DNA of 64,000 nt from Ferrovibrio sp. (GTDB lineage: Bacteria; Pseudomonadota; Alphaproteobacteria; Ferrovibrionales; Ferrovibrionaceae). Below the pieces are notes generated by a model. The model ran no database searches. It was not told the origin of the DNA and saw only the letters and a list, made by a program, of their open reading frames with translations. Where the stretch lies: contig NZ_JAOZVR010000016.1 of the NCBI RefSeq assembly GCF_025869515.1, positions 1 to 64,000 of the forward strand, read 5' to 3'. A program made the position numbers and the translations under genes. This document shows, piece by piece, positions 1 to 64,000 of this stretch (position 1 is its first letter; the number at the start of each line of letters is the position of its first letter).

Positions 1-1519
1 GGGCCGCTTCCACGCTGGCATTCAATGCCAGCAGGTTGGTCTGGAAAGCGATCTCGTCGATCAAGCCGACAATATCACTGATCTTCTGGGCGCTGCCTTC
101 GATCCGACTGACCGCAGCCACCGCATCGGCCACCACGCTGCCGCCCTTTTCGGCAGTATCGCGGGCCGCGACCGCAAGCTGATTGGCGGCCTGGGCATTA
201 TCGGCATTCTGTTTCACGGTGGTGGTGACTTCGTGCATTGAGGCAGCGGTTTCCTCGATGGCGGCCGCCTGCGCTTCGGTCCGCTGTGCCAGATCCTGGC
301 TGCTGCCGGTGATTTCACCGGCGGCCGTCTTGACCGAATGCGTCGTGGAGGTCAGCCGGCCGGCAAAGTCGCGCAGCCGCGCCGCCATGCCATTGGCACT
401 GTCTTTAAGCTGGCCGAATACGCCGTGATACTCGCCGCGCACACTGCGGGTCACATCACCCTCGGCCATGGCCCCCATGACTTCAGCGAGTTCGCCGGCC
501 ATGGTCTGCAGCGTTGCGGCCAGCCTGTTGAGTTCCTGGCTGGTGGAAAGGAAAAACCCGTCCTTGCCAGTTTCGTTGATACGGCCGGTAAGGTCGCCGC
601 CAGCCACCTTGTTCACCAGGGCGGCGATTTCCTCGCCGGCGGCCTTTTCGCGCGTTTCGCGTTCGGTCCGCCGCAACTCCGCTTCCTCGCGCTGCTGCGC
701 AATCTGCGTCTCGGCTTCCTCGCGGGCAATCATGCTGTCCTTGAATACCTGCACTGCCTTGGCCATTTCGCCGATCTCGTCGCGGCGTTCGCTGCCGGTG
801 ATGGCAATGCCGGTATTGCCGGTGGCCAGCGTGTTCATCACGCCGGTGATGCGGCTGATCGGCCGGGTCAGGGTGGCAATGACGATATAAAGTGCCAGCA
901 GCACAGAAATGGCAATCGCCGCCACCGTGATGGTGATCAGCAGCGGGCGTTGGGCGTTGTAATACTCAGTCAGGCCGCTGCTGACCTCGATCACGCGCTC
1001 GGCATTACGTTTGGTGACGCCGTCGATCAGTTTGTTGACGGCCTGGCGGTTGGCACGATTGGCTTCGTTGTCACCATATTCGCGCGCCTGCTTGGTATCG
1101 ACATCGGTGCCAAGCCGTGCCAGTTCGCGGCGGAACTGGATGAACTGGTTGATCTGCGCGATAAACAGCTTGGCTTCGTCAGTTGACGCCGCCTGCGGAC
1201 CGATCAGGGTGGTCCAATCCTTGAGCACATTCTCCATCTCGGCGGTGAAACGCCGGATACCGGCGGCAAAGGGCTTGGCGGCATTGGTGTCCGCCGACAT
1301 ATAGACGCCCCGCGAGTCCATCACCACCGCATAGACCATGGCGTTCAGCCGTTCACCATACTGGGTCTGCTTGGCAATGCTCTCCATCACATTGGTCTGA
1401 CGCTCGAAGCGGTCGAGGGAAATCACGCCCATCGTGCCGATGGCCGCCGCTGCGATCGCCAAGAGCGCAACGACAGCGAGCACCCGCGGGCCGATCTTGA
1501 TATGAGAAGCGAATGACAT
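1..1519 (-). CDS. Methyl-accepting chemotaxis protein, C-terminus cut by window start
   Basis: Membrane chemoreceptor that would signal through CheA/CheW. My translation of the minus strand begins [10 protein letters not shown] and stays open to base 1, about 506 residues. Visible parts are a first membrane helix (residues ~10-30), a periplasmic helical region of ~150 residues (four-helix-bundle type by length, not by motif), a second helix (~190-212), a HAMP, a second HAMP-like stretch, and the signalling domain up to the hairpin tip ([18 protein letters not shown]). The start at 1519 has a GGGAGGGG ribosome site about 6 bases upstream. The ORF track omits it because the stop lies outside the window. 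Its signalling domain is nearly the same as that of the receptor at 4230-6149, so the two are paralogues. Confidence 0.93.
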
Positions 1520-1757
1520 GTGCGTCCCCTCCCCCGAAGCTGAGATTAAGCTGTTGCAGGTTGGCACAACGGCTTGATCTTGCTGAGGTTGATAAACGTA
1601 CACCTGCGGAGGTTTCCGGGCGGGCGAAGCAGGCCACAACCGGGTACAATCCAATGTTCACATCTTAAAATTTAATTGTATGCGGATGATCTGGAACATG
1701 AATTCCGCAGGTACCGGCGAGACTCGGAAGCCCCGCCGGTCATCATCCGGCAGCGTA

Positions 1758-2291
1758 TTAAGCCGCCGCCGAAATCGACGGTACGCCGCGATTGAACAGA
1801 CGATTGACGTCGATCAAAGCCACCATACGCTCTTCGTGGGTGGCCAGGGCACTGAGGAAGGTGTGTTCCTCATCCGCCGCGGTAGCCGGCACCGGCTGCA
1901 GCGCCGAGGCATCCAGCGCAAGGATATCCGAGACCGTATCGACCAGCAGACCGACAGACTCGCTGCCGATCTCCACCACGATCACGACATTGGCGCTGGT
2001 CGGCTGGGTCACGCCACCGCCGAGGCGGACGCGCAGATCGAAGATTGGCACCACGGCACCGCGCAGGTTGATCACACCGCGCACGAAGGGCGGTGTATTG
2101 GGCAGCGGGGTCACGTCGGTCCAGGCGCGGATTTCGCGAACGCTGAGCAGGTCGAGGCCGTAATTCTGGTCGCCGATGGTGAAGGTCAGGACTTCCTGAC
2201 TGCCGCCCATGACGGCGGCGCCGGCCTTGTCGGTCGTGGCGGGGACGGCGGTGGCGGCGGAAACGGTCGCTGGCATGGACATGGCGCTCAC
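1758..2291 (-). CDS. cheW: CheW chemotaxis coupling protein
   Basis: CheW links receptors to the CheA kinase at the inner face of the membrane. The 177-residue protein has an Ala/Thr/Val-rich N-terminal tail of ~30 residues, then a complete CheW fold: LTFTIGDQNYGLDLLSVREI, the NTPPFVRGVINLRGAVVPIFD core (family signature around residues 66-88), and VGLLVDTVSDIL. Three Met codons (2291, 2282, 2276) could start it and the tail gives no homology to choose between them; the first is listed. It lies just upstream of a receptor gene on the same strand, so the two probably work together. The 238 bases between them contain an AT-rich stretch near 1665-1690 that could hold the receptor's own promoter. 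Confidence 0.93.
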   Translation of the reverse strand: MSAMSMPATVSAATAVPATTDKAGAAVMGGSQEVLTFTIGDQNYGLDLLSVREIRAWTDVTPLPNTPPFVRGVINLRGAVVPIFDLRVRLGGGVTQPTSANVVIVVEIGSESVGLLVDTVSDILALDASALQPVPATAADEEHTFLSALATHEERMVALIDVNRLFNRGVPSISAAA

Positions 2292-2584
2292 ACTTTCTGT
2301 TGTCGCACGGGCTGTCGGTCTGCGGCAGCGGCGGAAATCGTCTGGTTAGAACGCCGCCCTTTGGTAACGAGGACGGCGTGTGCCCGGTGGGGGCGGAAAA
2401 CTGCGGCTTATCCTTCGGTGATCGGGACCGGCAACCGGCTTGACCCGCCCGCTGCTTCAGGACTTCCGCGTCTAATGATTGGCAAAATTCCGGCCAAGCT
2501 GCAAACGGAATCCTAAAAATAGCCTCAAGGTTATCAAGACTTTAGCACCGGGCCGGCCAACCTCTACCAAGGCTTGTGGCAAAA

Positions 2585-4138
2585 TCAGAAGCGCAACTCA
2601 ACGAGTTGTGGTCCCCGGGTTTCCAGGGCCGCCGCGAAAGCCCGGCTGAAATCGCCCATCTCGTCGACGCTGACCGCCGCGACGCCATGGCCCTTGGCCA
2701 GAGCCACCCAGTCGGGGTCGGGCCGGTCGAGCGTCAGCATGTCGATGGCGCGCGGCCCGGGATTGGCGGCACCGACATTGGCCAGTTCGTTGCGCAGGAT
2801 GGCATAGGAGCGGTTGGCGAAGATCACCATGGTGACGTTGAGCTGCTCGCGCGCCATCGTCCACAGCGCCTGTAGCGTATAGAAGGCACTGCCATCGCCG
2901 GTCAGTGCAACGATCTTGCGATCCGGTGCTGCAATCGCCGCACCGACGGCCACCGGCAGGCTGTAGCCGATCGAACCGCCCATATTGTTGAGCCAGTCAT
3001 GCGGACCGGAGGCTTCTGCGGCGGCAAAAATGCCGCGGCCGGAGGTAACCGATTCATCCACCACCACGACGTTGTCGGGCAGAAGGGCGGAAATGGCGGC
3101 GGCGATCTTCTCGAAGCTCGGCGCGCCTTCGGGCAGGGCGGGCCTCAGCAGGCCCGGATTGTACGCCGGCACGGTCTTCGGTGCGCCGACCGCATCGGCC
3201 AGGCGCTCCAGCGCATCGATCAGGTCGCCCTCCACATCGAGCACCGGGGTGATGTTGCAGTCATCCGGCGTCAGGATACTGGGCTTGCCCGGATAGGCGA
3301 AGAAGGCGACCGGACGCTTGGCGCCGATCAGCGCGATCTCGCGCACATCCGCAAGATATTTCAGCGCCAGATCGACGACAAAGGGAATGCGGCCCACGCT
3401 GGGCAGCCCGCCGCCGCGCTCAATGCGCGCGCTGAAGCCATTATTCGACAGGCGACAGCCGGTGGCGGCCGCGATCCGAGCGGCCAGCAGCAGCCCCTGC
3501 CGCTGCAGCGCGATGCCGCCGAGGATCAGCATGCCTTTCGAGCCGGCTTTCTTCAGTGCGGCGGCCGCAGCCTTGACCTGGGTGTCATCGGCCCTGGCGC
3601 GCGGTGGCACGGGCAGCGGCCTGGCTTCACCCTGCGGCGCCTCGTTCCAGGCGGTATCCGCGGGCAGGATCAGGCTGGCGATCTGGCCGTTGTGACTGCG
3701 GGCTGCAGCCACGGCCTGAGCACCCAGGCCGGCAACCTCGCCAGCGGTGTTGGCACGGCCGATCCAGTGCGACACCGGACGGGCGATGCCTTCGATATCG
3801 GAGGTGAGCGGCGCATCATATTGCAGATGGTGCGTGGCGTGTTCGCCGATCACGTTCACCACCCCGGAACTGGCCTTGCGCGCGTTGTGCAGATTGGCAA
3901 CGCCATTGGCGAGGCCGGGACCGAGATGCAGCAGCGTGGCGGCCGGTTTCTGTGCCAAGCGCCAGTAGCCATCGGCCGCACCGGTTACCACGCCTTCGAA
4001 CAGGCCAAGCACACAGCGCACGCCGGGCACACGGTCGAGGGCCGCGACGAAATGCATCTCCGAAGTGCCGGGATTGGCGAAGCAGACATCGACGCCGGAC
4101 GCGACAAAGGTTCTGACCAAGCTCTCGGCGCCATTCAT
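2585..4138 (-). CDS. ThDP-dependent enzyme, acetolactate synthase large-subunit-like
   Basis: Thiamine-diphosphate enzyme of the acetolactate synthase/benzoylformate decarboxylase superfamily, 517 residues. The N-terminal PYR domain carries the catalytic glutamate in GLFEGV (E48). The central domain spans ~190-310, and the C-terminal PP domain has the ThDP/Mg motif GDGS...N (GDGSAFYTLQALW then FANRSY). Length is near that of benzoylformate decarboxylases (~525) and shorter than biosynthetic IlvB (~570). No small subunit (IlvH) is nearby, so branched-chain synthesis is unlikely and the 2-oxoacid substrate is unknown. It sits alone between chemotaxis genes, with a 7-bp inverted repeat just upstream of its start. 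Confidence 0.85.
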   Translation of the reverse strand: MNGAESLVRTFVASGVDVCFANPGTSEMHFVAALDRVPGVRCVLGLFEGVVTGAADGYWRLAQKPAATLLHLGPGLANGVANLHNARKASSGVVNVIGEHATHHLQYDAPLTSDIEGIARPVSHWIGRANTAGEVAGLGAQAVAAARSHNGQIASLILPADTAWNEAPQGEARPLPVPPRARADDTQVKAAAAALKKAGSKGMLILGGIALQRQGLLLAARIAAATGCRLSNNGFSARIERGGGLPSVGRIPFVVDLALKYLADVREIALIGAKRPVAFFAYPGKPSILTPDDCNITPVLDVEGDLIDALERLADAVGAPKTVPAYNPGLLRPALPEGAPSFEKIAAAISALLPDNVVVVDESVTSGRGIFAAAEASGPHDWLNNMGGSIGYSLPVAVGAAIAAPDRKIVALTGDGSAFYTLQALWTMAREQLNVTMVIFANRSYAILRNELANVGAANPGPRAIDMLTLDRPDPDWVALAKGHGVAAVSVDEMGDFSRAFAAALETRGPQLVELRF

Positions 4139-4156
4139 GAAGCATCTCCCGTTTCG

Positions 4157-4179
4157 CGATCTGCGATCAAATCAGATCG
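4157..4179. repeat. Inverted repeat upstream of the ThDP enzyme
   Basis: CGATCTG and CAGATCG form a perfect 7-bp inverted repeat with a 9-base spacer, 19 bases upstream of the start at 4138. The size suits an operator for a dimeric regulator or a 5' leader hairpin. No regulator gene adjoins it. Confidence 0.35.
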
Positions 4180-4229
4180 TCAGCATGGGGAGCAAGTGCT
4201 TGAAAGACCAAAAATGTCGCGCGCGCGGC

Positions 4230-6149
4230 TCAGTCTGCTTTGAAAAATGCCACCAGCTCGGCCAAGCGTTGCGCTTCGCCGGCCAGCGCCTGGGCGGAGG
4301 CGGATGTTTGCTCAACGAGGGCACCGTTGCGCTGGGTCATCTCATCCATACTACCGACCGCCGTGTTCACCTGATCCAGCCCGGTGGCCTGCTCGCGGCT
4401 GGCCGCGGCAATCTCGGCCACGATGTCGCTCACCTTCTTGATGGCACTGACGATCTCCATCAGTGACACGCCGGTCTGATTCACCAGACTGGCACCGGTC
4501 TTGACCTGGGCATTCGATTCGGTGATCAGCGCCTTGATGTCCTTCGACGCATTGGCCGAGCGTTGCGCCAGCGCCCGCACCTCCTGCGCTACCACCGCAA
4601 AACCCTTGCCGGCCTCGCCCGCTCTTGCGGCTTCCACGCTGGCATTGAGCGCCAGCAGGTTGGTCTGGAAGGCGATCTCGTCGATCAGCCCCACGATGTC
4701 ACTGATCTTCTGCGCGCTGGCCTCGATCTGGGTCACCGCGCTGACGGCATTCTTCACCACGCTGCCGCCTTTTTCTGCAGTATCGCGGGCGGCGACCGCC
4801 AGTTGATTGGCCGCCTGCGCATTGTCGGCATTCTGTTTCACCGTCGTGGTGATCTCATGCATCGAGGCTGCCGTTTCCTCGATGGAGGCCGCCTGCGATT
4901 CCGTGCGGCTGGCCAGATCCTGACTGCCGGAGGAAATCTCGCCAGACGCATCACGCACCGTTCGTGCGGTATCGTTCAGCCGATTGGCGATCTCGGTCAA
5001 TTTCTCGGCCGTGCCGTTGGCATCGCTCTGAATGCGGGCGAACACGCCGGCAAAATCGCCGCGGATACGTCGTGACAAATCGCCATCGGCCATGCCGGCC
5101 AATACCGCACTGATCTGCTGTAATGAACGGTCGGTCACATCAAGCAGTCGATTGATGCCCTCGGCAATACGTCCAACGGCACCGTTCAGATTGGCGGCAT
5201 CGATGCGATCTCCAAGATTGCCGCGCACCGCCGCATCGATGACTTTTGCCATCGAACGATCCAGTTCCTCCTCCTGCCGTGCACGCTCGGCCTCGTTGCG
5301 CTCACGTTCGGCCAGCTGCCCGGCCTGCGTCTGGCTGCGCTCAAGCTGCAGCGCCTGATTCTGCGCGATCTGCGCCTTGAACACATCAAGGCTGCGCGCA
5401 ATATCGCCAACCTCGTCGCCACGTCCGAGGCTGGGAATTACAACATCCTGCCGTCCCGCAACCAAATCGGTGATGGTCGCGGTTATCTTTCGCAGCGGAC
5501 GGCTGACCAGCAGCATCGTACCGAGCATCAACGCGACCATCAGCGCCGCCAGCAAGCCGCCACCGAGCAAGGCAGCGCGGCGGGAATCACGTGTGTAAGT
5601 GGCCTCGAGATTGGCCAGGCTGAGGGCCAGTGCCATAGTCCCGACATATTCCTTGTCGCGCCCGGCGACCACCGGCACGGCGACGATATAGTGCGTAGTG
5701 CCGATCACCGAAACCGGCTGACCGGCTTTCAGCGTCTGCAGCATGGCCGGCGAAATCAGGCTCGCCACCTCGCGGTTGGGCGGGAAAGCCTTGCTTTCGT
5801 ATTCGAGAATGACCTTGTGACTGGCATCGAATACCGCCGCATTGGCGAGCGCTGACCCTTCGAACTGCGCCAGCCCCTCCAGCGCCGGCTGGATCGTCTC
5901 CGGCTTGCCCCAGCGCACACCGCCGGAAATTTGCTGCGCCACCAGCGTGGCCAGTTGCTGATTGCTGTTGCGGAAATCGGCAAGCGTCGCCTCCAGCCGC
6001 AATTTCAGCTGAAGAAACACCGTGCCGCCGACCATAACGCAAAGAATGACGGCGATGACCAGACCAAGCTTCACGGCCAGGCTCAGCCGCAGACTGCCCC
6101 GCTTGCCCATCATCCTGGCTGCCCCCATCATCGCATCTGCATTCTGCAT
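4230..6149 (-). CDS. Methyl-accepting chemotaxis protein with tandem HAMP
   Basis: Complete chemoreceptor of 639 residues. A first membrane helix (~residues 24-46) is followed by a periplasmic sensor of ~150 residues, probably of the single-Cache type (contains YIVAVPVVAGRDKEYVGTMALALS). A second helix (~195-215) leads to a HAMP (~218-270), a second HAMP-like unit (~300-385, with MADGDLSRRIRGDF) and the methylation/signalling domain with [31 protein letters not shown] split around the tip. The C-terminus (AFFKAD) has no CheR-tethering pentapeptide. The next gene upstream (6184-6789), 34 bases away on the same strand, encodes a secreted Cache-like protein, so the pair is probably one operon and one sensory unit. 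Confidence 0.93.
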   Translation of the reverse strand: MQNADAMMGAARMMGKRGSLRLSLAVKLGLVIAVILCVMVGGTVFLQLKLRLEATLADFRNSNQQLATLVAQQISGGVRWGKPETIQPALEGLAQFEGSALANAAVFDASHKVILEYESKAFPPNREVASLISPAMLQTLKAGQPVSVIGTTHYIVAVPVVAGRDKEYVGTMALALSLANLEATYTRDSRRAALLGGGLLAALMVALMLGTMLLVSRPLRKITATITDLVAGRQDVVIPSLGRGDEVGDIARSLDVFKAQIAQNQALQLERSQTQAGQLAERERNEAERARQEEELDRSMAKVIDAAVRGNLGDRIDAANLNGAVGRIAEGINRLLDVTDRSLQQISAVLAGMADGDLSRRIRGDFAGVFARIQSDANGTAEKLTEIANRLNDTARTVRDASGEISSGSQDLASRTESQAASIEETAASMHEITTTVKQNADNAQAANQLAVAARDTAEKGGSVVKNAVSAVTQIEASAQKISDIVGLIDEIAFQTNLLALNASVEAARAGEAGKGFAVVAQEVRALAQRSANASKDIKALITESNAQVKTGASLVNQTGVSLMEIVSAIKKVSDIVAEIAAASREQATGLDQVNTAVGSMDEMTQRNGALVEQTSASAQALAGEAQRLAELVAFFKAD

Positions 6150-6183
6150 GACCAGTTCCTTTTGCGATGAATGCTGATGGGCT

Positions 6184-6789
6184 TCACATCTCCATCAGCA
6201 TTTCAACATCCAGGCCGACAGTGACCGCGCCGATCACGGCGCCGCCTGCCGGGTCGACAATCGAGATGCTGACCTGGGTCTGGAATTTCTGGGTCGATTC
6301 ATCCTTGTCGACCTTGTCCACGAACACGGCCGCCGGGCCGACCGAGAATGTCTTCTGCCACTTGGCTTCATCGCCCTGCCAGTAGTCTGACGTCACATCG
6401 CTCTGGCCGACATTGAGCCCCTTGTTGTCCATGACGAAGATTTCGGTAACGAGACCCTTGCCCTCGGCTTCCTTCTTTTTCAGAAACGCCGAAAGCGGGT
6501 TGCCCATCACTTCATTGATCAGGGGTTTGGCAGAAGCCTTGGTTTCGGCGCGCCACTGCTTGTCGAGCGCATCGACCTTGTCCTGGGTCAGGCCGGCATG
6601 CTTGGCATTCTGTGCCTTGACCGCTTCGATCACGACAGGGTCTTTCATCCACTCACGCAGCGTTTTCTCCGCCCAGGCCTGGGCCTTGGGCGCATGCTTG
6701 TCCTGGGCCAGTACAGGCGCTGCGAATGCGACAGACAGTGCCGCGACGAGCGTGATGGCAATTATGCGGAATGCGGAATGCGGCTTCAT
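6184..6789 (-). CDS. Secreted stand-alone Cache-like sensor protein
   Basis: A 201-residue exported protein with signal peptide MKPHSAFRIIAITLVAALSVAFAAPVLAQ (cleavage after AQ, about residue 29). The mature part has a long amphipathic helix (KAQAWAEKTLREWM...) and then a PAS-like sheet with features of a PDC/Cache domain: ITEIFVMDNKGLNVGQSD-like core near residues 115-135, the DYWQGDEAKWQ segment, and VSISIVDPAGGAVIGAVTVGLDVE at the end. Such domains usually form the periplasmic part of a receptor; here there is no membrane anchor. Its gene precedes the receptor at 4230-6149 by 34 bases, so I infer that it binds a ligand in the periplasm and presents it to that receptor or modulates it. Confidence 0.75.
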   Translation of the reverse strand: MKPHSAFRIIAITLVAALSVAFAAPVLAQDKHAPKAQAWAEKTLREWMKDPVVIEAVKAQNAKHAGLTQDKVDALDKQWRAETKASAKPLINEVMGNPLSAFLKKKEAEGKGLVTEIFVMDNKGLNVGQSDVTSDYWQGDEAKWQKTFSVGPAAVFVDKVDKDESTQKFQTQVSISIVDPAGGAVIGAVTVGLDVEMLMEM

Positions 6790-7023
6790 TTTTCATCCCC
6801 CTGCTGTTGCTTCCTCGGATCGGTGCGATCCAGCGCGAATTGCAACTATTCGTATTCTGATTGTGCGCGGCTGGGACATTAATAAAGCGTAATGCGGCTA
6901 AATTGCCGGGCCGACGCTCAGTGTGCGGCACATAAATCCATCTGAAGATGTGGAGCCGCTTGGTAATAATGGACCATAGCGTGCAGCTTACTGCAACGCA
7001 GTTATCGCCCTGACAGCCGCGCT

Positions 7024-8067
7024 TCAGACGGTGGCGATAGGCGAGGCCGGCGAACCGACCGCACCGGTCAGGCGCAGTGGCGGTGCCGTGAGCAGGAAGC
7101 GGTTGCGCTGGTGCTGTTTCAGCCAGGCGGCCAGCTCCGAGAGATACCACAGCTCGCCCAGCGGCACGCCGAGCTTGAACAGGCAGTGTTCATGCAGCGG
7201 CAGCATGGCATGGCTGCCCTCCACGGCTTTGGCCGGCAGGCCTTCGACCGCATAGTTGTCGGCAATCAGGCAGCTGACTTTGGAATCGGTGATCCAGTTG
7301 CGCAATCTGGCATCGCGGCCATCCAGCACGGCGCAGGAATTTTCCAACCGGTGGTGATCAGGCTTGCGTCCCATGGACATCAGCACATCGCCAAAGCCGG
7401 TGTAGAAGCAGAGCATGTCACCCTGCTCGATACTGACCTTCTGCTTTTCCATCGCCGTCATCAGCAGGTCATAACCGATCCAGGTGCGCGTCTCGCCCAC
7501 CTCGTCCTTCAGGTTGACCAGCACGCCACGGCCCTGCAGGCCATGCTTGGCGAAATTATGAATGCCAAGCGGCTCGGTGCCCTTGGACGGAAAGCGCTCC
7601 AGCCGCGGTTCGCCGACGCCGCGATCCTCGGCATCGGGAATATCGCTGCCGCCGCGCCAGCCATTGTAAAAGACCCGTTCGGGCTTGCCATCGCCATCGG
7701 CATCGAACATCGAGCCGATATGGGCGAAACTGTCCCATTGCGTGGAATACTGCAGATACAGCAGGGCTGCGTCGTCGCTTGAAACATCAGTCACTTTCGG
7801 ATCGTACAACGACAGCGGCAGCGCCATGTTCGGCTTACCCTCGCGCACCACGGCAAAGAGTTGCGGCGGGAAGCGGCGCGGATTGAGCAGATTGCCGCCG
7901 GGATATTCGAGCGGCAGTGACAAACAGAAAGTGCGGCCTTCACGCACCTCGGCGACACCCTGCTTCACCTTCTCGGGCGTGATCCAGTTGACGCGGCCGA
8001 TGCGGTCGTCGGCACCGAACTCGCCCCAGTTCGACCCGTCGGGCCGGTTCTTCCAGCGTTGCGTCAT
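7024..8067 (-). CDS. Cyclase-family (kynurenine formamidase-like) hydrolase
   Basis: 347-residue member of the cyclase family (Pfam 04199 type), metal hydrolases related to kynurenine formamidase. The metal site normally read as HGTHxDxPxH appears here as STQWDSFAHIG, a TQWD variant that occurs in a large subgroup of unknown substrate. Other supporting segments are NFAKHGLQGRGVLVNL, a GDMLCFYTGF segment, LIADNYAVEG and LHEHCLFKLGVPLGELWYL. It is probably cytosolic, as there is no signal peptide. It stands alone; the neighbours do not identify a pathway, and kynurenine formamidase activity should not be assumed given the altered metal motif. Confidence 0.82.
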   Translation of the reverse strand: MTQRWKNRPDGSNWGEFGADDRIGRVNWITPEKVKQGVAEVREGRTFCLSLPLEYPGGNLLNPRRFPPQLFAVVREGKPNMALPLSLYDPKVTDVSSDDAALLYLQYSTQWDSFAHIGSMFDADGDGKPERVFYNGWRGGSDIPDAEDRGVGEPRLERFPSKGTEPLGIHNFAKHGLQGRGVLVNLKDEVGETRTWIGYDLLMTAMEKQKVSIEQGDMLCFYTGFGDVLMSMGRKPDHHRLENSCAVLDGRDARLRNWITDSKVSCLIADNYAVEGLPAKAVEGSHAMLPLHEHCLFKLGVPLGELWYLSELAAWLKQHQRNRFLLTAPPLRLTGAVGSPASPIATV

Positions 8068-8087
8068 GCCAAGGCCCTTAAATGTGG

Positions 8088-8120
8088 ATGGCCGGTCAGG
8101 ACAAAGCCTGAGCCGGCCAT
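8088..8120. repeat. Hairpin between cyclase and Mpo1-like genes
   Basis: ATGGCCGGTCAGG and CCTGAGCCGGCCAT pair with one bulged base around the loop ACAAAG. It lies between the start of the cyclase gene and the stop of the upstream gene on the same strand. No U-tract follows in either direction, so it is not a standard intrinsic terminator; it may mark the 3' end of the upstream transcript. Confidence 0.4.
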
Positions 8121-8198
8121 GATTGAAGGAAAATTGCCGTCAGAAAGATAGTGTCACCGCAGCTCTCACGCTGTCTTCATGGCGAAGAGCGCGGCGGC

Positions 8199-8741
8199 CT
8201 AAGCCGCTGCCCGCTCGCGCATGGCGCCAACAGAGTAATTCTTCCAGCGCGCCTCGACCGCATCATGCAGGTCTTTCTGCTGGCCGAGCGCGAAAACGGT
8301 TTCGGCCACCAGGAACATCGGACCGATCAGTGCCTGCAGCAGATTGTCGGCAAGTGCGGGGCGCCGACCTTCGAAGACATGGCCGACAAGCTGGAATATC
8401 CAGCCGCCGACGAAGAAAGCAGCGAAGGCGATCCAGCCTACAGTGCCGCCCTGCATCGCCACCCATTCGGCGATCTGCAGCAGCCCGAAGGAAAACAACA
8501 TCATCAGGCTGCCGATGCGGCGATCGAGCCAGATGTAAAACATGCCGGTGCCGAACCACAGCAGGCTGGCCAGGGTGATCACGGTTTCACCGCCCCAGAG
8601 TGTGAACAGCGTCACCCAGTGCAGCGGAATGAACAGCGCAAACACGATGGCCGGAATGCCGATGAAATGCGTGGCACGATTGCGCGCATCCCGGTGATAG
8701 GCCGAATACATCGCCATCTGCTCGACGAAGAACGGGTTCAT
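8199..8741 (-). CDS. Mpo1-like (DUF962) membrane protein
   Basis: 180-residue integral membrane protein of the DUF962/Mpo1 family. The yeast member is an Fe(II)-dependent dioxygenase acting on 2-hydroxy fatty acids; the bacterial function is inferred only. It has the family start MNPFFVEQMAMYSAYHRD, then the His-containing ATHFIGIPAIVF segment, about four hydrophobic helices, a second histidine in QLVGHVFEGRRPA, and a short basic tail. The track starts 47 codons earlier, but ATG 8741 matches the family N-terminus and has GGAGGAAA 6 bases upstream, so I use it. It is divergent from the glycine riboswitch operon and shares its intergenic region. Confidence 0.82.
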   Translation of the reverse strand: MNPFFVEQMAMYSAYHRDARNRATHFIGIPAIVFALFIPLHWVTLFTLWGGETVITLASLLWFGTGMFYIWLDRRIGSLMMLFSFGLLQIAEWVAMQGGTVGWIAFAAFFVGGWIFQLVGHVFEGRRPALADNLLQALIGPMFLVAETVFALGQQKDLHDAVEARWKNYSVGAMRERAAA

Positions 8742-8881
8742 GGCGGTTTCCTCCATTTTATCGAGTCGCCGAGTCGCGTCCGGCGCCCGGAAAACCCCTT
8801 TGCTGTGGATAACCCTAATCGCCCCTAAAGCATTGTCAATCGTGGTGTTTTCGAGCTTCCGCAAGGTCACCGGGAATATCA

Positions 8882-8909
8882 TTGACTAATATATGGCGCC
8901 GCCTATTCT
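8882..8909 (+). promoter_or_regulatory. Likely promoter of the gcv operon
   Basis: TTGACT (8882-8887), a 16-base spacer and TATTCT (8904-8909) fit a housekeeping sigma-70 promoter. Transcription would begin about 8915, immediately before the first riboswitch aptamer. This is by eye only. Confidence 0.5.
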
Positions 8910-8924
8910 CGCGGCGTCGCTAGC

Positions 8925-9128
8925 AGTCTGGCGGGAGAGACGCGAAACCCGTTCTACACGGGGGCCCGCGCGCCGAAGGAGCAACCGCCCCGGAAACTCT
9001 CAGGCCAACGGACCGACCGGACTGGCGACACTCTGGAAAGCGGATCGGGAGTCCAACCCCGGTCCCACCGAAGGAGTAAGCAGTACAAAATACTGCGAAT
9101 CTCTCAGGTTCCCGGACAGAGGGGGCGA
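8925..9128 (+). promoter_or_regulatory. Tandem glycine riboswitch
   Basis: Two consecutive aptamers upstream of gcvT. Aptamer 1 (about 8925-9036) shows GCGGGAGAGACGC, CGCCGAAGGAGCAA and CTCTCAGGCC. Aptamer 2 (about 9037-9128) repeats the pattern with CGGGAGTCC, ACCGAAGGAGTAAGCAG and CTCTCAGGTTCC. The CCGAAGGRG(C/T)AA core and the CTCTCAGG element are the conserved family signatures. In this family glycine binding generally turns on the cleavage operon, and the four gcv genes follow directly. The short linker between aptamers matches the usual double architecture. Boundaries are approximate because I did not fold the RNA computationally. Confidence 0.95.
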
Positions 9129-9178
9129 ACGGCGAAACCATCCGCCGGTTCGACTCTGACTCTGTCTGCAAGGGAACC
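9127..9178 (+). promoter_or_regulatory. Probable expression platform of the glycine riboswitch
   Basis: GAACGGCG (9127-9134) can pair with CGCCGGTTC (ending 9151). The same GGTTC (9147-9151) can instead pair with GAACC (9174-9178), which overlaps the AAGGGA ribosome site (9170-9175) of gcvT. The two pairings exclude each other, so control of translation initiation is likely. No U-tract is present, which argues against a transcription terminator. Confidence 0.5.
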
Positions 9179-9182
9179 TCGC

Positions 9183-10289
9183 TTGGGCGATACGGCCGAA
9201 AACCTCAAAATCACGCCGCTGAACGCGCTGCACAAAGAGCTGGGCGCGCGGATGGTGCCCTTTGCCGGCTATGAAATGCCGGTGCAGTATCCGGCGGGCA
9301 TCCTGACCGAGCACAAGCACACCCGCGCCGCTGCAGGTCTCTTTGACGTATCCCACATGGGCCAGGTGCGCCTGACCGGAGGCGACCCGGCCAGGGCCTT
9401 GGAAGCTTTGGTGCCCGGCGATCTCGTGGCGCTGGATGTCGGCAAGATGCGCTACACGGTGTTCACCAACGACCAGGCCGGCATCCTGGACGACCTGATG
9501 GTGAACAAGCGCGACCGCGATCTGTTCGTCATCGTAAATGCCGCCTGCAAGACCGAAGACATCGCGCATATGCGCGCGCATCTCAAAGGCGTCGAGGTCG
9601 AATACCTGGAAGATCGCGCGCTGCTGGCGCTGCAGGGGCCGGTCGCCGTCGATGTGCTGTCGCGGTTGAATTCCGTGATGCCGGCGATGAGCTTCGGCAT
9701 GGGCGCCACGCTGGCGCTCGGCAAATATGAGGCCTTTGTCACGCGTTCGGGATACACCGGCGAGGACGGTTTCGAGATTTCGCTGAAAGCCGATGAGGCC
9801 GAGGATTTCGCGCGCTGGCTGCTGGGTCAGCCGGAAGTAAAGCCGATCGGTCTCGGGGCGCGCGACTCTTTACGCCTTGAAGCCGGGCTCTGCCTCTACG
9901 GCCACGACATCGACACGTCTACGTCGCCCATCGAGGCCGGCCTGAACTGGACGATCTCCAAACGCCGCCGCGAAGACGGCGGTTTCCCCGGCGCCGCCAT
10001 CGTTCAGAAACAGCTGAAAGACGGCGTCATGCGCAAGCGCGTCGGCATCCAGCCCGAGGGCCGCGCACCCGCCCGCGAAGGTACCGAAATCTTCAATGAG
10101 AAAAATGAGAAGATCGGCGTCATCACCTCGGGTGGTTTCGGTCCCAGTGTCGATGCCCCGGTCGCCATGGGCTATGTCGCCATCGAATACGCCAAGCCCG
10201 GCACGCCGCTTACTCTGATGGTGCGGGGCAAGGCCCTGCCGGCCAAGACCTGCACCCTTCCCTTCATCACCAAACGCTACGCCAAGTAA
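9183..10289 (+). CDS. gcvT: Glycine cleavage T protein (aminomethyltransferase)
   Basis: GcvT releases ammonia from the aminomethyl-lipoyl group of H protein and passes the methylene to tetrahydrofolate. The 368-residue protein has the family N-terminus [28 protein letters not shown], the FDVSHMGQ folate-site segment, and [12 protein letters not shown] and [20 protein letters not shown] motifs. The start is TTG at 9183, preceded by AAGGGA; the next in-frame Met (in ARMVPFAG) would remove conserved residues. It is first in gcvT-gcvH-gcvPA-gcvPB, with 11 bases to gcvH, under the tandem glycine riboswitch. Confidence 0.96.
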
Positions 10290-10300
10290 GGAGACGATCC

Positions 10301-10672
10301 ATGACCACCCGCTACACCAAGGACCACGAGTGGATCCGTCTCGATGGCGATGTCGCCACCGTGGGCATTTCCGATTACGCCCAGAGCCAGTTGGGCGACG
10401 TTGTGTTCGTCGACCTGCCGGCACCGGGCAAAAAGGTGGATGCCGGCGCCGAAGTTGCCGTGGTTGAATCGGTGAAGGCGGCCAGCGAAGTCTACGCTCC
10501 GGCCGGCGGTGAAGTGGTGGAAGGCAACCAGGCCATCGTCGATGACCCCGCGCTGGTGAACCGCGCAGCGCAGACCGATGGCTGGTTCGTCAAGCTCAAG
10601 CTCAGCAACAAAGGCGAACTGGACGCCCTGATGGATCAGGTCGCCTACGACGCCTATCTCAAGACCCTCTAA
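10301..10672 (+). CDS. gcvH: Glycine cleavage H protein
   Basis: Small lipoyl carrier (123 residues) that shuttles the aminomethyl group between P, T and L proteins. The lipoylated lysine is K59 in [14 protein letters not shown], the standard ESVKA context. The N-terminus [13 protein letters not shown] and the [17 protein letters not shown] tail are typical. AAGGAGACGATCC gives a strong ribosome site. The fourth enzyme, L protein (lipoamide dehydrogenase), is not in the window and is usually supplied by another locus. Confidence 0.97.
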
Positions 10673-10688
10673 TCAGGAGCGCCTCCCC

Positions 10689-12029
10689 ATGCGCTATCTC
10701 GGTCTGACCGAAGCCGACCGCGGCGAGATGCTGAACACCATCGGTGCCGGCGGTATCGACGCCCTGTTCAAGGACGTTCCTGCCGGTACACTGAACCCGC
10801 AGCTCGACCTGCCGCTGCACCAGGGCGAACTGGAAGTCGAGCGCGCTTTTGCTGCCATGGCGAAGAAGAATGTCTCGCCGATGGAGGTGCCGTTCTTCCT
10901 CGGCGCCGGCGCTTATCGCCACCATATCCCGGCTGCCGTGGATCACCTGATCCAGCGCTCGGAATTCCTCACCTCCTATACGCCGTATCAACCCGAGATC
11001 AGCCAGGGCACGCTGCAGTATCTGTTCGAGTTCCAGACCCAGGTGAGCATGATCACCGGCATGGAAGTGGCGAATGCCTCGATGTATGACGGCGCCACTT
11101 CGGCGGCCGAGGCCGTGCTGATGGCACAGCGCATCACCAAGCGCAGCAAGGCGGTGCTGTCGGGCGGCCTGCATCCGCATTACCGCGACACGGTCGCCAC
11201 CCTGATGGACCAGACCGACCAGCCGCATGTGGCGGCCCCGGTCGATCTTGCCGGCAATGAAGACCTTGCGACCCTGATCGACGAGCAGACCGCCTGCGTG
11301 GTGGTGCAGAATCCGAATGTGTTCGGTCATCTGCGCGATCTCACCGGCCTCGCCCGCGCCTGCCAGGCCAAGGGCGCATTGCTGATTGTCGCTGTTACCG
11401 AGATCACTTCGCTCGGTCTGATCATGCCGCCGGGCGCCATGGGCGCCGATATCGTGGTGGCGGAAGGCCAGAGCATCGGCGTGCCGCTCAGTTTCGGCGG
11501 GCCCTATGTCGGTCTGTTTGCCACCCGTGAGAAATATGTGCGACAGATGCCAGGTCGCCTCTGTGGCGAGACCGTCGACCAGGATGGCCGGCGCGGCTTC
11601 GTGCTGACGCTGTCGGCCCGCGAGCAGCATATCCGCCGCGAAAAGGCGACATCGAATATCTGCACCAATTCGGGTCTCTGTGCACTGGCCTTCACCATCC
11701 ATATGAGCCTGCTGGGCGAAGCCGGCCTGACCCGGCTGGCCGAGATCAACCATGGCAAGGCGGTACAGCTGGCCGAGAAGCTGAGCCAGATGAAGGGCGT
11801 CGCCATCGTGCCACAGGCCTTCTACAACGAATTCGCCATCACCCTGCCCAAGCCGGCAGCCGAGGTGGTGGAGAAGCTGGTGGAAAAGAAGATTCTCGGC
11901 GGCGTGCCGGCCTCGCGGTTATTCCCAGGCGATAAAAATTTGACAAATGTCCTGCTGATCGCCGTGACCGAAACCAATACTGAAGGCGACATGGACAAAC
12001 TTGCCGCCGCCCTGAAGGAGGTGCTGTGA
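10689..12029 (+). CDS. gcvPA: Glycine dehydrogenase (decarboxylating) subunit 1
   Basis: N-terminal half of the P protein as a separate 446-residue chain, as in many alphaproteobacteria and Gram-positives. It carries the PLP-fold type I segments [35 protein letters not shown] and [20 protein letters not shown], and [11 protein letters not shown], but not the PLP lysine, which is in subunit 2. Both subunits are needed to decarboxylate glycine onto H protein. It starts 16 bases after gcvH and its TGA overlaps the ATG of gcvPB, indicating coupled translation. Confidence 0.96.
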
Positions 12030-13597
12030 TGCTGAACCGTCAGGGACGCCCGACCACGCCGCATGCGGCCGCCAACAGCGCCGTCACCGGCACCATCACC
12101 GGCAATCGCGGCCTGCAGATGGAAGAAGCGCTGATCTTCGAAATCGGCGAAGAGGGCCGCACCGGCGTTGATCTGCCAGATGCGCCGAAAGTGAAAGACC
12201 GCCTCGGCGGCCTGAAGCGCCAGGGCAGGATCGGCCTGCCGGGCCTGAGCGAGCCGCAGGTGGTGCGCCACTTCGTGCGCCTGAGCCAGAAGAACTATTC
12301 CATCGATGCCGGCCTGTATCCGCTCGGTTCCTGCACGATGAAGCACAATCCGCGCCTGAACGAGAAGATGGCCCGCCTGCCCGGACTGGGCGACATCCAT
12401 CCGCTGCAGCCGGCCTCCACCGTGCAGGGCGCGCTGGAACTGATCGACCAACTGGCCGGCTGGCTCAAGACGCTGACCGGCATGCCGGCGGTGGCAATGT
12501 CGCCGGCGGCTGGCGCCCATGGCGAACTTTGCGGCCTGATGGCGATCCGCGCGGCGCTGAAGGCGCGCGGCGATGTGCGCAAGCGCATTCTCGCGCCTGA
12601 GTCTGCGCATGGCACCAACCCCGCCACCGCGGCACTCTGCGGCTATACCGTCGATCCGATCCCGGCCACCGCCGAGGGGCGCGTCGATCTCGATGCCCTG
12701 CAGGCCAAGCTGGGTCCGGATGTGGCGGCGATCATGCTGACCAACCCGAATACCTGCGGGTTGTTCGAGCGCGACATCAAGACGGTCGCCGACATGGTGC
12801 ATGCCGCCGGCGCCTTCTTCTACTGCGACGGCGCCAACTTCAACGCCATCGTCGGCAAGGTACGGCCGGGCGACCTCGGCATCGACGCCATGCATATCAA
12901 CCTGCACAAGACCTTCTCCACCCCGCATGGCGGCGGCGGCCCTGGCTCGGGCCCTGTCGTGCTGTCGGATGCGCTGAAGGATTTCGTGCCGGTGCCCTAT
13001 GTGGTGCATGGCAGCGATGGCTATCGGCTGGTTGAAAGCGGCGACGCTAAAAGCTTCGGCCGCATGAAGGCCTTCAACGGCCAGATGGGCATGTTCATCC
13101 GGGCTCTGGCCTACATGATGAGCCATGGCGCCGATGGTCTGAAGCGGGTGGCGGAGGACAGCGTGCTGTCGGCCAACTATGTGATGGCCAGCCTCAAGGA
13201 TGTGATGACCCCGAGCTTCGAGGGCCCCTGCATGCATGAAGCGCTGTTCGACGATCGCTTCCTCAAGGATACCGGCGTCACCACGCTGGATTTCGCCAAG
13301 GCGATGATCGACGAGGGCTATCATCCAATGACGGTGTATTTCCCGCTCGTCGTGCATGGCGCCATGCTGATCGAGCCGACCGAAAGCGAAAGCAAGGACA
13401 GCGTCGATGCCTTTGTGACCACTTTGCGCGGCCTGGCCGAGAAAGCGAAACAGGGCGATCAGGTCGCCTGGTTCCAGGCTGCACCGCAGCTTACGCCGCG
13501 TCGCCGCCTGGACGAAACCCGCGCCGCGCGGTCGCCCGTGCTGCGCTGGAAACCCGGCAGCAACGGTGCACCGATCGACAAGGCAGCCGCCGAGTAA
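12029..13597 (+). CDS. gcvPB: Glycine dehydrogenase (decarboxylating) subunit 2
   Basis: C-terminal half of P protein (522 residues) containing the PLP-binding lysine in NLHKTFSTPHGGGGPGSGP. Other supporting motifs are YSIDAGLYPLGSCTMKHNPR, AHGELCGLMAIRAAL, APESAHGTNPATAAL and YCDGANFNAIVGKVRPGDLG. The track begins at GTG 12026; the ATG at 12029 overlaps the gcvPA stop and has GGAGGTG upstream, so it is the better start. A strong intrinsic terminator ends the operon 20 bases after the stop. Confidence 0.96.
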   Translation: MLNRQGRPTTPHAAANSAVTGTITGNRGLQMEEALIFEIGEEGRTGVDLPDAPKVKDRLGGLKRQGRIGLPGLSEPQVVRHFVRLSQKNYSIDAGLYPLGSCTMKHNPRLNEKMARLPGLGDIHPLQPASTVQGALELIDQLAGWLKTLTGMPAVAMSPAAGAHGELCGLMAIRAALKARGDVRKRILAPESAHGTNPATAALCGYTVDPIPATAEGRVDLDALQAKLGPDVAAIMLTNPNTCGLFERDIKTVADMVHAAGAFFYCDGANFNAIVGKVRPGDLGIDAMHINLHKTFSTPHGGGGPGSGPVVLSDALKDFVPVPYVVHGSDGYRLVESGDAKSFGRMKAFNGQMGMFIRALAYMMSHGADGLKRVAEDSVLSANYVMASLKDVMTPSFEGPCMHEALFDDRFLKDTGVTTLDFAKAMIDEGYHPMTVYFPLVVHGAMLIEPTESESKDSVDAFVTTLRGLAEKAKQGDQVAWFQAAPQLTPRRRLDETRAARSPVLRWKPGSNGAPIDKAAAE

Positions 13598-13616
13598 AAA
13601 ACCTCACGCTACAATG

Positions 13617-13647
13617 AAAAGCCCGGCCATAATTGCCGGGCTTTTTT
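13617..13647 (+). terminator. Intrinsic terminator of the gcv operon
   Basis: GCCCGGC and GCCGGGC form a 7-bp GC stem around CATAATT, followed by TTTTTT and preceded by AAAA, so it could also act in the reverse direction. It separates the gcv operon from the AT-rich orphan gene. Confidence 0.92.
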
Positions 13648-13677
13648 ATTTCCCACACATTAACGGGAGTGCTGATA

Positions 13678-14451
13678 ATGCCGCAGAATAAAAAACAGGT
13701 AGAAATTTATACTCTGCAACTCTCTAAGGAAAAATTACTTAATAGCCCTAACGTTGAGCGTAATTTGTTTTTCCTGCTGGGCCACCTAGCAAACGACCTG
13801 CTTATACTAAACAGATTATTTTTGATAACCGCTCAAAGCACACATATTCGCGACGATAGCTTTGTAAAAAGATTTAATACGGCTCAGGCCCTACTAATCG
13901 GCAAGATCATTACGAGTAAGCTACATGAAGGTTGGGAATTAACAAAAAAACTCTACTTCATTAAAGAAGTATCTCAGAAATACGACAAGGTAATGCCAGA
14001 GCCCGGAAAGCAAGCTTTAAAAGCTCTAAAACGTTATTTTGGTAAAGCAAATATAGCTACATCAATTAGAAACGAGTTTGGATTTCATTATCCCATCAAC
14101 CGCATTGATAAAACAATCAAGAATATAAACGAAAGCGAAGAACTACTTCTCTATCTATCCCCAGCAAGCTCAAATACGCTCTATTATGCATGCGATCTGA
14201 TACCCAACCATGAAATGATCCATTCGATTGGTGAAGAGAATATGCAAAAATCCTATGATCGCTTGATTGATGAGACCGCAAAATGCGTGAAAAATTTCAA
14301 CGATTTCATTCAGAATTATATGATCGCTTTTATAGAATCTAACGATGTCTTGGAGGGAGATGCTGGAGATCGTCCGACTATCACATACAAATCCGCTCCT
14401 AAACTAAAGCACTTTAAAATGCCGTCTGTGTTTGATCAGAGAGGGATGTAA
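13678..14451 (+). CDS. AT-rich orphan gene with HEPN-like motif
   Basis: Unrecognised 257-residue protein. I use ATG 13678 (CGGGAGTG upstream) rather than the track start, which lies inside the terminator. Its codons are far richer in A/T than any neighbour and it is closed by terminators on both sides, so recent horizontal transfer is likely. The protein is Lys/Asn/Ile-rich and looks all-helical. It contains RNEFGFH (around residue 128), which fits the R(N/D/H)x4-6H signature of HEPN ribonucleases and AbiV-type abortive-infection proteins, but the short motif could be chance. No antitoxin partner is adjacent. The function is not established; a defence or toxin role is an inference. Confidence 0.7.
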   Translation: MPQNKKQVEIYTLQLSKEKLLNSPNVERNLFFLLGHLANDLLILNRLFLITAQSTHIRDDSFVKRFNTAQALLIGKIITSKLHEGWELTKKLYFIKEVSQKYDKVMPEPGKQALKALKRYFGKANIATSIRNEFGFHYPINRIDKTIKNINESEELLLYLSPASSNTLYYACDLIPNHEMIHSIGEENMQKSYDRLIDETAKCVKNFNDFIQNYMIAFIESNDVLEGDAGDRPTITYKSAPKLKHFKMPSVFDQRGM

Positions 14452-14484
14452 AAAATTCCAATTCAGGCCACATGGCCGAAACGC

Positions 14485-14518
14485 AAACCGCCCGGTCAGC
14501 AATGTCCGGGCGGTTTTT
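14485..14518. terminator. Bidirectional intrinsic terminator
   Basis: ACCGCCCGG and CCGGGCGGT pair over a loop of about 10 bases, with TTTTT on one side and AAA on the other. It sits between the convergent orphan gene and histidine kinase and would serve both. Confidence 0.92.
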
Positions 14519-14535
14519 CGTTTGGCGCGGGACTG

Positions 14536-15228
14536 TTACGCCGGCAGCGGCAGCATGATCTCGTAGCAGGCGCCGGGTCCGCCGCGGCGGATGTTGAAGG
14601 TGCCGGCCAGCTGCGCCACCAGGCCATGGATCAGTTTCATGCCGAGCCCCGTGGCCGCCTCGGGCTGGGCGGCTTCGGGCAGGCCGACGCCATCATCGCT
14701 GACGGTCAGATACAGCGCGCCATCTTCGCCCTTGCCGCAGGCAATCTCGATGACACCACCATCCTGCTGACCGGGATAGGCATGCTTGAGTGAGTTGAAA
14801 ATGAATTCGTTGACGATCATGCCGGTCGCACTGGCGATCCGCGCCGGAACCCAGAGCGGATCGACATTCACCAGCAGGGCATGACGGTGATGATCGACCA
14901 CAGCAGCAAAAATCTCGTCGCGCAGGCCGGTCAGATATTCTTCAAGTGCCACGATGCCGGTGCCGTCGCCGATCGACAGGCGTCGATGCAACTGGGCAAT
15001 CAGACGCAACCGTTTGCTGGTGCGGGCCAGGGCGTCGCGGGCCTGAGCATCGACGGCTTGCTTTTGCTGCATGTTCAGCAGACTGCTGATCATCTGCAGG
15101 CTGTTGCCGATCCGGTGATCGGCTTCCCTGCGCAGCAGTTCAGACAGCTCGACTGATACCGATGGCGAATCCGTTGCGGAATCGCCGACCGGATGCGGCG
15201 GGAATAATAATGCGGGCCAGGTGCTCAT
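14536..15228 (-). CDS. Sensor-less histidine kinase, HisKA_2/HWE type
   Basis: 230-residue soluble kinase with no sensor or membrane segment. The phospho-acceptor region is ADHRIGNSLQMISSLLNMQ (His near residue 38), typical of HisKA_2 kinases. The ATPase domain has the N-box NEFIFNSLKHAY, G1 DDGVGL and G2 GLGMKLI. The N-terminal ~27 residues are Pro/Ser-rich and look unstructured. Such short kinases often act with a partner that provides sensing; no response regulator is adjacent. Divergent from the ribbon-helix-helix gene. Confidence 0.88.
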   Translation of the reverse strand: MSTWPALLFPPHPVGDSATDSPSVSVELSELLRREADHRIGNSLQMISSLLNMQQKQAVDAQARDALARTSKRLRLIAQLHRRLSIGDGTGIVALEEYLTGLRDEIFAAVVDHHRHALLVNVDPLWVPARIASATGMIVNEFIFNSLKHAYPGQQDGGVIEIACGKGEDGALYLTVSDDGVGLPEAAQPEAATGLGMKLIHGLVAQLAGTFNIRRGGPGACYEIMLPLPA

Positions 15229-15341
15229 CGCTGTGTCCTCTGCCCAGACCCTACGTCCATGTCCAGAATAATCCTAACGGTATTAAAGACTTAATCTGAG
15301 CATTGAACTCCTTAGGGGGCTTCAGCGTTTTCTACTCATAA

Positions 15342-15358
15342 GACGCAAAATGAGCGTC
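15342..15358. repeat. Inverted repeat upstream of the RHH gene
   Basis: GACGC and GCGTC flank AAAATGA, 38 bases before the RHH start. A related half-site, AGCGTTTT, lies 11 bases further upstream. It may be the autoregulatory operator of the RHH protein. Confidence 0.35.
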
Positions 15359-15395
15359 AAATAACTCTGCCCAATAACCCGGATGGTGAAAGGCC

Positions 15396-15608
15396 ATGAA
15401 CGATCAACAAGCCCGCGGCGAACGGCTGCAGATCATGCTGACGCCCGATGAATTGAAGGCGCTGGACGACTGGCGCTTCAACAAGCAGATGCCCAGCCGC
15501 GCTGCCGCTATCCGCGAACTACTGCGTCGCGGCCTCACCGGTGAAGGATTCGCTTTCGCCGACCGCCACACCAAGTCGAAGAACTTCGGCGTGATCGAAG
15601 GAGAATAG
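15396..15608 (+). CDS. Small ribbon-helix-helix protein
   Basis: 70-residue protein with a predicted RHH DNA-binding fold: strand RLQIMLTPDELKALDDW, helix, and RAAAIRELLRRGL as the second helix. The tail AFADRHTKSKNFGVIEGE is variable. RHH proteins usually act as dimeric repressors and often control themselves or a linked gene. The start has AAAGG upstream. It precedes mscS by 57 bases on the same strand but need not share its transcript. No toxin is adjacent, so an antitoxin role is not supported. Confidence 0.75.
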   Translation: MNDQQARGERLQIMLTPDELKALDDWRFNKQMPSRAAAIRELLRRGLTGEGFAFADRHTKSKNFGVIEGE

Positions 15609-15665
15609 TCTGTTGCGAACTGCCATTTCCGCCGAACCCTCGGCGCCCGCGGATTTGAAATCCGC

Positions 15666-16751
15666 ATGAATGATCCGAGCACGCTCTTCGATCAAATCGT
15701 TGCCAGACTGCAATGGATGCCGGACTGGATGATCAGTCTGATCATTCTGGCCCTGGCCCCGTTTCTGGCCAATCTTCTGCATCGTATTCTATTCCGCATG
15801 GTGACCCGATGGGTCAGCCATATGGACCTGTTCTGGCGGGCGCTGCTGGCGCGTACCGAGGGGCCGACACGTCTGGCTTTCCTGATCGTCGCCGTCAGTT
15901 TCGCCGCCAGCATCGCACCGCTACCCCCTGGATGGGGCGCCATCGTGCGACAGGTACTCTCGGTGGGATTCATCGCTCTGCTGGGCTGGATCGCGCTGAC
16001 TGCTTTCCATGTCTGGATGGTGATGCATCTGCGCCGCTTCAAGCTGGACACCGAAGACAACCTTCTGGCGCGCAAGCATGTGACGCAGACCCGCATGCTT
16101 CAGCGCGTGGCGAATGTGCTGATCCTGGTGATCACCGCATCCATCGCGCTGATGACCTTTGACAGCGTGCGGCAATACGGCGTGTCGCTGCTGGCTTCGG
16201 CCGGTGCCGCCGGTATCATCGTCGGCCTCGCCCTGCAGCCGGTGCTGAAAAATCTGATTGCCGGCATCCAGCTGGCCATTACCCAGCCGATCCGCATAGA
16301 TGATGCCCTGATCGTGGAGGGCGAATGGGGCAATGTGGAGGAAATCACCTCCACCTACGTGGTTGTAAGGCTGTGGGACTGGCGCCGCATGATCCTGCCG
16401 CTCAGCTATTTCATCGAAAAGCCGTTCCAGAACTGGACCCGCGAGAATGCCGACCTGATCGGCGTGGTGATGCTGTATCTGGATCACACCGCCCCGGTAG
16501 CTGAGATTCGCAGCAAGGCCGAGGAGATTGTGGGCGCCTCACCCAACTGGGACAAGCGTGTGATTGCCGTGCAGGTGACTGATTTCAAGCAGAGCACAAT
16601 GGAAGTCCGCATCCTCGCCAGCGCCGGATCAGCCGGCCGCGCCTTCGACCTGCGCTGCGAAATCCGCGAGAAGATCATCGCCTTCCTGCAACAGAATCAC
16701 GTCTATGCCCTGCCGCGCCTGCGCGCCGAATTGCCGACATTATCCGCTTGA
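15666..16751 (+). CDS. MscS-family mechanosensitive channel
   Basis: 361-residue inner-membrane channel that would release solutes on hypo-osmotic shock. About four hydrophobic helices occupy residues 15-185, followed by the pore-lining helix (GVSLLASAGAAGIIVGLALQP, ~175-198) rich in Gly and Ala, and the cytosolic MscS beta domain (IRIDDALIVEGEWGNVEEIT, ~215-250). The length fits the YnaI/MscM-like group more than the minimal MscS (286). The start has no obvious strong ribosome site, but the N-terminus looks complete. Confidence 0.92.
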   Translation: MNDPSTLFDQIVARLQWMPDWMISLIILALAPFLANLLHRILFRMVTRWVSHMDLFWRALLARTEGPTRLAFLIVAVSFAASIAPLPPGWGAIVRQVLSVGFIALLGWIALTAFHVWMVMHLRRFKLDTEDNLLARKHVTQTRMLQRVANVLILVITASIALMTFDSVRQYGVSLLASAGAAGIIVGLALQPVLKNLIAGIQLAITQPIRIDDALIVEGEWGNVEEITSTYVVVRLWDWRRMILPLSYFIEKPFQNWTRENADLIGVVMLYLDHTAPVAEIRSKAEEIVGASPNWDKRVIAVQVTDFKQSTMEVRILASAGSAGRAFDLRCEIREKIIAFLQQNHVYALPRLRAELPTLSA

Positions 16752-16999
16752 AACATCATTACAGACTGTTGCAGGCAATCGCCGGACGCAAATCCGGCAA
16801 GAGCTGCCGATGCGGATTTGCCGGGCGGTCCGGAGCATCCGCCACTGCAATCTCCTGAAACAATATCTCTTCGTAAACTCAGCAACTTATTGGCACCGGA
16901 CAATGGCATGCGACTTGATGCAGCTTTTTGCGGAGATATGGCAGCAGCCGTCGGCCGCATGCCACCTCCATATCCGCAATGACTTCGAAGGAGGTCCGT

Positions 17000-17581
17000 A
17001 TGAGTAGCATTGGCGGTGTCGGTTCCGGCACCAATCCACTTCAGCAGGCCATGCGCCAGCTGTTTTCCAAAAGCGACGCCAATACCGATGGCAAACTGGA
17101 TACCAGCGAGATCAGCTCCCTGCTCGACACGCTGCAGAGCGGTTCGTCCGACAGCAGCCTGACTTCGGACGGCATCGTCTCGGCTTTCGACACCGACGGC
17201 GACGGTGCCGTATCCGGCTCGGAATTCGATGCCGGATTCAAGAAGCTGGGCGAGCAGATGCACAGCACCATGCTGGCCATGCAGGAAAGCGGCCAGATGC
17301 CGTCGCCCCCACCGGGTCCGCCGCCCGGCATGTCGGGCGACAGCGCATCGGATGACGATGAGGATGATGACACCTCGACCGTTGCCACCCTGCTCGACCT
17401 GCTGCAGAGCTATAGCAGTGAGGAGACGGAGGATACCGCCTCCAGCAGCGACAGCACGACGACCACAACCGACACCCTGCTGCAGACCTTCCTTGGCCAG
17501 CTGGAGCAGTATGCCAGACAGCAGGATCGCCTGTCGGCATACCAGTCGCAGTATGGTAGCGGGGTATCTGTGTCGGCCTGA
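17000..17581 (+). CDS. EF-hand protein
   Basis: 193-residue acidic protein with two EF-hand loops: DANTDGKLDTSE (~residues 27-38) and DTDGDGAVSGSE (~67-78), both with Asp/Asn at the calcium positions and a final Glu. Then come a Pro-rich segment (PSPPPGPPPGM), an Asp/Glu/Ser/Thr-rich low-complexity region and a short C-terminal helix. The track starts at 16928, but ATG 17000 has GGAGGTCC immediately upstream. No signal peptide is visible, so it is cytosolic or exported without one. It resembles the bacterial EF-hand proteins related to XopAW by architecture only. Its role is unknown. Confidence 0.82.
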   Translation: MSSIGGVGSGTNPLQQAMRQLFSKSDANTDGKLDTSEISSLLDTLQSGSSDSSLTSDGIVSAFDTDGDGAVSGSEFDAGFKKLGEQMHSTMLAMQESGQMPSPPPGPPPGMSGDSASDDDEDDDTSTVATLLDLLQSYSSEETEDTASSSDSTTTTTDTLLQTFLGQLEQYARQQDRLSAYQSQYGSGVSVSA

Positions 17582-17643
17582 CAGCCGACTGTCGCGAGAC
17601 CCAAGGTCGATCCGCCCGGACAGAAGGCCTGGGCGGCATCGCA

Positions 17644-18726
17644 CTAGATTTTCAGATTGGTATAGCTGGCATTGCCCAGTCCGGTGCCGATGGTCAGAGC
17701 AGCCCAGCGCCCGACATCGCGCATGCGCCAGACCTCGCTCAGACCCTGGACCACCGCGTCGTTATGCAGTGCGATGCTGATGCTGTGCCCGCCGATGCGC
17801 GGCAGGCGTTCAAAGAGTGCCTCTGTGAGGTTGAAATCCTCGCCTTCCCAATTGCCCGGCAGATTCTGCGCGCCGCGCTTGATCCAGCCGTCATCGGCAA
17901 TCAGGCCGGGGCAACCGACCGCGATCACCGGCGCCAGCCGAAGTTTCTTCCTGGCTGCATATGCGGCCAGCTCGCGCATCATGCCTCCTAGATGGTCAAT
18001 TGCTTCCTCGCGTCCCGGCCGTTCGTCACGATGCCGCCAGTGCAGCAGGCGCTCGACACGGGCGGTATCGCCCAGTCTATCCTTGCGGCGGATTGTCACG
18101 ATACCGCAGCGCAGGTTGGTGCCACCGATATCGATGGCGAGAAAGCCATCGTGGTCGTGCATGACATCAGGTGCCAGCAGTTGCAGTCCGCCGATCAGGC
18201 CGGCCTCGTCGGGGTGGTGCGCCAGCGGCACCATTCCGACATCGAGATCGGCCTGCCGCAGCAGAATCGCCGAGCGCAGGATGGCGATCTCGCCCACCCG
18301 GCTGCGCCGCAACCCGCCGCCTACACCGATGCGCTGCACACCGCGCCATGTCTGCTGGCGCAGGAAACGCTGCGCCACGGCCGACAGGTTCTGCGCAAAT
18401 TCCTCTATGGCACCCTGTACGATCGCGGCGGCGCCCAAGTCGTCGCCGGTGAGGATCCCATCGAGTTCAGCTTTCGACAGGTCGGCGTGCGGCGCCGTGT
18501 CCGCCTCAACCGCGTCGTCGGCCTCCTTGCGGATTTCGTCGAGCAGTCGGCGGAAGGCACGGCCACTGGCCTTATCGCCGATGAATCCCCCGGCGTCCCG
18601 CAGTTCGAGATTATAGCTGTCGACATGCACGGCCGGCAGGTCGGCGGCACCATGGTGCGGCAGCGCAGCCGGTTCGCCGGTGCGGCCGTTATTCCGTTTG
18701 ATCTTCCTTGCAGAGTCTGCCGCCAC
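17644..18726 (-). CDS. ROK-family sugar kinase/regulator-like protein
   Basis: 360-residue protein of the ROK family. The phosphate-binding motif is FLAIDIGGTNLRCGIV (~196-210), followed by AVGCPGLIADDGWIKRGAQNLPGNW (~274-300) and a C-terminal TIGTGLGNA. An additional N-terminal part of ~190 residues precedes the kinase motif (DSYNLELRDAGGFIGDKASGRAF), unlike minimal glucokinases. No winged helix is evident, so it is not a classical NagC-type repressor. The typical ROK zinc motif CxCGxxGC is absent. The start is GTG 18726 and the true start is uncertain. A small membrane protein gene lies 42 bases upstream on the same strand. Confidence 0.82.
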   Translation of the reverse strand: MAADSARKIKRNNGRTGEPAALPHHGAADLPAVHVDSYNLELRDAGGFIGDKASGRAFRRLLDEIRKEADDAVEADTAPHADLSKAELDGILTGDDLGAAAIVQGAIEEFAQNLSAVAQRFLRQQTWRGVQRIGVGGGLRRSRVGEIAILRSAILLRQADLDVGMVPLAHHPDEAGLIGGLQLLAPDVMHDHDGFLAIDIGGTNLRCGIVTIRRKDRLGDTARVERLLHWRHRDERPGREEAIDHLGGMMRELAAYAARKKLRLAPVIAVGCPGLIADDGWIKRGAQNLPGNWEGEDFNLTEALFERLPRIGGHSISIALHNDAVVQGLSEVWRMRDVGRWAALTIGTGLGNASYTNLKI

Positions 18727-18768
18727 ATCGCCCTCTTGATCTGGAGGACGGACAGCGCCCTCGGCTGA

Positions 18769-19089
18769 TCAACGTTCGGCACGTGCCAGCAGTGCCATAA
18801 GGAAATAGGCCAGGACGGCAAAGCCGAGACCGGGCAGCAGTATATTGCTGGCCACGAACCCCCAGTCGATCCCGCAGCCGGTGGGAATGCCACTGCCCCG
18901 GCTCATGTCGATGGGAATCAGGCCGCCGTTCGGTATTGGGTGGCACAGCCCCATCGGCTCGTAGCCATGGGTACGCAGCATCAGGATGGCATACAGCAGC
19001 ACCGGCAAGCCAAGGCCGGCCACCAGGCTGGTCATGATACGGCCAGCCACGCTGCGGGGCCGGATCACTCTGGATAAACGCGGCAGCAC
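18769..19089 (-). CDS. Small two-helix membrane protein
   Basis: 106 residues, unrecognised. A basic N-terminus (MLPRLSRVIRPRSVAGR) precedes a hydrophobic helix (~residues 19-40). A ~30-residue loop follows, containing CHPIPNGGLIPIDMSRGSGIPTGCGIDW in two parts with Cys and Gly, and a second helix (~77-100). The loop would face the periplasm by the positive-inside rule. It probably shares a transcript with the ROK gene. Confidence 0.6.
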   Translation of the reverse strand: MLPRLSRVIRPRSVAGRIMTSLVAGLGLPVLLYAILMLRTHGYEPMGLCHPIPNGGLIPIDMSRGSGIPTGCGIDWGFVASNILLPGLGFAVLAYFLMALLARAER

Positions 19090-19168
19090 ATCTGTCTCCG
19101 AAAAGGACTGTCCTCGGGCTGGCTGCCTTCGAATAGCAGTCCCGGCGACCGGATGCCAGATGCGGCAG

Positions 19169-20668
19169 CTATCCGGCGGACAGTGCGATCCGCGCCCGGG
19201 TCACTGTACAGTCCCGGTCACCGGCGGCATCCACGGTCAGCCAGGCCGATTCCGTCGCCGCAGGCGGTTCCAGATGCTGCGCCTGCCACTGCACCACGGC
19301 TTCGTTGGCATCCGAGGCGTCGCCGCGCCGGCCGGCAACGCGCTGCGCCAGCACATCCAGCGGCGCCGTGAGCCAGAGGCCGGTGAAGCGTACCGCGCAA
19401 GTTTCCGCGACCCCGGCGACGCCGCGCCGTTCGTCAGGTCGGCCGAAAACCGCATCCAGGACGACGCTGTTGCCGTCCCGCAGCAGCAATGCCGCTCGGT
19501 GCAGCAAAGCCGCATAGGTGCGCTGGCTCGCCTCCGGCGTGTAGGTGTCGCGCGGCAGCGGCTGTGCCAGCGGCACGCCCAGCAGCTGCTTGCGCAACAC
19601 GTCGCTACGCAGCAGCACGCCGCCCCAGGGATAGCCGCCCAGATCGGTCGCCAAGGCACGGGCCACGGTGGTCTTGCCGGTGCCGGAGAAGCCGCCAACG
19701 GCCGCCAGGCGGACACCGCTGGATTGCAGGGCCCGTTGCGCGAGGGCCAGATAGCGCGCTGCCTCGTCGCGGCCTGCCGGCGTCATCGCCGCGATATGGC
19801 AGCGGATCGCGGCACGGAGCGCGACATAGAGCGGCAGCAGGTCGAGACCGGCATAGTCGCCGCTGGCTTCCAGGTAACGGTTGAGCGCCAGATTGGCCAG
19901 GTCGGCGCGATCATGCTGCAGCAGGTCCATCAGCAGGAAGGCAAAATCGTAGAGCGTGTCGATCTCGGCGAAACCGTCATCGAATTCGAGGCAATCGAAC
20001 AACACCGGCTTGCCATCGATCAGCGTGATATTGCGCAGATGCAGGTCGCCATGGGCATGGCGCATACGTCCGACGAAACGGCGCTGTGCCAGGCTGTCGC
20101 GCCGGCGGTTGCACTCGGCCGCCAGTGCGGTGTGAAAATCGGCCAGCGGCGCAGTCGGCAGGGCATCGGGGGCGAGCCGGTCGAAGGCGGCCCGGTTCAG
20201 TTCGATCGTGCGGGCAACGCTTGCCGCGGCGTCGACATCCACATGCGCGGCGCCGGCATGGAAGGCGGCGATGGTATCGGCCAGTGTTTCGACCAGCGCC
20301 GGCGTCAGGCAGTTCTGGGCGGCAAGCTCGTCGAACGTGGCTGCGGGCGGAAATCGCCGCATTTCGACCAGCCACTCCACCGGGTCGCCCTGTGCCGACA
20401 GGCTCAACCGGCCGGTGCTGTCACGGCAGACCGGGCGGCAGCCGAGATAGAGGGCCGGCGCTGTGCGGCGATTGAGCGCCACCTCGCGTTCGCAGGCGAC
20501 GCGCCGCTGCTCCAGACTGCCGAAATCGACATAGGGCAACGTGACGGCCTTCTTCAGCTTCCAGGCCCGGTCACCGGTGAGGAAGACGCGCGAAATATGC
20601 GTCTCAATCACCTTGTCGGGCGGCGGATCGAACAGGTCTTCGATATCGGCAGGATTGGGCTCGGTCAT
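19169..20668 (-). CDS. APH-like kinase fused to a P-loop nucleoside-kinase domain
   Basis: 499-residue two-domain protein. The N-terminal half resembles aminoglycoside phosphotransferase/choline kinase folds (catalytic loop HGDLHLRN near residue 205 and metal site LFDCLEFDD). The C-terminal half is an AAA_33-type kinase with Walker A GFSGTGKTT (~342-350). This fusion is widespread in proteobacteria and usually annotated as bifunctional APH/ATP-binding protein. The substrate is unknown; antibiotic resistance should not be inferred. Cytosolic. Upstream gene on the same strand is the DUF2238 membrane protein. Confidence 0.85.
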   Translation of the reverse strand: MTEPNPADIEDLFDPPPDKVIETHISRVFLTGDRAWKLKKAVTLPYVDFGSLEQRRVACEREVALNRRTAPALYLGCRPVCRDSTGRLSLSAQGDPVEWLVEMRRFPPAATFDELAAQNCLTPALVETLADTIAAFHAGAAHVDVDAAASVARTIELNRAAFDRLAPDALPTAPLADFHTALAAECNRRRDSLAQRRFVGRMRHAHGDLHLRNITLIDGKPVLFDCLEFDDGFAEIDTLYDFAFLLMDLLQHDRADLANLALNRYLEASGDYAGLDLLPLYVALRAAIRCHIAAMTPAGRDEAARYLALAQRALQSSGVRLAAVGGFSGTGKTTVARALATDLGGYPWGGVLLRSDVLRKQLLGVPLAQPLPRDTYTPEASQRTYAALLHRAALLLRDGNSVVLDAVFGRPDERRGVAGVAETCAVRFTGLWLTAPLDVLAQRVAGRRGDASDANEAVVQWQAQHLEPPAATESAWLTVDAAGDRDCTVTRARIALSAG

Positions 20669-20726
20669 GCCGGCAGTCTAACCCGCAGGTCGTGGCAGAT
20701 GTTTGACCGAGCGCAAATGGCGCGAT

Positions 20727-21347
20727 CTATTTGCCCTGCCGCTGCATCTGCCGGTCATGCCAGCGCGCCAGCAGCAGGGCCGCCAGGGCACCGACCAGGG
20801 CCATGAACATGTCGGACTGCGTATCCCACTCGTCGCCCTGGGTGCCGAGGAATTCATCCGCGCCCTGACCCAGGCTGAGCGCGGCCGCCCATTCGATCAG
20901 CTCATACATGGCGCTGATGGCGAGGCAGATGCAGACTGCCAGGAAACCGACCAGCCCCCGGCTGCCGATGCGGAACACACGGATCAGCAGTTCGCGCGCG
21001 ATGATCGCCGGCACGAAGCCCTGGGCCAGATGGCCGATGCGGTCGTATGGATTGCGCTCCAGCTGCAGCCAGTCCTGCAGCCAGAAACCGAGCGGCACGC
21101 GGGCATAGGTATAGGCGCCGCCCAGCATCAGGATCAGGCCATGCAGGGCGATCAGCGCCATCGCCAGATCGCTGAAGCGGAAACGCTGCCGCGTGGCGAA
21201 CAGGATCGGCCAGGCGATGATGGCGGGCAGGACCTCCATCAGCCAGGTGAGCCTGTCGTAGGGTGCGATGCCGCTCAGCACCAGTCCGACGGCCCAAGCC
21301 GCCGTCAGTAGCCAGAACATGCGACCGCTTATGCCGCCCCCCATCAA
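20727..21347 (-). CDS. DUF2238 (YjdF-like) membrane protein
   Basis: 206-residue membrane protein with about six hydrophobic segments. The family signature is near the C-terminus: YELIEWAAALSLG followed by GTQGDEWDTQSDMFMALVGA, matching the GxQGDxWDxQxDM pattern of DUF2238 proteins. The NPYDRIGHLAQGFVPA segment is also conserved. Function is unknown. Its start overlaps the ecm stop by 4 bases (21344-21347), so translation may be coupled to ecm although a metabolic link is not evident. Confidence 0.82.
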   Translation of the reverse strand: MMGGGISGRMFWLLTAAWAVGLVLSGIAPYDRLTWLMEVLPAIIAWPILFATRQRFRFSDLAMALIALHGLILMLGGAYTYARVPLGFWLQDWLQLERNPYDRIGHLAQGFVPAIIARELLIRVFRIGSRGLVGFLAVCICLAISAMYELIEWAAALSLGQGADEFLGTQGDEWDTQSDMFMALVGALAALLLARWHDRQMQRQGK

Positions 21348-23380
21348 GCTGCCTGGGACCAGCTGCGGTCAACCAGCGCCACAATGGCGCGCATAATGGC
21401 GGTAAGGTCATAATCCTTCGGCGTGAAGACCCCGGCGATGCCGGCGGCTTTCAAGCGCGCCTCGTCCTCGGGCGGAATGATGCCGCCGACCACCACCGGC
21501 ACCCCGCCGATGCCCTCGGCGCGCATGCGCTGCATCACCTCGGTCGCGAGTTCCACATGGCTGCCCGAGAGGATGGACAGGCCGACCAGATGCACGCCCT
21601 CTTCGAGGGCGGCGGCGACAATCTGCTCCGGCGTCAGGCGGATGCCCTCGTAGACCACTTCCATGCCGCAATCGCGCGCCTTCACGGCGATCTGCTCGGC
21701 GCCGTTGGAATGGCCGTCGAGACCCGGCTTGCCGACCAGCAGCTTGAGCGGACGGCCCAGCCGCCTGGCCACGGCCTTCACTTCCTCGCGTAGCTCGTCC
21801 ATGCCGTCATTCGCCAGCGCGCCGCTGGCGGCCGAAACGCCGGTCGGCGCACGATATTCGCCGAATACCTTGCGCAGGATGGCAGCCCATTCGCCGGTGG
21901 TGACGCCGGCCTTGGCCGCAGCGATGCTCGGCTCCATGATATTGCGTCCCTCGCGCGCCGCAGCTTCCAGCCCGGTCAGTGCGGCATCGACAGCCTTCTG
22001 GTCGCGACTGGCACGCCACGCCTTCAGCCGCTCGATCTGCTCGGATTCGGCAGCCGGATCGACCGTCATGATCGCGCCACCCTCGGTGGCGACCAGCGGA
22101 GACGGCGCGCTTTCGGTGAACCTGTTGACGCCGACCACGGTGATCGCGCCGGTTTCGATGCCGCGCACGCGCGCGGTGTTGCTTTCCACCAGCGCCTGCT
22201 TGAGGTAGCCGCTCTCGACCGCCTGGATCGCGCCGCCCATATCCTCGATGCGCTTGAGCTCGGCACGCGCCGCCTGCTTCAGTTCCTCGACCTTGGCATC
22301 GATTGCGGGATTGCCATCGAACAGATCGCCGTATTCCAGCAGGTCGGTTTCATAGGCGACGATCTGCTGCAGGCGCAGCGACCATTGCTGGTCCCAGGGC
22401 CGCGGCAGGCCGAGCGCTTCGTTCCAGGCCGGCAACTGCACGGCGCGGGCACGGGCTTTCTTGGACAATACCACCGCCAGCATCTCGAGCAGGATGCGAT
22501 AGACGTTGTTTTCCGGCTGCGGTTCGGTCAGGCCCAGCGAATTGACCTGCACGCCGTAGCGGAACATCAGGGCCTTGGGGTCGGTGACGCCATAGCGTTC
22601 GCGTCCGATCTCCTCCCAGAGATCGACGAAGGCGCGCATCTTGCAGATCTCGGTGACGAAGCGGATGCCGGCATTCACGAAGAAGCTGATACGGCCGAAA
22701 GCCTGGGCAAAATCCTCCGCTGGCACCTGGCCGCTGTCGCGCACCGCATCGAGGACTGCGATTGCCGTTGCCAATGCGTAAGCCAGTTCCTGCACCGGTG
22801 TGGCGCCGGCTTCCTGCAGGTGATAGCTGCAGACATTGGTGGGATTCCATTTCGGCAGCTCGCGATAGGTGAAGGCGATCACGTCGGTGATCAGCCGCAT
22901 CGAGGCTGCCGGCGGATAGATATAGGTGCCGCGCGAGAGATATTCCTTGATGATGTCGTTCTGCACCGTGCCGTTCAGGTCGGCGCGCTTGGCGCCCTGT
23001 TCCTCGGCCACCGCGATATAGAGCGCCAGCAGCCAGGCGGCCGGGGCGTTGATGGTCATCGAGGTATTCATCTGCGCCAGCGGAATCTGGTGGAACAGCA
23101 CCCGCATGTCGCCCAGATGGCTGACCGGCACGCCGACCTTGCCCACCTCGCCCCGCGCCAGCACATGGTCGCTGTCGTAGCCGGTCTGGGTCGGCAGGTC
23201 GAAGGCGACCGACAGGCCGGTCTGGCCGCGGCCCAGATTGGTCCGGTACAGCTCATTCGAGGCCGTGGCCGAACTGTGGCCTGAATAGGTGCGGAACAAC
23301 CAGGGCTTTTCCGCGTTATTCTTTTCGCGGTTGCGAAGGCCAGTGGCCGTAGTACCATCAGTTGAGCGAGTCGCGGTCAT
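21344..23380 (-). CDS. ecm: Ethylmalonyl-CoA mutase
   Basis: Coenzyme B12-dependent mutase converting (2R)-ethylmalonyl-CoA to (2S)-methylsuccinyl-CoA in the ethylmalonyl-CoA pathway for acetyl-CoA assimilation. The N-terminal barrel has WLFRTYSGHSSATASNELYR and AFDLPTQTGYDSDH. The C-terminal cobalamin domain (~540-675) has KPGLDGHSNGAEQIA (DxHxxG base-off motif) and LSILSGSH. Length ~678 matches the MeaA/Ecm group rather than methylmalonyl-CoA mutase (~710-740). I prefer ATG 23380 over the track TTG at 23398. It is divergent from ccr, the preceding enzyme of the pathway, which supports this assignment over an isobutyryl mutase. Confidence 0.94.
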   Translation of the reverse strand: MTATRSTDGTTATGLRNREKNNAEKPWLFRTYSGHSSATASNELYRTNLGRGQTGLSVAFDLPTQTGYDSDHVLARGEVGKVGVPVSHLGDMRVLFHQIPLAQMNTSMTINAPAAWLLALYIAVAEEQGAKRADLNGTVQNDIIKEYLSRGTYIYPPAASMRLITDVIAFTYRELPKWNPTNVCSYHLQEAGATPVQELAYALATAIAVLDAVRDSGQVPAEDFAQAFGRISFFVNAGIRFVTEICKMRAFVDLWEEIGRERYGVTDPKALMFRYGVQVNSLGLTEPQPENNVYRILLEMLAVVLSKKARARAVQLPAWNEALGLPRPWDQQWSLRLQQIVAYETDLLEYGDLFDGNPAIDAKVEELKQAARAELKRIEDMGGAIQAVESGYLKQALVESNTARVRGIETGAITVVGVNRFTESAPSPLVATEGGAIMTVDPAAESEQIERLKAWRASRDQKAVDAALTGLEAAAREGRNIMEPSIAAAKAGVTTGEWAAILRKVFGEYRAPTGVSAASGALANDGMDELREEVKAVARRLGRPLKLLVGKPGLDGHSNGAEQIAVKARDCGMEVVYEGIRLTPEQIVAAALEEGVHLVGLSILSGSHVELATEVMQRMRAEGIGGVPVVVGGIIPPEDEARLKAAGIAGVFTPKDYDLTAIMRAIVALVDRSWSQAA

Positions 23381-23462
23381 AATTTTATTCCGTGTCAAGT
23401 TGACGTTAGGTCATTATATTTCCGGTTGCACGGCGTATTCGAAATATCATAACCTCTGCTGC

Positions 23463-23523
23463 ATTGCAAAACGATCTTGCCATTTTTTCGCTTCTGCAAA
23501 AAGATGGTATCCGCTTTGCAATG
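23463..23523. promoter_or_regulatory. TTGCAAA-type half-sites between ecm and ccr
   Basis: The 252-base divergent region contains ATTGCAAA (23463-23470), TCTGCAAA (23493-23500) and CTTTGCAAT (23514-23522). In Rhodobacter the short-chain acyl-CoA regulator PccR binds TTTGCAAA-N4-TTTGCAAT, so a related ScfR/RamB-type regulator may act here. Spacing is not identical, and no such regulator gene is in the window. Confidence 0.4.
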
Positions 23524-23632
23524 CACCGTCTTAGGTGTCCGGCAAGGCTAATCCCGGCCTAACCGGCCCAACAAGCACAAACCTGCGTTCATAACGAACG
23601 TCGTACAGGGATAGCACAGGAGGAGTTTCGTC

Positions 23633-24988
23633 ATGTCGAATGCGGGTGGATCCGTTGTCGCGCTGCCGACCGCCCAATTACAGGGGGGCCAGGCTCAGGC
23701 TGCCCAGGCCGCCGCTAAGGTTCAGGATGCGGCCGGCGCCCATAAAGACCTCTATGAGGTCGGTGAAATTCCGCCGCTCGGCCATGTGCCGAAGAATATG
23801 TATGGCTGGGTGATCCGGCGCGACCGCCACGGTCCGCCCGAGCAGTCGATGCAGCTCGAAGTCGTGCCCACCCCGGAAATCGATGCCGACGAGGTGCTGA
23901 TTCTCGTGATGGCTGCCGGCGTGAACTACAACGGCGTCTGGGCCGGCCTCGGCGTGCCGATCTCGCCCTTCGACGTCCACAAGGCCCCGTTCCACATTGC
24001 CGGCTCGGATGCTGCCGGTATCGTCTACGCCGTCGGCCGCCGCGTGAAGCGCTGGAAGGTTGGTGACGAAGTCATCGTGCACTGCAACCAGGATGACGGC
24101 GACGACGAGGAGTGCAACGGCGGCGATCCGATGAACTCGCCCTCGCAGCGTATCTGGGGCTACGAGACGCCGGATGGCAGCTTTGCGCAGTTCGCCCGCG
24201 TGCAGTCGCGCCAGCTGATGCCGCGGCCGAAGCACCTGACCTGGGAAGAAAGCGCCTGCTATACACTGACGCTGGCGACCGCCTATCGCATGCTGTTCGG
24301 TCATCGCCCACATATCCTGCGGCCGGGCCACAATGTGCTGGTCTGGGGTGCCGCCGGCGGCCTGGGTTCGATGGCGATCCAGCTGATCGCGATCTCCGGC
24401 GCCAATGCCATCGGCGTGATCTCCGATCCGTCCAAGCGCGACTTCGTGATGAGCCTCGGCGCCAAGGGCGTGATCAACCGCAACGACTTCGATTGCTGGG
24501 GCCAGCTGCCGCCGGTGCTGGATGCCGAGAAATACGGCGCCTACATGAAGAAGTGCCGCGAATTCGGCAAGGCGATCTGGGAAGTCACCGGCAAGGGCAA
24601 CGATGTCGATTTCGTCTTCGAACATCCGGGCGAGCAGACCTTCCCGGTCTCCTGCTTCGTGGTGAAGCGCGGCGGCATGGTGGTGTTCTGCGCCGGCACC
24701 ACCGGTTTCAACCTTACCTTCGACGCGCGTTTCGTGTGGATGCGGCAAAAGCGCATCCAGGGCAGCCATTTCGCCAACCTGCTGCAGGCCAGCCAGGCCA
24801 ACCAGCTGGTGATCGAACGTCGTCTCGATCCCTGCATGTCGGAAGTCTTCAGCTGGGCCGATATCCCGCGCGCCCATACCAAGATGTGGAAGAACCAGCA
24901 TAAGCCCGGCAACATGGCGGTACTGGTCAGCGCCAAGACGCCTGGCCTGCGCACCATCGAGGATGCTATCGAAGCGGGCAACTCATAA
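23633..24988 (+). CDS. ccr: Crotonyl-CoA carboxylase/reductase
   Basis: NADPH-dependent reductive carboxylation of crotonyl-CoA to ethylmalonyl-CoA, the key step of the ethylmalonyl-CoA pathway. The 451-residue MDR-superfamily enzyme has GHVPKNMYGWVIRRDRHGPP, VNYNGVWAGLG, the characteristic VHCNQDDGDDEECNGGDPM insert, WGAAGGLGSMAIQL (nucleotide site) and the FEHPGEQTFPVSCFVV region with CO2-site residues. The N-terminal ~30 residues are Ala/Gln-rich and probably disordered. AGGAGGAG precedes the start. Followed by a strong hairpin and then mcd. Confidence 0.96.
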   Translation: MSNAGGSVVALPTAQLQGGQAQAAQAAAKVQDAAGAHKDLYEVGEIPPLGHVPKNMYGWVIRRDRHGPPEQSMQLEVVPTPEIDADEVLILVMAAGVNYNGVWAGLGVPISPFDVHKAPFHIAGSDAAGIVYAVGRRVKRWKVGDEVIVHCNQDDGDDEECNGGDPMNSPSQRIWGYETPDGSFAQFARVQSRQLMPRPKHLTWEESACYTLTLATAYRMLFGHRPHILRPGHNVLVWGAAGGLGSMAIQLIAISGANAIGVISDPSKRDFVMSLGAKGVINRNDFDCWGQLPPVLDAEKYGAYMKKCREFGKAIWEVTGKGNDVDFVFEHPGEQTFPVSCFVVKRGGMVVFCAGTTGFNLTFDARFVWMRQKRIQGSHFANLLQASQANQLVIERRLDPCMSEVFSWADIPRAHTKMWKNQHKPGNMAVLVSAKTPGLRTIEDAIEAGNS

Positions 24989-25005
24989 CGCCCCTCGATG
25001 CTGAC

Positions 25006-25037
25006 CGGTTGGCGGGGGCAACCCCGCCAACCGCCTT
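25006..25037 (+). terminator. 12-bp hairpin with GCAA loop after ccr
   Basis: CGGTTGGCGGGG (25006-25017) and CCCCGCCAACCG (25022-25033) pair perfectly over the tetraloop GCAA, followed by CCTTTC. The weak U-tract suggests partial termination or mRNA 3'-end protection between ccr and mcd. Confidence 0.7.
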
Positions 25038-25085
25038 TCAGGATTTAATTTCCACTCCGATTTTTTTGTCGAGAATGAGCCCCGC

Positions 25086-26786
25086 ATGTCTGCTGCTCCC
25101 AAGCCCACTCCCATTTCTGATGTCCTGCTGATTGCCGATCTGCTACCGCTGTGTGGCAAGGCCCTGGAAGCCGCCGAACAGCTGCTTGGCCACGCCACCG
25201 CTGCCGTGGCGCAGCGGGTGCGCGGCATCGACGGCAATATCGACGGCGCGCGGCTGGAAGAAGAGCAGTTCGCCACCCATGGCCTGGCCTGGCTCGCTAC
25301 CTATGTGGCAACGCTGAAGGAAAGCCTGCACTGGGCCGAGCGCCTGCAGGCCGAAGGCAAACTGCGTGAACTGGAACAGCTGATCCTGCAGGCCGGCTTC
25401 GGCGAATATCTCGCCCAGATGATGGGCGGCATCAGCATGAGCCAGGTGGAAATCTGCCGCCTGTCCGATCTCGGCGTCACTCCGGACGCGCAGCAGGCAA
25501 TGCTGGTGCCGGCGGCGAAAACCCTGATCGGTGCCGGTAATACGCCGGCCGTGCGCAGCCGCATCGCCGAATTGGTCAAGGACGGGCTCGCGACCGGCGA
25601 TTTCGGCGAGCTGGGCCTCGACGAGACCATGGCGATGGTGCGCGAGCAGTTCCGCCGCTTCGGCGAGGACAAGGTGGTGCCGTTTGCCCATGACTGGCAT
25701 CGCAAGGACGAATTCATTCCGATGAGCGTGGTGGACGAGATGGCCGAACTCGGCGTCTTCGGCCTGACCATCCCGGAAGAATACGGCGGCCATGGCCTGG
25801 GCAAGACGGCGATGTGCGTCGTCTCCGAGGAACTCAGCCGCTGCTATATCGGCGTCGGCAGTCTCGGCACCCGCGCCGAGATCGCCGCCGAACTGATCCT
25901 GCGCGGCGGCACTGAAGAACAGCGCAAGCAGTGGTTGCCCAAGCTGGCTTCGGGCGAAATCCTGCCCACCGCCGTGTTCACCGAACCAAATACCGGCTCC
26001 GATCTCGGCTCTCTGCGTACGCGGGCGGTGAAGGACGGCGATGTCTACAAGGTGACCGGCAACAAAACCTGGATCACCCATGCGGCACGCACCGACCTGA
26101 TGACCCTGCTGGCGCGCACCGATCCCAATGAGAAGGGCTATCGCGGTCTTTCCATGTTCCTGGCCGAAAAGCCGCGCGGCGACGATGCCAACCCCTTCCC
26201 TGCCGAAGGCATGACCGGTGGCGAGATCGAGGTGCTGGGCTATCGCGGCATGAAAGAATACGAGATCGGTTTCGACGGTTTCACCGTGAAGGCCGAGAAC
26301 CTGCTGGGCCAGCGCGAGGGCCAGGGCTTCAAGCAGCTGATGGAGACCTTTGAGTCGGCCCGCATCCAGACCGGCGCCCGGGCACTCGGTGTGGCGCAAT
26401 GCGCTATGGAGCTTGGCCTGAAATATGCGAACGAGCGCATCCAGTTCGGCAAACCGATCTACAGCTTCCCGCGCGTGCATGGCAAGATCGCCTGGATGGC
26501 GGTGGAAACCATGCTGGCGCGACAGCTCTGCTATTTTGCCGCGCGCGAGAAGGATCAGGGCCGGCGCTGCGACCTGGAGGCCGGTATGGCCAAGCTGCTG
26601 GCCGCCCGCATCGCCTGGGCCAATGCCGACAACGCCCTGCAAGTGCATGGCGGCAACGGCTATGCCGAGGAATATCCGATCAGCCGCGTGCTCTGCGACG
26701 CGCGCATCCTCAACATCTTCGAGGGTGCCGCCGAAATCCAGGCGCAGGTGATCGCGCGTCGCCTGCTGGAAACCCGCAACGGTTAG
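25086..26786 (+). CDS. mcd: (2S)-methylsuccinyl-CoA dehydrogenase
   Basis: FAD acyl-CoA dehydrogenase oxidising methylsuccinyl-CoA to mesaconyl-CoA. Its 566 residues exceed ordinary acyl-CoA dehydrogenases (~380) by an N-terminal helical extension of ~165 residues (LLIADLLPLCGKALEAAEQLL...), the known mark of Mcd. The dehydrogenase core has IPEEYGGHGLG, AVFTEPNTGSDLGSLRTRA, and the C-terminal VHGGNGYAEEYPISRVLCDARILNIFEGAAEIQ region split across the active site. It lies 97 bases after ccr on the same strand; with ecm this gives three successive pathway steps in one locus. Confidence 0.94.
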   Translation: MSAAPKPTPISDVLLIADLLPLCGKALEAAEQLLGHATAAVAQRVRGIDGNIDGARLEEEQFATHGLAWLATYVATLKESLHWAERLQAEGKLRELEQLILQAGFGEYLAQMMGGISMSQVEICRLSDLGVTPDAQQAMLVPAAKTLIGAGNTPAVRSRIAELVKDGLATGDFGELGLDETMAMVREQFRRFGEDKVVPFAHDWHRKDEFIPMSVVDEMAELGVFGLTIPEEYGGHGLGKTAMCVVSEELSRCYIGVGSLGTRAEIAAELILRGGTEEQRKQWLPKLASGEILPTAVFTEPNTGSDLGSLRTRAVKDGDVYKVTGNKTWITHAARTDLMTLLARTDPNEKGYRGLSMFLAEKPRGDDANPFPAEGMTGGEIEVLGYRGMKEYEIGFDGFTVKAENLLGQREGQGFKQLMETFESARIQTGARALGVAQCAMELGLKYANERIQFGKPIYSFPRVHGKIAWMAVETMLARQLCYFAAREKDQGRRCDLEAGMAKLLAARIAWANADNALQVHGGNGYAEEYPISRVLCDARILNIFEGAAEIQAQVIARRLLETRNG

Positions 26787-26795
26787 CCTCTGGGT

Positions 26796-27743
26796 CTAAC
26801 GGCCTATGAAATCCGTGCTGGTCGGGTTGCTGCCGCAGACCAGCACGGCGACCTTCTCGCCCGGCTGCGGCACATAGCGGCCAGACAGCAATGCGGCAAA
26901 GGCCGCGGCGCCGCCAGGCTCGGCTACCAGCCGGAGCTTGTCCCAGAGCGCCGCCTGCGCTTCACTGATCGCGTTGTCAGCCACCAGCACGGATGCAGCG
27001 ACATGCTTCTGCGCGATCGGAAACATCAGGCTGCCGATCATCTTCGGCGCCAGTGAGTCCGCGGCAATCCCGCCGGCCGGCGCCTCCACCGGCCTGCCGG
27101 CCTTGAGCGCCATATGCAGCGTCGGTGCCGCCTCCGGTTCTACAGCCACCACCTTCACCTTGCCGCTATACCACGCGGCGATGCCGCCGATCAGGCCGCC
27201 GCCGCCGACGGCCACCAGCAGGGTGTCGATTTCCGGCGCCTGCTGCTCCAGTTCGAGGCCGACGCTGCCTTGGCCGATCAGCGTTTCCGGCTGATCATAG
27301 GCATGAATCGCCATGGCGCCGCTCTGCGCCAGCCAGGCCTCACTGGCCGCCAGCGCATCGGCATAACGCTCCCCGCCCACCACCAGATCGGCGCCATAGC
27401 CGCGGATACGCGCGATCTTCATCGGTGCCGCGATGCTGGGCACGAAAATCTTGGCCGGCACCTTCAGCACCATGGCGGCATAGGCCACCGCCGCGCCGTG
27501 GTTGCCGCCCGAGGCCGCCACCACGCCAGCCGCCGGCACCGGACGCTGCAGTAGGCTGGTGAAGGCGCCACGCGGCTTGAACGAGCCGGAATGCTGCAGC
27601 AGTTCAAGCTTGAACTGCACCTCTGGTATCGGCAGGCCGAAATCGATGCCATTCACCGCAATCATTGGCGTGCGCCGTATGTAAGGTGCGATCCGCTCAT
27701 AATTGGCGGCGATGGTGGCACGGTCGACGATTGGCTGGGTCAT
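26796..27743 (-). CDS. PLP-dependent threonine/serine dehydratase-like enzyme
   Basis: 315-residue fold-type II PLP enzyme. The PLP lysine is in HSGSFKPRGA (~residue 53), with the phosphate cup VAVGGGGLIGG and substrate loop ASGGNHGAAVA. No C-terminal ACT-like regulatory domain, so it resembles the catabolic or serine racemase-like group rather than biosynthetic IlvA. I use ATG 27743 (MTQPIVDRATI), which matches family starts, instead of 27824. Divergent from an ArsR regulator 82 bases away, a likely regulator. Convergent with mcd, the stops being 10 bases apart. Confidence 0.87.
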   Translation of the reverse strand: MTQPIVDRATIAANYERIAPYIRRTPMIAVNGIDFGLPIPEVQFKLELLQHSGSFKPRGAFTSLLQRPVPAAGVVAASGGNHGAAVAYAAMVLKVPAKIFVPSIAAPMKIARIRGYGADLVVGGERYADALAASEAWLAQSGAMAIHAYDQPETLIGQGSVGLELEQQAPEIDTLLVAVGGGGLIGGIAAWYSGKVKVVAVEPEAAPTLHMALKAGRPVEAPAGGIAADSLAPKMIGSLMFPIAQKHVAASVLVADNAISEAQAALWDKLRLVAEPGGAAAFAALLSGRYVPQPGEKVAVLVCGSNPTSTDFIGR

Positions 27744-27791
27744 GGGCTCTGGGTGAAGGTGGGGCCGACAGGGGCGGGCGTGGAAACCGGC

Positions 27792-27820
27792 TTGACTATA
27801 ATTAGGGAAATGGCTAATTG
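27792..27820 (+). promoter_or_regulatory. Promoter and palindrome before arsR-type gene
   Basis: AATTAG (27800-27805) and CTAATT (27814-27819) form a perfect 6-bp inverted repeat with an 8-base spacer. TTGACT (27792-27797) and TAATTG (27815-27820) could be a -35/-10 pair with 17-base spacing, which would start the RNA at or next to the ATG at 27826 (leaderless). The palindrome lies within that promoter, consistent with autorepression. Confidence 0.4.
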
Positions 27821-27825
27821 GCAAT

Positions 27826-28137
27826 ATGCCTTCCGGCGAAACATTTCACGCTCTCTTCCGGGCACTGGCCAGCGACCGCCGCCTGGCTATTCTGGACTGG
27901 CTGCGCAATCCCCGTGCGCATTTCCGCCCGCAGACGGACGGCGACCTAGTGAAGGACGGCGTCTGCGGCCTGCTGATCGCCGAGAAACTGGGGGTCAGCC
28001 AGCCAACCGCCAGCGAACATCTGAAAATCCTGCAGCAAGCCGGCCTGCTGCAGGGCAAGCGGATCAGGCAGTGGACCTTCTACCGCCGCGACGAAGCCGC
28101 CATCGCCAAGCTGAAGCAAGCTCTGCGCGATCTCTAG
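27826..28137 (+). CDS. ArsR-family transcriptional regulator
   Basis: 103-residue winged-helix regulator. Helices FHALFRALASDRRLAILDWLRN and the recognition part IAEKLGVSQPTASEHLKILQQAGLL, then the wing GKRIRQWTFYRRD. There is an insertion HFRPQTDGDLVKDGVCG between helices, and only one Cys, so the classical metal-binding CxC is absent. Probably controls the divergent PLP enzyme gene and itself. No ribosome site is visible before ATG 27826. Convergent overlap of 4 bases with the MarR gene stop. Confidence 0.85.
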   Translation: MPSGETFHALFRALASDRRLAILDWLRNPRAHFRPQTDGDLVKDGVCGLLIAEKLGVSQPTASEHLKILQQAGLLQGKRIRQWTFYRRDEAAIAKLKQALRDL

Positions 28138-28580
28138 TCCGGCCGCCCGCCATCGAGAATCCGCATGATTGTCTGCATGGCAGACAGCAGATCGCGCTGT
28201 TCGCCTTCAACCAGCGGCCGCAACAGCTGAGCCACCTCGCGGCTGGCGGCACGATCCAGCGGTGCGAAGGTGGTCCGGCCGAGAGACGTCAGCCGCAGAT
28301 GATATTCGCGCCGGTCATGCGGACTGGGCTCGCGCAGGAGCAGGCCATTGCGGCGGAAACGCTGCAGAATCCGGCTCAGATAACCAGCGTCGAGGCCTAG
28401 CCGCTGTCCGAGTGTACCGGCCGTGGTCGGTTGCCCATGCGCAAGCTCGAACAGCACCCGCACTTCCGTCAGCGAAAATTCGCTTTGCAACAGGCCATCA
28501 TCCAGCGCACCGATACAGCGCGTGTAAAACCGGTTGAAACGCCGCACCGCGGCAATGCGCCCGACCTGCCGCCCCGTCAT
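28134..28580 (-). CDS. MarR-family transcriptional regulator
   Basis: 148-residue winged-helix dimer. Helical dimerisation ends flank the DNA-binding part FSLTEVRVLFELAHGQPTTAGTLGQRLGLDAGYLSRILQRFRRNGL split as helix 2-4, and the wing LREPSPHDRREYHLRLTSLG with the conserved D(R)R. The track ORF is extended at its N-terminus; ATG 28580 overlaps the EamA gene stop (ATGA), so the two are translationally coupled. It probably controls the alaX-eamA-marR transcript. Confidence 0.88.
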   Translation of the reverse strand: MTGRQVGRIAAVRRFNRFYTRCIGALDDGLLQSEFSLTEVRVLFELAHGQPTTAGTLGQRLGLDAGYLSRILQRFRRNGLLLREPSPHDRREYHLRLTSLGRTTFAPLDRAASREVAQLLRPLVEGEQRDLLSAMQTIMRILDGGRPD

Positions 28581-29497
28581 GCCGGCCGGCCGCGTTGCGA
28601 CGCCGACCATGTCGCCAGCGCAAAGCCTGCAATGATCAGTACAATGCCCGCAATGTGGAAACTGCGCACCGGTTCGCCCAGCGTCAGCATCGCGAGGATG
28701 GCGGTAAAGACCGCGACCAGGTGGAACGATACGCCGGTCATCGTCGCCCCCAGCATGGCAACGCAGCGGTTCCATAGGATGAAGGCAAGCAGCGAGGCGA
28801 ACAGGCCGATATAGAGCACGGCCGCCACGGAGGCCGGATCGAAAGGGATTGTCGCACCGGCGGCAAGCTCCCACAGCCAGAAGGGCAGTAGCACGAGCAG
28901 GCCTGAAACCATGGTCGCCGCAAGAAAAACGAAGGGATCGAGCGCTGCAGCACGACGGCGCAGCAATACCGAGTACAACGCGTAATTCAGAATCGCCAGC
29001 AGCACCAGCAGGTCGGCGCGCTCAAACCGCAACGCCAGCAGGGCTGCGACATCCCCCCGCGAAACGATCCAGCAGACACCCGCGAAAGACACCGCAATAC
29101 CCAGCAGCGTGGGGCGTGATACCTTCTCGCGTCCCAGCAGAAAGGCAGCGACGGGAATCATCAACGGCAGGGTCGAGTTCAGGAACGCCACATTGACGGC
29201 CGGCACCGAGCGCAGGGCAACATAGGCCAGCGCATTGTAGCCCGCGATACCGAAACCGCCGCAGAGCAGGATCAGCCCGCGCTGGCGCCACAGCAGGGCG
29301 CGCTGGCGCCAGGCCTGTGCGGCAACGAAGGGCAACAGAAGCAACAGCGCCACCAGCCAGCGCCCGACCGCGAGCGTCACCGGCGGCATCGTCTCGGCCA
29401 GTCCTCGCCCGAGCACCAGGTTACCTGCCCAGAATGCCGGCGGCAGCCAGAGCAGCAGGTAAGGGCGCTGCCAGATCGCCTGCAGCCACCGGGTCAT
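28577..29497 (-). CDS. EamA/DMT-family transporter
   Basis: 306-residue inner-membrane transporter with ten predicted helices in two EamA repeats (residues ~13-140 and ~150-300). The second repeat has PVRSFHIAGIVLIIAGFALATW at its end. Members often export amino acids or metabolites; substrate cannot be read from sequence. It follows alaX by only 3 bases and is coupled to marR, which suggests export or stress related to amino acids. Confidence 0.9.
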   Translation of the reverse strand: MTRWLQAIWQRPYLLLWLPPAFWAGNLVLGRGLAETMPPVTLAVGRWLVALLLLLPFVAAQAWRQRALLWRQRGLILLCGGFGIAGYNALAYVALRSVPAVNVAFLNSTLPLMIPVAAFLLGREKVSRPTLLGIAVSFAGVCWIVSRGDVAALLALRFERADLLVLLAILNYALYSVLLRRRAAALDPFVFLAATMVSGLLVLLPFWLWELAAGATIPFDPASVAAVLYIGLFASLLAFILWNRCVAMLGATMTGVSFHLVAVFTAILAMLTLGEPVRSFHIAGIVLIIAGFALATWSASQRGRPA

Positions 29498-29500
29498 GTC

Positions 29501-30220
29501 TCAGGCCGGATCAAGGCCGAGCCGCAGACGCCGGTTATGCCGCCCCTTGTTGTCGATCTTGAGGATGCGCAGCTGACGCGAGGCCCCGGTCGAGGCCAGA
29601 TGCGTGCCACCGCAGGCCTGGCGGTCGAGTCCTGCAATTTCGATGACACGGATCAGCCCGTCGCTGGTCGGCGGTGGCGCGACCGAGCGCGACCGCAGCA
29701 GGCCCTTCTCGTCATAGGCGTCATCGAGTGGCAGATAGCTTTCCCGCACCGGCAAGTCCTGACGGATGGCATCGTTGATCGCCGGTTCAAGCGCACGCAG
29801 CCGGTCGTTATCGGCATCAGGCAGATCGAAGTCAATTCGTGCCGTGGCATCGGCATTCATCTGTACCCCGGTGACCAGTGCGCCGTCGAAGGCCTGGAAG
29901 ACCAGCGCATTGATGATGTGCAGATCGGTATGCAGCTCGCGCATGGTCTGCCGGAAAACCGGATCGACCTTGGCCTCCACCTCGCCGGTCAGCTCCACCG
30001 GCTGCGCCAGCCTGATCCACAGCCGGCCGTCGATGCTGTCGAACCCCGCCACCGCCACCGCCCCTTCGCTCCAGTGTAGCATGCCCTGGTCGGGTAACTG
30101 GCCGCCGCCGCCGGGATAGAAGGGCATCTCGGCCAGGCGCACGAGGCCCGGGCGGCTCTCCGCCACCGTACTGCGCAGCTCCATGACATCGGGATTCAGA
30201 TGACAGAAATATCGTGACAT
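29501..30220 (-). CDS. Alanyl-tRNA editing protein AlaX
   Basis: 239-residue free-standing editing protein, hydrolysing mischarged Ser- or Gly-tRNA(Ala). Zinc/catalytic motifs are HTDLH (~residue 94, the HxxxH motif) and CGGTH (~205), with PFYPGGGGQLPDQG at the N-terminus, as in AlaRS editing domains. Size fits the AlaX-M group. The start MSRYFCHLN at 30220 has GAGGTGG upstream and is preferred over the track start at 30232. It heads an operon with EamA and MarR. Confidence 0.92.
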   Translation of the reverse strand: MSRYFCHLNPDVMELRSTVAESRPGLVRLAEMPFYPGGGGQLPDQGMLHWSEGAVAVAGFDSIDGRLWIRLAQPVELTGEVEAKVDPVFRQTMRELHTDLHIINALVFQAFDGALVTGVQMNADATARIDFDLPDADNDRLRALEPAINDAIRQDLPVRESYLPLDDAYDEKGLLRSRSVAPPPTSDGLIRVIEIAGLDRQACGGTHLASTGASRQLRILKIDNKGRHNRRLRLGLDPA

Positions 30221-30310
30221 TAACCACCTCATAGTCCTGGGGCGGACGATAGGCAGGCGATCAGCGGCATTCTTGGTGAAAATTGCGCGCGCGGAACTCC
30301 GCCGCCGCAG

Positions 30311-31135
30311 CTAGCCCGCCTGGGCCGCGACGAACTGCCGGGGCGTGATGCCGTAGATGCGGCGGAAGTGCCGGTTCAGCGCACTCTGGTCGAAGAAGCC
30401 GGCCGCCACGGCCGCTTCGGCAATCGGCAGGCCGACCCGCAGATGCCGCAGGACTGCCTTGAGCCGGATCTGGGTGAGATAGGCATGCGGTGTCAGGCCG
30501 GTGGCCTGGCGAAACAGCCGGATCAGCTGGAAGGAGCTGAGGTCGAAGGAGGCGCCCAGTTCGGTGAGAGTCAGCCGTTCGGTATGGCGCTCCTGCATTT
30601 CCGCAATCAGCCGGCGCAGCAGGTCCGGTATTCCGCCGGCATGCCGGGCCGGCTGGCGGCTGCCGTAACGGCCGCTCAGCAGGGCAAAACCCTGCGCGAG
30701 CAGCTCCTGCTGCCGGAACCGGTCGTCGTCCTGCTCGAGTGCGCAATGCAATTCATGGAAGATCGTCACCAGTTCCGGGTCGCGGAACAGGTTGGCGGTG
30801 AAATAACTCGGCCGGTCCAGGCCGGCCAGCCGGCCGGCCGCGGCGATGGCTGGGCTGTCCAGATATAATGAACGATAGCGCCAGCGCGGGCTCCGGGCCA
30901 TCCGGCCGGAATGCGGCTCGCCGGGGTTGAACACCATCAGGGCTTCGGCCCGGGCCTCTTCGGTGCGGCCGCGGCTGGTGAATTCGGCGCCGCCGGCCTC
31001 GGTGACCGCCACCACCAGAGCGTCATGGCTGTGCGGGGCATAATCGTGCCGGGTGAAATCGGCATGCAGCAGGCTCAGGCCCGGCATATGTCGATCCTGC
31101 CAGTAATGGGCTGCATTTTTCGAATTTGCCTGCAT
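30311..31135 (-). CDS. AraC-family transcriptional regulator
   Basis: 274 residues. N-terminal cupin-type sensing domain (~15-165, with HSHDALVVAVTEAGGAEF and VFNPGEPHSG) and C-terminal double HTH (~172-270: LTLTELGASFDLSSFQLIRLFRQATG and GLPIAEAAVAAGFFDQSALNRHFRRIYGITPRQF in two parts). It lies 91 bases upstream of alaX on the same strand. Regulators of this kind commonly control a neighbouring EamA or LysE exporter, so it may act on the alaX-eamA-marR operon. Confidence 0.9.
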   Translation of the reverse strand: MQANSKNAAHYWQDRHMPGLSLLHADFTRHDYAPHSHDALVVAVTEAGGAEFTSRGRTEEARAEALMVFNPGEPHSGRMARSPRWRYRSLYLDSPAIAAAGRLAGLDRPSYFTANLFRDPELVTIFHELHCALEQDDDRFRQQELLAQGFALLSGRYGSRQPARHAGGIPDLLRRLIAEMQERHTERLTLTELGASFDLSSFQLIRLFRQATGLTPHAYLTQIRLKAVLRHLRVGLPIAEAAVAAGFFDQSALNRHFRRIYGITPRQFVAAQAG

Positions 31136-31296
31136 GGGCCCTCCTGAACAGCTGCAGAATAGTGTCGCCTCGCCCAGGCCACCACAGGATTATCGCCATG
31201 CCGGCCCCGCCCTGCGGCCTTGGGTCGCGCCCGGATCGGACGGCGGTCGGGTTCTGGCTGTTGGATTGCCCCCCGCCGACCCTATATCCTCCAGTC

Positions 31297-31494
31297 ATGC
31301 AGACCGTCATCAACATGCTGATCCCGGCCTTTGCCGTGGCCACCTTCCTGGTGCTGTGCGTGGGCATCTTTGCCCTGTTCCGCGGCGGCCGGTTCAACCG
31401 GTCCTATTCCAACCTGCTGATGCGCTGGCGCATCCTGCTGCAGTTCATCGCCATCATCCTGATCGGCATTGCCAGCTTCGCCTTCCGCAACTGA
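31297..31494 (+). CDS. Twin transmembrane (HIG1-like) protein
   Basis: 65-residue membrane protein with two helices (MLIPAFAVATFLVLCVGIFALF and RILLQFIAIILIGIASFAF) and a basic loop RGGRFNRSYSNLLMRWR between them, as in HIG1-related twin transmembrane proteins. The track begins 57 codons too early; ATG 31297 fits the small family length. It is 11 bases upstream of the cobalamin adenosyltransferase, an arrangement common in alphaproteobacteria. Confidence 0.8.
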   Translation: MQTVINMLIPAFAVATFLVLCVGIFALFRGGRFNRSYSNLLMRWRILLQFIAIILIGIASFAFRN

Positions 31495-31505
31495 GGCCGC
31501 CTTGC

Positions 31506-32084
31506 ATGGTTAAACTCGACCGAATCTATACGCGCGGCGGCGACAAGGGCATGACCTCGCTGGGCAATGGCGAACGGGTGCCCAAGCATGACCTGCGGGT
31601 CGAGGCCTATGGTGCGGTCGACGAAGCCAATGCAACCATCGGCCTGGTCCGCCTGCATACGGCTGGCGGCGATCTGGATGCCATGCTGTCGCGCATCCAG
31701 AACGATCTGTTCGATCTGGGGGCCGACCTTTCCACTCCGGAAGACGAAGATAACGATCCGCGCCGCCGGCCCGCCCTGCGGGTCACCCAGGTGCAGGTCG
31801 ACCGGCTGGAAGCCGAGATCGATGCCCTGAATGCCCGGCTCAGCCCGCTGACCTCTTTTATATTGCCCGGCGGCAGTGCGGCAGCCGCCTATCTGCATCT
31901 GGCCCGCACCGTCGTACGCCGGGCCGAGCGGCTGGTGACAGCCCTGCAAGACGCCGAACGGCTGAATCCAGCCGCGCTCAGCTATATCAACCGGCTGTCC
32001 GACCATCTCTTCGTTGCCGCCCGCCACGCCAATCAGGATGGCACCGCCGACGTGCTCTGGGTGCCCGGCCTCAACCGCGGCTGA
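31506..32084 (+). CDS. PduO-type cob(I)alamin adenosyltransferase
   Basis: 192-residue enzyme adding adenosyl from ATP to cob(I)alamin, giving coenzyme B12. The ATP motif YTRGGDKGMTSLGNG is at residues 8-22, followed by VEAYGAVDEANA, and the C-terminal helices hold RTVVRRAERLV and NRLSDHLFVAAR. ATG 31506 sits in the family-typical MVKLDRIYTRGGDKG context. Its product is the cofactor of the nearby ethylmalonyl-CoA mutase. Operon with the twin transmembrane gene. Confidence 0.94.
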   Translation: MVKLDRIYTRGGDKGMTSLGNGERVPKHDLRVEAYGAVDEANATIGLVRLHTAGGDLDAMLSRIQNDLFDLGADLSTPEDEDNDPRRRPALRVTQVQVDRLEAEIDALNARLSPLTSFILPGGSAAAAYLHLARTVVRRAERLVTALQDAERLNPAALSYINRLSDHLFVAARHANQDGTADVLWVPGLNRG

Positions 32085-32230
32085 GCCCTGCAGGACCGGC
32101 CACACCCGGCAAATTCTGCCGCCACAGCCCCTGCAATGATGTGACACGGCAGAAGCTGCCGCGTTTACCGAATTCCGAAATATTATGAAATCCCCTGAAA
32201 TAATAATGCGTTAGCCCAGGCGTCCGGAAC

Positions 32231-32246
32231 TGGCACGACGCTTGCT
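32231..32246 (+). promoter_or_regulatory. Sigma-54 promoter of flgE
   Basis: TGGCACGACGCTTGCT matches the sigma-54 consensus TGGCACG-N4-TTGCW exactly. It ends 40 bases before flgE ATG, placing transcription start near 32258. Hook genes are classically sigma-54/FlbD-controlled in alphaproteobacteria. Confidence 0.9.
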
Positions 32247-32286
32247 CATATCCTGCCAAATCGGTTTCCAGCCAGGAGGCAGTGTT

Positions 32287-33642
32287 ATGTCAATTAGTGG
32301 CGCTTTGCAGACTTCTATTACCGGCCTGAATGGTCAGTCGTCCGCCATCGGCTTCATTTCGGATAACGTCGCGAACGCGAGCACCATCGGCTACAAGAAA
32401 GTCGAATCGCGCTTTCAGACGCTGGTAACGCAATCCAGCGCCCAGGCAAACACCCACTCGCCGGGCGGTGTGCTCAACCAGCCATTCTTCGCCAACAATT
32501 CACAGGGCGCGATCCAGCAGGTGTCTTCCACCACCTCGATCGCCCTGGTCGGCGGCGGCTTCATGCCGGTGTCCAAGAAGAACGGTACGGACGGCACTAC
32601 CGGCCTGCCGACCTTCGAGACCACCAGCTACTTCACCCGCGTCGGCGACTTCAACCAGAACAACGATGGCTTCCTGGTGAACTCGTCGGGCTACTACCTG
32701 CGCGGCTGGCCGATCGATCCGGTCACCGGCGTGGTCGACAGTTCGGCGACCGAAGAAGTGCGCGTGTCCAACCTGCTCGATGCGCCGGTAGCGACCAGCG
32801 TGGTGGATTACGCCGCCAACCTGCCGTCGAATGCGCAGAACGGTTCGGGCTCGCTTCCGGCCACCCTGCCGGCCAGCTCGATCCAGATCTTCGACGCACT
32901 GGGCAATGCCCGCACGCTTGATCTGACCTGGACCCGCACCGGCGGCAACACCTGGGAACTAAACGTTGGCGCCACAGGAGCCACCTCCACCTCCTTCGGC
33001 CCGGTCACCGTGGTCTTCGGCGGTTCGATTGCCGGCACCGACATCGCGCCGGGCACGATCGCCGCGCTGGGCGCCGCTGACGGCACGACCAGTTCGAACG
33101 GCCTGATCGGCTCTCTCGCTTCGGCAACCAACGACGACGCCTCGCTGAGCTTCAGTCTCAATTATGGCTCGGGTGGTCAGCAGATCCGCCTGGACCTGGG
33201 CTCCTATGGCAACTCGATCGGCACCACGCAGTATGCCGGCGACACCCTGACGCTGAACAATTTCCAGCAGAATGGTGTGCCGCAGGGTAACTTCAAGAAC
33301 CTTGCAATCGACCAGGACGGTTTTGTTTCGGTCACCTTCGACAATGGTAACGTCAAGCAGTTCTACCAGATCCCGGTGGCCAAATTCCGCGATCCGACCG
33401 AACTCGACCGCGTTGCCGGTAACGCCTTCGTCGAAACCCCGAGCTCGGGCGCTGCGGTTCTGTCGCAGTCGGGTGCAAGCGGCGCTGGCGACTACGTCTC
33501 GGCCGCCATCGAAGGCTCGAATGTCGATATCGCGGAAGAGTTTTCCAAACTGATCGTCGCCCAGCGCACCTACTCGGCCAATGCCCGACTGATCACCGCT
33601 GCGGACGAACTGCTGCAGGAAACCATCAACATCCGCCGCTAA
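32287..33642 (+). CDS. flgE: Flagellar hook protein FlgE
   Basis: 451-residue hook subunit, exported by the flagellar type III system. N-terminal rod-type motif SISGALQTSITGLNGQSSAIGFISDNVANASTIGYKK (split helix with the NVANxxTxGYK signature), FlgE D2-type middle domain rich in Ala/Gly/Thr, and C-terminal coiled helix NVDIAEEFSKLIVAQRTYSANARLI. The track starts at 32242; ATG 32287 matches the family and has CAGGAGG upstream. First gene after the sigma-54 promoter, followed by flgK and flgL. Confidence 0.95.
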   Translation: MSISGALQTSITGLNGQSSAIGFISDNVANASTIGYKKVESRFQTLVTQSSAQANTHSPGGVLNQPFFANNSQGAIQQVSSTTSIALVGGGFMPVSKKNGTDGTTGLPTFETTSYFTRVGDFNQNNDGFLVNSSGYYLRGWPIDPVTGVVDSSATEEVRVSNLLDAPVATSVVDYAANLPSNAQNGSGSLPATLPASSIQIFDALGNARTLDLTWTRTGGNTWELNVGATGATSTSFGPVTVVFGGSIAGTDIAPGTIAALGAADGTTSSNGLIGSLASATNDDASLSFSLNYGSGGQQIRLDLGSYGNSIGTTQYAGDTLTLNNFQQNGVPQGNFKNLAIDQDGFVSVTFDNGNVKQFYQIPVAKFRDPTELDRVAGNAFVETPSSGAAVLSQSGASGAGDYVSAAIEGSNVDIAEEFSKLIVAQRTYSANARLITAADELLQETINIRR

Positions 33643-33713
33643 GCCTGACCTGACTGCCGGGCAGCCCACCGCCCGGCAGTCGACAGCCCCTCTGTAAAAA
33701 AGGTTTCTGTGTC

Positions 33714-35141
33714 ATGTCTCTGAGCGCCGCCCTCAATACCGCCGTGATCGGTCTGCAGACGCTGCAGAGCCAGACGCGCGTCGCGGCGGGTAACGTCTCG
33801 AATGCGCAGAATCCGAACTACACCCGCAAGATCGCCACTCTCACCACACCGGTTGCAGAAGGCCTGCCGCAGGCCGCCCTGATTTCCAGCGTAGTTCGCG
33901 TCGCCGCTCCGGAAATCCAGCAGGATTACTACGAGGCCAATGCCGATTTCGGCCGCCTGCAACAGCAGTTGACCTATTCCAAGGAACTGGCCGAAGCGCT
34001 GGACGCGACCAATACGACCGGCGACCAGCCGGCCCTGCTGGCCATGATGACCCGCTTCGAGGATGCCTGGAAGCAGCTGGAAGCGACGCCGGAAAACAAC
34101 GACCTGAAGAATCTGGTCGTGCAGCGCGGCAACGAATTGGCGACAGAAATTCGCCGTCTCAATGGTTTGCAGTCCGAATTGCAGAATCGTGCCCAGGCGA
34201 ACCTGCAGAGGGATATCGAGGCGATCAACCAGTCGACGATCAAGATCGCCGAACTCAACGGCAAGATCGCCTCGCAGGCTGCCAGCGGTTCGCCGGTCGG
34301 CGACCTGCAGGATCTGCGCGATGCCGAGGTCGCCATCCTGTCCGACAAGGTCGGCGTGCGCGCCATTCTTAACGACCGTGGCGAGCTGTTTGTTTACACC
34401 GAAGGCGGCGTCCAGCTGGTTGGCTCCACCGCCCAGCAGTTCGACTATATTACGACCGCCAATCCGCCGACCCATCCGCAGGCCGGCATCTATCTGCAGG
34501 GATCGAGCACCGATGTCACCGGCGGCTTCCTGAATGGCTCCACGCGTGCCTCGATCGACTATCTGGATGTCACCGCGACCGCCCTTGCCACCAGCGATCC
34601 GAATATCGGTGCCCTGCCCAAGTTCTTCAACCAGCTGGACACATTTGCCGCCAACCTCGCCGATGTGGTGAACACTGCCTACGGCGGCGTCTTCTTCGAT
34701 TTCAGTGGCGCCATCAGCACGCCGCCGGATGAAGCCGGTCTGATCGTTGTCGAAGCCGGTGTTATGGGTGATCCCAGCACGCTGGATTCAACAGTGGCCG
34801 GCACGGTTCAGCAGGCTATGCGCAACACCACGATGACCAATGCGCAGATCAATCGAACGACCGATCCGAACGGCCTGGTGATCGCCAATGTGAACATCTT
34901 CGGCGTCGCCAACGGCATCCTGGCTTATCAGGCCCGCGCCGCAGCCGATAATGAAATCCAGCGCGATTCATCCGAGCGCCTGCAAAACACGCTCGACCAG
35001 AAATACCGCAACCTGACCGGCGTGAATATCGACGATGAGCTTGCGCAATTGCAGGTTCTGCAGAACAATTATGCGGCATTGGCCAATGTGATGAACACGA
35101 TCACGCAGATGTTCGACACACTCGTCAGCATCGGGAGGTAA
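33714..35141 (+). CDS. flgK: Hook-associated protein 1 FlgK
   Basis: 475-residue hook-filament junction protein. N-terminal SLSAALNTAVIGLQTLQSQTRVAAGNVSNAQNPNYTRK carries the NVSNxxxxxYxR signature; the C-terminus NTLDQKYRNLTGVNIDDELAQLQVLQNNYAALANVMN is the paired helix with the VNIDEE-like GVNIDDE motif. Shorter than E. coli FlgK (547), mainly in the exposed middle domain. Its stop codon TAA lies in GGGAGGTAAATC, which also provides the ribosome site for flgL, so the genes are coupled. Confidence 0.94.
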   Translation: MSLSAALNTAVIGLQTLQSQTRVAAGNVSNAQNPNYTRKIATLTTPVAEGLPQAALISSVVRVAAPEIQQDYYEANADFGRLQQQLTYSKELAEALDATNTTGDQPALLAMMTRFEDAWKQLEATPENNDLKNLVVQRGNELATEIRRLNGLQSELQNRAQANLQRDIEAINQSTIKIAELNGKIASQAASGSPVGDLQDLRDAEVAILSDKVGVRAILNDRGELFVYTEGGVQLVGSTAQQFDYITTANPPTHPQAGIYLQGSSTDVTGGFLNGSTRASIDYLDVTATALATSDPNIGALPKFFNQLDTFAANLADVVNTAYGGVFFDFSGAISTPPDEAGLIVVEAGVMGDPSTLDSTVAGTVQQAMRNTTMTNAQINRTTDPNGLVIANVNIFGVANGILAYQARAAADNEIQRDSSERLQNTLDQKYRNLTGVNIDDELAQLQVLQNNYAALANVMNTITQMFDTLVSIGR

Positions 35142-35144
35142 ATC

Positions 35145-36197
35145 ATGGTTGCGCTTGTAGGAACCACCCAATACGCCACTCAGCTCGACGTGACCCGCAA
35201 CATCCGGCTGCTGAACCTGCAGCTGAACAAGCAGAACCAGCAGCTGGCAGATGGCCGTTATGCCGACGGCCTGATCGGCGTGTCGCAGCGCGCCCAGGAA
35301 CTGGGCTCCCTTAAGTCTGAAGTCGGCACCGTCAACAACTACAAGAGCGCGGTGCAGACGGCGCAGAACCGCACCAACCTTTACGCACTGACCATCGAAG
35401 AGCTCATCGATATCGCCACCGAGGCGCAGGATACGATGATCAAGAACCGCGATCCGTTCTTCGCGGCGACCTCTGCTCCCAACGTACAGGCCAATGTGCT
35501 GCTCGACCGCGTCGGCAGCCTGCTGCAGACCAAGGATGGTGACCGCTTCCTGTTTGCCGGCACCAATTATACCGACAATCCGATCAACGGCGCGATCTCG
35601 GGTCTGGCGACCGTCTATCCCGCCGGCGCGGTCCCCGGAATTGGCTTCAATACCTTCGTGCCGTTCACGGCTCCGGCAGCCTTCCCGGGTACAACGAACT
35701 ACGCCACGGCCAATGACTTTTACGTCAACCCGACGGCCACCGCGCCGGGCACGTATGACGATTTCTACAATACCACCGGCACGACGCTGTATTCCGACGA
35801 CAACGAGCAGATGAGCTACGGCGTTTCAGCGGCGGAAGATGGCTTCCAGACCATGATCGACTCGATCATCCGCTTCCGCGATGCCACCCAGGACATCGCG
35901 ACCGATCCGAACAATTACCAGGCCCGCGTCGACGATGCGCGTGACCAGCTCAACACCGCGATCACCCAGCTGAAGACGATTGCTTCGCGCAACGGCTATA
36001 AGCAGCAGCAGATGAAGGAAGTGCAGGGGCGCCATGATCGCGCACTGGATGTCCTCAAGGTTCGTATCGGCGGCATCGAGAATATCGATATCGGCGAAGT
36101 TTCGGTTAACATCAAGAACCTGCAGACCACGCTGGAAGCCAGCTATGTGATCACCCGCGACAGTCTGCAGCTTTCGCTGGTCAACTACCTGCGTTAG
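35145..36197 (+). CDS. flgL: Hook-associated protein 3 FlgL
   Basis: 350-residue flagellin-like junction protein. N-terminal helix TQYATQLDVTRNIRLLNLQLNKQNQQLADGRYADGL and C-terminal ENIDIGEVSVNIKNLQTTLEASYVITRDSLQLSLVNYLR match the flagellin/FlgL D0-D1 helices. The variable middle (~135-235) is Thr/Asn/Tyr-rich and surface exposed. Only 3 bases follow the flgK stop. No flagellin gene is in the window. Confidence 0.93.
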   Translation: MVALVGTTQYATQLDVTRNIRLLNLQLNKQNQQLADGRYADGLIGVSQRAQELGSLKSEVGTVNNYKSAVQTAQNRTNLYALTIEELIDIATEAQDTMIKNRDPFFAATSAPNVQANVLLDRVGSLLQTKDGDRFLFAGTNYTDNPINGAISGLATVYPAGAVPGIGFNTFVPFTAPAAFPGTTNYATANDFYVNPTATAPGTYDDFYNTTGTTLYSDDNEQMSYGVSAAEDGFQTMIDSIIRFRDATQDIATDPNNYQARVDDARDQLNTAITQLKTIASRNGYKQQQMKEVQGRHDRALDVLKVRIGGIENIDIGEVSVNIKNLQTTLEASYVITRDSLQLSLVNYLR

Positions 36198-36237
36198 TTC
36201 GCACTTTCTGGACGATTTTCCGGCCTGATGAAGCACT

Positions 36238-36253
36238 GGCGGGCTGCCCCGCC
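36238..36253 (+). terminator. Short GC hairpin after flgL
   Basis: GGCGGG and CCCGCC pair over CTGC, 40 bases after the flgL stop. No U-tract follows, so termination here is uncertain; it lies in the 112-base gap before cysS. Confidence 0.35.
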
Positions 36254-36309
36254 GGTTGCGATTCCACGTCCATCGCCTATATTCCGGGCCATAACACGGG
36301 CCCCGGACC

Positions 36310-37689
36310 ATGGACATTCAACTTTACAATACGCTTACCCGCCAGAAGGAAGTCTTTTTGCCGCTCGATCCGCAGCGGGTGACCATGTATGTCTGCGGCC
36401 CCACCGTCTACAACTACGCCCATATCGGCAACGCCCGGCCGGCGGTGGTATTCGATATCCTGTACCGGCTGCTGCAGCGCAGTTTTCCGACCGTGGTTTA
36501 TGCCCGTAACGTCACCGACGTGGACGACAAGATCAATCAGTCGGCCAGGGACCAGGGTGTGCCGATCAGCACCATCACCGACCGGTATCTGGCGGCCTAT
36601 CATGCCGATATGGGCGCGCTCGGCGTGCTGCCGCCGACCATCGAACCGAAGGTGACCCAGCATATCGACGCCATTATCGCGATGATCGAGCGGTTGATCG
36701 CCAACGGCAATGCCTACGAGAAAGACGGCCAGGTGCTGTTCCATGTGCCGTCGTTTGCACAATACGGCCAGCTGTCGCGCCGTGACCGCGACGAGATGAT
36801 TGCCGGCGCCCGGGTCGATGTCGCCCCGTACAAGCGCGACCCGGCCGACTTCACGCTGTGGAAACCCTCGACCGAGGACATGGTCGGCTGGGACAGCCCC
36901 TGGGGCCGCGGCCGGCCCGGCTGGCATATCGAATGCTCGGCGATGATCGAACGCAATTTCGGCACCGGCCCGATCGACATCCATGGCGGCGGACACGATC
37001 TGATTTTCCCGCACCATGAGAATGAAATCGCCCAGAGCACCTGCGCCCATAACGGCGCGCTGTTCTGCCGCACCTGGCTGCATAACGGCTTCGTCAACAT
37101 CAACGCCGAGAAGATGTCGAAATCGCTCGGCAATGTGACGCTGGTGCATGATCTTCTGGAGCTTGCTCCGGGTGAGGCGCTGCGCCTGGTGCTGCTCTCG
37201 GCACATTATCGCCAGCCGCTCGACTGGACCGAGAATGCCGTGAAGGATGCGCGTGCCCAGCTCGACCGCCTGTATCGCGCACTGGACAGCCTGAAAGATG
37301 TCGAGGCCAGCAACAACGCCGTACCGGCCAGCTTCATGACCGCCCTGGCCGACGATCTCAACACGCCGAAGGCGCTGGCCGAACTGCACCAGATCGCCAA
37401 TGCCGCCAACAAGGCCACGGATGCCGCCGAACGCGCCCGACTGAAGGGCGAACTGCTCGCCGCCGGCTGGCTGCTCGGCCTGCTGCAGCAGGATCCCACC
37501 GCCTGGCTCAAAGGCACCGGCGCCGCCGATGTGGATGCAGCCGCCATCGAGGCGCTGATCGCCGAACGCAAGGCGGCCCGCGCCCGCAAGGACTGGGCCG
37601 AGTCCGACCGTATCCGCGATGAGCTTGCCGGCCGCGGCATTCTGCTGGAAGACAAAGCCGGTGAAACCACCTGGCGGGTAGCATCATGA
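36310..37689 (+). CDS. cysS: Cysteinyl-tRNA synthetase
   Basis: 459-residue class I synthetase. The HIGH-equivalent is YAHIGNARP (residues 36-44) and KMSKS is exact (~269-273). Zinc ligands are C29 in YVCGPTVYN, Cys in WHIECSAM, and His in [14 protein letters not shown]. Length matches the bacterial norm (~461). ATGA overlap with the following sufE-like gene suggests coupling of cysteine charging with sulfur transfer, though this may be incidental. Confidence 0.97.
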
Positions 37690-38114
37690 GTGAGCCCGAT
37701 ATCAAGGCCGTGCAGGAAGAGATCGTCGGGGATTTTGCGACATTCGACGACTGGATGGACCGCTATCGCTTCCTGATCGACCTTGGCCGCGCCCTGCCCG
37801 CCTATCCCGACGAGTTACGCACCGACGAATGGCGCGTGAAAGGCTGCATCAACCGCGCCTGGCTGCATGGCGAGGCGCGCGATGGCCGGGTATATTACCA
37901 GGCCAGCAGCGAGTCCGAGATCGTCGCCGGGTTGATCGCCCTGCTGCTCAAGGTCTATTCCGGCCGCAAGGCGCAGGAGATCGTCGACAATCCGCCGGAC
38001 TTCCTGCAGCGCATCGGCGTGTGGGAAAATATCACGTCCAACCGCATCAACGGACTGAACGGCATGATCGCCCTGATCCAGTCGGTGGCAAAGGCCGAGC
38101 TGAAGGCTGCCTAG
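37686..38114 (+). CDS. SufE-family sulfur acceptor
   Basis: 142-residue SufE-like protein, accepting persulfide sulfur from a cysteine desulfurase (SufS). The active Cys is C54 in [10 protein letters not shown], at the position of VxGCxSxVW. Other family parts are [18 protein letters not shown] and [23 protein letters not shown]. It overlaps cysS by 4 bases and is convergent with an IscU-like scaffold gene, overlapping it by 4 bases at the stops. Confidence 0.92.
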
Positions 38115-38569
38115 ACAGGTTTTCTCGCCGCCTCGATCTGGTCGATCGCCTTTACCGCCGCCTCGAACGGCAACAGCACGGCATTATGGCGGGCCTTGTG
38201 CTCGCGCACCGGTACCAGCACTTCCAGGTCGCAGAAAGCGCCCCCGGCAAAATCCGGGCCCGGCGGCGCGCCGTTTTCCTTCAGCATGCTGCGCATCACG
38301 CCGACCAGCTGGCGCAGTGTGGCGGCATCCTGGCCGACGATATGCTGGCCCAGGATGCTGGCGGCGGCCTGGCCGAGCGCACAGGCCCGGACCTGCTGGC
38401 CATAGGCGGCCACCCGGCCGTCCGGGGCCAGGGTCAGGTCCACGGTAATCCGGCTGCCGCAAAGCGGGCTATGGTGCGTCACGGTCGCATCCGGGGCGGC
38501 CAGGCGCTCGGTTTGCCCGATATGTGCCGCAAAATTAAGGATTTTTTCGTTGTAGAGGGCATTCAGCAT
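38111..38569 (-). CDS. IscU/NifU-like iron-sulfur scaffold protein
   Basis: 152-residue scaffold-like protein with three conserved cysteines spaced as in IscU/SufU: C37 (SPLCGSRIT), C63 (RACALGQAA) and C113 (AFCDLEVL). It would assemble Fe-S clusters, and the neighbouring SufE could supply sulfur. The many Fe-S proteins nearby (FdhA, FdhB, ferredoxin) fit but do not prove a dedicated role. Convergent with the sufE-like gene. Confidence 0.87.
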   Translation of the reverse strand: MLNALYNEKILNFAAHIGQTERLAAPDATVTHHSPLCGSRITVDLTLAPDGRVAAYGQQVRACALGQAAASILGQHIVGQDAATLRQLVGVMRSMLKENGAPPGPDFAGGAFCDLEVLVPVREHKARHNAVLLPFEAAVKAIDQIEAARKPV

Positions 38570-38695
38570 GGCGCGTAGGCTACTCCTCGGCCGGCTCGGC
38601 TTGAAGCACCGGCCACCCGACGATATATAACGGCCATTCTTTCAAGAGCAATCCGGCATCACGGGTCCCCCGTCCGGCCGGCAGGAGCAAAGCCC

Positions 38696-39160
38696 GTGTT
38701 CGCCAAACGCGTCTCGATTGAGCAGGTTGAGGAAGGCAAGGATCTGGCGCCGAAATTCGACGCCGATGGCCTGATTGCCTGTGTCACCACCGCCGCCGAA
38801 AGCGGCGAGGTACTGATGCTGGGCTATATGAATGCCGAAGCTCTGCAGAAAACCATCGAGACCGGCGAGGCGCATTATTACAGCCGCAGCCGCAAGGTGC
38901 TGTGGCACAAGGGCGCCACTTCGGGCCTCGTGCAGAAAGTGGTCGAAATGCGCATCGACGACGACCAGGATGCCGTCTGGCTGCGCGTGACGATTCCGGG
39001 CGATGCCTCCTGCCATGTGGGCTATCGCTCCTGCTTCTACCGTTCGGTGCCGACCGGCACACCGGCCGACAAGCCGGTGGAGCTGACCTTCGAGGAGAAC
39101 GAAAAGATGTTCGATCCGAAGGACGTCTACGGCGACGCGCCCAATCCTACAATTTTGTAG
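38696..39160 (+). CDS. hisI: Phosphoribosyl-AMP cyclohydrolase
   Basis: Third step of histidine synthesis. 154 residues with [22 protein letters not shown], the [18 protein letters not shown] motif, metal ligands in MRIDDDQDA and the zinc cysteines in [14 protein letters not shown]. No HisE domain is attached. The start is GTG 38696 with CAGGAGC upstream. Single gene, away from other his genes, as often in this class. Confidence 0.95.
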
Positions 39161-39181
39161 GGCCGACGATTCTGTAATCCG

Positions 39182-40450
39182 CTAAAGCCCGAGCGCCTCG
39201 TAAGGATAGAAGCGTGCGGGCTGGCCCGGCTCCAGTCGCAGCAGGTCTTCCGGCAGTTCCAGCAGCCCGTCGGTGCGCGTCAGCGACGTGATCACCCCGG
39301 CACCGTCGACGGGGTATTTCTCCGCCCGCCAGCCGCCCTTGCCGTCATCCTGCAGCGAGACCCGCACCCATTCGCGGCGGTCGGATTTCTTCTTGTAGGA
39401 AAAACCGGCCGTGACCGGGAAGCTGCGCATCGGCTTGGGATATGCACCGTTCAGGCGCTGCAGCAGCGGGCGGGCGAAAAAACAGAATGTCAGCAGGGCA
39501 GCCACCGGATTGCCCGGCAGGCCGAAAAACGGTATCCGGCCGATCTGGCCGAGCGCGACCGGCCGGCCCGGCTTGATCGCCAGGCGCCAGAAATCCAGCC
39601 GGCCATGCGCCTCGATGGCGGCCTTCACATGATCCTCGTCGCCAGTCGACACGCCGCCGGAACTGACCACCGCATCATGCTCCCGGGCCGCCTGGGCAAA
39701 AACACCGGCCAGATGGTCACGGCGGTCGGGCTGGATGCCAAGATCGTTCACCTTGCAGCCGGCCGCCGTCAGCAAGGCGGCCAGCAATGGCCGGTTGGCG
39801 TCATAAATGCCGCCATCGGGCAAGGCGCTGCCGGCCTCATGCACTTCGTCGCCGGTGGAGACCAGGGCCACGCGCAGCGGCCGATGCACCGCCAGCATGG
39901 CATGGCCGCCGGCCGCGGCCAGCGCCAGGTCGGCGGCCGTCAGGATATTGCCGGCCTTGAGCACGGTCTCGCCCTGCCGCAGATCCTCACCAGCCAGCCG
40001 GCGATTGGCGCCACGCCTGATGCCGGGACGGATCACCACGACATCGCCATCACGCGCGCAGTCTTCCTGCATCATCACGGTATCGGGACCGCCCGTTTCG
40101 CCGAATGGCATGACGGCGCCGGTCAGCATGCGAACGGCCGTGCCGCGCGGTTGCGGCCCCTCGAAAGGATGGCCGGCCGCGGCACGACCGATCACCCGCA
40201 GATGCGTTTCGCCGTCTGCGGAAAGATCATCATGATAAACCGCATAGCCATCGACGGCCGAATTGTCGCGCGGCGGCACGGCAACCTTCGCCACCAGCGA
40301 GGTGGCAAGAATGCGATTGTGGCACAGCGCCAGCGGCAGGGTCTCCATGGCAGCAATGGGGACAAGACGCTGGGTCAGTTCGGCCAGTGCATCGTCCAGC
40401 CGCATGAGCGCCCCGCCATGGGCGAAGCAGTCGTCACTCAGCTGCGCCAC
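39182..40450 (-). CDS. moeA: Molybdopterin molybdenumtransferase MoeA
   Basis: Inserts molybdate into adenylated molybdopterin. 422 residues; motifs PPRDNSAVDGYAVY, RMLTGAVMPFG, VMMQED, VALVSTGDEV, YDANRPLL, SSGGVSTGDEDHVK and FGLPGNPVAALLTF. I choose GTG 40450, which gives MAQLSDDCFAHGGALM, the usual alphaproteobacterial start, rather than ATG 40405 or the much longer track start. This makes it overlap the mobB stop by 17 bases. Needed for the FDH in this region. Confidence 0.93.
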   Translation of the reverse strand: MAQLSDDCFAHGGALMRLDDALAELTQRLVPIAAMETLPLALCHNRILATSLVAKVAVPPRDNSAVDGYAVYHDDLSADGETHLRVIGRAAAGHPFEGPQPRGTAVRMLTGAVMPFGETGGPDTVMMQEDCARDGDVVVIRPGIRRGANRRLAGEDLRQGETVLKAGNILTAADLALAAAGGHAMLAVHRPLRVALVSTGDEVHEAGSALPDGGIYDANRPLLAALLTAAGCKVNDLGIQPDRRDHLAGVFAQAAREHDAVVSSGGVSTGDEDHVKAAIEAHGRLDFWRLAIKPGRPVALGQIGRIPFFGLPGNPVAALLTFCFFARPLLQRLNGAYPKPMRSFPVTAGFSYKKKSDRREWVRVSLQDDGKGGWRAEKYPVDGAGVITSLTRTDGLLELPEDLLRLEPGQPARFYPYEALGL

Positions 40451-40970
40451 GGCGCGCCTCGCCCCGTGTGGCGGCCGGCCGGCCCATCCACGCCACGATG
40501 AAATCCGCCACCTGCTGCGGCCGGTTGGTATCCAGCTGCGGCACACTCAGATTCGGCACCGGCGCATCGCTGGCCACCGCAATCACGGCGGTATCCTCGA
40601 TCTGCAGCATCGGCTTGCCAACGGAGGCGCGCCAGACTTCGATCTTGGCATGGCTCGATTTCTTGAAGCCTTCGACCAGCACCAGATCGACCGGGCTGAG
40701 CCGGGCCAGCAGCTCATCCAGTGTCGGCTCCGGTGCGTCGCGATGCTCATGCATGATGGCATAGCGTTTCGCCGAACTGATCAGCACCTCGCTGGCGCCG
40801 GCCTCGCGGTGGCGATAGGAATCCTTGCCCGGCTGGTCGACATCGAAGTCGTGGTGCGCATGCTTGATCGTGGAGACCTTCACGCCGCGCGCCGTGAGCA
40901 GCGGGATCAGTTCGGCCAGCAGGGTGGTCTTGCCCGACCCGCTCCAGCCGGAAATGCCCAGTACTTTCAT
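40434..40970 (-). CDS. mobB: Molybdopterin-guanine dinucleotide biosynthesis protein B
   Basis: 178-residue P-loop GTPase that aids MGD cofactor synthesis. Walker A GWSGSGKTT (~residues 8-16), TIKHAHHDFDVDQPGKDSYRHREAGA, and VDLVLVEGFKKSSHAKIEVWR. The C-terminus is slightly extended. It sits between the ferredoxin-like gene (10 bases) and moeA (overlap), making a Mo-cofactor operon with the large Fe-S protein. Confidence 0.94.
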   Translation of the reverse strand: MKVLGISGWSGSGKTTLLAELIPLLTARGVKVSTIKHAHHDFDVDQPGKDSYRHREAGASEVLISSAKRYAIMHEHRDAPEPTLDELLARLSPVDLVLVEGFKKSSHAKIEVWRASVGKPMLQIEDTAVIAVASDAPVPNLSVPQLDTNRPQQVADFIVAWMGRPAATRGEARRGAAE

Positions 40971-40980
40971 GCCGGCACCT

Positions 40981-43029
40981 TCATGACGGCTTCTTGCCGG
41001 CCGCCTTCAGTTCGGCGGCGGCACGTTCGGTCAGGTAATCGTCGGTGGTGCGCACATCGGGTCGCGGCGCGCCGGCATAGGGATCCAGCTTGGTCTCGCT
41101 CTGCACGATGATGCGGCAGTCGGCACACATGCGCATGCGGTCGGCAATATCGCCGCCCTTGCCATACATCCAGTGCTTGCCTTCCAGTTTGGCAATCACC
41201 TTCTCGATGGAAGATTTTGTGCCGAACGGCTTGGCGCAGCGGATGCAGTGGAAGGGTTCTTCTTCCTTGATCAGCCGCGGACGGCCTGAAGCCGTGGTGA
41301 AATTCACCCGCGGTTCCAGTGCAATCACCTTCTCCGGGCAGGTCGTCTTGCACAGCCCGCATTGCACGCAGGCATCTTCAGTGAAACTGAGACGCGGGGT
41401 TTCCGGATCGTCGCTCAGCGCGCCGGTCGGGCAGGACGACACGCAGGCCAGGCACAAGGTGCAGCCTTCGGCATCGATCTGCAGATTGCCGAAAGGCGCG
41501 CCCGGCGGCAGGGCCACTGTGTCGACCGGCTGCGGTGCAACCGCATGCAGGTGCCGGAATGCCATTCGCGCCAGATCGCGGTTGCGGCCCATCGGCAGAT
41601 AGCTGGCGCCGCTCGGGCCTTCGCGCCGCGGCAGGGCGGCCAGTGCGCTGCCCAGCTGGTCCGGATCGTCGGCCTCAATCAGGCCGAGCCGCCCGCCTTC
41701 ATACCCCAGGCCGACCAGCACGCTTTCAGCCAGCGCCATCTGCTGGCCGATACCGGCGACATCGTCGCTGCGCCTGGCCGGCGCCAGCAGGCGCAGATCG
41801 GCGGCGCCGTAGGAAAAGGCGGAAGCCAGGAAAGCGACATTGCATTCGCCGAGCGCATGTACGGCAAAAGGCAGTACCCGGGCCGGCAGGCCGTCGCCAT
41901 GACGGGCCAGCGCATCGATCAGCGGCGCGCCGTGTTTGGCATCGTGCAGCAGCACAACGGCCTGGCGCCCGCCGGCTTCGCGGTAGGCCAGCAGCAGGGC
42001 GCGCAGCTGTTCGGTCAGTGTCGCCGGCGGCGGCAGGCTGTATTCGGCCGCGCCGGTGGGGCAGACTGCACCGCAATTGCCGCAGCCACCGCAGATAAAG
42101 GGGTCGATGGCGACATGATCGCCGGCCGGGGTGATCGCGCCGGTCGGGCAGACATCCAGGCAGCGCGTGCAGCCGGTCTTCTTCGAACGGCTGTGGGCGC
42201 AGATTTCGGCATGGTAGCTGACATAGATCGGCTTCTCGAAACTGCCGGTCAGGTCGCTGGCCTCGAACAGGGCCCGGTGCACTGCCGCCGGATCCTTCGG
42301 ATCGGGGCGGAAATAGCCGTCGCGCTTTTCATGCGCCGGAAACAGCGGCGTGCCGCCGGTGAGGTCGATGATGATATCGCATTTCGAGCTGGCCCCGTTG
42401 CGGGCCGGGCTGAACACCAGGCTGCGGCGCGACGATGGCAGCGGCAACGCATAATTGTCGACCACCAGCTCGAAGGCGCCCAGATGGCCGCGCGCACCGG
42501 CGATATGGCCCTGCACGACGGGCAGGTCCATCAGTGGCGGCGCCGCGACGTCTTTCGGGCGATCCAGCATGACGGTGACATCCAGCCGGCTGCTGAGCTG
42601 GCGCGCGGCGGCAATCGCCACCTCGTCGCGGCCATAGATCAGCGCCACGCCTTCCGATTTCATAGTGACGACCGGCAGCGCCGGAGACGGCACCGCAGCC
42701 GCCGCAATCAGCGCCGCCATTTTCGGGGTGGCATCGCCCGCTTCGGCGGACCAGCCGGCGGTTTCACGAATGTTGACGTAAGTGACGGGCGTCTGGCTTT
42801 CCAGCTCTTCGCGCTGCTCGTCGAACAGCGGACTTTCCTGGGTGCAGGCCACCGTCAGGGGCTCGCCGGCCTTCAGCGCGGCCTGGAACACGCCGATCTC
42901 GGCGCGGCAGAGCTGGGTCGCGACCTCGCCTGCGACACTCGCGCCACATGCCTTCGCCAGCGCCTTGCCATCCAGCGGCATGGTGCCTTCGCAGTTGCAC
43001 ACCAGGACGCGTTTTCCGTCCAGCCGCAT
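40981..43029 (-). CDS. Large multi-cluster 4Fe-4S protein of the FDH locus
   Basis: 682-residue iron-sulfur protein. The N-terminus (RVLVCNCEGTMPLD) recalls the start of HdrA/NADPH-dependent glutamate synthase-like proteins. Ferredoxin pairs lie in the middle (CTRCLDVCPTG and CGGCGNCGAVCPTG, ~285-330) and near the C-terminus (CTLCLACVSSCPTG and CVQCGLCKTTCPEK, ~520-575). An extra Cys group follows at the end (FHCIRCAKPFG and CADCR). No membrane helix or signal, so cytosolic. This protein family is common next to FDH accessory genes. Role unproven; electron transfer or maturation. I use ATG 43029 rather than TTG 43050. Confidence 0.85.
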   Translation of the reverse strand: MRLDGKRVLVCNCEGTMPLDGKALAKACGASVAGEVATQLCRAEIGVFQAALKAGEPLTVACTQESPLFDEQREELESQTPVTYVNIRETAGWSAEAGDATPKMAALIAAAAVPSPALPVVTMKSEGVALIYGRDEVAIAAARQLSSRLDVTVMLDRPKDVAAPPLMDLPVVQGHIAGARGHLGAFELVVDNYALPLPSSRRSLVFSPARNGASSKCDIIIDLTGGTPLFPAHEKRDGYFRPDPKDPAAVHRALFEASDLTGSFEKPIYVSYHAEICAHSRSKKTGCTRCLDVCPTGAITPAGDHVAIDPFICGGCGNCGAVCPTGAAEYSLPPPATLTEQLRALLLAYREAGGRQAVVLLHDAKHGAPLIDALARHGDGLPARVLPFAVHALGECNVAFLASAFSYGAADLRLLAPARRSDDVAGIGQQMALAESVLVGLGYEGGRLGLIEADDPDQLGSALAALPRREGPSGASYLPMGRNRDLARMAFRHLHAVAPQPVDTVALPPGAPFGNLQIDAEGCTLCLACVSSCPTGALSDDPETPRLSFTEDACVQCGLCKTTCPEKVIALEPRVNFTTASGRPRLIKEEEPFHCIRCAKPFGTKSSIEKVIAKLEGKHWMYGKGGDIADRMRMCADCRIIVQSETKLDPYAGAPRPDVRTTDDYLTERAAAELKAAGKKPS

Positions 43030-43115
43030 GACCCGTTTTCCACCCGACAATCTGGTAAACTCAACATCTGAAACTATAGTGTTGAGGCAACAGGAAAACC
43101 AGCCGGAGGGTCCGG

Positions 43116-43517
43116 GTGCGTATCGTCATTTGGCTGCTGATTCCCGGGCTGCTCGCCTGCGCCGGGGCGGCATCGGCGCAGGTCGCCAAACCCGAGGACC
43201 TGGAGCCGCCGAGCGTGGAGCGCGGCGCCGAATTATGGGGCAAATGCCGGGCCTGCCACACCATCGAGGCCAGAGGCCGCAATATCGTCGGCCCGCGTCT
43301 CCATGGCGTGTTCGGCCGCAAGGCCGGCAGCGTCGCCGACTACCGCTATTCCGAGGCGATGAAGACGTCGTCTGTGGTCTGGACGGAGCAGACGATGGAC
43401 GCCTATCTGGCCGCCACCCAGGACTTCATGCCGGGCAACAAGATGTATGGCGGGCTGGCCATCGCCCAGGATCGGGTCGATCTGATCGCTTGGCTCAGAC
43501 AGGCCTCGTCTCAATAG
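43116..43517 (+). CDS. Small periplasmic c-type cytochrome
   Basis: 133 residues. Signal peptide MRIVIWLLIPGLLACAGAASAQ (cleaved ~residue 22), heme motif CRACH at 44-48, GPRLHGVFGRKAG after it, and the Met ligand in DFMPGNKM (~107). It fits the class I cytochrome c (c552/c2-like) fold. GTG 43116 is the start, with GGAGGGT upstream. Likely electron carrier for a periplasm-facing respiratory enzyme. Divergent from the Fe-S protein, so they may share control. Confidence 0.92.
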   Translation: MRIVIWLLIPGLLACAGAASAQVAKPEDLEPPSVERGAELWGKCRACHTIEARGRNIVGPRLHGVFGRKAGSVADYRYSEAMKTSSVVWTEQTMDAYLAATQDFMPGNKMYGGLAIAQDRVDLIAWLRQASSQ

Positions 43518-43586
43518 CCAAGCTCTTCCCATTGGTCTGCGAAATCCTATATAATTTAGTTGTATCAATACTTTGGAGGTCGCCCC

Positions 43587-43730
43587 ATGAAAGCCTTCGT
43601 TTCCGGCCTGATCGCCGCCCTGGTTATTGCCATCGGCGCCGCCTTCATTCTGCAGACGGTCAACAAGCCCGCCGATGTCGCCTTCAGCACGGAAGGCGCA
43701 CGCGTCACCCACGAGACGCATCAGAATTAA
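43587..43730 (+). CDS. Very small membrane protein, absent from the ORF track
   Basis: 47-residue ORF starting MKAFVSGLIAALVIAIGAAF, one membrane helix and a polar tail ending THETHQN. ATG 43587 has TTGGAGGTCG upstream, a very good ribosome site, and an AT-rich stretch (CTATATAATTTAG) about 35 bases before that could be a -10 region. Unrecognised; it may be a respiratory small subunit or an anchor given its position after cytochrome c. Confidence 0.65.
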   Translation: MKAFVSGLIAALVIAIGAAFILQTVNKPADVAFSTEGARVTHETHQN

Positions 43731-43751
43731 ACCGGACTTCGCTGTTGCGGT

Positions 43752-44750
43752 TCAGGATTTCGGCGCGGGAATCAACGCGCCTGTTTCCAGCGACCAGACT
43801 TTGATCACCGTATCGTAGCCGCCCGACACGGCGCGCTTGCCGTCCGGCGTGAAGGCAACCGACCAGACCGGCTTTTCATGGCCGGCGAACTGCTTGAGCT
43901 GGCGACCCTCTTTCAGATCCCACAAACGCATCAGACGATCCCCGCCGCCCGACAACGCGTAGCGGCCATCTTTCGAAATCGCAATCGAGGTAATGAAGCT
44001 GCCATGGCCAGGCAGTCTGCCGCTTTCGCGTTGCGCGGCCAGGTCCCAGCGTTTGATCGCGCCATCGGTGCTGCCGGTGAAAGCGGTCTTGCCATCAGGC
44101 ATCACAGCCACAGCATTCACGCTGGCCTGATGCCCGGTCATCACGGCAAGCTCCCTGCCGCTGGCGACCTCCCACAGGCGGACGGTCCGGTCGTAAGCCA
44201 CCGAAACCAGCTGCTTGTCATCCATGGCAAAGGCAACCTGCATCACGTTGGCGTCGTGACCCTCGAAGCTGCGCTCCAGCGCATTGGTCGACAGGTTCCA
44301 CAGCTTGACTGTGCGGTCCCAGCTGGCGGTTGCCAATCGGCGGCCATCGCGACTGAGCGCCATGCCGGCGATATTGTTGACATGGCCGGTGAGCCTGGCG
44401 ATTTCCCTGCCGCTGTTCAGATCCCAACGGATCACCATGTGATCCCAGCTGGCCGATAGCGCGCTTTTGCCATCGGGCAGAAAGACCACGGCATTGACGC
44501 TGGCTGTGTGGCCGTCCAGCACCTTCAGCTCGCTCTGCCTGCCAAGATCCCAGAGCCGCACGGTGTAATCCCAGCTCGCCGAGAGCAGGCGTTTGCCATC
44601 GGCCGAAACCGCCACGGCATTGACCATGGCACCATGGCCGGTCATATCGGCCCTCGCCGCATCTGCCGGCAAACCGGTCGCCAGAGCAAGCGCGGCAATA
44701 GCCGCATAATGCCGCAACGTCATCCGCCGCATCCTGTGCAACTTTTCCAT
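43752..44750 (-). CDS. Periplasmic WD40-repeat propeller
   Basis: About 332 residues. Signal peptide (MEKLHRMRRMTLRHYAAIAALALATG...ARA) then seven WD40 repeats, each with GH...V.....DG..L.S.S.D..VRLW spacing, filling the mature part (DGHTASVNAVVFLPDG, TGHVNNIAGMALSRDG and so on). Similar repeats occur in bacteria fused to c-type cytochromes; no heme motif is present here. The start could be 44723 or 44750; the longer gives a basic n-region. Probable scaffold for a periplasmic complex. Divergent from sodB. Confidence 0.85.
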   Translation of the reverse strand: MEKLHRMRRMTLRHYAAIAALALATGLPADAARADMTGHGAMVNAVAVSADGKRLLSASWDYTVRLWDLGRQSELKVLDGHTASVNAVVFLPDGKSALSASWDHMVIRWDLNSGREIARLTGHVNNIAGMALSRDGRRLATASWDRTVKLWNLSTNALERSFEGHDANVMQVAFAMDDKQLVSVAYDRTVRLWEVASGRELAVMTGHQASVNAVAVMPDGKTAFTGSTDGAIKRWDLAAQRESGRLPGHGSFITSIAISKDGRYALSGGGDRLMRLWDLKEGRQLKQFAGHEKPVWSVAFTPDGKRAVSGGYDTVIKVWSLETGALIPAPKS

Positions 44751-44946
44751 TCCGATGGCGTTTATCATGCCTGCATGCGCCTGCATTGCAAGCGCGCCTG
44801 CGCCCGGACCGGTCACAGCTGCGACGGCCACCGCCGCACCGTCACAGCCCGGCCACGTAAAAACCGCATCATATTGCTGCGCAGAAGCGTTCCGCCCTAT
44901 ATGAGGCGGGTATCCCAGACGACCAGCACATCATAAGGAGTGAATA

Positions 44947-45552
44947 ATGAGCGCCCCCTTCACCATGAAGCCCCTGCCCTATGCCGATGACGCCCTGGAT
45001 CCGGTGATTTCCGCCCAGACCATCGGCTTTCATTATGGCAAGCATCACACCACCTATCTCAATACCCTGAACAAGCTGATTGCCGACGAGCCGTCGCTTC
45101 AGGGCAAGAGCCTGGCCGAAATCGTCAGGGCCACACATGGCAAGCCGGACAGAACCGCGATCTTCAACAATGCCGGTCAGGTGTGGAATCACGATTTCTA
45201 CTGGCAGAGCCTGTCGCCCAAGGGCGGCGGAAAACCGGGCGGCCGCATCGCCGAGATGATCAAGGACAGTTTCGGTGATTATGACAAGTTCAAGAGTGAA
45301 TTCGCCAATACCGGCGTGACCCAGTTCGGTTCCGGCTGGGCGTGGCTTTGCCTGGAAGGCGGCAAGCTGGTGCTAAAGAAAACCGCGAATGCGGAAAACC
45401 CGCTGCATATGAATGGCGTGACGCCGCTGCTCACCCTCGATGTCTGGGAACACGCCTATTATCTGGATTACCAGAACAAGCGGCCCGACCATCTGAACGC
45501 CGCCATCGACAAACTGCTGAACTGGGAATTCGCCGAAAAGAATCTCGGCTGA
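44947..45552 (+). CDS. sodB: Superoxide dismutase, Fe type
   Basis: 201-residue Fe/Mn-SOD family enzyme. Ligand contexts: TIGFHYGKHHTTYLNTLN (His), NHDFYWQSL (His) and LDVWEHAYYLDYQN (Asp and His). GSGWAWLCLEGGKLVLKKTANAENP is typical of FeSOD, though the metal cannot be proved by sequence. Cytosolic; protects Fe-S enzymes. GGAGTGA upstream. A strong bidirectional terminator follows. The 196-base gap upstream, shared with the WD40 gene, has a CCGCC/GGCGG inverted repeat near 44892-44909. Confidence 0.95.
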   Translation: MSAPFTMKPLPYADDALDPVISAQTIGFHYGKHHTTYLNTLNKLIADEPSLQGKSLAEIVRATHGKPDRTAIFNNAGQVWNHDFYWQSLSPKGGGKPGGRIAEMIKDSFGDYDKFKSEFANTGVTQFGSGWAWLCLEGGKLVLKKTANAENPLHMNGVTPLLTLDVWEHAYYLDYQNKRPDHLNAAIDKLLNWEFAEKNLG

Positions 45553-45569
45553 CGCAACCGGCACAAAAA

Positions 45570-45600
45570 GAAAGGGCGGTGGAAATCCACCGCCCTTTTC
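45570..45600. terminator. Bidirectional terminator between sodB and fdhC
   Basis: AAGGGCGGTGG and CCACCGCCCTT pair over AAAT with T-rich and A-rich flanks (AAAAAG before, TTTTCG after). Serves the convergent sodB and FDH operons. Confidence 0.93.
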
Positions 45601-45619
45601 GTTTGGTTCGCCTGCCAGT

Positions 45620-46591
45620 CTAGTCGTCGCCCGCGCCACGCGCGGTAACGTCCTTGACCCACAGACTGTGATGCTCGCGCGCCCAGTTCACGTCGACCTG
45701 GCCGCTGCCCATCGCATCGAAAGCGCCCTCCATGCCGATGCTGCCGATATAGATATGGGCGAGGATCACCGCCACCATCAGGATGCCGGCAATGGCGTGG
45801 ACCAGCTGCGCCAGCTGCATGCCGGCGATATCGGTGACGTAGAAAGGAAACATCAGCATATAGCCGCTGACTGCCAAGGCGGCGGCACCCAGCACAACCA
45901 GCCAGAAGATGATCTTCTGGCCACCGTTGAACTTGCCGGCCGGCGGATGCACACCTTTCTGCAGCAGCCCGCCACCCTGGCGAAACCACTCCATGTCGAT
46001 GGCATTGAAGATGTTGTGGCGAATCCACAGCACCGCCATCAGCAGCACGCCCAGCACGAAGGGGAAGCTGAGGAAGTTATGCGCCAGCTTGCCGAAGGCG
46101 GTGAGCCCAGTGAAAGCCTCCGGACCCATCACAGGCAGCAGCAGACTGCGGCCGAACGAGATGTTGAGGCCGCTCAGCCCCAGGATGACGAAGCAGATCG
46201 CTGTCAGCCAGTGAGCAAAGCGTTCGATGCCCTTGAAGCGTTCGATGGTGCGGCCCGACATGCCATGCTCGATCTTGATACGGCCGCGGATCGCCAGGAA
46301 AGCGGCAAGCGCCACCACGGTGAGCACCAGCAGCCAGCCGCCGGCCGATTTGACCGGACCTTCCAGCGTCTGGCGCCAGTCGCGACCCTGCGGCTGGATC
46401 AGCACGCCTGACTTGGCATCGGGAATCGAAACACGACCGGTGACGGGCCCGCCCTTGAGCTGCAGCAACAGCGCAGCCTCGTCGGCCGGGGCCTGCTGCT
46501 GGGCCGAAGCCGGCGCAACGGAACCGAGGCTGAGCATGATACCAAAGGCGAGCGCAGCCCAGATCGTGCGCTTGATGTTGAAAAGGCGCAT
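45620..46591 (-). CDS. fdhC: Formate dehydrogenase gamma subunit (cytochrome b)
   Basis: 323-residue membrane subunit that takes electrons from FdhB to quinone. A signal peptide (~1-30) and a periplasmic stretch precede an extra membrane helix (~85-105), then four b-type helices. Heme-ligand candidates are His in FAHWLTAICFVILGLSG, HNFLSFPFVLGV, and HAIAGILMVAVILAHIYIG. The track ORF extends too far; ATG 46591 starts the signal peptide. Last gene of the fdhA-fdhB-fdhC set. Confidence 0.93.
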   Translation of the reverse strand: MRLFNIKRTIWAALAFGIMLSLGSVAPASAQQQAPADEAALLLQLKGGPVTGRVSIPDAKSGVLIQPQGRDWRQTLEGPVKSAGGWLLVLTVVALAAFLAIRGRIKIEHGMSGRTIERFKGIERFAHWLTAICFVILGLSGLNISFGRSLLLPVMGPEAFTGLTAFGKLAHNFLSFPFVLGVLLMAVLWIRHNIFNAIDMEWFRQGGGLLQKGVHPPAGKFNGGQKIIFWLVVLGAAALAVSGYMLMFPFYVTDIAGMQLAQLVHAIAGILMVAVILAHIYIGSIGMEGAFDAMGSGQVDVNWAREHHSLWVKDVTARGAGDD

Positions 46592-46614
46592 CTTGTGTCT
46601 CCCTTGAACTGCGA

Positions 46615-47211
46615 TCAGGCCGCGGTGCCGGACTTGTAGGCCGTCGCCCAGCCCCAGGCACCGGAGCCATAGCCACGACGGCTGACGCGCTCCTTGTAAA
46701 TCTGGGCGATCACATCGCCGTCGCCGGCGAGCAGTGCCTTGGTCGAGCACATCTCGGCGCAGAGCGGCAGCTTGCCTTCGGCCAGACGGTTGGCGCCGTA
46801 TTTGGCATATTCTTCCTTGGTGTTGTCGGCTTCCGGACCGCCGGCGCAGAAAGTGCACTTGTCCATCTTGCCGCGGCTGCCGAAGTTGCCGACCTGCGGA
46901 TACTGCGGCGCGCCGAACGGGCAGGCGTAGAAGCAGTAGCCGCAGCCGATGCACAGGTCCTTGGAATGCAGGACCACGCCTTCATCGGTCTTGTAGAAGC
47001 AGTCGACCGGGCAGACGGCCATGCAGGGTGCATCTTCGCAATGCATGCAGGCCATCGAGATGGAGCGTTCGCCCTTGGCGCCGTCATTCAGCGTGACGAC
47101 GCGGCGGCGATTGATGCCCCACGGCACTTCATTTTCGTTCTTGCAGGCGGTGACGCAGGCGTTGCATTCGATGCAGCGCTCGGAGTCGCAGAGGAATTTC
47201 ATGCGGGCCAT
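46615..47211 (-). CDS. fdhB: Formate dehydrogenase beta subunit (4Fe-4S)
   Basis: 198-residue ferredoxin-like subunit with four Cys clusters: CIECNACVTACKNEN, CMHCEDAPCMAVCPVDC, CIGCGYCFYACPFGAP and the CTFC...CAEMC pair. It passes electrons from the Mo site to the cytochrome b. It lacks the C-terminal membrane helix seen in E. coli FdnH. Translated from ATG 47211 and 23 bases after fdhA. Confidence 0.95.
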   Translation of the reverse strand: MARMKFLCDSERCIECNACVTACKNENEVPWGINRRRVVTLNDGAKGERSISMACMHCEDAPCMAVCPVDCFYKTDEGVVLHSKDLCIGCGYCFYACPFGAPQYPQVGNFGSRGKMDKCTFCAGGPEADNTKEEYAKYGANRLAEGKLPLCAEMCSTKALLAGDGDVIAQIYKERVSRRGYGSGAWGWATAYKSGTAA

Positions 47212-47234
47212 GGTGTATCTCCCCTAACCTTCGC

Positions 47235-50135
47235 TCAGGCCGCTTCGATGCGGCAGAGCGTGGCCTTGTTCTCATGCATATGGGTGACCGGGTCGTAGCC
47301 GTAGGTGGTCACGCCGTTGACCGATTCACCGAGCACGATTGGATCGGCGCCCGGCGGATAGTTCTTGCGCTGGTCCACACCCTGCCAGAAGCCGGAGAAG
47401 TGGAACGGCATGAAGGCAACGCCTTTGCCGACGCGCGGCGTCACCATGGCTTTGACCCTGGCCTTGGCGTTGTTTTCCGGACCGTAGACCCAGACATTCT
47501 GGCCTTCCTTGATGCCAAGGCGGGCCGCGTCTTCCGGGTTGATCTCGACGAACATGTTCTGCTGCAACTCGGCCAGCCACTTGTTCGACCGGGTTTCTTC
47601 GCCACCGCCCTCGTATTCCACGAGACGACCGGAGGTGAGGATGATCGGGAAATCCTTGCTGACATCCTTGTCCTGGATGCTCTTGCCCAGATGCGGCAGA
47701 CGATAATCGCGGCGGTCGGCCATCGCCGGATACTTGGCGACAAGGTCGCGCCGCGAGGTATAGATCGGCTCGCGATGCACCGGGATCGGATCGGGCAGAC
47801 CGAAGGCATTGGCGCGCGCCTTGGCATTACCCATCGCCTGCACGCCATGCGCCATGGTGACGCGAATGATGCCGCAGCTCAGGTCGATCGCCCAGCCGAC
47901 CGCATCCGGATTGTTGCCGCCGATCTTCTCGATCGTGGCGCGTTCCGCGTCGGTCAGCTCCTTGTCCCAGCCCATCTTCTTGAGCAGGCCATAGGTGAAC
48001 TCGGGGTGGCCGTCCTGGATTTCCGAACCCAGCGGGTAGGACCCATCGGCCAGCAGCGACACGCCATTGCGCTCGACACCGAAACGGGCGCGGAAGGCGC
48101 CGCCGCCGTCTTTCACCGGCAGGTTGGTATTGTAAAGCACATGGGTGCCCGGATGTTTCATCTCCGGCGTGCCCCAACAGGGCCACGGCAGACCATAGAA
48201 TTCGCCCTTGAGCGGGCCCTTGGTGGCGCGCAGCGACACGATGTCGAAGTCGCCCTGGTTCGCCATATGCTCCTTCAGGCGCTCCGGCGACTGGCCGGAA
48301 TAGCCGATCGAGATGGTGCCCTTGTTGATCTCGCGCAGGATGTCTTCGACGTTCGGTTCGTCGCCCTCGTCGATCTTGATGTTCTTGAACAGCTCCTGCT
48401 CGAAACCGAGCTTCTTGGCCAGCTTGTACAGAATCCAGTGATCGGGCTTCGATTCGAAGACCGGCTTGACGATCTGTTCGCCCCACTGCAGCGAGCGATT
48501 CGAGGCGGTGCGTGAGCCGCGCGTCTCAAGCTGGGTGCAGGCCGGCAGCAGGTAGGTGCCGTTCTTGCGGTCCGGCAGGGCCGCGGCTGTGGTCGGATGC
48601 GGGTCGACCACGACCATCAGCTCGACCTTTTCCATGCCGGTGCGCATCTCGGGCATGCGCGGCACGGTGTTACCGCCATGGCCCCAGAAGAACATCGCCT
48701 TCACGTTGTCGGGCTGCTCCAAGTCCTTCTTGTCGATCATGACAGCATCGAACCAGCGGGTCGACGGGATGCCCTTGGTCTCCATGAACTTCTTGTCCTG
48801 GAAGCGGCTGAGCACCCAATTGTAGTCGACATCCCAGACGCGCGACCAATGCTTCCAGGCGCCTTCGACCAGGCCGTAATAGGCCGGCAGACTGGTGACG
48901 TCCAGGCCAAGATCCGTACAACCCTGAACATTGCAATGGCCGCGGAAGATGTTGGCACCGCCGCCTTCCACGCCGATGTTGCCGAGCGCGAGCTGCAGGA
49001 TCGACAGCGCACGCACGTTGGCGGTGCCGACGGTATGCTGCGTCACGCCCATGCACCAGATCAGGGTGCCGGGCTTGTTCTTTGCCATCAGCTCGGCGAC
49101 GCGCTTCATCTGCTCGCCGGGAACGCCGGTGACCTTCTCGGTCTCCTCCGGAGTCCACTTGGCGACTTCGGCGCGGATATCATCCATGCCGTAGACGCGC
49201 TGGCGGATGTATTCCTTGTCCTCCCAGCCGTTCTGGAAGATGTGCCAGAGCAGGCCCCAGATCACCGGGATATCGGTTCCGGGACGGATGCGCATGTATT
49301 CGGTGGCGTGCGCGGCCGTGCGCGTGAAGCGCGGATCGATCACCACCATCGGCGCGCGATTCTTTTCCTTGCCGCGCAGCACATGCTGCAGCGACACCGG
49401 ATGCGCCTCGGCGGGGTTGCCGCCCATGATCACGATGCATTTCGAATTGTGAATGTCGTTATACGAATTGGTCATCGCGCCGTAGCCCCAGGTATTGGCT
49501 ACGCCGGCGACAGTGGTCGAATGGCAGATACGCGCCTGGTGGTCGATATTGTTGGTGCCCCAGAAGGCGGCGAATTTGCGGAACAGGTAGCCGCCTTCGT
49601 TGGAGAATTTGGCCGAGCCGAGCCAGTAGGCCGATTCCGGACCGGACTTCTGGCGGATTTCCAGCAGCTTGTCGCCGATCTCGTTGATCGCGGTATCCCA
49701 GCTGATGCGGGTCCATTTCCCGTCGACCAGCTTCATCGGATATTTAAGGCGACGGTCGCCATGGGTGAGTTCGCGGATCGAGGCGCCCTTGGCGCAATGG
49801 GTGCCGAGATTGATCGGGCTGTCCCAGGTCGGTTCCTGCCCGACCCAGACACCGTTCTCGACTTCGGCGGTCACGGTGCAGCCGACCGAGCAATGGGTGC
49901 AGATATTCTTCTTCTTGACGAGATTGGCGCTCGATGAGGGCGCTGCTTTGGCAGTCTTGACCATTGCCGGCGTCAGCGCCGAAATGGCAGCCAGACCACC
50001 AGCAGCAAGACCCGAAGCCTTCAGAAAGCCACGGCGATCCATTGTCTGCAGGGCGGCGCCGGCCAGGATGCCGGACAGTTTGCCGCCGGCCTTCTGAGGC
50101 GCGGCGCCAGTGGTAGAGCTTTTCTTGATCAACAT
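47235..50135 (-). CDS. fdhA: Formate dehydrogenase alpha subunit (Mo-bisMGD, Cys form)
   Basis: 966-residue catalytic subunit oxidising formate to CO2. TAT signal DRRGFLKASG (RR at 34-35) follows a ~30-residue extension. A 4Fe-4S site is formed by C79, C82, C86 and C114. The Mo ligand is Cys 204 in RICHSTT, where E. coli FdnG has selenocysteine; thus no SECIS is required. MGD-binding segments include MGGNPAEAHPVSLQH, VIDPRFTRTAAHA and FFWGHGGNT. Exported folded with FdhB. Preceded by the small TAT gene. Confidence 0.96.
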   Translation of the reverse strand: MLIKKSSTTGAAPQKAGGKLSGILAGAALQTMDRRGFLKASGLAAGGLAAISALTPAMVKTAKAAPSSSANLVKKKNICTHCSVGCTVTAEVENGVWVGQEPTWDSPINLGTHCAKGASIRELTHGDRRLKYPMKLVDGKWTRISWDTAINEIGDKLLEIRQKSGPESAYWLGSAKFSNEGGYLFRKFAAFWGTNNIDHQARICHSTTVAGVANTWGYGAMTNSYNDIHNSKCIVIMGGNPAEAHPVSLQHVLRGKEKNRAPMVVIDPRFTRTAAHATEYMRIRPGTDIPVIWGLLWHIFQNGWEDKEYIRQRVYGMDDIRAEVAKWTPEETEKVTGVPGEQMKRVAELMAKNKPGTLIWCMGVTQHTVGTANVRALSILQLALGNIGVEGGGANIFRGHCNVQGCTDLGLDVTSLPAYYGLVEGAWKHWSRVWDVDYNWVLSRFQDKKFMETKGIPSTRWFDAVMIDKKDLEQPDNVKAMFFWGHGGNTVPRMPEMRTGMEKVELMVVVDPHPTTAAALPDRKNGTYLLPACTQLETRGSRTASNRSLQWGEQIVKPVFESKPDHWILYKLAKKLGFEQELFKNIKIDEGDEPNVEDILREINKGTISIGYSGQSPERLKEHMANQGDFDIVSLRATKGPLKGEFYGLPWPCWGTPEMKHPGTHVLYNTNLPVKDGGGAFRARFGVERNGVSLLADGSYPLGSEIQDGHPEFTYGLLKKMGWDKELTDAERATIEKIGGNNPDAVGWAIDLSCGIIRVTMAHGVQAMGNAKARANAFGLPDPIPVHREPIYTSRRDLVAKYPAMADRRDYRLPHLGKSIQDKDVSKDFPIILTSGRLVEYEGGGEETRSNKWLAELQQNMFVEINPEDAARLGIKEGQNVWVYGPENNAKARVKAMVTPRVGKGVAFMPFHFSGFWQGVDQRKNYPPGADPIVLGESVNGVTTYGYDPVTHMHENKATLCRIEAA

Positions 50136-50196
50136 CGGGGCGTCTCCCTAAGACGGGACTTGGGAATGGGCTGGTCGCGGGCCTGAACGTGCCGGC

Positions 50197-50409
50197 TCAG
50201 AGCCGGTTGCTGTCGTAATAGCGCTTCACGTGCTCGGTTTCCTTGTAGCGCTGCTTCTTGCGGGTCTCGGCATTCTCGGCAGCCTCGGCGCTGGTCGGCG
50301 CAACGACAACGCCGGCCACGGCAGCCGCGGCAGCGCCCACGCCTGCGGTGCGCAGGAAACTGCGACGATCGAGGGCATCTTTCTTCTCAGCGGATTTGTC
50401 TTTGCTCAT
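50197..50409 (-). CDS. Small TAT-signal protein of FDH loci
   Basis: 70-residue protein: charged N-terminus, TAT motif DRRSFLRTAG, hydrophobic Ala/Val stretch (~23-44), and a charged tail with KKQRYKETEHVKRYYDSNRL. ATG 50409 has GGAGGGAC upstream; the track start is too early. The family (formate dehydrogenase region TAT target) is known by position beside FDH genes. Its job is unknown; it may be an assembly or stability factor. It precedes fdhA by 61 bases. Confidence 0.88.
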   Translation of the reverse strand: MSKDKSAEKKDALDRRSFLRTAGVGAAAAAVAGVVVAPTSAEAAENAETRKKQRYKETEHVKRYYDSNRL

Positions 50410-50443
50410 GGCGGGTCCCTCCGTACGCGTGTGTGCCGGCCGC

Positions 50444-51253
50444 TCAGGCGGCCATGGCAAAGGCCTGATTTTCGATGGTGACGAACAACCGGCCGGCTGT
50501 GCCGAGCGGTCGATAGAGTTTCGCGCTGGGCGCCAGTTCGAGATCGGTGAAGAACCGCTCGCCCCAGGGCGCCAAATGCTGGCGGAACAGGCGTTCCTGC
50601 GTCGCCAGCTCGGCCGGACCGCGGCCTTCGCCGCCGCGGATCAGCAGGGCCATCAATTCGCACAGCGCGCCCATATGGTCCTCGGGTTCGGCGACATGAT
50701 CGGCCCGGGCATAACCCAGCTTCTCCATGTCGCCGCGCAGCTTGGCGAGCGGGCGTTCGTACAGAAAGCCGGTGCGGTAGAAAGAGGCATAGGGCACCAG
50801 TTCGCCGCGCGGCAGCCCGATGAACAGCGTGTCGTATTCGTCCTGGGCGCGTTCCAGCGAGGTGGTGCGGGCCGCTTCGGCCAGACTGGCGAGCGCCTGA
50901 CCCATTGGGCTGCTGTCGCCCCTGAGCTGGGCCAGCGCGGTCAGCAGCGCAGTATCGGGACGGCGCGCCAGGCCGCGGCCGAGCAATGCGTAAATCTGGG
51001 CGCGCCAGAGGTCTTCCTCGGCAATCGCCGGCAACGCATCGGGCGCCTGGGCGTCGGGATAGAGGTCGGGGCGCAGAGCGTGGCGCGTCACCTGGCCGCC
51101 GGTGGCGGTCTCGATGGCCAGGACATACTCGCCCGGCACCCGCTCGGCCTTGTTCAGCCAGTGCCAGACATTGGCCTGCTTCACGCCGAGCAGCCGGGCC
51201 AGTTGCGTCTGGCCCCCTACAATTTCAATCGCGTTCGAGAGTGCGCTGGTCAC
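50444..51253 (-). CDS. HTH (YdaS/Cro-like)-TorD chaperone fusion
   Basis: 269 residues in two domains. Residues ~1-65 form a Cro/YdaS-type HTH (IEIVGGQTQLARLLGVKQANVWHWL, then a LRPDLYP end). Residues ~75-265 form a TorD/DmsD-type redox chaperone (IYALLGRGLA, EYDTLFIGLPRGELVPYASFYRTGFLYERPL, EPEDHMGALCELMALLI). TorD proteins bind TAT signal and cofactor-free Mo enzymes; with DNA binding it could sense unassembled FdhA and regulate the operon. A palindrome sits 27 bases upstream of the start. Domain fusion is visible directly; the regulatory idea is inference. Confidence 0.9.
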   Translation of the reverse strand: MTSALSNAIEIVGGQTQLARLLGVKQANVWHWLNKAERVPGEYVLAIETATGGQVTRHALRPDLYPDAQAPDALPAIAEEDLWRAQIYALLGRGLARRPDTALLTALAQLRGDSSPMGQALASLAEAARTTSLERAQDEYDTLFIGLPRGELVPYASFYRTGFLYERPLAKLRGDMEKLGYARADHVAEPEDHMGALCELMALLIRGGEGRGPAELATQERLFRQHLAPWGERFFTDLELAPSAKLYRPLGTAGRLFVTIENQAFAMAA

Positions 51254-51279
51254 GAATCCCTTCCTGCCGGCGTTAACTT

Positions 51280-51293
51280 ACAAACTGATTTGT
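51280..51293. promoter_or_regulatory. Palindrome upstream of the HTH-TorD gene
   Basis: ACAAA-CTGA-TTTGT, a perfect 5-bp inverted repeat with a 4-base spacer, 27 bases upstream of the HTH-TorD start. Size and position suit an autoregulatory operator of a Cro-like dimer. Confidence 0.5.
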
Positions 51294-51360
51294 CGGGCGC
51301 CAATCAAAATCGGCATAACCTGCTGATATTTCAGGGTTTTTGCTGCACCTGCGAAATTTT

Positions 51361-51400
51361 GAGAGCGATTCTTATTCGCAGTTTATAAGGATTTTAAACT
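51361..51400. other. Fur-box-like sequence and inverted repeat upstream of the antiporter
   Basis: GAGAGCGATTCTTATTCGC (51361-51379) matches 11 of 19 positions of the classical Fur box by my alignment. Directly after it AGTTTA (51380-51385) and TAAACT (51395-51400) form a perfect 6-bp inverted repeat. Either may be a control site in this 240-base divergent region. Weak evidence. Confidence 0.3.
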
Positions 51401-51493
51401 GGAGCAGCGATGTATTAACCGCTGGGCAACTACCTGTATTCCCTGAGAGTTCGACGACCGCCCATCATTCTGTAGCGTAAGGATTTGACCGGC

Positions 51494-52738
51494 ATGCCGC
51501 ATGACGCCCCGCTGATCACCATGCTGGCTCTCGCATTCGTGATTGCGTTTGCCTTCGGCATGATCGCGCAGCAGTTTCGGCTCTCGCCGCTGGTCGGCTA
51601 CCTGCTGGCCGGCATTGCCGTGGGTCCGCACACACCGGGCTTCGTCGCCGACAGCGTGCTGGCGCAGCAGCTGGCCGAGATCGGCGTGATCCTGCTGATG
51701 TTCGGCGTCGGCCTGCATTTCTCGCCTGCCGACCTGATACGCGTGCGCTGGATCGCCATTCCCGGTGCGCTGGCGCAGATTGCCGTCGCCACCCTGCTCG
51801 GCTTCGGCATCGCGCAGCTGTTCGGCTGGGGCCTCGGCGGCGGCCTGGTCTTCGGGCTGGCGCTGTCGGTCGCCAGCACCGTGGTGCTGTTGCGGGCGCT
51901 CGAGGCGCGCGGCGAGGTCGACACTGACCAGGGCCGCATCGCGGTCGGCTGGCTGCTGGTCGAGGATATCCTGATGATCGTGGCGCTGCTGCTGCTGCCG
52001 GTTTTCGCCGATCTGCTGGGCGACCGCCCGAGCAGCAGCGACAGCAGCCTGGCGCTGACGCTCCTGATGACGGCAGTGAAAGTGGCGCTCTTTGCCGCAC
52101 TGGCGCTGGTGGTCGGCAAACGCGCGATTCCCTGGCTGCTGCAACATGTCGCCGACACCGGTTCGCGCGAACTGTTCACGCTGGCGGTGCTGGCTTGCGC
52201 GCTCGGCATCGCCTTTGGCGCCGCCATGCTGTTCGACGTCTCGTTTGCGCTCGGCGCTTTCTTCGCCGGCGTGATCATGAACGAATCTGACCTCAGTCAT
52301 GATGCCGCGCAGCGCTCGCTGCCGTTTCAGGATGCCTTCGCCGTATTGTTCTTCGTCTCGGTCGGCATGCTGTTCGAACCTGCCATCGTGTTCGAGGCGC
52401 CGCTCGCCCTGCTGGCGGTGGTACTGATCATCGTCCTGGGTAAATCGATTGCCGCCTTCCTGATCGTGCTGGCCTTCCGTCACCCGCTGACCACGGCGCT
52501 GACGGTCTCGGCCAGCCTGGCGCAGATCGGCGAATTCTCCTTCATCCTGGCCGGACTGGGCGTGTCCTTCGGGCTGCTGCCCGCGGAAGGCCGCGACCTG
52601 ATCCTGGCCGGCGCGCTGCTGTCGATTGCGCTCAATCCGCTGCTGTTCCGCGCGCTGGAGCCGCTGGAAGACTGGCTGCGCGCACGGCCGGATCTGCTGC
52701 GTCGGCTCGGCGCCGACAAGGAGGACGGCAGGTCCTAG
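51494..52738 (+). CDS. KefB/YbaL-like monovalent cation:proton antiporter
   Basis: 414-residue CPA2-type membrane antiporter with ~12 helices. Diagnostic segments are LSPLVGYLLAGIAVGPHTPG, LAEIGVILLMFGVGLHFSPADL, and VEDILMIVALLLLP. It ends soon after the last helices, so the TrkA-N/C regulatory domain usual in KefB/C and YbaL is missing. ATG 51494 is preferred over TTG 51485. It faces opposite to the FDH genes, its end overlapping the DUF3306 stop by 4 bases. Confidence 0.9.
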   Translation: MPHDAPLITMLALAFVIAFAFGMIAQQFRLSPLVGYLLAGIAVGPHTPGFVADSVLAQQLAEIGVILLMFGVGLHFSPADLIRVRWIAIPGALAQIAVATLLGFGIAQLFGWGLGGGLVFGLALSVASTVVLLRALEARGEVDTDQGRIAVGWLLVEDILMIVALLLLPVFADLLGDRPSSSDSSLALTLLMTAVKVALFAALALVVGKRAIPWLLQHVADTGSRELFTLAVLACALGIAFGAAMLFDVSFALGAFFAGVIMNESDLSHDAAQRSLPFQDAFAVLFFVSVGMLFEPAIVFEAPLALLAVVLIIVLGKSIAAFLIVLAFRHPLTTALTVSASLAQIGEFSFILAGLGVSFGLLPAEGRDLILAGALLSIALNPLLFRALEPLEDWLRARPDLLRRLGADKEDGRS

Positions 52739-53340
52739 CTGGGCAATGCCCCGCCATGCCGGCGGCGCGACAGCGACACTGCCGGCTCAGCTTCAACCGG
52801 CGCAGCTTCGACTGCCGGCTCAGGCCGGGAGACCTGCGCCACGGGCCGCTCATCCGGAACCGGCAAGGCCTGCTGCGGCTCGGCCGCTGCCTCCGGAACC
52901 GCCGGCGGCTCGTCTTCCGGCTTCGGCTCCTGGCTGAATCCCGAAAAGACCTTCTGCGCCATCTTCACCACATCGTCGCCCGGCAGCAGGTCGCCATAGC
53001 CCGGCGCGGTGAAATCCCAGTTGTAGTCGACCAGTGGCTGGTAATTCACCACGCTGGGCTCGACCAGCCAAAGTTTGCGCAAAGCCGCGGCCTTCAGGGC
53101 CGGGGGCACGCCCTTGCGCAGGAACAGGCTGAAATCGCTTTCGGCTGTCAGGCTGTCGATCGGCGGCAGCGAAGCCAGATCGATTTCGGGTTCGGCCTCG
53201 GTTTCCACGGCAGGGACAGCGTCCGTTTCCGGCGCCTGTTCCTGGCGCCGGATCTCGGCCTTGCGGCGCGACCAGCGCGACAGGAAGCTGCCGGCTTCCG
53301 CGTCGGTCGGGTCGGGCTTGCTGCGGTCGTCGCTGCTCAT
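52735..53340 (-). CDS. DUF3306 protein of the FDH cluster
   Basis: 201 residues. Family start FLSRWSRRKAE (~19-29) and the conserved core ESDFSLFLRKGVPPALKAAALRKLWLVEPSVVNYQPLVDYNWDF (~68-110, split), then an acidic Pro/Ala-rich tail. Function is unknown; such proteins occur only alongside FDH loci. Overlaps the DUF3305 stop by 4 bases, so coupled. Last gene of the accessory operon. Confidence 0.88.
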   Translation of the reverse strand: MSSDDRSKPDPTDAEAGSFLSRWSRRKAEIRRQEQAPETDAVPAVETEAEPEIDLASLPPIDSLTAESDFSLFLRKGVPPALKAAALRKLWLVEPSVVNYQPLVDYNWDFTAPGYGDLLPGDDVVKMAQKVFSGFSQEPKPEDEPPAVPEAAAEPQQALPVPDERPVAQVSRPEPAVEAAPVEAEPAVSLSRRRHGGALPS

Positions 53341-53882
53341 TCGTCTTCCGGCACCTGTCGCAACGGATCGGATTCGTAAAGCCGCGTGCGCCGCGCCAGC
53401 GCTTCGGGGTCGGCGCGGTCACGCTTGCGCTTGTAATGCTCTTTCGTGGGCGGGTGGCGGCGCACGTAATCCTGCATCCATTCCAGGATCGCCGTCGGCA
53501 TCGGCACGAAATCGACAATGTCGTCGCCGGTATCGTTATGGGCATGCGCTTCACCCGGGTCGACCGAAGCGCCGTACAGGGCAATGCCAGGTTCCACATC
53601 GCTGTTGCGCAGGAAGACCCAGACAGCGGGCTGCGCGCTTTCGATATTGTAGACGTAGGTCTCGCTTTCATGGCGATACAGCGCCAGTTCGGCATCGCCG
53701 GCATAGAACTGCACCCAGCCTTCGCCCTCGGCCAGCCTGGTCCAGGGCGCCGAGTCCGGTACGCCGGGCAGCACCTGCACCGGGCGCCAGCTGTAATCCT
53801 TCCAGGGATTGTCGAGCTTGCGACGCTCCAGGATCACACCGACGCGGCGGATTTCGGTTTCAGGCGGCAGGATATCGGTCAT
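53337..53882 (-). CDS. DUF3305 protein of the FDH cluster
   Basis: 181 residues. The core RRVGVILERRKLDNPWKDYSWRPVQVLPG and ELALYRHESETYVYNIESAQPAVWVFLR matches DUF3305. The C-terminal ~40 residues are basic (KEHYKRKRDRADPEALARR). Predicted cytosolic. Partner of DUF3306 by overlap and constant association. Proposed to aid FDH maturation; untested. Confidence 0.88.
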   Translation of the reverse strand: MTDILPPETEIRRVGVILERRKLDNPWKDYSWRPVQVLPGVPDSAPWTRLAEGEGWVQFYAGDAELALYRHESETYVYNIESAQPAVWVFLRNSDVEPGIALYGASVDPGEAHAHNDTGDDIVDFVPMPTAILEWMQDYVRRHPPTKEHYKRKRDRADPEALARRTRLYESDPLRQVPEDE

Positions 53883-53885
53883 GTC

Positions 53886-54902
53886 CTAGCTTCCCGCATT
53901 CAGCGGCAGGTTGACCACCAGATTCTGCGGCTTCAGCCGAACCTTGCCATGGTGGTCCATCGCCATGCCGAGATAGACCGGGCGGCCGGCAATGCGTGGC
54001 AGCATCAGCGACGGATCGCGGAATTCCAGCCGGAACAGCGCCAGAATCTGGCGCATGTGATCCTCATCCACCGGCTTGCCTTCATACAGCGCATTCATGA
54101 TGGCGCTGGAGGTCGTGTCCATGCCGACATGCCAGACCCAGCGTTCGTCGCGGATGGTCTGCACCGGCTGCACCTGCACGGCAGCGCCGGTCAGCCGTTC
54201 GACCCAGGCCTCGACCACGCGGGCAAAGGCATCCTGCCCGGTGCGGGTGAAACCGAAGTCGAGCACGAAATCGTGCCGATCGCTGCGCGACCAGTATCCG
54301 GCGGCGTTTTCCTTGGTCAGGATATCCATATCGACGCTGCGCAGCACCGTGCCGGCCTCGGCCACCAGCGCACCGAGCGACCCGAAACCGCCGCCGGCCG
54401 ATAGCATCTCGACGGTTTCGTCGTCGGCCAGCAGGATGCGGCTGTCCTGGATCGTGGCCTTCTGCACGCGGAAGAACAGTTCGGCGGCGCGAACGCGGAA
54501 GGCATCGCGGCTGCCGTCCAGCAGGTCGCGCAGGATGGCGGCGGCCAGATGATCCATGAACATGGCCGGCACGGCCGGCGCCTTGGGCCGAAACAGGCCG
54601 ACATAAGCCGCCTCCAGACTGCCGGCGCGGATCAGGTGGTCGCGGAAGCGCAGGAAGATGGTGTAATTCTCCTGCGCATCGGCATCGGCCAGCGCGCCGA
54701 GATCGGCGGCGGTCACACTGCGCAGCGGTTCGGCCAGCAAAGCGGCATGCAGGGCACGCTCGGCATCGCAGGCCTCGTCGGGCGGCGCCATTTCCGGCCG
54801 GCTGAGATAGGCACGGATGAAATCGCCGCTGACGCCCAGACGCCCATCGGCACCGCGATCGAGCAGGTCGTAGCCGCTGCTGATCCAGAAGGGTTCAGAC
54901 AT
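53886..54902 (-). CDS. DUF6352 protein of the FDH cluster
   Basis: 338 residues. Start MSEPFWISSGYDLLDRGADGRL and RAYLSRPEMAPPDEACDAERALHAALL fit DUF6352. No catalytic motif is recognised. ATG 54902 is chosen over the track start, as it matches the family; it overlaps the DUF6505 stop by 8 bases. 3 bases before DUF3305. An FDH-linked gene whose role is unknown. Confidence 0.83.
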   Translation of the reverse strand: MSEPFWISSGYDLLDRGADGRLGVSGDFIRAYLSRPEMAPPDEACDAERALHAALLAEPLRSVTAADLGALADADAQENYTIFLRFRDHLIRAGSLEAAYVGLFRPKAPAVPAMFMDHLAAAILRDLLDGSRDAFRVRAAELFFRVQKATIQDSRILLADDETVEMLSAGGGFGSLGALVAEAGTVLRSVDMDILTKENAAGYWSRSDRHDFVLDFGFTRTGQDAFARVVEAWVERLTGAAVQVQPVQTIRDERWVWHVGMDTTSSAIMNALYEGKPVDEDHMRQILALFRLEFRDPSLMLPRIAGRPVYLGMAMDHHGKVRLKPQNLVVNLPLNAGS

Positions 54903-55371
54903 CGGGGGTGATCTCCCAGATCCTGGTATGCGGCTTGTCGCCCGGCGGCGGCACGATGCGGAACTGCTCGCGGATCGCATCGCCCTCGATGAAGCGGCTC
55001 AACGACAGCAGCGTGTTGATCGGGTGCTCGCAGAGCGAGGCTGTATAATCGATCTCTTCCCTGGCCGCAGCCTTCGCCGTGGCAAAGTCCGGCGCACCGT
55101 AATCCTGCTGCAGATGCCGCGCCAGCACCTCGATCACCGCGTCATACTCGTCGCGTTCGATGGTCGCCACCGTCACCAGAGTGGACCAGCCGAAACTCTC
55201 GAGGCCGAGAAAACCGTTGGCGAAAGCCTGGCGTTCCTGCCGGCTGAGCGTCTCCGGATCGGCATCGGCAAAGGCGAAGGTGCCCGGCACCGCCCATTCG
55301 CCGGGATCGGCGGCTTCGGGGAAAACACGCGTGTCGGACTCATCGAACCGGATGGTGCGCAGCAGTTTCAT
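54895..55371 (-). CDS. DUF6505 protein of the FDH cluster
   Basis: 158 residues beginning [30 protein letters not shown], a DUF6505-type N-terminus. Mixed alpha/beta, no signal or catalytic motif visible. ATG 55371 overlaps the upstream ligase-like stop (ATGA); the track ORF runs too far. Another FDH-linked gene of unknown role. Confidence 0.82.
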   Translation of the reverse strand: MKLLRTIRFDESDTRVFPEAADPGEWAVPGTFAFADADPETLSRQERQAFANGFLGLESFGWSTLVTVATIERDEYDAVIEVLARHLQQDYGAPDFATAKAAAREEIDYTASLCEHPINTLLSLSRFIEGDAIREQFRIVPPPGDKPHTRIWEITPDV

Positions 55372-56093
55372 GACACGGCCTTCACGATCTCGGGCAACTG
55401 CCAGCTCGGCTGACGCAGACGGTCGCGCAGGGCATAAACCGTCTTGCCCGCGCCGGCCTCCAGCCAGGCATCGCCATTGGCTTCGATCTTCAGAGTCTTG
55501 TCGTCCAGATCGTGCAGCACCGCGCGACGCACCGGTTCGAAGCCTTCTTCCTGCCAGCGGTCGAGCCAATGCAGCAGATGGCGGGCAAAAGCCTCCACCA
55601 GCTGCGGCACGCTCACCTCGCCGCAACCTTCCTCATGCAGGTCGGTATAGTCCAGTTCGGTGCCCGGCATATCGTCGTCGCGGTCTGCCGCCATCTGCAC
55701 GGTGATGCCCAGCACCAGCCAGTCGGGCACATCAATCATGCCCTCTTTCTCGACCAGCGGACCGTGCTCCAGCCGGATGCCGCCGACGCAGGCGGCATTC
55801 ACCAGCAGGCGATCCGGCCAGCCGATGCCGGCCGGCGTCTCCGCCGGCGCCACGGCGGCCAGGCCGTCATGCAGGCCGAGCAGGCCGACATAGGCGAGCG
55901 TCAGCGCCGGCTGGATCGGATCGAGCGGGCGCAGCACCAGCGCCGCCTCGCAGCGATCCTGACGGTCGACCATCAGCATGAAGCCATCCTCGGCGCCATC
56001 CCGCGCCGCCTGACAGGCCGTGTCGAAGGCATCGGCAACACAGAGCTTCAATATGTAACCCGGCGGCAGGTCGGGCCATTCATCCGGCGTCAT
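55368..56093 (-). CDS. Degenerate biotin/lipoate ligase-like protein of the FDH cluster
   Basis: 241 residues, related to BPL/LplA ligases. [18 protein letters not shown] aligns with the BirA segment WPNDLYLQDRKLAGILVE, but the catalytic Lys is replaced by Cys (AACVGG). The GRGRxGR substrate loop is not visible. The C-terminal part ([17 protein letters not shown] and an SH3-like [15 protein letters not shown]) is preserved. So ligase chemistry is probably lost. It overlaps mobA (4 bases) and DUF6505 (4 bases). May bind a cofactor or FDH precursor. Confidence 0.8.
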
Positions 56094-56716
56094 GCCGCAT
56101 CTCCCAGCAAATTCAGCAGCCGTTCGGCCTCGGCGAGGTCTTCCGGGGCATTGGCGTTGAAAAACGGATCGACCGGCGCGGCCGGAAAGTCCACCTGCAC
56201 CAGCCTATACCGCGCCGTCCAGCGGTCCACCTTGCGGATATCCTCCACCACCACGGCATGGCGCAGATCATCATGCAGCCGCACCGGCCACAGGCCGACG
56301 ACCGGATAGGCCTGGCCGGCTGAAACCGCGCAGGCGAGATCGGCGCCGGCCTGCGCCCGCGCCTCGACCATGCGGGCGACCAGGTTGCGCGGCAGGAACG
56401 GTCCATCGCCCGGCACGGTGACGATGTCGGTGATATCGGGCCGGTTCGCCCGAGCCCAGGCCAGTCCCGCCAGCACGCCGGCCAGCGGACCGACGAAACC
56501 TTCGACCGCATCGCCGGCCACCGGCAGACCCCAGGGGGCGAAACGCGCCGGGTCGCCATTGGCATTGAGGATGATGCCATCCACCTGCGGCGCCAGGCGC
56601 TCGATGATGCGGTTCAGGATCGGCTTGCCGCCGAGCAGCTGCAGCCCCTTGTCGCCGCCGCCCATGCGACGGGCCAGCCCGCCAGCCAGCACCACGCCGA
56701 GAACGTTGCCAGACAT
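56090..56716 (-). CDS. mobA: Molybdenum cofactor guanylyltransferase
   Basis: 208 residues. Transfers GMP to Mo-molybdopterin to form MGD. N-terminal [27 protein letters not shown] is the GTP/Mg motif (split here as LAGGxxxRMGGxDK), with VPGDGPFLP holding the Mg Asp. ATG 56716 is the correct start, 1 base after the fdhD stop. Supplies bis-MGD to FdhA. Confidence 0.95.
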
Positions 56717-56717
56717 G

Positions 56718-57611
56718 CTATGCCGCCTCGTCGTCGCGGCCGCCCTTGCGCTGGCTGCGGGCGTCTTCGTCGGCCACCGCGGCCGGATCGGCATCGAAAT
56801 GCAGCCGTTCGGTGCCGGCCAGCGCCACGAAACGCCTGCCTTTGGCGCGGCCGATCAGGGTCATGCCGATCTGGCGGGCGAGTTGCACGCCCCAGGCGGT
56901 GAAGCCAGAACGGCTGATCAGGATCGGAATCCCCATCTGCGCCGTCTTGATCACCATCTCCGAGGTCAGCCGCCCGGTGGTATACATGCTCTTGCCTTTG
57001 GCAGTCAGGCCATGCACGCGCATATAACCGGCAATCTTGTCGATCGCATTATGGCGGCCAACATCCTCCATGTAGATCAGCGGGCGGTCATTCTCGCACA
57101 GCACGCAGCCATGGATGGCGCCGGCTTCGAGATACAGCGACGGCGTCAGGTTGATCTGCTTCGACAGGCTGTAGATCCACGAAGTGTTCAGCCTGGCATC
57201 GGGATCGAGCGACACGCTTTCCACCGCATCCATCATGTTGCCGAACACCGTGCCCTGGGCGCAGCCCGAGGTCTGGGTCTTTTTCTTCAGCCGCTCCTCA
57301 TAATCGGTCTGGCGCGCGGTGCGCACCACGATGGTCTCGATCTCGGCATCGAAATCGATGGCGGTGACCTCGTCCTCGGGCAGCAGCATGCGCTGGTTGA
57401 TCAGGTAGCCGAGCGCCAAGAAATCCGGATAGTCGCCGATCGTCATCATGGTGACGATCTCCTGTCCATTGAGAAACAGGGTGAGCGGACGCTCCACCGG
57501 CACCTTGGTCTCGACCGGACGGCCATCCTGGTCGATGCCCTGGACGGTCTCGGTCAGCGTCGGATCGAGCGGGTCGGGGTGGACGAGATAGTCGGGCTGC
57601 TGGCTCTTCAT
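56718..57611 (-). CDS. fdhD: Formate dehydrogenase sulfurtransferase FdhD
   Basis: 297 residues. FdhD transfers sulfur from IscS to the Mo cofactor of FDH. The persulfide Cys is in TSGCAQG (~residue 116-117); the second Cys of E. coli CxxC (C121/C124) is absent, as in many alphaproteobacterial forms. Other motifs: [28 protein letters not shown] and [20 protein letters not shown]. Close to mobA (1 base) and the CBS gene. Confidence 0.95.
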
Positions 57612-57633
57612 GCATCCCTATATAGGGCAGAAC

Positions 57634-58065
57634 TCAGCCGGTGGCGATGTACTGCCGCAGCGCTTCGGCTTCCATCTGGGTGTCGGCGATCCGGCGCTTG
57701 ACCACGTCACCGATGGAAATCATGCCGGTCAGCTTGCCGTTATCCACAACGGGCAGGTGGCGAATCCGGCGCTTGGTCATCAGGTGCATCACGTCTTCGA
57801 TGGTGTCCTTGCTGGAACAGACCATCACGCTGCGGGTCATGATGGTATCGGCGCTCTGCTGCAGCAGATCGGTGCCGATCATCGCCAGGCCGCGCACGAT
57901 ATCGCGTTCCGACAGGATGCCGGCAATGCCGCCATCGGGCCGCAGCACCATCACTGCACCGATACCTTTGTCGGCCAGTTTCTGGCACACCACCTCGATG
58001 CCCTCGTCTGGCCTGACGCTGATCACGCCAGGCGTCTTGTCCCTGAGAATTGCCGCAACGGTCAT
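57634..58065 (-). CDS. Two-CBS-domain protein
   Basis: 143-residue stand-alone CBS pair (~8-62 and ~75-130): VAAILRDKTPGVISVRPDEG, GILSERDIVRGLA and IRHLPVVDNGKLTGMISIGDVVK. Probably binds an adenine nucleotide and senses energy state. ATG 58065 with GAGGAGG upstream. First gene of the fdhD-mobA accessory operon, 22 bases before fdhD; whether it regulates FDH is unknown. Confidence 0.9.
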   Translation of the reverse strand: MTVAAILRDKTPGVISVRPDEGIEVVCQKLADKGIGAVMVLRPDGGIAGILSERDIVRGLAMIGTDLLQQSADTIMTRSVMVCSSKDTIEDVMHLMTKRRIRHLPVVDNGKLTGMISIGDVVKRRIADTQMEAEALRQYIATG

Positions 58066-58603
58066 GGTGGTTCCTCCTCTTTTATGCCCGGTCGCCGGAG
58101 CGCCGGACTTGTTCACGCTCGATCCGGTGACACAGCCTCCTGCAGATGCTGCAGCCGTGCGGCCGGTGCACGAACGCTGGGGTCTGGTCCGGCGATGCTG
58201 CAGAAAATCGATGGTGCGGGGATGGCCGCGCGGCATAGCACTGCCGGTAAAGAGCGGCCTGCGGCGACCGCGCGGCCGCTGCCGTCGATGTCGCGAGTCG
58301 TGGCGCCTGGAAGCGCAGACAGGCCCTTTGTCCCGGTGCTCATGCGGCCTCCCGGTTCCGGCGCCGTCGAGCCCGCCTGCGGCGGGGCCGGGCGGCACCT
58401 TGGCGACAGTGTCGGACAAGCCCGTCGCGATGACAAGACCGTTCGCGACGACCTGAAGGGACGGAATTAAGTGCTTGAACCGGCTTCCGCTTTGCCGCGC
58501 CCTGCCGGGCGGGTGGGAGCCTTGCGGGCGGGGAGCGGTTCGGTTAAGGTCCGCGCCGTTTTCGACCCCCGGCGACGGTTTGCACCTTTCGCCGGTTCCT
58601 CGC
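58066..58603. other. 538-base gap without a gene
   Basis: No supportable ORF. Apparent ORFs here have no family features and their codon patterns are those of high-GC noise. It would hold promoters for the CBS gene (minus strand) and tRNA-Ser (plus strand), but I see no clear -35/-10 pair. GC stays high to the tRNA. Confidence 0.6.
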
Positions 58604-58693
<90 letters not shown>

Positions 58694-58877
58694 AAAACTT
58701 CAATAACGTATTGAAATATATAGATTTTATATTAAAAGCCCTGCAATACCCACAATTCTACCCACAACATGTTGATCTCTAGCGGGTTGGCTTTACAAGC
58801 TTGCGACGGGAATTAGCCCCCCTAGCCCGTTCCTAATTTCTCAAAATTTCAAAAATATTAGCGTACCGCTAGTCGGG
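58694..58877. other. AT-rich junction after tRNA-Ser
   Basis: 184 bases, clearly richer in A/T than the chromosome before the tRNA, with no ORF. It marks the change of composition and the likely left end of the island. I find no second copy of the tRNA 3' end (attachment repeat) or integrase within the window. Confidence 0.5.
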
Positions 58878-61800
58878 TCATTCCTCCGGGTTCCCAAACG
58901 GAATCAGGATCTGAGGCGCTTCAGTCAATGCGACTAACTTCACGCCATTCAATGGGCGGACGGTCGCGCGATTGGCCGGATCGAATATCAACCGCACCTC
59001 GTCCTGATAGCCATCCTCGAGACCGCTGACCAAAGCCAGGATGAAATCGTTGCCGCGTTCCTTAGCGCGCTCATATTCGGCGTTCGACATCTCGATCGAA
59101 CTCTGCGGCGCACGGCCAGTCGCTTTCATTTCGACGAAGGTCTTCCAGTCTATCGCGCCATCGGCGCCGACTCCATGCCGGTTGCGGAAGTCAATTAGTA
59201 GTTCCTCCGCCGAGGTTTCCAGCGCCTGCGTCAGCAGCTCCCAGCCACGTTGTTCTAGATCGCGATCAGTGTAGGTCGTTGGCGCCGTGCGCGATCCGGG
59301 ATGGGGTGGTTTTGGCGGAGGCGGCGTGTCGTGCAGCTTCGGCTTTGCTGGCGGTGGTGTCAGCTTCGGATCGCGCCCCGGCACCACCGTGGCGCCCAGA
59401 ATAGGGCCAACGCTATTCTTAAGGGTTCGGGGCTTCACGGTGGGGCCTTTCCCACCGGGGGTGCTCACTGAGATTTTCTTCTTCGGGGCGGCGTTGATCT
59501 TTGCAGCTCGGCCTTCCATTGCCTCCACGTGCTCCTCGTCCGATGCCAGACGAATGGCTGCGGCCGTGGTCTCGCGCGCTTCCTGCCAAGCCACCACCCA
59601 CTCGGCCTCAATGCCGCGGCGCAATGCATGCGGGAACAACGACGCGATCGCGTGACCGCCGTATTCACGCTTGGGCAGGGCCTCCTCCCAGACATGCAAT
59701 TCGAGTGGATCAGGCACGATCAATGCTTGAAGCTGGATTGGAATTTTCCCCGCTGACAATTCCTCGTCCATTGCCCGAATAGCAATCGGACCGGAGTATA
59801 CGAATAACGGAATCTCTCGCAGCGCATCCCAACTGATCGCCATGCGCTTGCGTACTTCTGGATTGTTGCGTGCTAGTTCATCGGAGAGATGATCGACCGC
59901 CTGCCGGAAATGCACTCGCATGCCGTCCCCACGATCCAAGGCTGTCTCGCGATCGTCCGCGACGACCAAGGTAGGCTCGCTGCGCGTCACCCCTGTGAAA
60001 ACCACCAACGACGTTAACTCACGAAGGTCACAAGGCGGCATCCAGAATTTCTTGGCGGGCAAAGCCTTCGCCAATTGCGATCTAAGTTCGGATTCTTCAA
60101 CCAGGAAAATGGGCCGCTCAGCCTCCCAACAATCGTCGCAGTACAGCGGCAGGACTTTCATCCGCTCACGGTGCCGCCGCTCCGCATTAGCCAGCAGGGG
60201 CTCCATATAGCGATATACGTCTATCAGGCGCGATGTGAGCCCAACATCATGCGCTTGCCCCGCGAGCGACTTTAGAAACATAAGGCAGTCATCAAGCGTA
60301 GGCTCACGCACATCCAAAGCAGACCAGAGGCTAGCCAAGGCTGGTCCGCCCGGCACAAAGCGCGAGCGGTTATGAAAGATATCCTTGCCGCGCATCAATT
60401 CATTTGGCCTGCGCCAAACATCGCCACCGATGTGAATAAGGCCCTGATTCTCCGTGAAAGCCTTGCGCAGATCCTGAATCATCATGTCGCCGATTCGCGT
60501 ATTCCACGCGACCGTGCTGGGCACGTATCTCGCGAGGTTGCGGTAGATCGCCATGACCTGCGCGTCGTCGACGACGTCATCCCCATCGCACATACCACGC
60601 AGCAGCCTTACTAGATCGCTGACGCGCACCGACGTTACCAACCCCAGTGTCGCCGCGAAGTCCGCGCTAAAATCCCTCACATCAATGCCAACCGCGAACG
60701 CAGTGCTAGCATATAGCGTTTGCGTCTCTTGTGTCTTCACCACGGCTTCGTTCGGCTTCACCAACTCACCCTTGCCGACCGCCACCCACGGCATTTCACG
60801 CAAGTGGATCAGCCATTGTGCGGTGACAGGCGCCCTCGGATAAACGTAGACGCGCGCCTCGTGCTGCGAGGCGACCATCTTGCGGTCAGCGTAAGACCGC
60901 TCCCAAGCGCGGGCCACGGCCTTAAATAAAGCGGGGCTTCTCTCGCGCAGGTCCTTCTTAGAGAGCTTTTGGAATGCGGTTAGAACGCGTTCGAGATCCG
61001 GACTAATCCAATCGGTCGGCACTTGCTCGGCCTGGGCCGCACGGAGTTCCTGGCTCCGCGTCCCGCCACCCCAACGGACTAAGCCGGTTTTCTTCAATCG
61101 CGGTGCATTTTCCACGCCGAGTAAAGCGAAAAACTTACGCGCGCCCCGCGAGATGGTTCCATCAGCGCGTTTACGCTGCGCGCGAGTTGCACCTGTCTTC
61201 AGTTTCTCATCGTATCCGGCAGCGATCCAATGAATGCCCGGTACGGTACCAGCCGCCGTGGGCCAGTTTGGGAAATCACTATCCAACGTCTTGCATAGAT
61301 AGGCTTCCGTCGGACACACCTTCTGCCTGTGCATCTTACCACGCCTATAAACGAAGCCATCCACCATCAGCGCCGCGCCTACGGCATGGCCGATCTCTTC
61401 CGCACGGCGATCGCTCAGCTCATCGAAGCGATTGCGAAGCTCGCGCAAGTCAGCATCCTCTATCTCTAGCGGCGTAGCCCCGAATCGCTCGGCAAAGGCC
61501 TCGAGTTCGGTCGATGCATCGACACTTGTTCGGAACGCTGCGTGCTTATTCAGCCAACGAATCGCAACATCACCATCCTTTTCGATACCGTATGCCGCAT
61601 GCAAGCGATCGAGCAGGTTCCACCGCAATGAAAACATTGAAAGCTCTTCGCATAGAACGAGCGGTTTGTCCGTAGTGCCTAGGCGCTTGCAGGCCACGGC
61701 ACTGCCTTTGTCCGTCAGCCAGAATGGAGTATCGAATAGCTCCTCATTGACGTGGGTCTCCACCAACACGCGCGCAGCCTTCACCCACCAACTTGGTCTC

Positions 61801-63299
61801 TTCGGTTGGAATACTGATTTCTTGAAGCCCTCAAGCAGTTCCGTCGTGCCAATAATAGTGCAGGCTCCGATTTGATCAAGCACGGCGCGCCACCTGCCAC
61901 CCGCATCGCGAATGTCGCGCGGCAGAGCCCGCGATCCTTCAGCTAATGCCTCGATATCGGCGTCCATCAGAAGATCGCTTAGACCGGCATGTTCATAGGC
62001 GATGTTCGACAGGGCAACGTGCGCGCCTCCAATAAGGACGTCCGCATGGCCGCCAAGCCAAGCGCGCGCCGTGTCGAACGATTTCGTGAAGCCATTGCGC
62101 AGCCAACGGTCACCTTCGTTTCCGATGTACTCAACAGCCAGCGGCACAAACCGCCAGGCCTCCTTGGGCGCCTCCAGCATCAGGCCATGCGCGATCTCGC
62201 CAAGCACATCGCCACATCGCTCGATTAGCCAATTGTTCCAAGTGCTTTCGATCAAGGCTTCGCGCGTGGTGCTGGGGTCGAATTGCGCGTCGAGCGAAAA
62301 TGACAGATCCACCGGAACACGCGTTTTAAAGCCGATATAAAGACTCCCCGCACCCGCCTCGCTTGGAACGGCGATGGAAATATTCGTCACCTCGGCGCGA
62401 GCCTTGTGAGCTGGATGCACATGACCCGGCACCGGCAAGGTCGCGCGCCACACGGTCCATGATGCCCCCCTTCTGCGTACCTCGCGTCTCGATAGCGCGG
62501 TGATGGAGGTGCGACCGCTAACTAGGGCAATGTTTTCCCACGCGCCGAAGCTCAGGATGCGGCCATCAAGGGTTGCGCCGGCGATATCACACCAGCGGAA
62601 ACTCGAGACCCAGCTCAGAAAGATTAGGCCGTCTTCCTTCCACTCCGCGAACCAGGCTTTCAGCCCCTCCTCGCTGAAGTCCGATCTCAGGCGAATTACG
62701 ATCATGGTATCGGTCGCGGGATCATAGAAGCCTGGCAGTGGCCCTTCCGCTGGCACAACTTGGATCGAAAGTTGATCCCCGGAAAAATGATACGGTGCCG
62801 AATGGACCGCGAGATCATCTGAGATTCGCCTGAGTGTCTTCAGGCCAATGCCAAACCGCCCGCGCTGATCGGTTCTGTTAGTCTTGGTCGTCACGAATGG
62901 TAGTGCCATGCCTAGCACGTGCTGGCAGGCTACCGGCTGACCATTATGCACGATCAATAGCTCGCGGCTGGCCTCCGTGTCACGCAAAGCGAAGCGCACT
63001 TCCGAGGCATGTAAATCATCCGCGTTTTGGATCACTTCCGTCAGCCCCTGAAATGGCTCAACGTTCAAATCCTCGGCGGCGGCAGCCGCGCCGCGCATCA
63101 TCTTCTTCAAGGCACCAGGCGAAGATGCCAAAGCATTCGCCAATCCCGCGATCACGGCATCCGCAAATTCGGGCGTGCGCGTATCGATCAGATCATCAAT
63201 ACCCGGCTGATCGTCCCAGATCATCCGCGCGGCGCGTGCACCCAAATCGGCGTCACTCTCTGCCGCAATTTCCGACGGAGGAACCGTTAGTTCGTTCAT
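58878..63299 (-). CDS. Sacsin/Hsp90-like GHKL ATPase with C-terminal DUF3883
   Basis: 1473 residues. N-terminal sacsin-type ATPase: N-box LTEVIQNADD (86-95), VHNG (~117-120) and GRFGIGLK (147-154). A long middle region (~350-1280) has no motif I recognise. A Pro-rich linker (~1290-1340) leads to a DUF3883/PD-(D/E)xK-like end (~1342-1460) with GADGAIDW and the catalytic-type pair E1390/K1392 in FVEMKATG. ATPase-nuclease proteins of this kind occur in defence islands. GC is lower than the rest. ATG 63299 overlaps the Vsr-like ORF stop. Function not proven. Confidence 0.85.
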   Translation of the reverse strand: MNELTVPPSEIAAESDADLGARAARMIWDDQPGIDDLIDTRTPEFADAVIAGLANALASSPGALKKMMRGAAAAAEDLNVEPFQGLTEVIQNADDLHASEVRFALRDTEASRELLIVHNGQPVACQHVLGMALPFVTTKTNRTDQRGRFGIGLKTLRRISDDLAVHSAPYHFSGDQLSIQVVPAEGPLPGFYDPATDTMIVIRLRSDFSEEGLKAWFAEWKEDGLIFLSWVSSFRWCDIAGATLDGRILSFGAWENIALVSGRTSITALSRREVRRRGASWTVWRATLPVPGHVHPAHKARAEVTNISIAVPSEAGAGSLYIGFKTRVPVDLSFSLDAQFDPSTTREALIESTWNNWLIERCGDVLGEIAHGLMLEAPKEAWRFVPLAVEYIGNEGDRWLRNGFTKSFDTARAWLGGHADVLIGGAHVALSNIAYEHAGLSDLLMDADIEALAEGSRALPRDIRDAGGRWRAVLDQIGACTIIGTTELLEGFKKSVFQPKRPSWWVKAARVLVETHVNEELFDTPFWLTDKGSAVACKRLGTTDKPLVLCEELSMFSLRWNLLDRLHAAYGIEKDGDVAIRWLNKHAAFRTSVDASTELEAFAERFGATPLEIEDADLRELRNRFDELSDRRAEEIGHAVGAALMVDGFVYRRGKMHRQKVCPTEAYLCKTLDSDFPNWPTAAGTVPGIHWIAAGYDEKLKTGATRAQRKRADGTISRGARKFFALLGVENAPRLKKTGLVRWGGGTRSQELRAAQAEQVPTDWISPDLERVLTAFQKLSKKDLRERSPALFKAVARAWERSYADRKMVASQHEARVYVYPRAPVTAQWLIHLREMPWVAVGKGELVKPNEAVVKTQETQTLYASTAFAVGIDVRDFSADFAATLGLVTSVRVSDLVRLLRGMCDGDDVVDDAQVMAIYRNLARYVPSTVAWNTRIGDMMIQDLRKAFTENQGLIHIGGDVWRRPNELMRGKDIFHNRSRFVPGGPALASLWSALDVREPTLDDCLMFLKSLAGQAHDVGLTSRLIDVYRYMEPLLANAERRHRERMKVLPLYCDDCWEAERPIFLVEESELRSQLAKALPAKKFWMPPCDLRELTSLVVFTGVTRSEPTLVVADDRETALDRGDGMRVHFRQAVDHLSDELARNNPEVRKRMAISWDALREIPLFVYSGPIAIRAMDEELSAGKIPIQLQALIVPDPLELHVWEEALPKREYGGHAIASLFPHALRRGIEAEWVVAWQEARETTAAAIRLASDEEHVEAMEGRAAKINAAPKKKISVSTPGGKGPTVKPRTLKNSVGPILGATVVPGRDPKLTPPPAKPKLHDTPPPPKPPHPGSRTAPTTYTDRDLEQRGWELLTQALETSAEELLIDFRNRHGVGADGAIDWKTFVEMKATGRAPQSSIEMSNAEYERAKERGNDFILALVSGLEDGYQDEVRLIFDPANRATVRPLNGVKLVALTEAPQILIPFGNPEE

Positions 63300-63550
63300 A
63301 ATTTAAGGGGCCTCAGATAGTATCCTTGCTTAAGAACCGTGAGGATTCTGGCATCTTTTGGCGCACTGGTCGCGAACATCGGAAATCCCAGGGGCAAACA
63401 AGGCAATACCAGATCGGGACAACCCTGCGTTTCTGCCTTATGAAGCCGGAATCGAAATCCCAATCTATGAACAGCGCGTCTAACGGCAAATTCAGGAGGA
63501 GTAGCCCTGCTTGCATACTCGACAATGAACACTCTTCTCAGAAATCTCAT
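63296..63550 (-). CDS. Short Vsr-like ORF, truncated nuclease
   Basis: About 84 residues (start 63550, or GTG 63532). ATPPEFAVRRAVHRLGFRFRLH then CPDLVLP match the N-terminal half of Vsr mismatch endonucleases, including the catalytic-type Asp. The later FxHGCFWH region is absent in all three frames, so it is truncated rather than frame-shifted. Its TGA overlaps the sacsin-like ATG (ATGA), which implies translation of both together. It may be a remnant or a minimal form. Its start overlaps the divergent gene by ~26 bases. Confidence 0.55.
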   Translation of the reverse strand: MRFLRRVFIVEYASRATPPEFAVRRAVHRLGFRFRLHKAETQGCPDLVLPCLPLGFPMFATSAPKDARILTVLKQGYYLRPLKL

Positions 63551-64000
63551 GAGCATCGACGGCACCCCTCCAACAGTGGAGAGCATCGCAAACTTGGGAC
63601 GACATTTAATTGAAAGGTATACGAAAGATGCGGGCGTTTCGGCATATAGACCGGTGATGGCAAGCGTGTTCGGGCATTGCACCAGAAGCCAAACGTATAA
63701 GATATTTCAACTTCTCCCTCACAAAACTGAAAATGGCTTTGAGCAGCAATGTCGTGAGATTGATATTGAGAATGGCGACTTCCTGTTGATGGGAGATGAC
63801 GCGGAAGCTTTGAGGCCCAGAATTATCGAACTCGCAGCGAAACAGAATCCTCGTTTTAGAGGTATAGAACCGAAGATCATTCTACAAAATCGCATCGTCG
63901 GCACTGAAGTGGGTACCGTGGGCGGCACTATTCAGGTTGGTATCGCAACTGCGAATTCCTTCAAAGTCTATGCAAGCGTATTTAATGGACAGCCGGGCGG
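63525..64000 (+). CDS. Unknown gene, running off the right edge, absent from ORF track
   Basis: Open from ATG 63525 (stop in this frame at 63468-63470) to the window end, at least 158 residues. Starts MNTLLRNLMSIDGTPP, continues with helical segments and QNRIVGTEVGTVGGTIQVG. GGAGGA lies 25 bases upstream and CTG 63507 could be an alternative start. Codon choice is coherent and AT-shifted like the island. I do not recognise a family. Divergent from the Vsr-like/sacsin-like pair; may belong to the same system. Confidence 0.6.
   Translation, partial: MNTLLRNLMSIDGTPPTVESIANLGRHLIERYTKDAGVSAYRPVMASVFGHCTRSQTYKIFQLLPHKTENGFEQQCREIDIENGDFLLMGDDAEALRPRIIELAAKQNPRFRGIEPKIILQNRIVGTEVGTVGGTIQVGIATANSFKVYASVFNGQPG

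Follow-up and report, generated by a model that had tools for sequence, protein, structure and literature searches.

The formate dehydrogenase locus

The window (the whole stretch of 64,000 nucleotides analysed here) carries on its minus strand a same-strand run of genes that starts with an HTH-TorD fusion gene (50444..51253; 269 aa, GTG start at 51253 and stop at 50444) and continues with fdhX, fdhA, fdhB and fdhC. The fdhX gene (50197..50412, minus strand) encodes a small Tat-signal protein matching TIGR02811, 'formate dehydrogenase region TAT target' (60.7 bits; cut-off 48.45), and it stands between the fusion and fdhA, which the first-pass annotation had called adjacent. The catalytic subunit gene fdhA (47235..50135, minus strand) matches PF00384, PF01568 and PF04879 and scores under the cut-off of TIGR01591, and its product begins with a twin-arginine signal containing DRRGFLK. 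It is followed by fdhB for the FDH3 beta subunit (46615..47211, minus strand; NF038355, 340.5 bits against a cut-off of 240) and by fdhC for the cytochrome b gamma subunit (45620..46591, minus strand, start estimated; TIGR01583, 163.9 bits against a cut-off of 115.85).

On the far side of the fusion lie genes for DUF3306 and DUF3305 proteins, a biotin/lipoate-ligase-like gene, mobA and fdhD, and in the window genome a divergent Na+/H+ exchanger gene separates the fusion from the DUF3306/DUF3305 side. The biotin/lipoate-ligase-like protein (55368-56093) is a conserved member of the fdh cluster. Among the neighbourhoods examined, the core order DUF3305-DUF3306-TorD-FdhA-FdhB-FdhC is common to several alphaproteobacterial families, and the cluster conserved across lineages reads FdhD/MobA, DUF3305-DUF3306 and then HTH-TorD-FdhX-FdhABC. 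An annotated Bradyrhizobium plasmid has the same cluster order, with the fusion labelled 'molecular chaperone TorD family protein'. With fdhA in the same operon, the TorD part is genetically linked to an enzyme of the Mo/W-bisPGD type that bears a twin-arginine signal.

A Cro-type HTH joined to a TorD-type chaperone

The N-terminal YdaS/Cro-type HTH of the fusion (residues 6-67; 51053..51238, minus strand) matches the Pfam profile PF15943 (YdaS; E = 7.8e-25, 86.9 bits against a cut-off of 30), and the TorD/NarJ-type chaperone domain has its PF02613 (Nitrate_red_del/TorD) core at residues 113-235 (50549..50917, minus strand; E = 5.1e-30, 104.7 bits against 22.2). Both profiles match the same 269-aa reading frame, and the earlier proposal of an HTH and a redox-enzyme chaperone in one protein is thus borne out. 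The recognition region of the HTH reads VKQANVWHW, and the domain is strongly conserved in alignments within the genus. In the chaperone domain, an E-P-E-D-H motif (residues 189-193; 50675..50689, minus strand) is invariant in the alignment; motifs of the E-P-x-D-H type are diagnostic of TorD/NarJ/DmsD proteins.

By sequence (phmmer), the solved structure nearest to the N-terminal part is Xfaso1 Cro (3bd1), and the C-terminal part is nearest to DmsD. Residues 1-60 of the AlphaFold model form a helical Cro fold (block pLDDT about 71-89), and the N-terminus superposes on 3bd1 in Foldseek with TM 0.89-0.93 by target and rmsd 0.6-0.8 Å. The C-terminal part resembles YcdY/NarJ/TorD structures, in a low-confidence portion of the model; residues 145-210 are poorly modelled on a shallow alignment, and we therefore take no reading of the packing between HTH and TorD from it.

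Several narrower identities were considered and set aside. The fusion is neither E. coli TorD proper (NF003442, 42.1 bits, below the equivalog cut-off of 132) nor E. coli DmsD proper (NF008632, 34.9 bits, below the equivalog cut-off of 162). A YdaS-YdaT pair of the phage or supposed toxin-antitoxin kind was rejected, as the neighbours are formate dehydrogenase and cofactor genes; no prophage genes were seen around the fusion.

The YdaS protein of prophage CP-933P, a Cro analogue, binds operators and represses promoters, acting on its own promoter region (PMC8630535), and this supports DNA binding by the YdaS domain of the fusion. The YdaS/Cro proteins of lambdoid prophages share with it the DNA-binding domain family and the action on palindromes in their own promoter region; however, they are small stand-alone phage proteins, whereas the window has the domain joined to a redox-enzyme chaperone and encoded in a metabolic operon.

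The palindrome in the window and in related genomes

A putative class A operator, the palindrome ACAAACTGATTTGT, was located by a window scan and by cross-species conservation at 51280..51293, 26 bp upstream of the start codon of the fusion. The perfect ACAAA-N4-TTTGT palindrome that the first-pass annotation had described upstream of the fusion's own start is therefore present, and it is the only match in the window, where 0.02 are expected. The whole 4.89-Mb genome holds two matches, the second one inside coding sequence. This genome is placed in the genus Ferrovibrio or very close to it, its relatives at 71-90% identity bearing that name. Fusion-bearing genomes of the Ferrovibrio family have one to five class A sites genome-wide, while two near-complete genomes of the genus Ferrovibrio without the fusion have none anywhere in the genome. 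Nine other ACAAA-N4-TTTGT sites inspected in related genomes lie mostly in coding sequence or in long terminator-like inverted repeats, and for this reason we dropped the idea of a regulon beyond the fusion's own promoter and claim no second target. A long inverted repeat, GGCTTTTCGCTACAAAAAAATTTGTAGCGAAAAGCC, is found between divergent tupB-like and fdhD genes in two genomes (L098 and L099, position 1501; G005 and G006) and holds the ACAAA-N4-TTTGT core.

A second conserved and partly palindromic element, similar to TGCGAAATTTTG...GAGAGTCGC, occupies 51350-51380, roughly 100 bp ahead of the fusion start. The same element is found in Ferrovibrio-family promoters (L002-L010), as GCTTGC-N8-GCAAGC in L004, and it appears to be a binding site for a different regulator.

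Two operator classes follow two HTH sub-types

The first-pass annotation had proposed a comparison of palindromes upstream of homologous fusions, and there the site is kept, with fixed arms and a changing spacer; the lack of conservation that it had named as refuting its idea is not observed. ACAAA-N4-TTTGT lies near the start of all 17 fusions with a VWHW-type HTH, exactly in 12 and with one mismatch in five; in the first set, 9 of 11 were exact against a shuffle mean of 0.007. Within the Ferrovibrio family the palindrome holds a near-constant upstream place (8/10 fusions exact, 2/10 with one mismatch). The central bases vary by species (TCAG, AACA, TGAA, CAAG, AGAA and AGCG, read on the minus strand) around the fixed arms. 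The class A recognition region also occurs, as Q..VWHW or Q..IWHW, in the family f128, whose class A fusions (L024 and L113-L118) all (7/7) have the palindrome close to the start and no more than one mismatch in it. Four of these (L024, L114, L115 and L118) bear a second, exact copy 217-226 bp farther upstream, and these paired sites, in one f128 genus, are a possible looping arrangement.

Other alphaproteobacterial fusions have a second HTH sub-type (class B), in which a four-residue loop is missing and the recognition region reads QPSVS.W or near. Upstream of 42 of these 44 fusions we found another palindrome, ATAG-N7-CTAT. The first set accounts for 12 of 13 (shuffle mean 0.009), its thirteenth member, L053, having the variant GATAA-N7-TTATC.

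Palindrome type tracks HTH sub-type, and TorD orthologues without an HTH have neither palindrome (0/33 in the first set and 0/39 in all, in the 250 bases upstream of the point where the match begins; a site could escape notice if the gene in fact starts farther upstream). We then held the patterns fixed and added further genomes and three named plasmids. In this held-out set, class B sites were exact in 30/31 fusions, with one mismatch in the remaining one, class A sites were within one mismatch in 6/6, and orthologues without an HTH had a palindrome in 0/6; many of these loci are relatives of first-set loci and hence not fully independent, and among them spacers differ and arms stay. Inside f128 the A site is found in L113-L118, the B site in L119, L120 and L122, and no site in L121, L123, L124 and L126. 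The operator class thus matches the HTH class locus by locus, loci without an HTH having no site, a match that seems not easily obtained from shared ancestry alone. At the level of sequence, the comparison shows that the presence and type of the HTH go with the presence and type of the operator at the fusion's own promoter.

These distributions bear on two other accounts of the locus. Promoter palindromes are commonly targeted by global regulators, and the palindrome might be the site of a protein such as an FNR/CRP-type factor, with the HTH acting elsewhere or not at all. We regard this as very improbable, since the palindromes occur only where the HTH is present (0/39 otherwise) and their type follows the HTH sub-type even within a family, while the few class A sites of each fusion-bearing Ferrovibrio-family genome (one to five), where inspected beyond the fusion promoter, are mostly at terminator-like hairpins or in coding sequence. 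Alternatively, the protein might be an ordinary chaperone whose N-terminal HTH is a remnant or has a structural role, as the many TorD orthologues that occupy the same cluster position without an HTH could suggest; this account is hardly credible, given that the domain shows strong conservation across the genus, is modelled with the full Cro fold and comes with an operator.

Operator position and the sign of regulation

In the window the operator lies between two putative promoter elements on the minus strand, a -35 TTGGCG (51298..51303), which fits the consensus and whose TTG column is conserved in the promoter alignment, and a -10 TAAGTT (51275..51280), placed 17 bp from the -35. This promoter was not found by a strict sigma-70 scan, and its placement rests on the cross-species alignment. 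Likewise, a TTG-type -35 and a TANNNT -10 can be placed at 17 bp spacing on either side of the operator in the majority of Ferrovibrio-family class A promoters. The operator centre in this family is about -19, counted from estimated starts and with -10 elements that are weak fits; in L003, L004 and most f128 loci the automatic fit picked other hexamers. Class B operators are centred at about -17.5 in several families, again from estimated starts, and in most loci of f171 (the Bradyrhizobium family) near -43 or -53 on the same basis, either right at a clear TTGACC -35 or a few bases upstream of it.

An operator between the hexamers is a repressor arrangement. Repression is expected in the window because the operator fills the -35/-10 spacer, and we hold it to be probable for this genome. 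The f171 arrangement is compatible with repression or with activation of the lambda CI type, lambda CI at OR2 being centred at about -43. Repression is perhaps not universal, because the f171 operator positions are also used by activators.

Positive autoregulation, or a CI-like dual action in which the protein sits beside the -35 and recruits RNA polymerase, would suit the many f171 operators centred at about -43 or roughly one helical turn higher, near -53. As an account of the fusions it nevertheless appears unlikely, because the operators of the window, of most close relatives and of L042, L059, L119, L120 and L122 have their centres at about -19 or -17.5, in the gap between -35 and -10, where binding should block.

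The TorD tree and alternative N-terminal domains

A phylogeny built on the TorD domain places the class B fusions together with support, in a group to which TorDs without an HTH also belong, so that losses or separate gains have taken place. The f128 class A fusion joins a clade without the YdaS domain instead of Ferrovibrio, a placement that is not firm (94/58).

Further domains are found ahead of the same chaperone. In L080 (9628-10425) an XRE-type HTH (HTH_3, 2.9e-7) precedes the TorD domain in the same cluster position, and a palindrome TGCATCG-N4-CGATGCA directly follows a TTGACG; this comes from a single genome, and the palindrome alone is not significant. In L081 and L082 (G104 and G384, two species of one genus) an IS1595 zinc-ribbon with a clear profile match stands in frame ahead of TorD. 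The extension has non-ATG starts, 46% protein identity and a weak third-codon-position excess, and it is possibly a real fusion, which would be the third DNA-binding one. L092 (G573) has a second TorD copy whose N-terminus carries DUF3306, which is usually encoded by the neighbouring gene. The very long frames upstream of beta- and gammaproteobacterial TorD genes (L087-L091) were discarded, since they look like shadow frames of GC-rich neighbours.

A possible link between transcription and enzyme assembly

We consider it very likely that the fusion is an operon-specific autoregulator acting through the class A operator. The Cro/YdaS-type HTH would bind ACAAA-N4-TTTGT in the promoter of HTH-TorD, fdhX, fdhA, fdhB and fdhC, presumably as a dimer because the site is two-fold, and control would extend over the whole fdh operon, as suggested by the same-strand genes and their short gaps. 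Occupancy of the operator between -35 and -10 would block RNA polymerase, and the operon of this genome would thereby be self-limited.

The chaperone half may add a signal. Binding to the Tat signal peptide of the client is reported for members of the TorD family (PMC8428690, PMC3316669). The TorD domain would accordingly bind still-unassembled FdhA by its signal peptide; DNA binding would change as the domain is occupied or alters its oligomeric state, with transcription tracking the load of FdhA that awaits cofactor and export. Were the free chaperone to repress, client load would lift the block; were it the loaded form, the operon would be shut by a backlog in assembly. This coupling is plausible from TorD-family biology and gene order, and we give an even chance to the view that FdhA occupancy of the TorD domain changes DNA binding so that transcription follows FdhA load.

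A simpler scheme is homeostatic autorepression, in which HTH-TorD holds its own level constant, chaperone occupancy is irrelevant to DNA binding and the fusion merely ensures joint production of repressor and chaperone. All of the operator sequence evidence is equally expected under this scheme. However, it leaves unexplained why a repressor domain sits on a client-binding chaperone, and the XRE-type HTH on the TorD of another lineage (L080) hints that the joining of DNA-binding and chaperone domains is favoured; we see it as a serious contender, though on the less probable side.

Several known systems resemble the proposed coupling of DNA binding to assembly. BirA, the biotin ligase-repressor, combines a maturation role with an HTH: it detects client that is still unmodified and regulates an operon. 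It differs in being an enzyme with a small-molecule corepressor that controls cofactor synthesis, whereas the proposed signal for the fusion is a chaperone client from the same operon. In type III secretion, chaperone coactivators (SicA-InvF) change transcription with the client-bound or free state of the chaperone, but there the chaperone and the transcription factor are separate proteins, unlike in HTH-TorD. The E. coli tor operon receives feedback from an immature subunit of its molybdoenzyme system, apo-TorC, through TorS. Binding of apo-TorC to the TorS sensor domain has been measured (PMC11727998). In that case a two-component sensor reads the immature cytochrome in the periplasm, while in the fusion the chaperone and the DNA-binding protein would be one cytoplasmic polypeptide.

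TorD-family proteins encoded with formate dehydrogenase operons have been described before. Among NarJ-family proteins, one diversity study distinguishes a TorD clade associated with fdh operons; its text, as searched here, makes no mention of DNA-binding, a helix-turn-helix, a fusion or transcription (PMC4464133). FdhM, a Campylobacter TorD homologue, is required for formate dehydrogenase biogenesis according to a review of molybdoenzyme maturation, whose text is likewise free of the terms helix-turn-helix, fused, repression or regulation (PMC10609526). As searched here, the papers on TorD_fdh and FdhM name neither a DNA-binding domain nor a role in transcription, while the protein in the window has a Cro-type HTH and a putative operator. 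Among open-access papers we found no published description of an HTH-TorD fusion, of its operators or of REMP autoregulation.

Implications

The records annotate only a 'molecular chaperone TorD family protein', and the regulatory half is invisible there. Descriptions of redox-enzyme maturation chaperones treat them purely as assembly factors, and the comparative evidence would make one of them also a regulator of its client operon. Because the chaperone carries a DNA-binding head and matching sites lie in the switch of its own gene cluster, we propose that one and the same protein in many bacteria of soil and water probably contributes to building formate dehydrogenase and sets its amount. 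More tentatively, at a little under even confidence, we suggest a widespread family of single-protein assembly sensors, in which fdh transcription reads the assembly backlog directly and the same chaperone is joined to two or more HTH sub-types that have two operator codes. Further unrelated DNA-binding domains, the XRE domain and the IS1595 zinc-ribbon, have possibly been placed on this chaperone as well. The two operator codes, paired with two types of recognition region, form a ready set for the study of Cro-like specificity change. Bradyrhizobium-type and related Alphaproteobacteria gain a predicted local regulator of formate oxidation, and a single protein with a single short DNA site now suffices to test whether the assembly state of a molybdo- or tungsto-enzyme is sensed directly.
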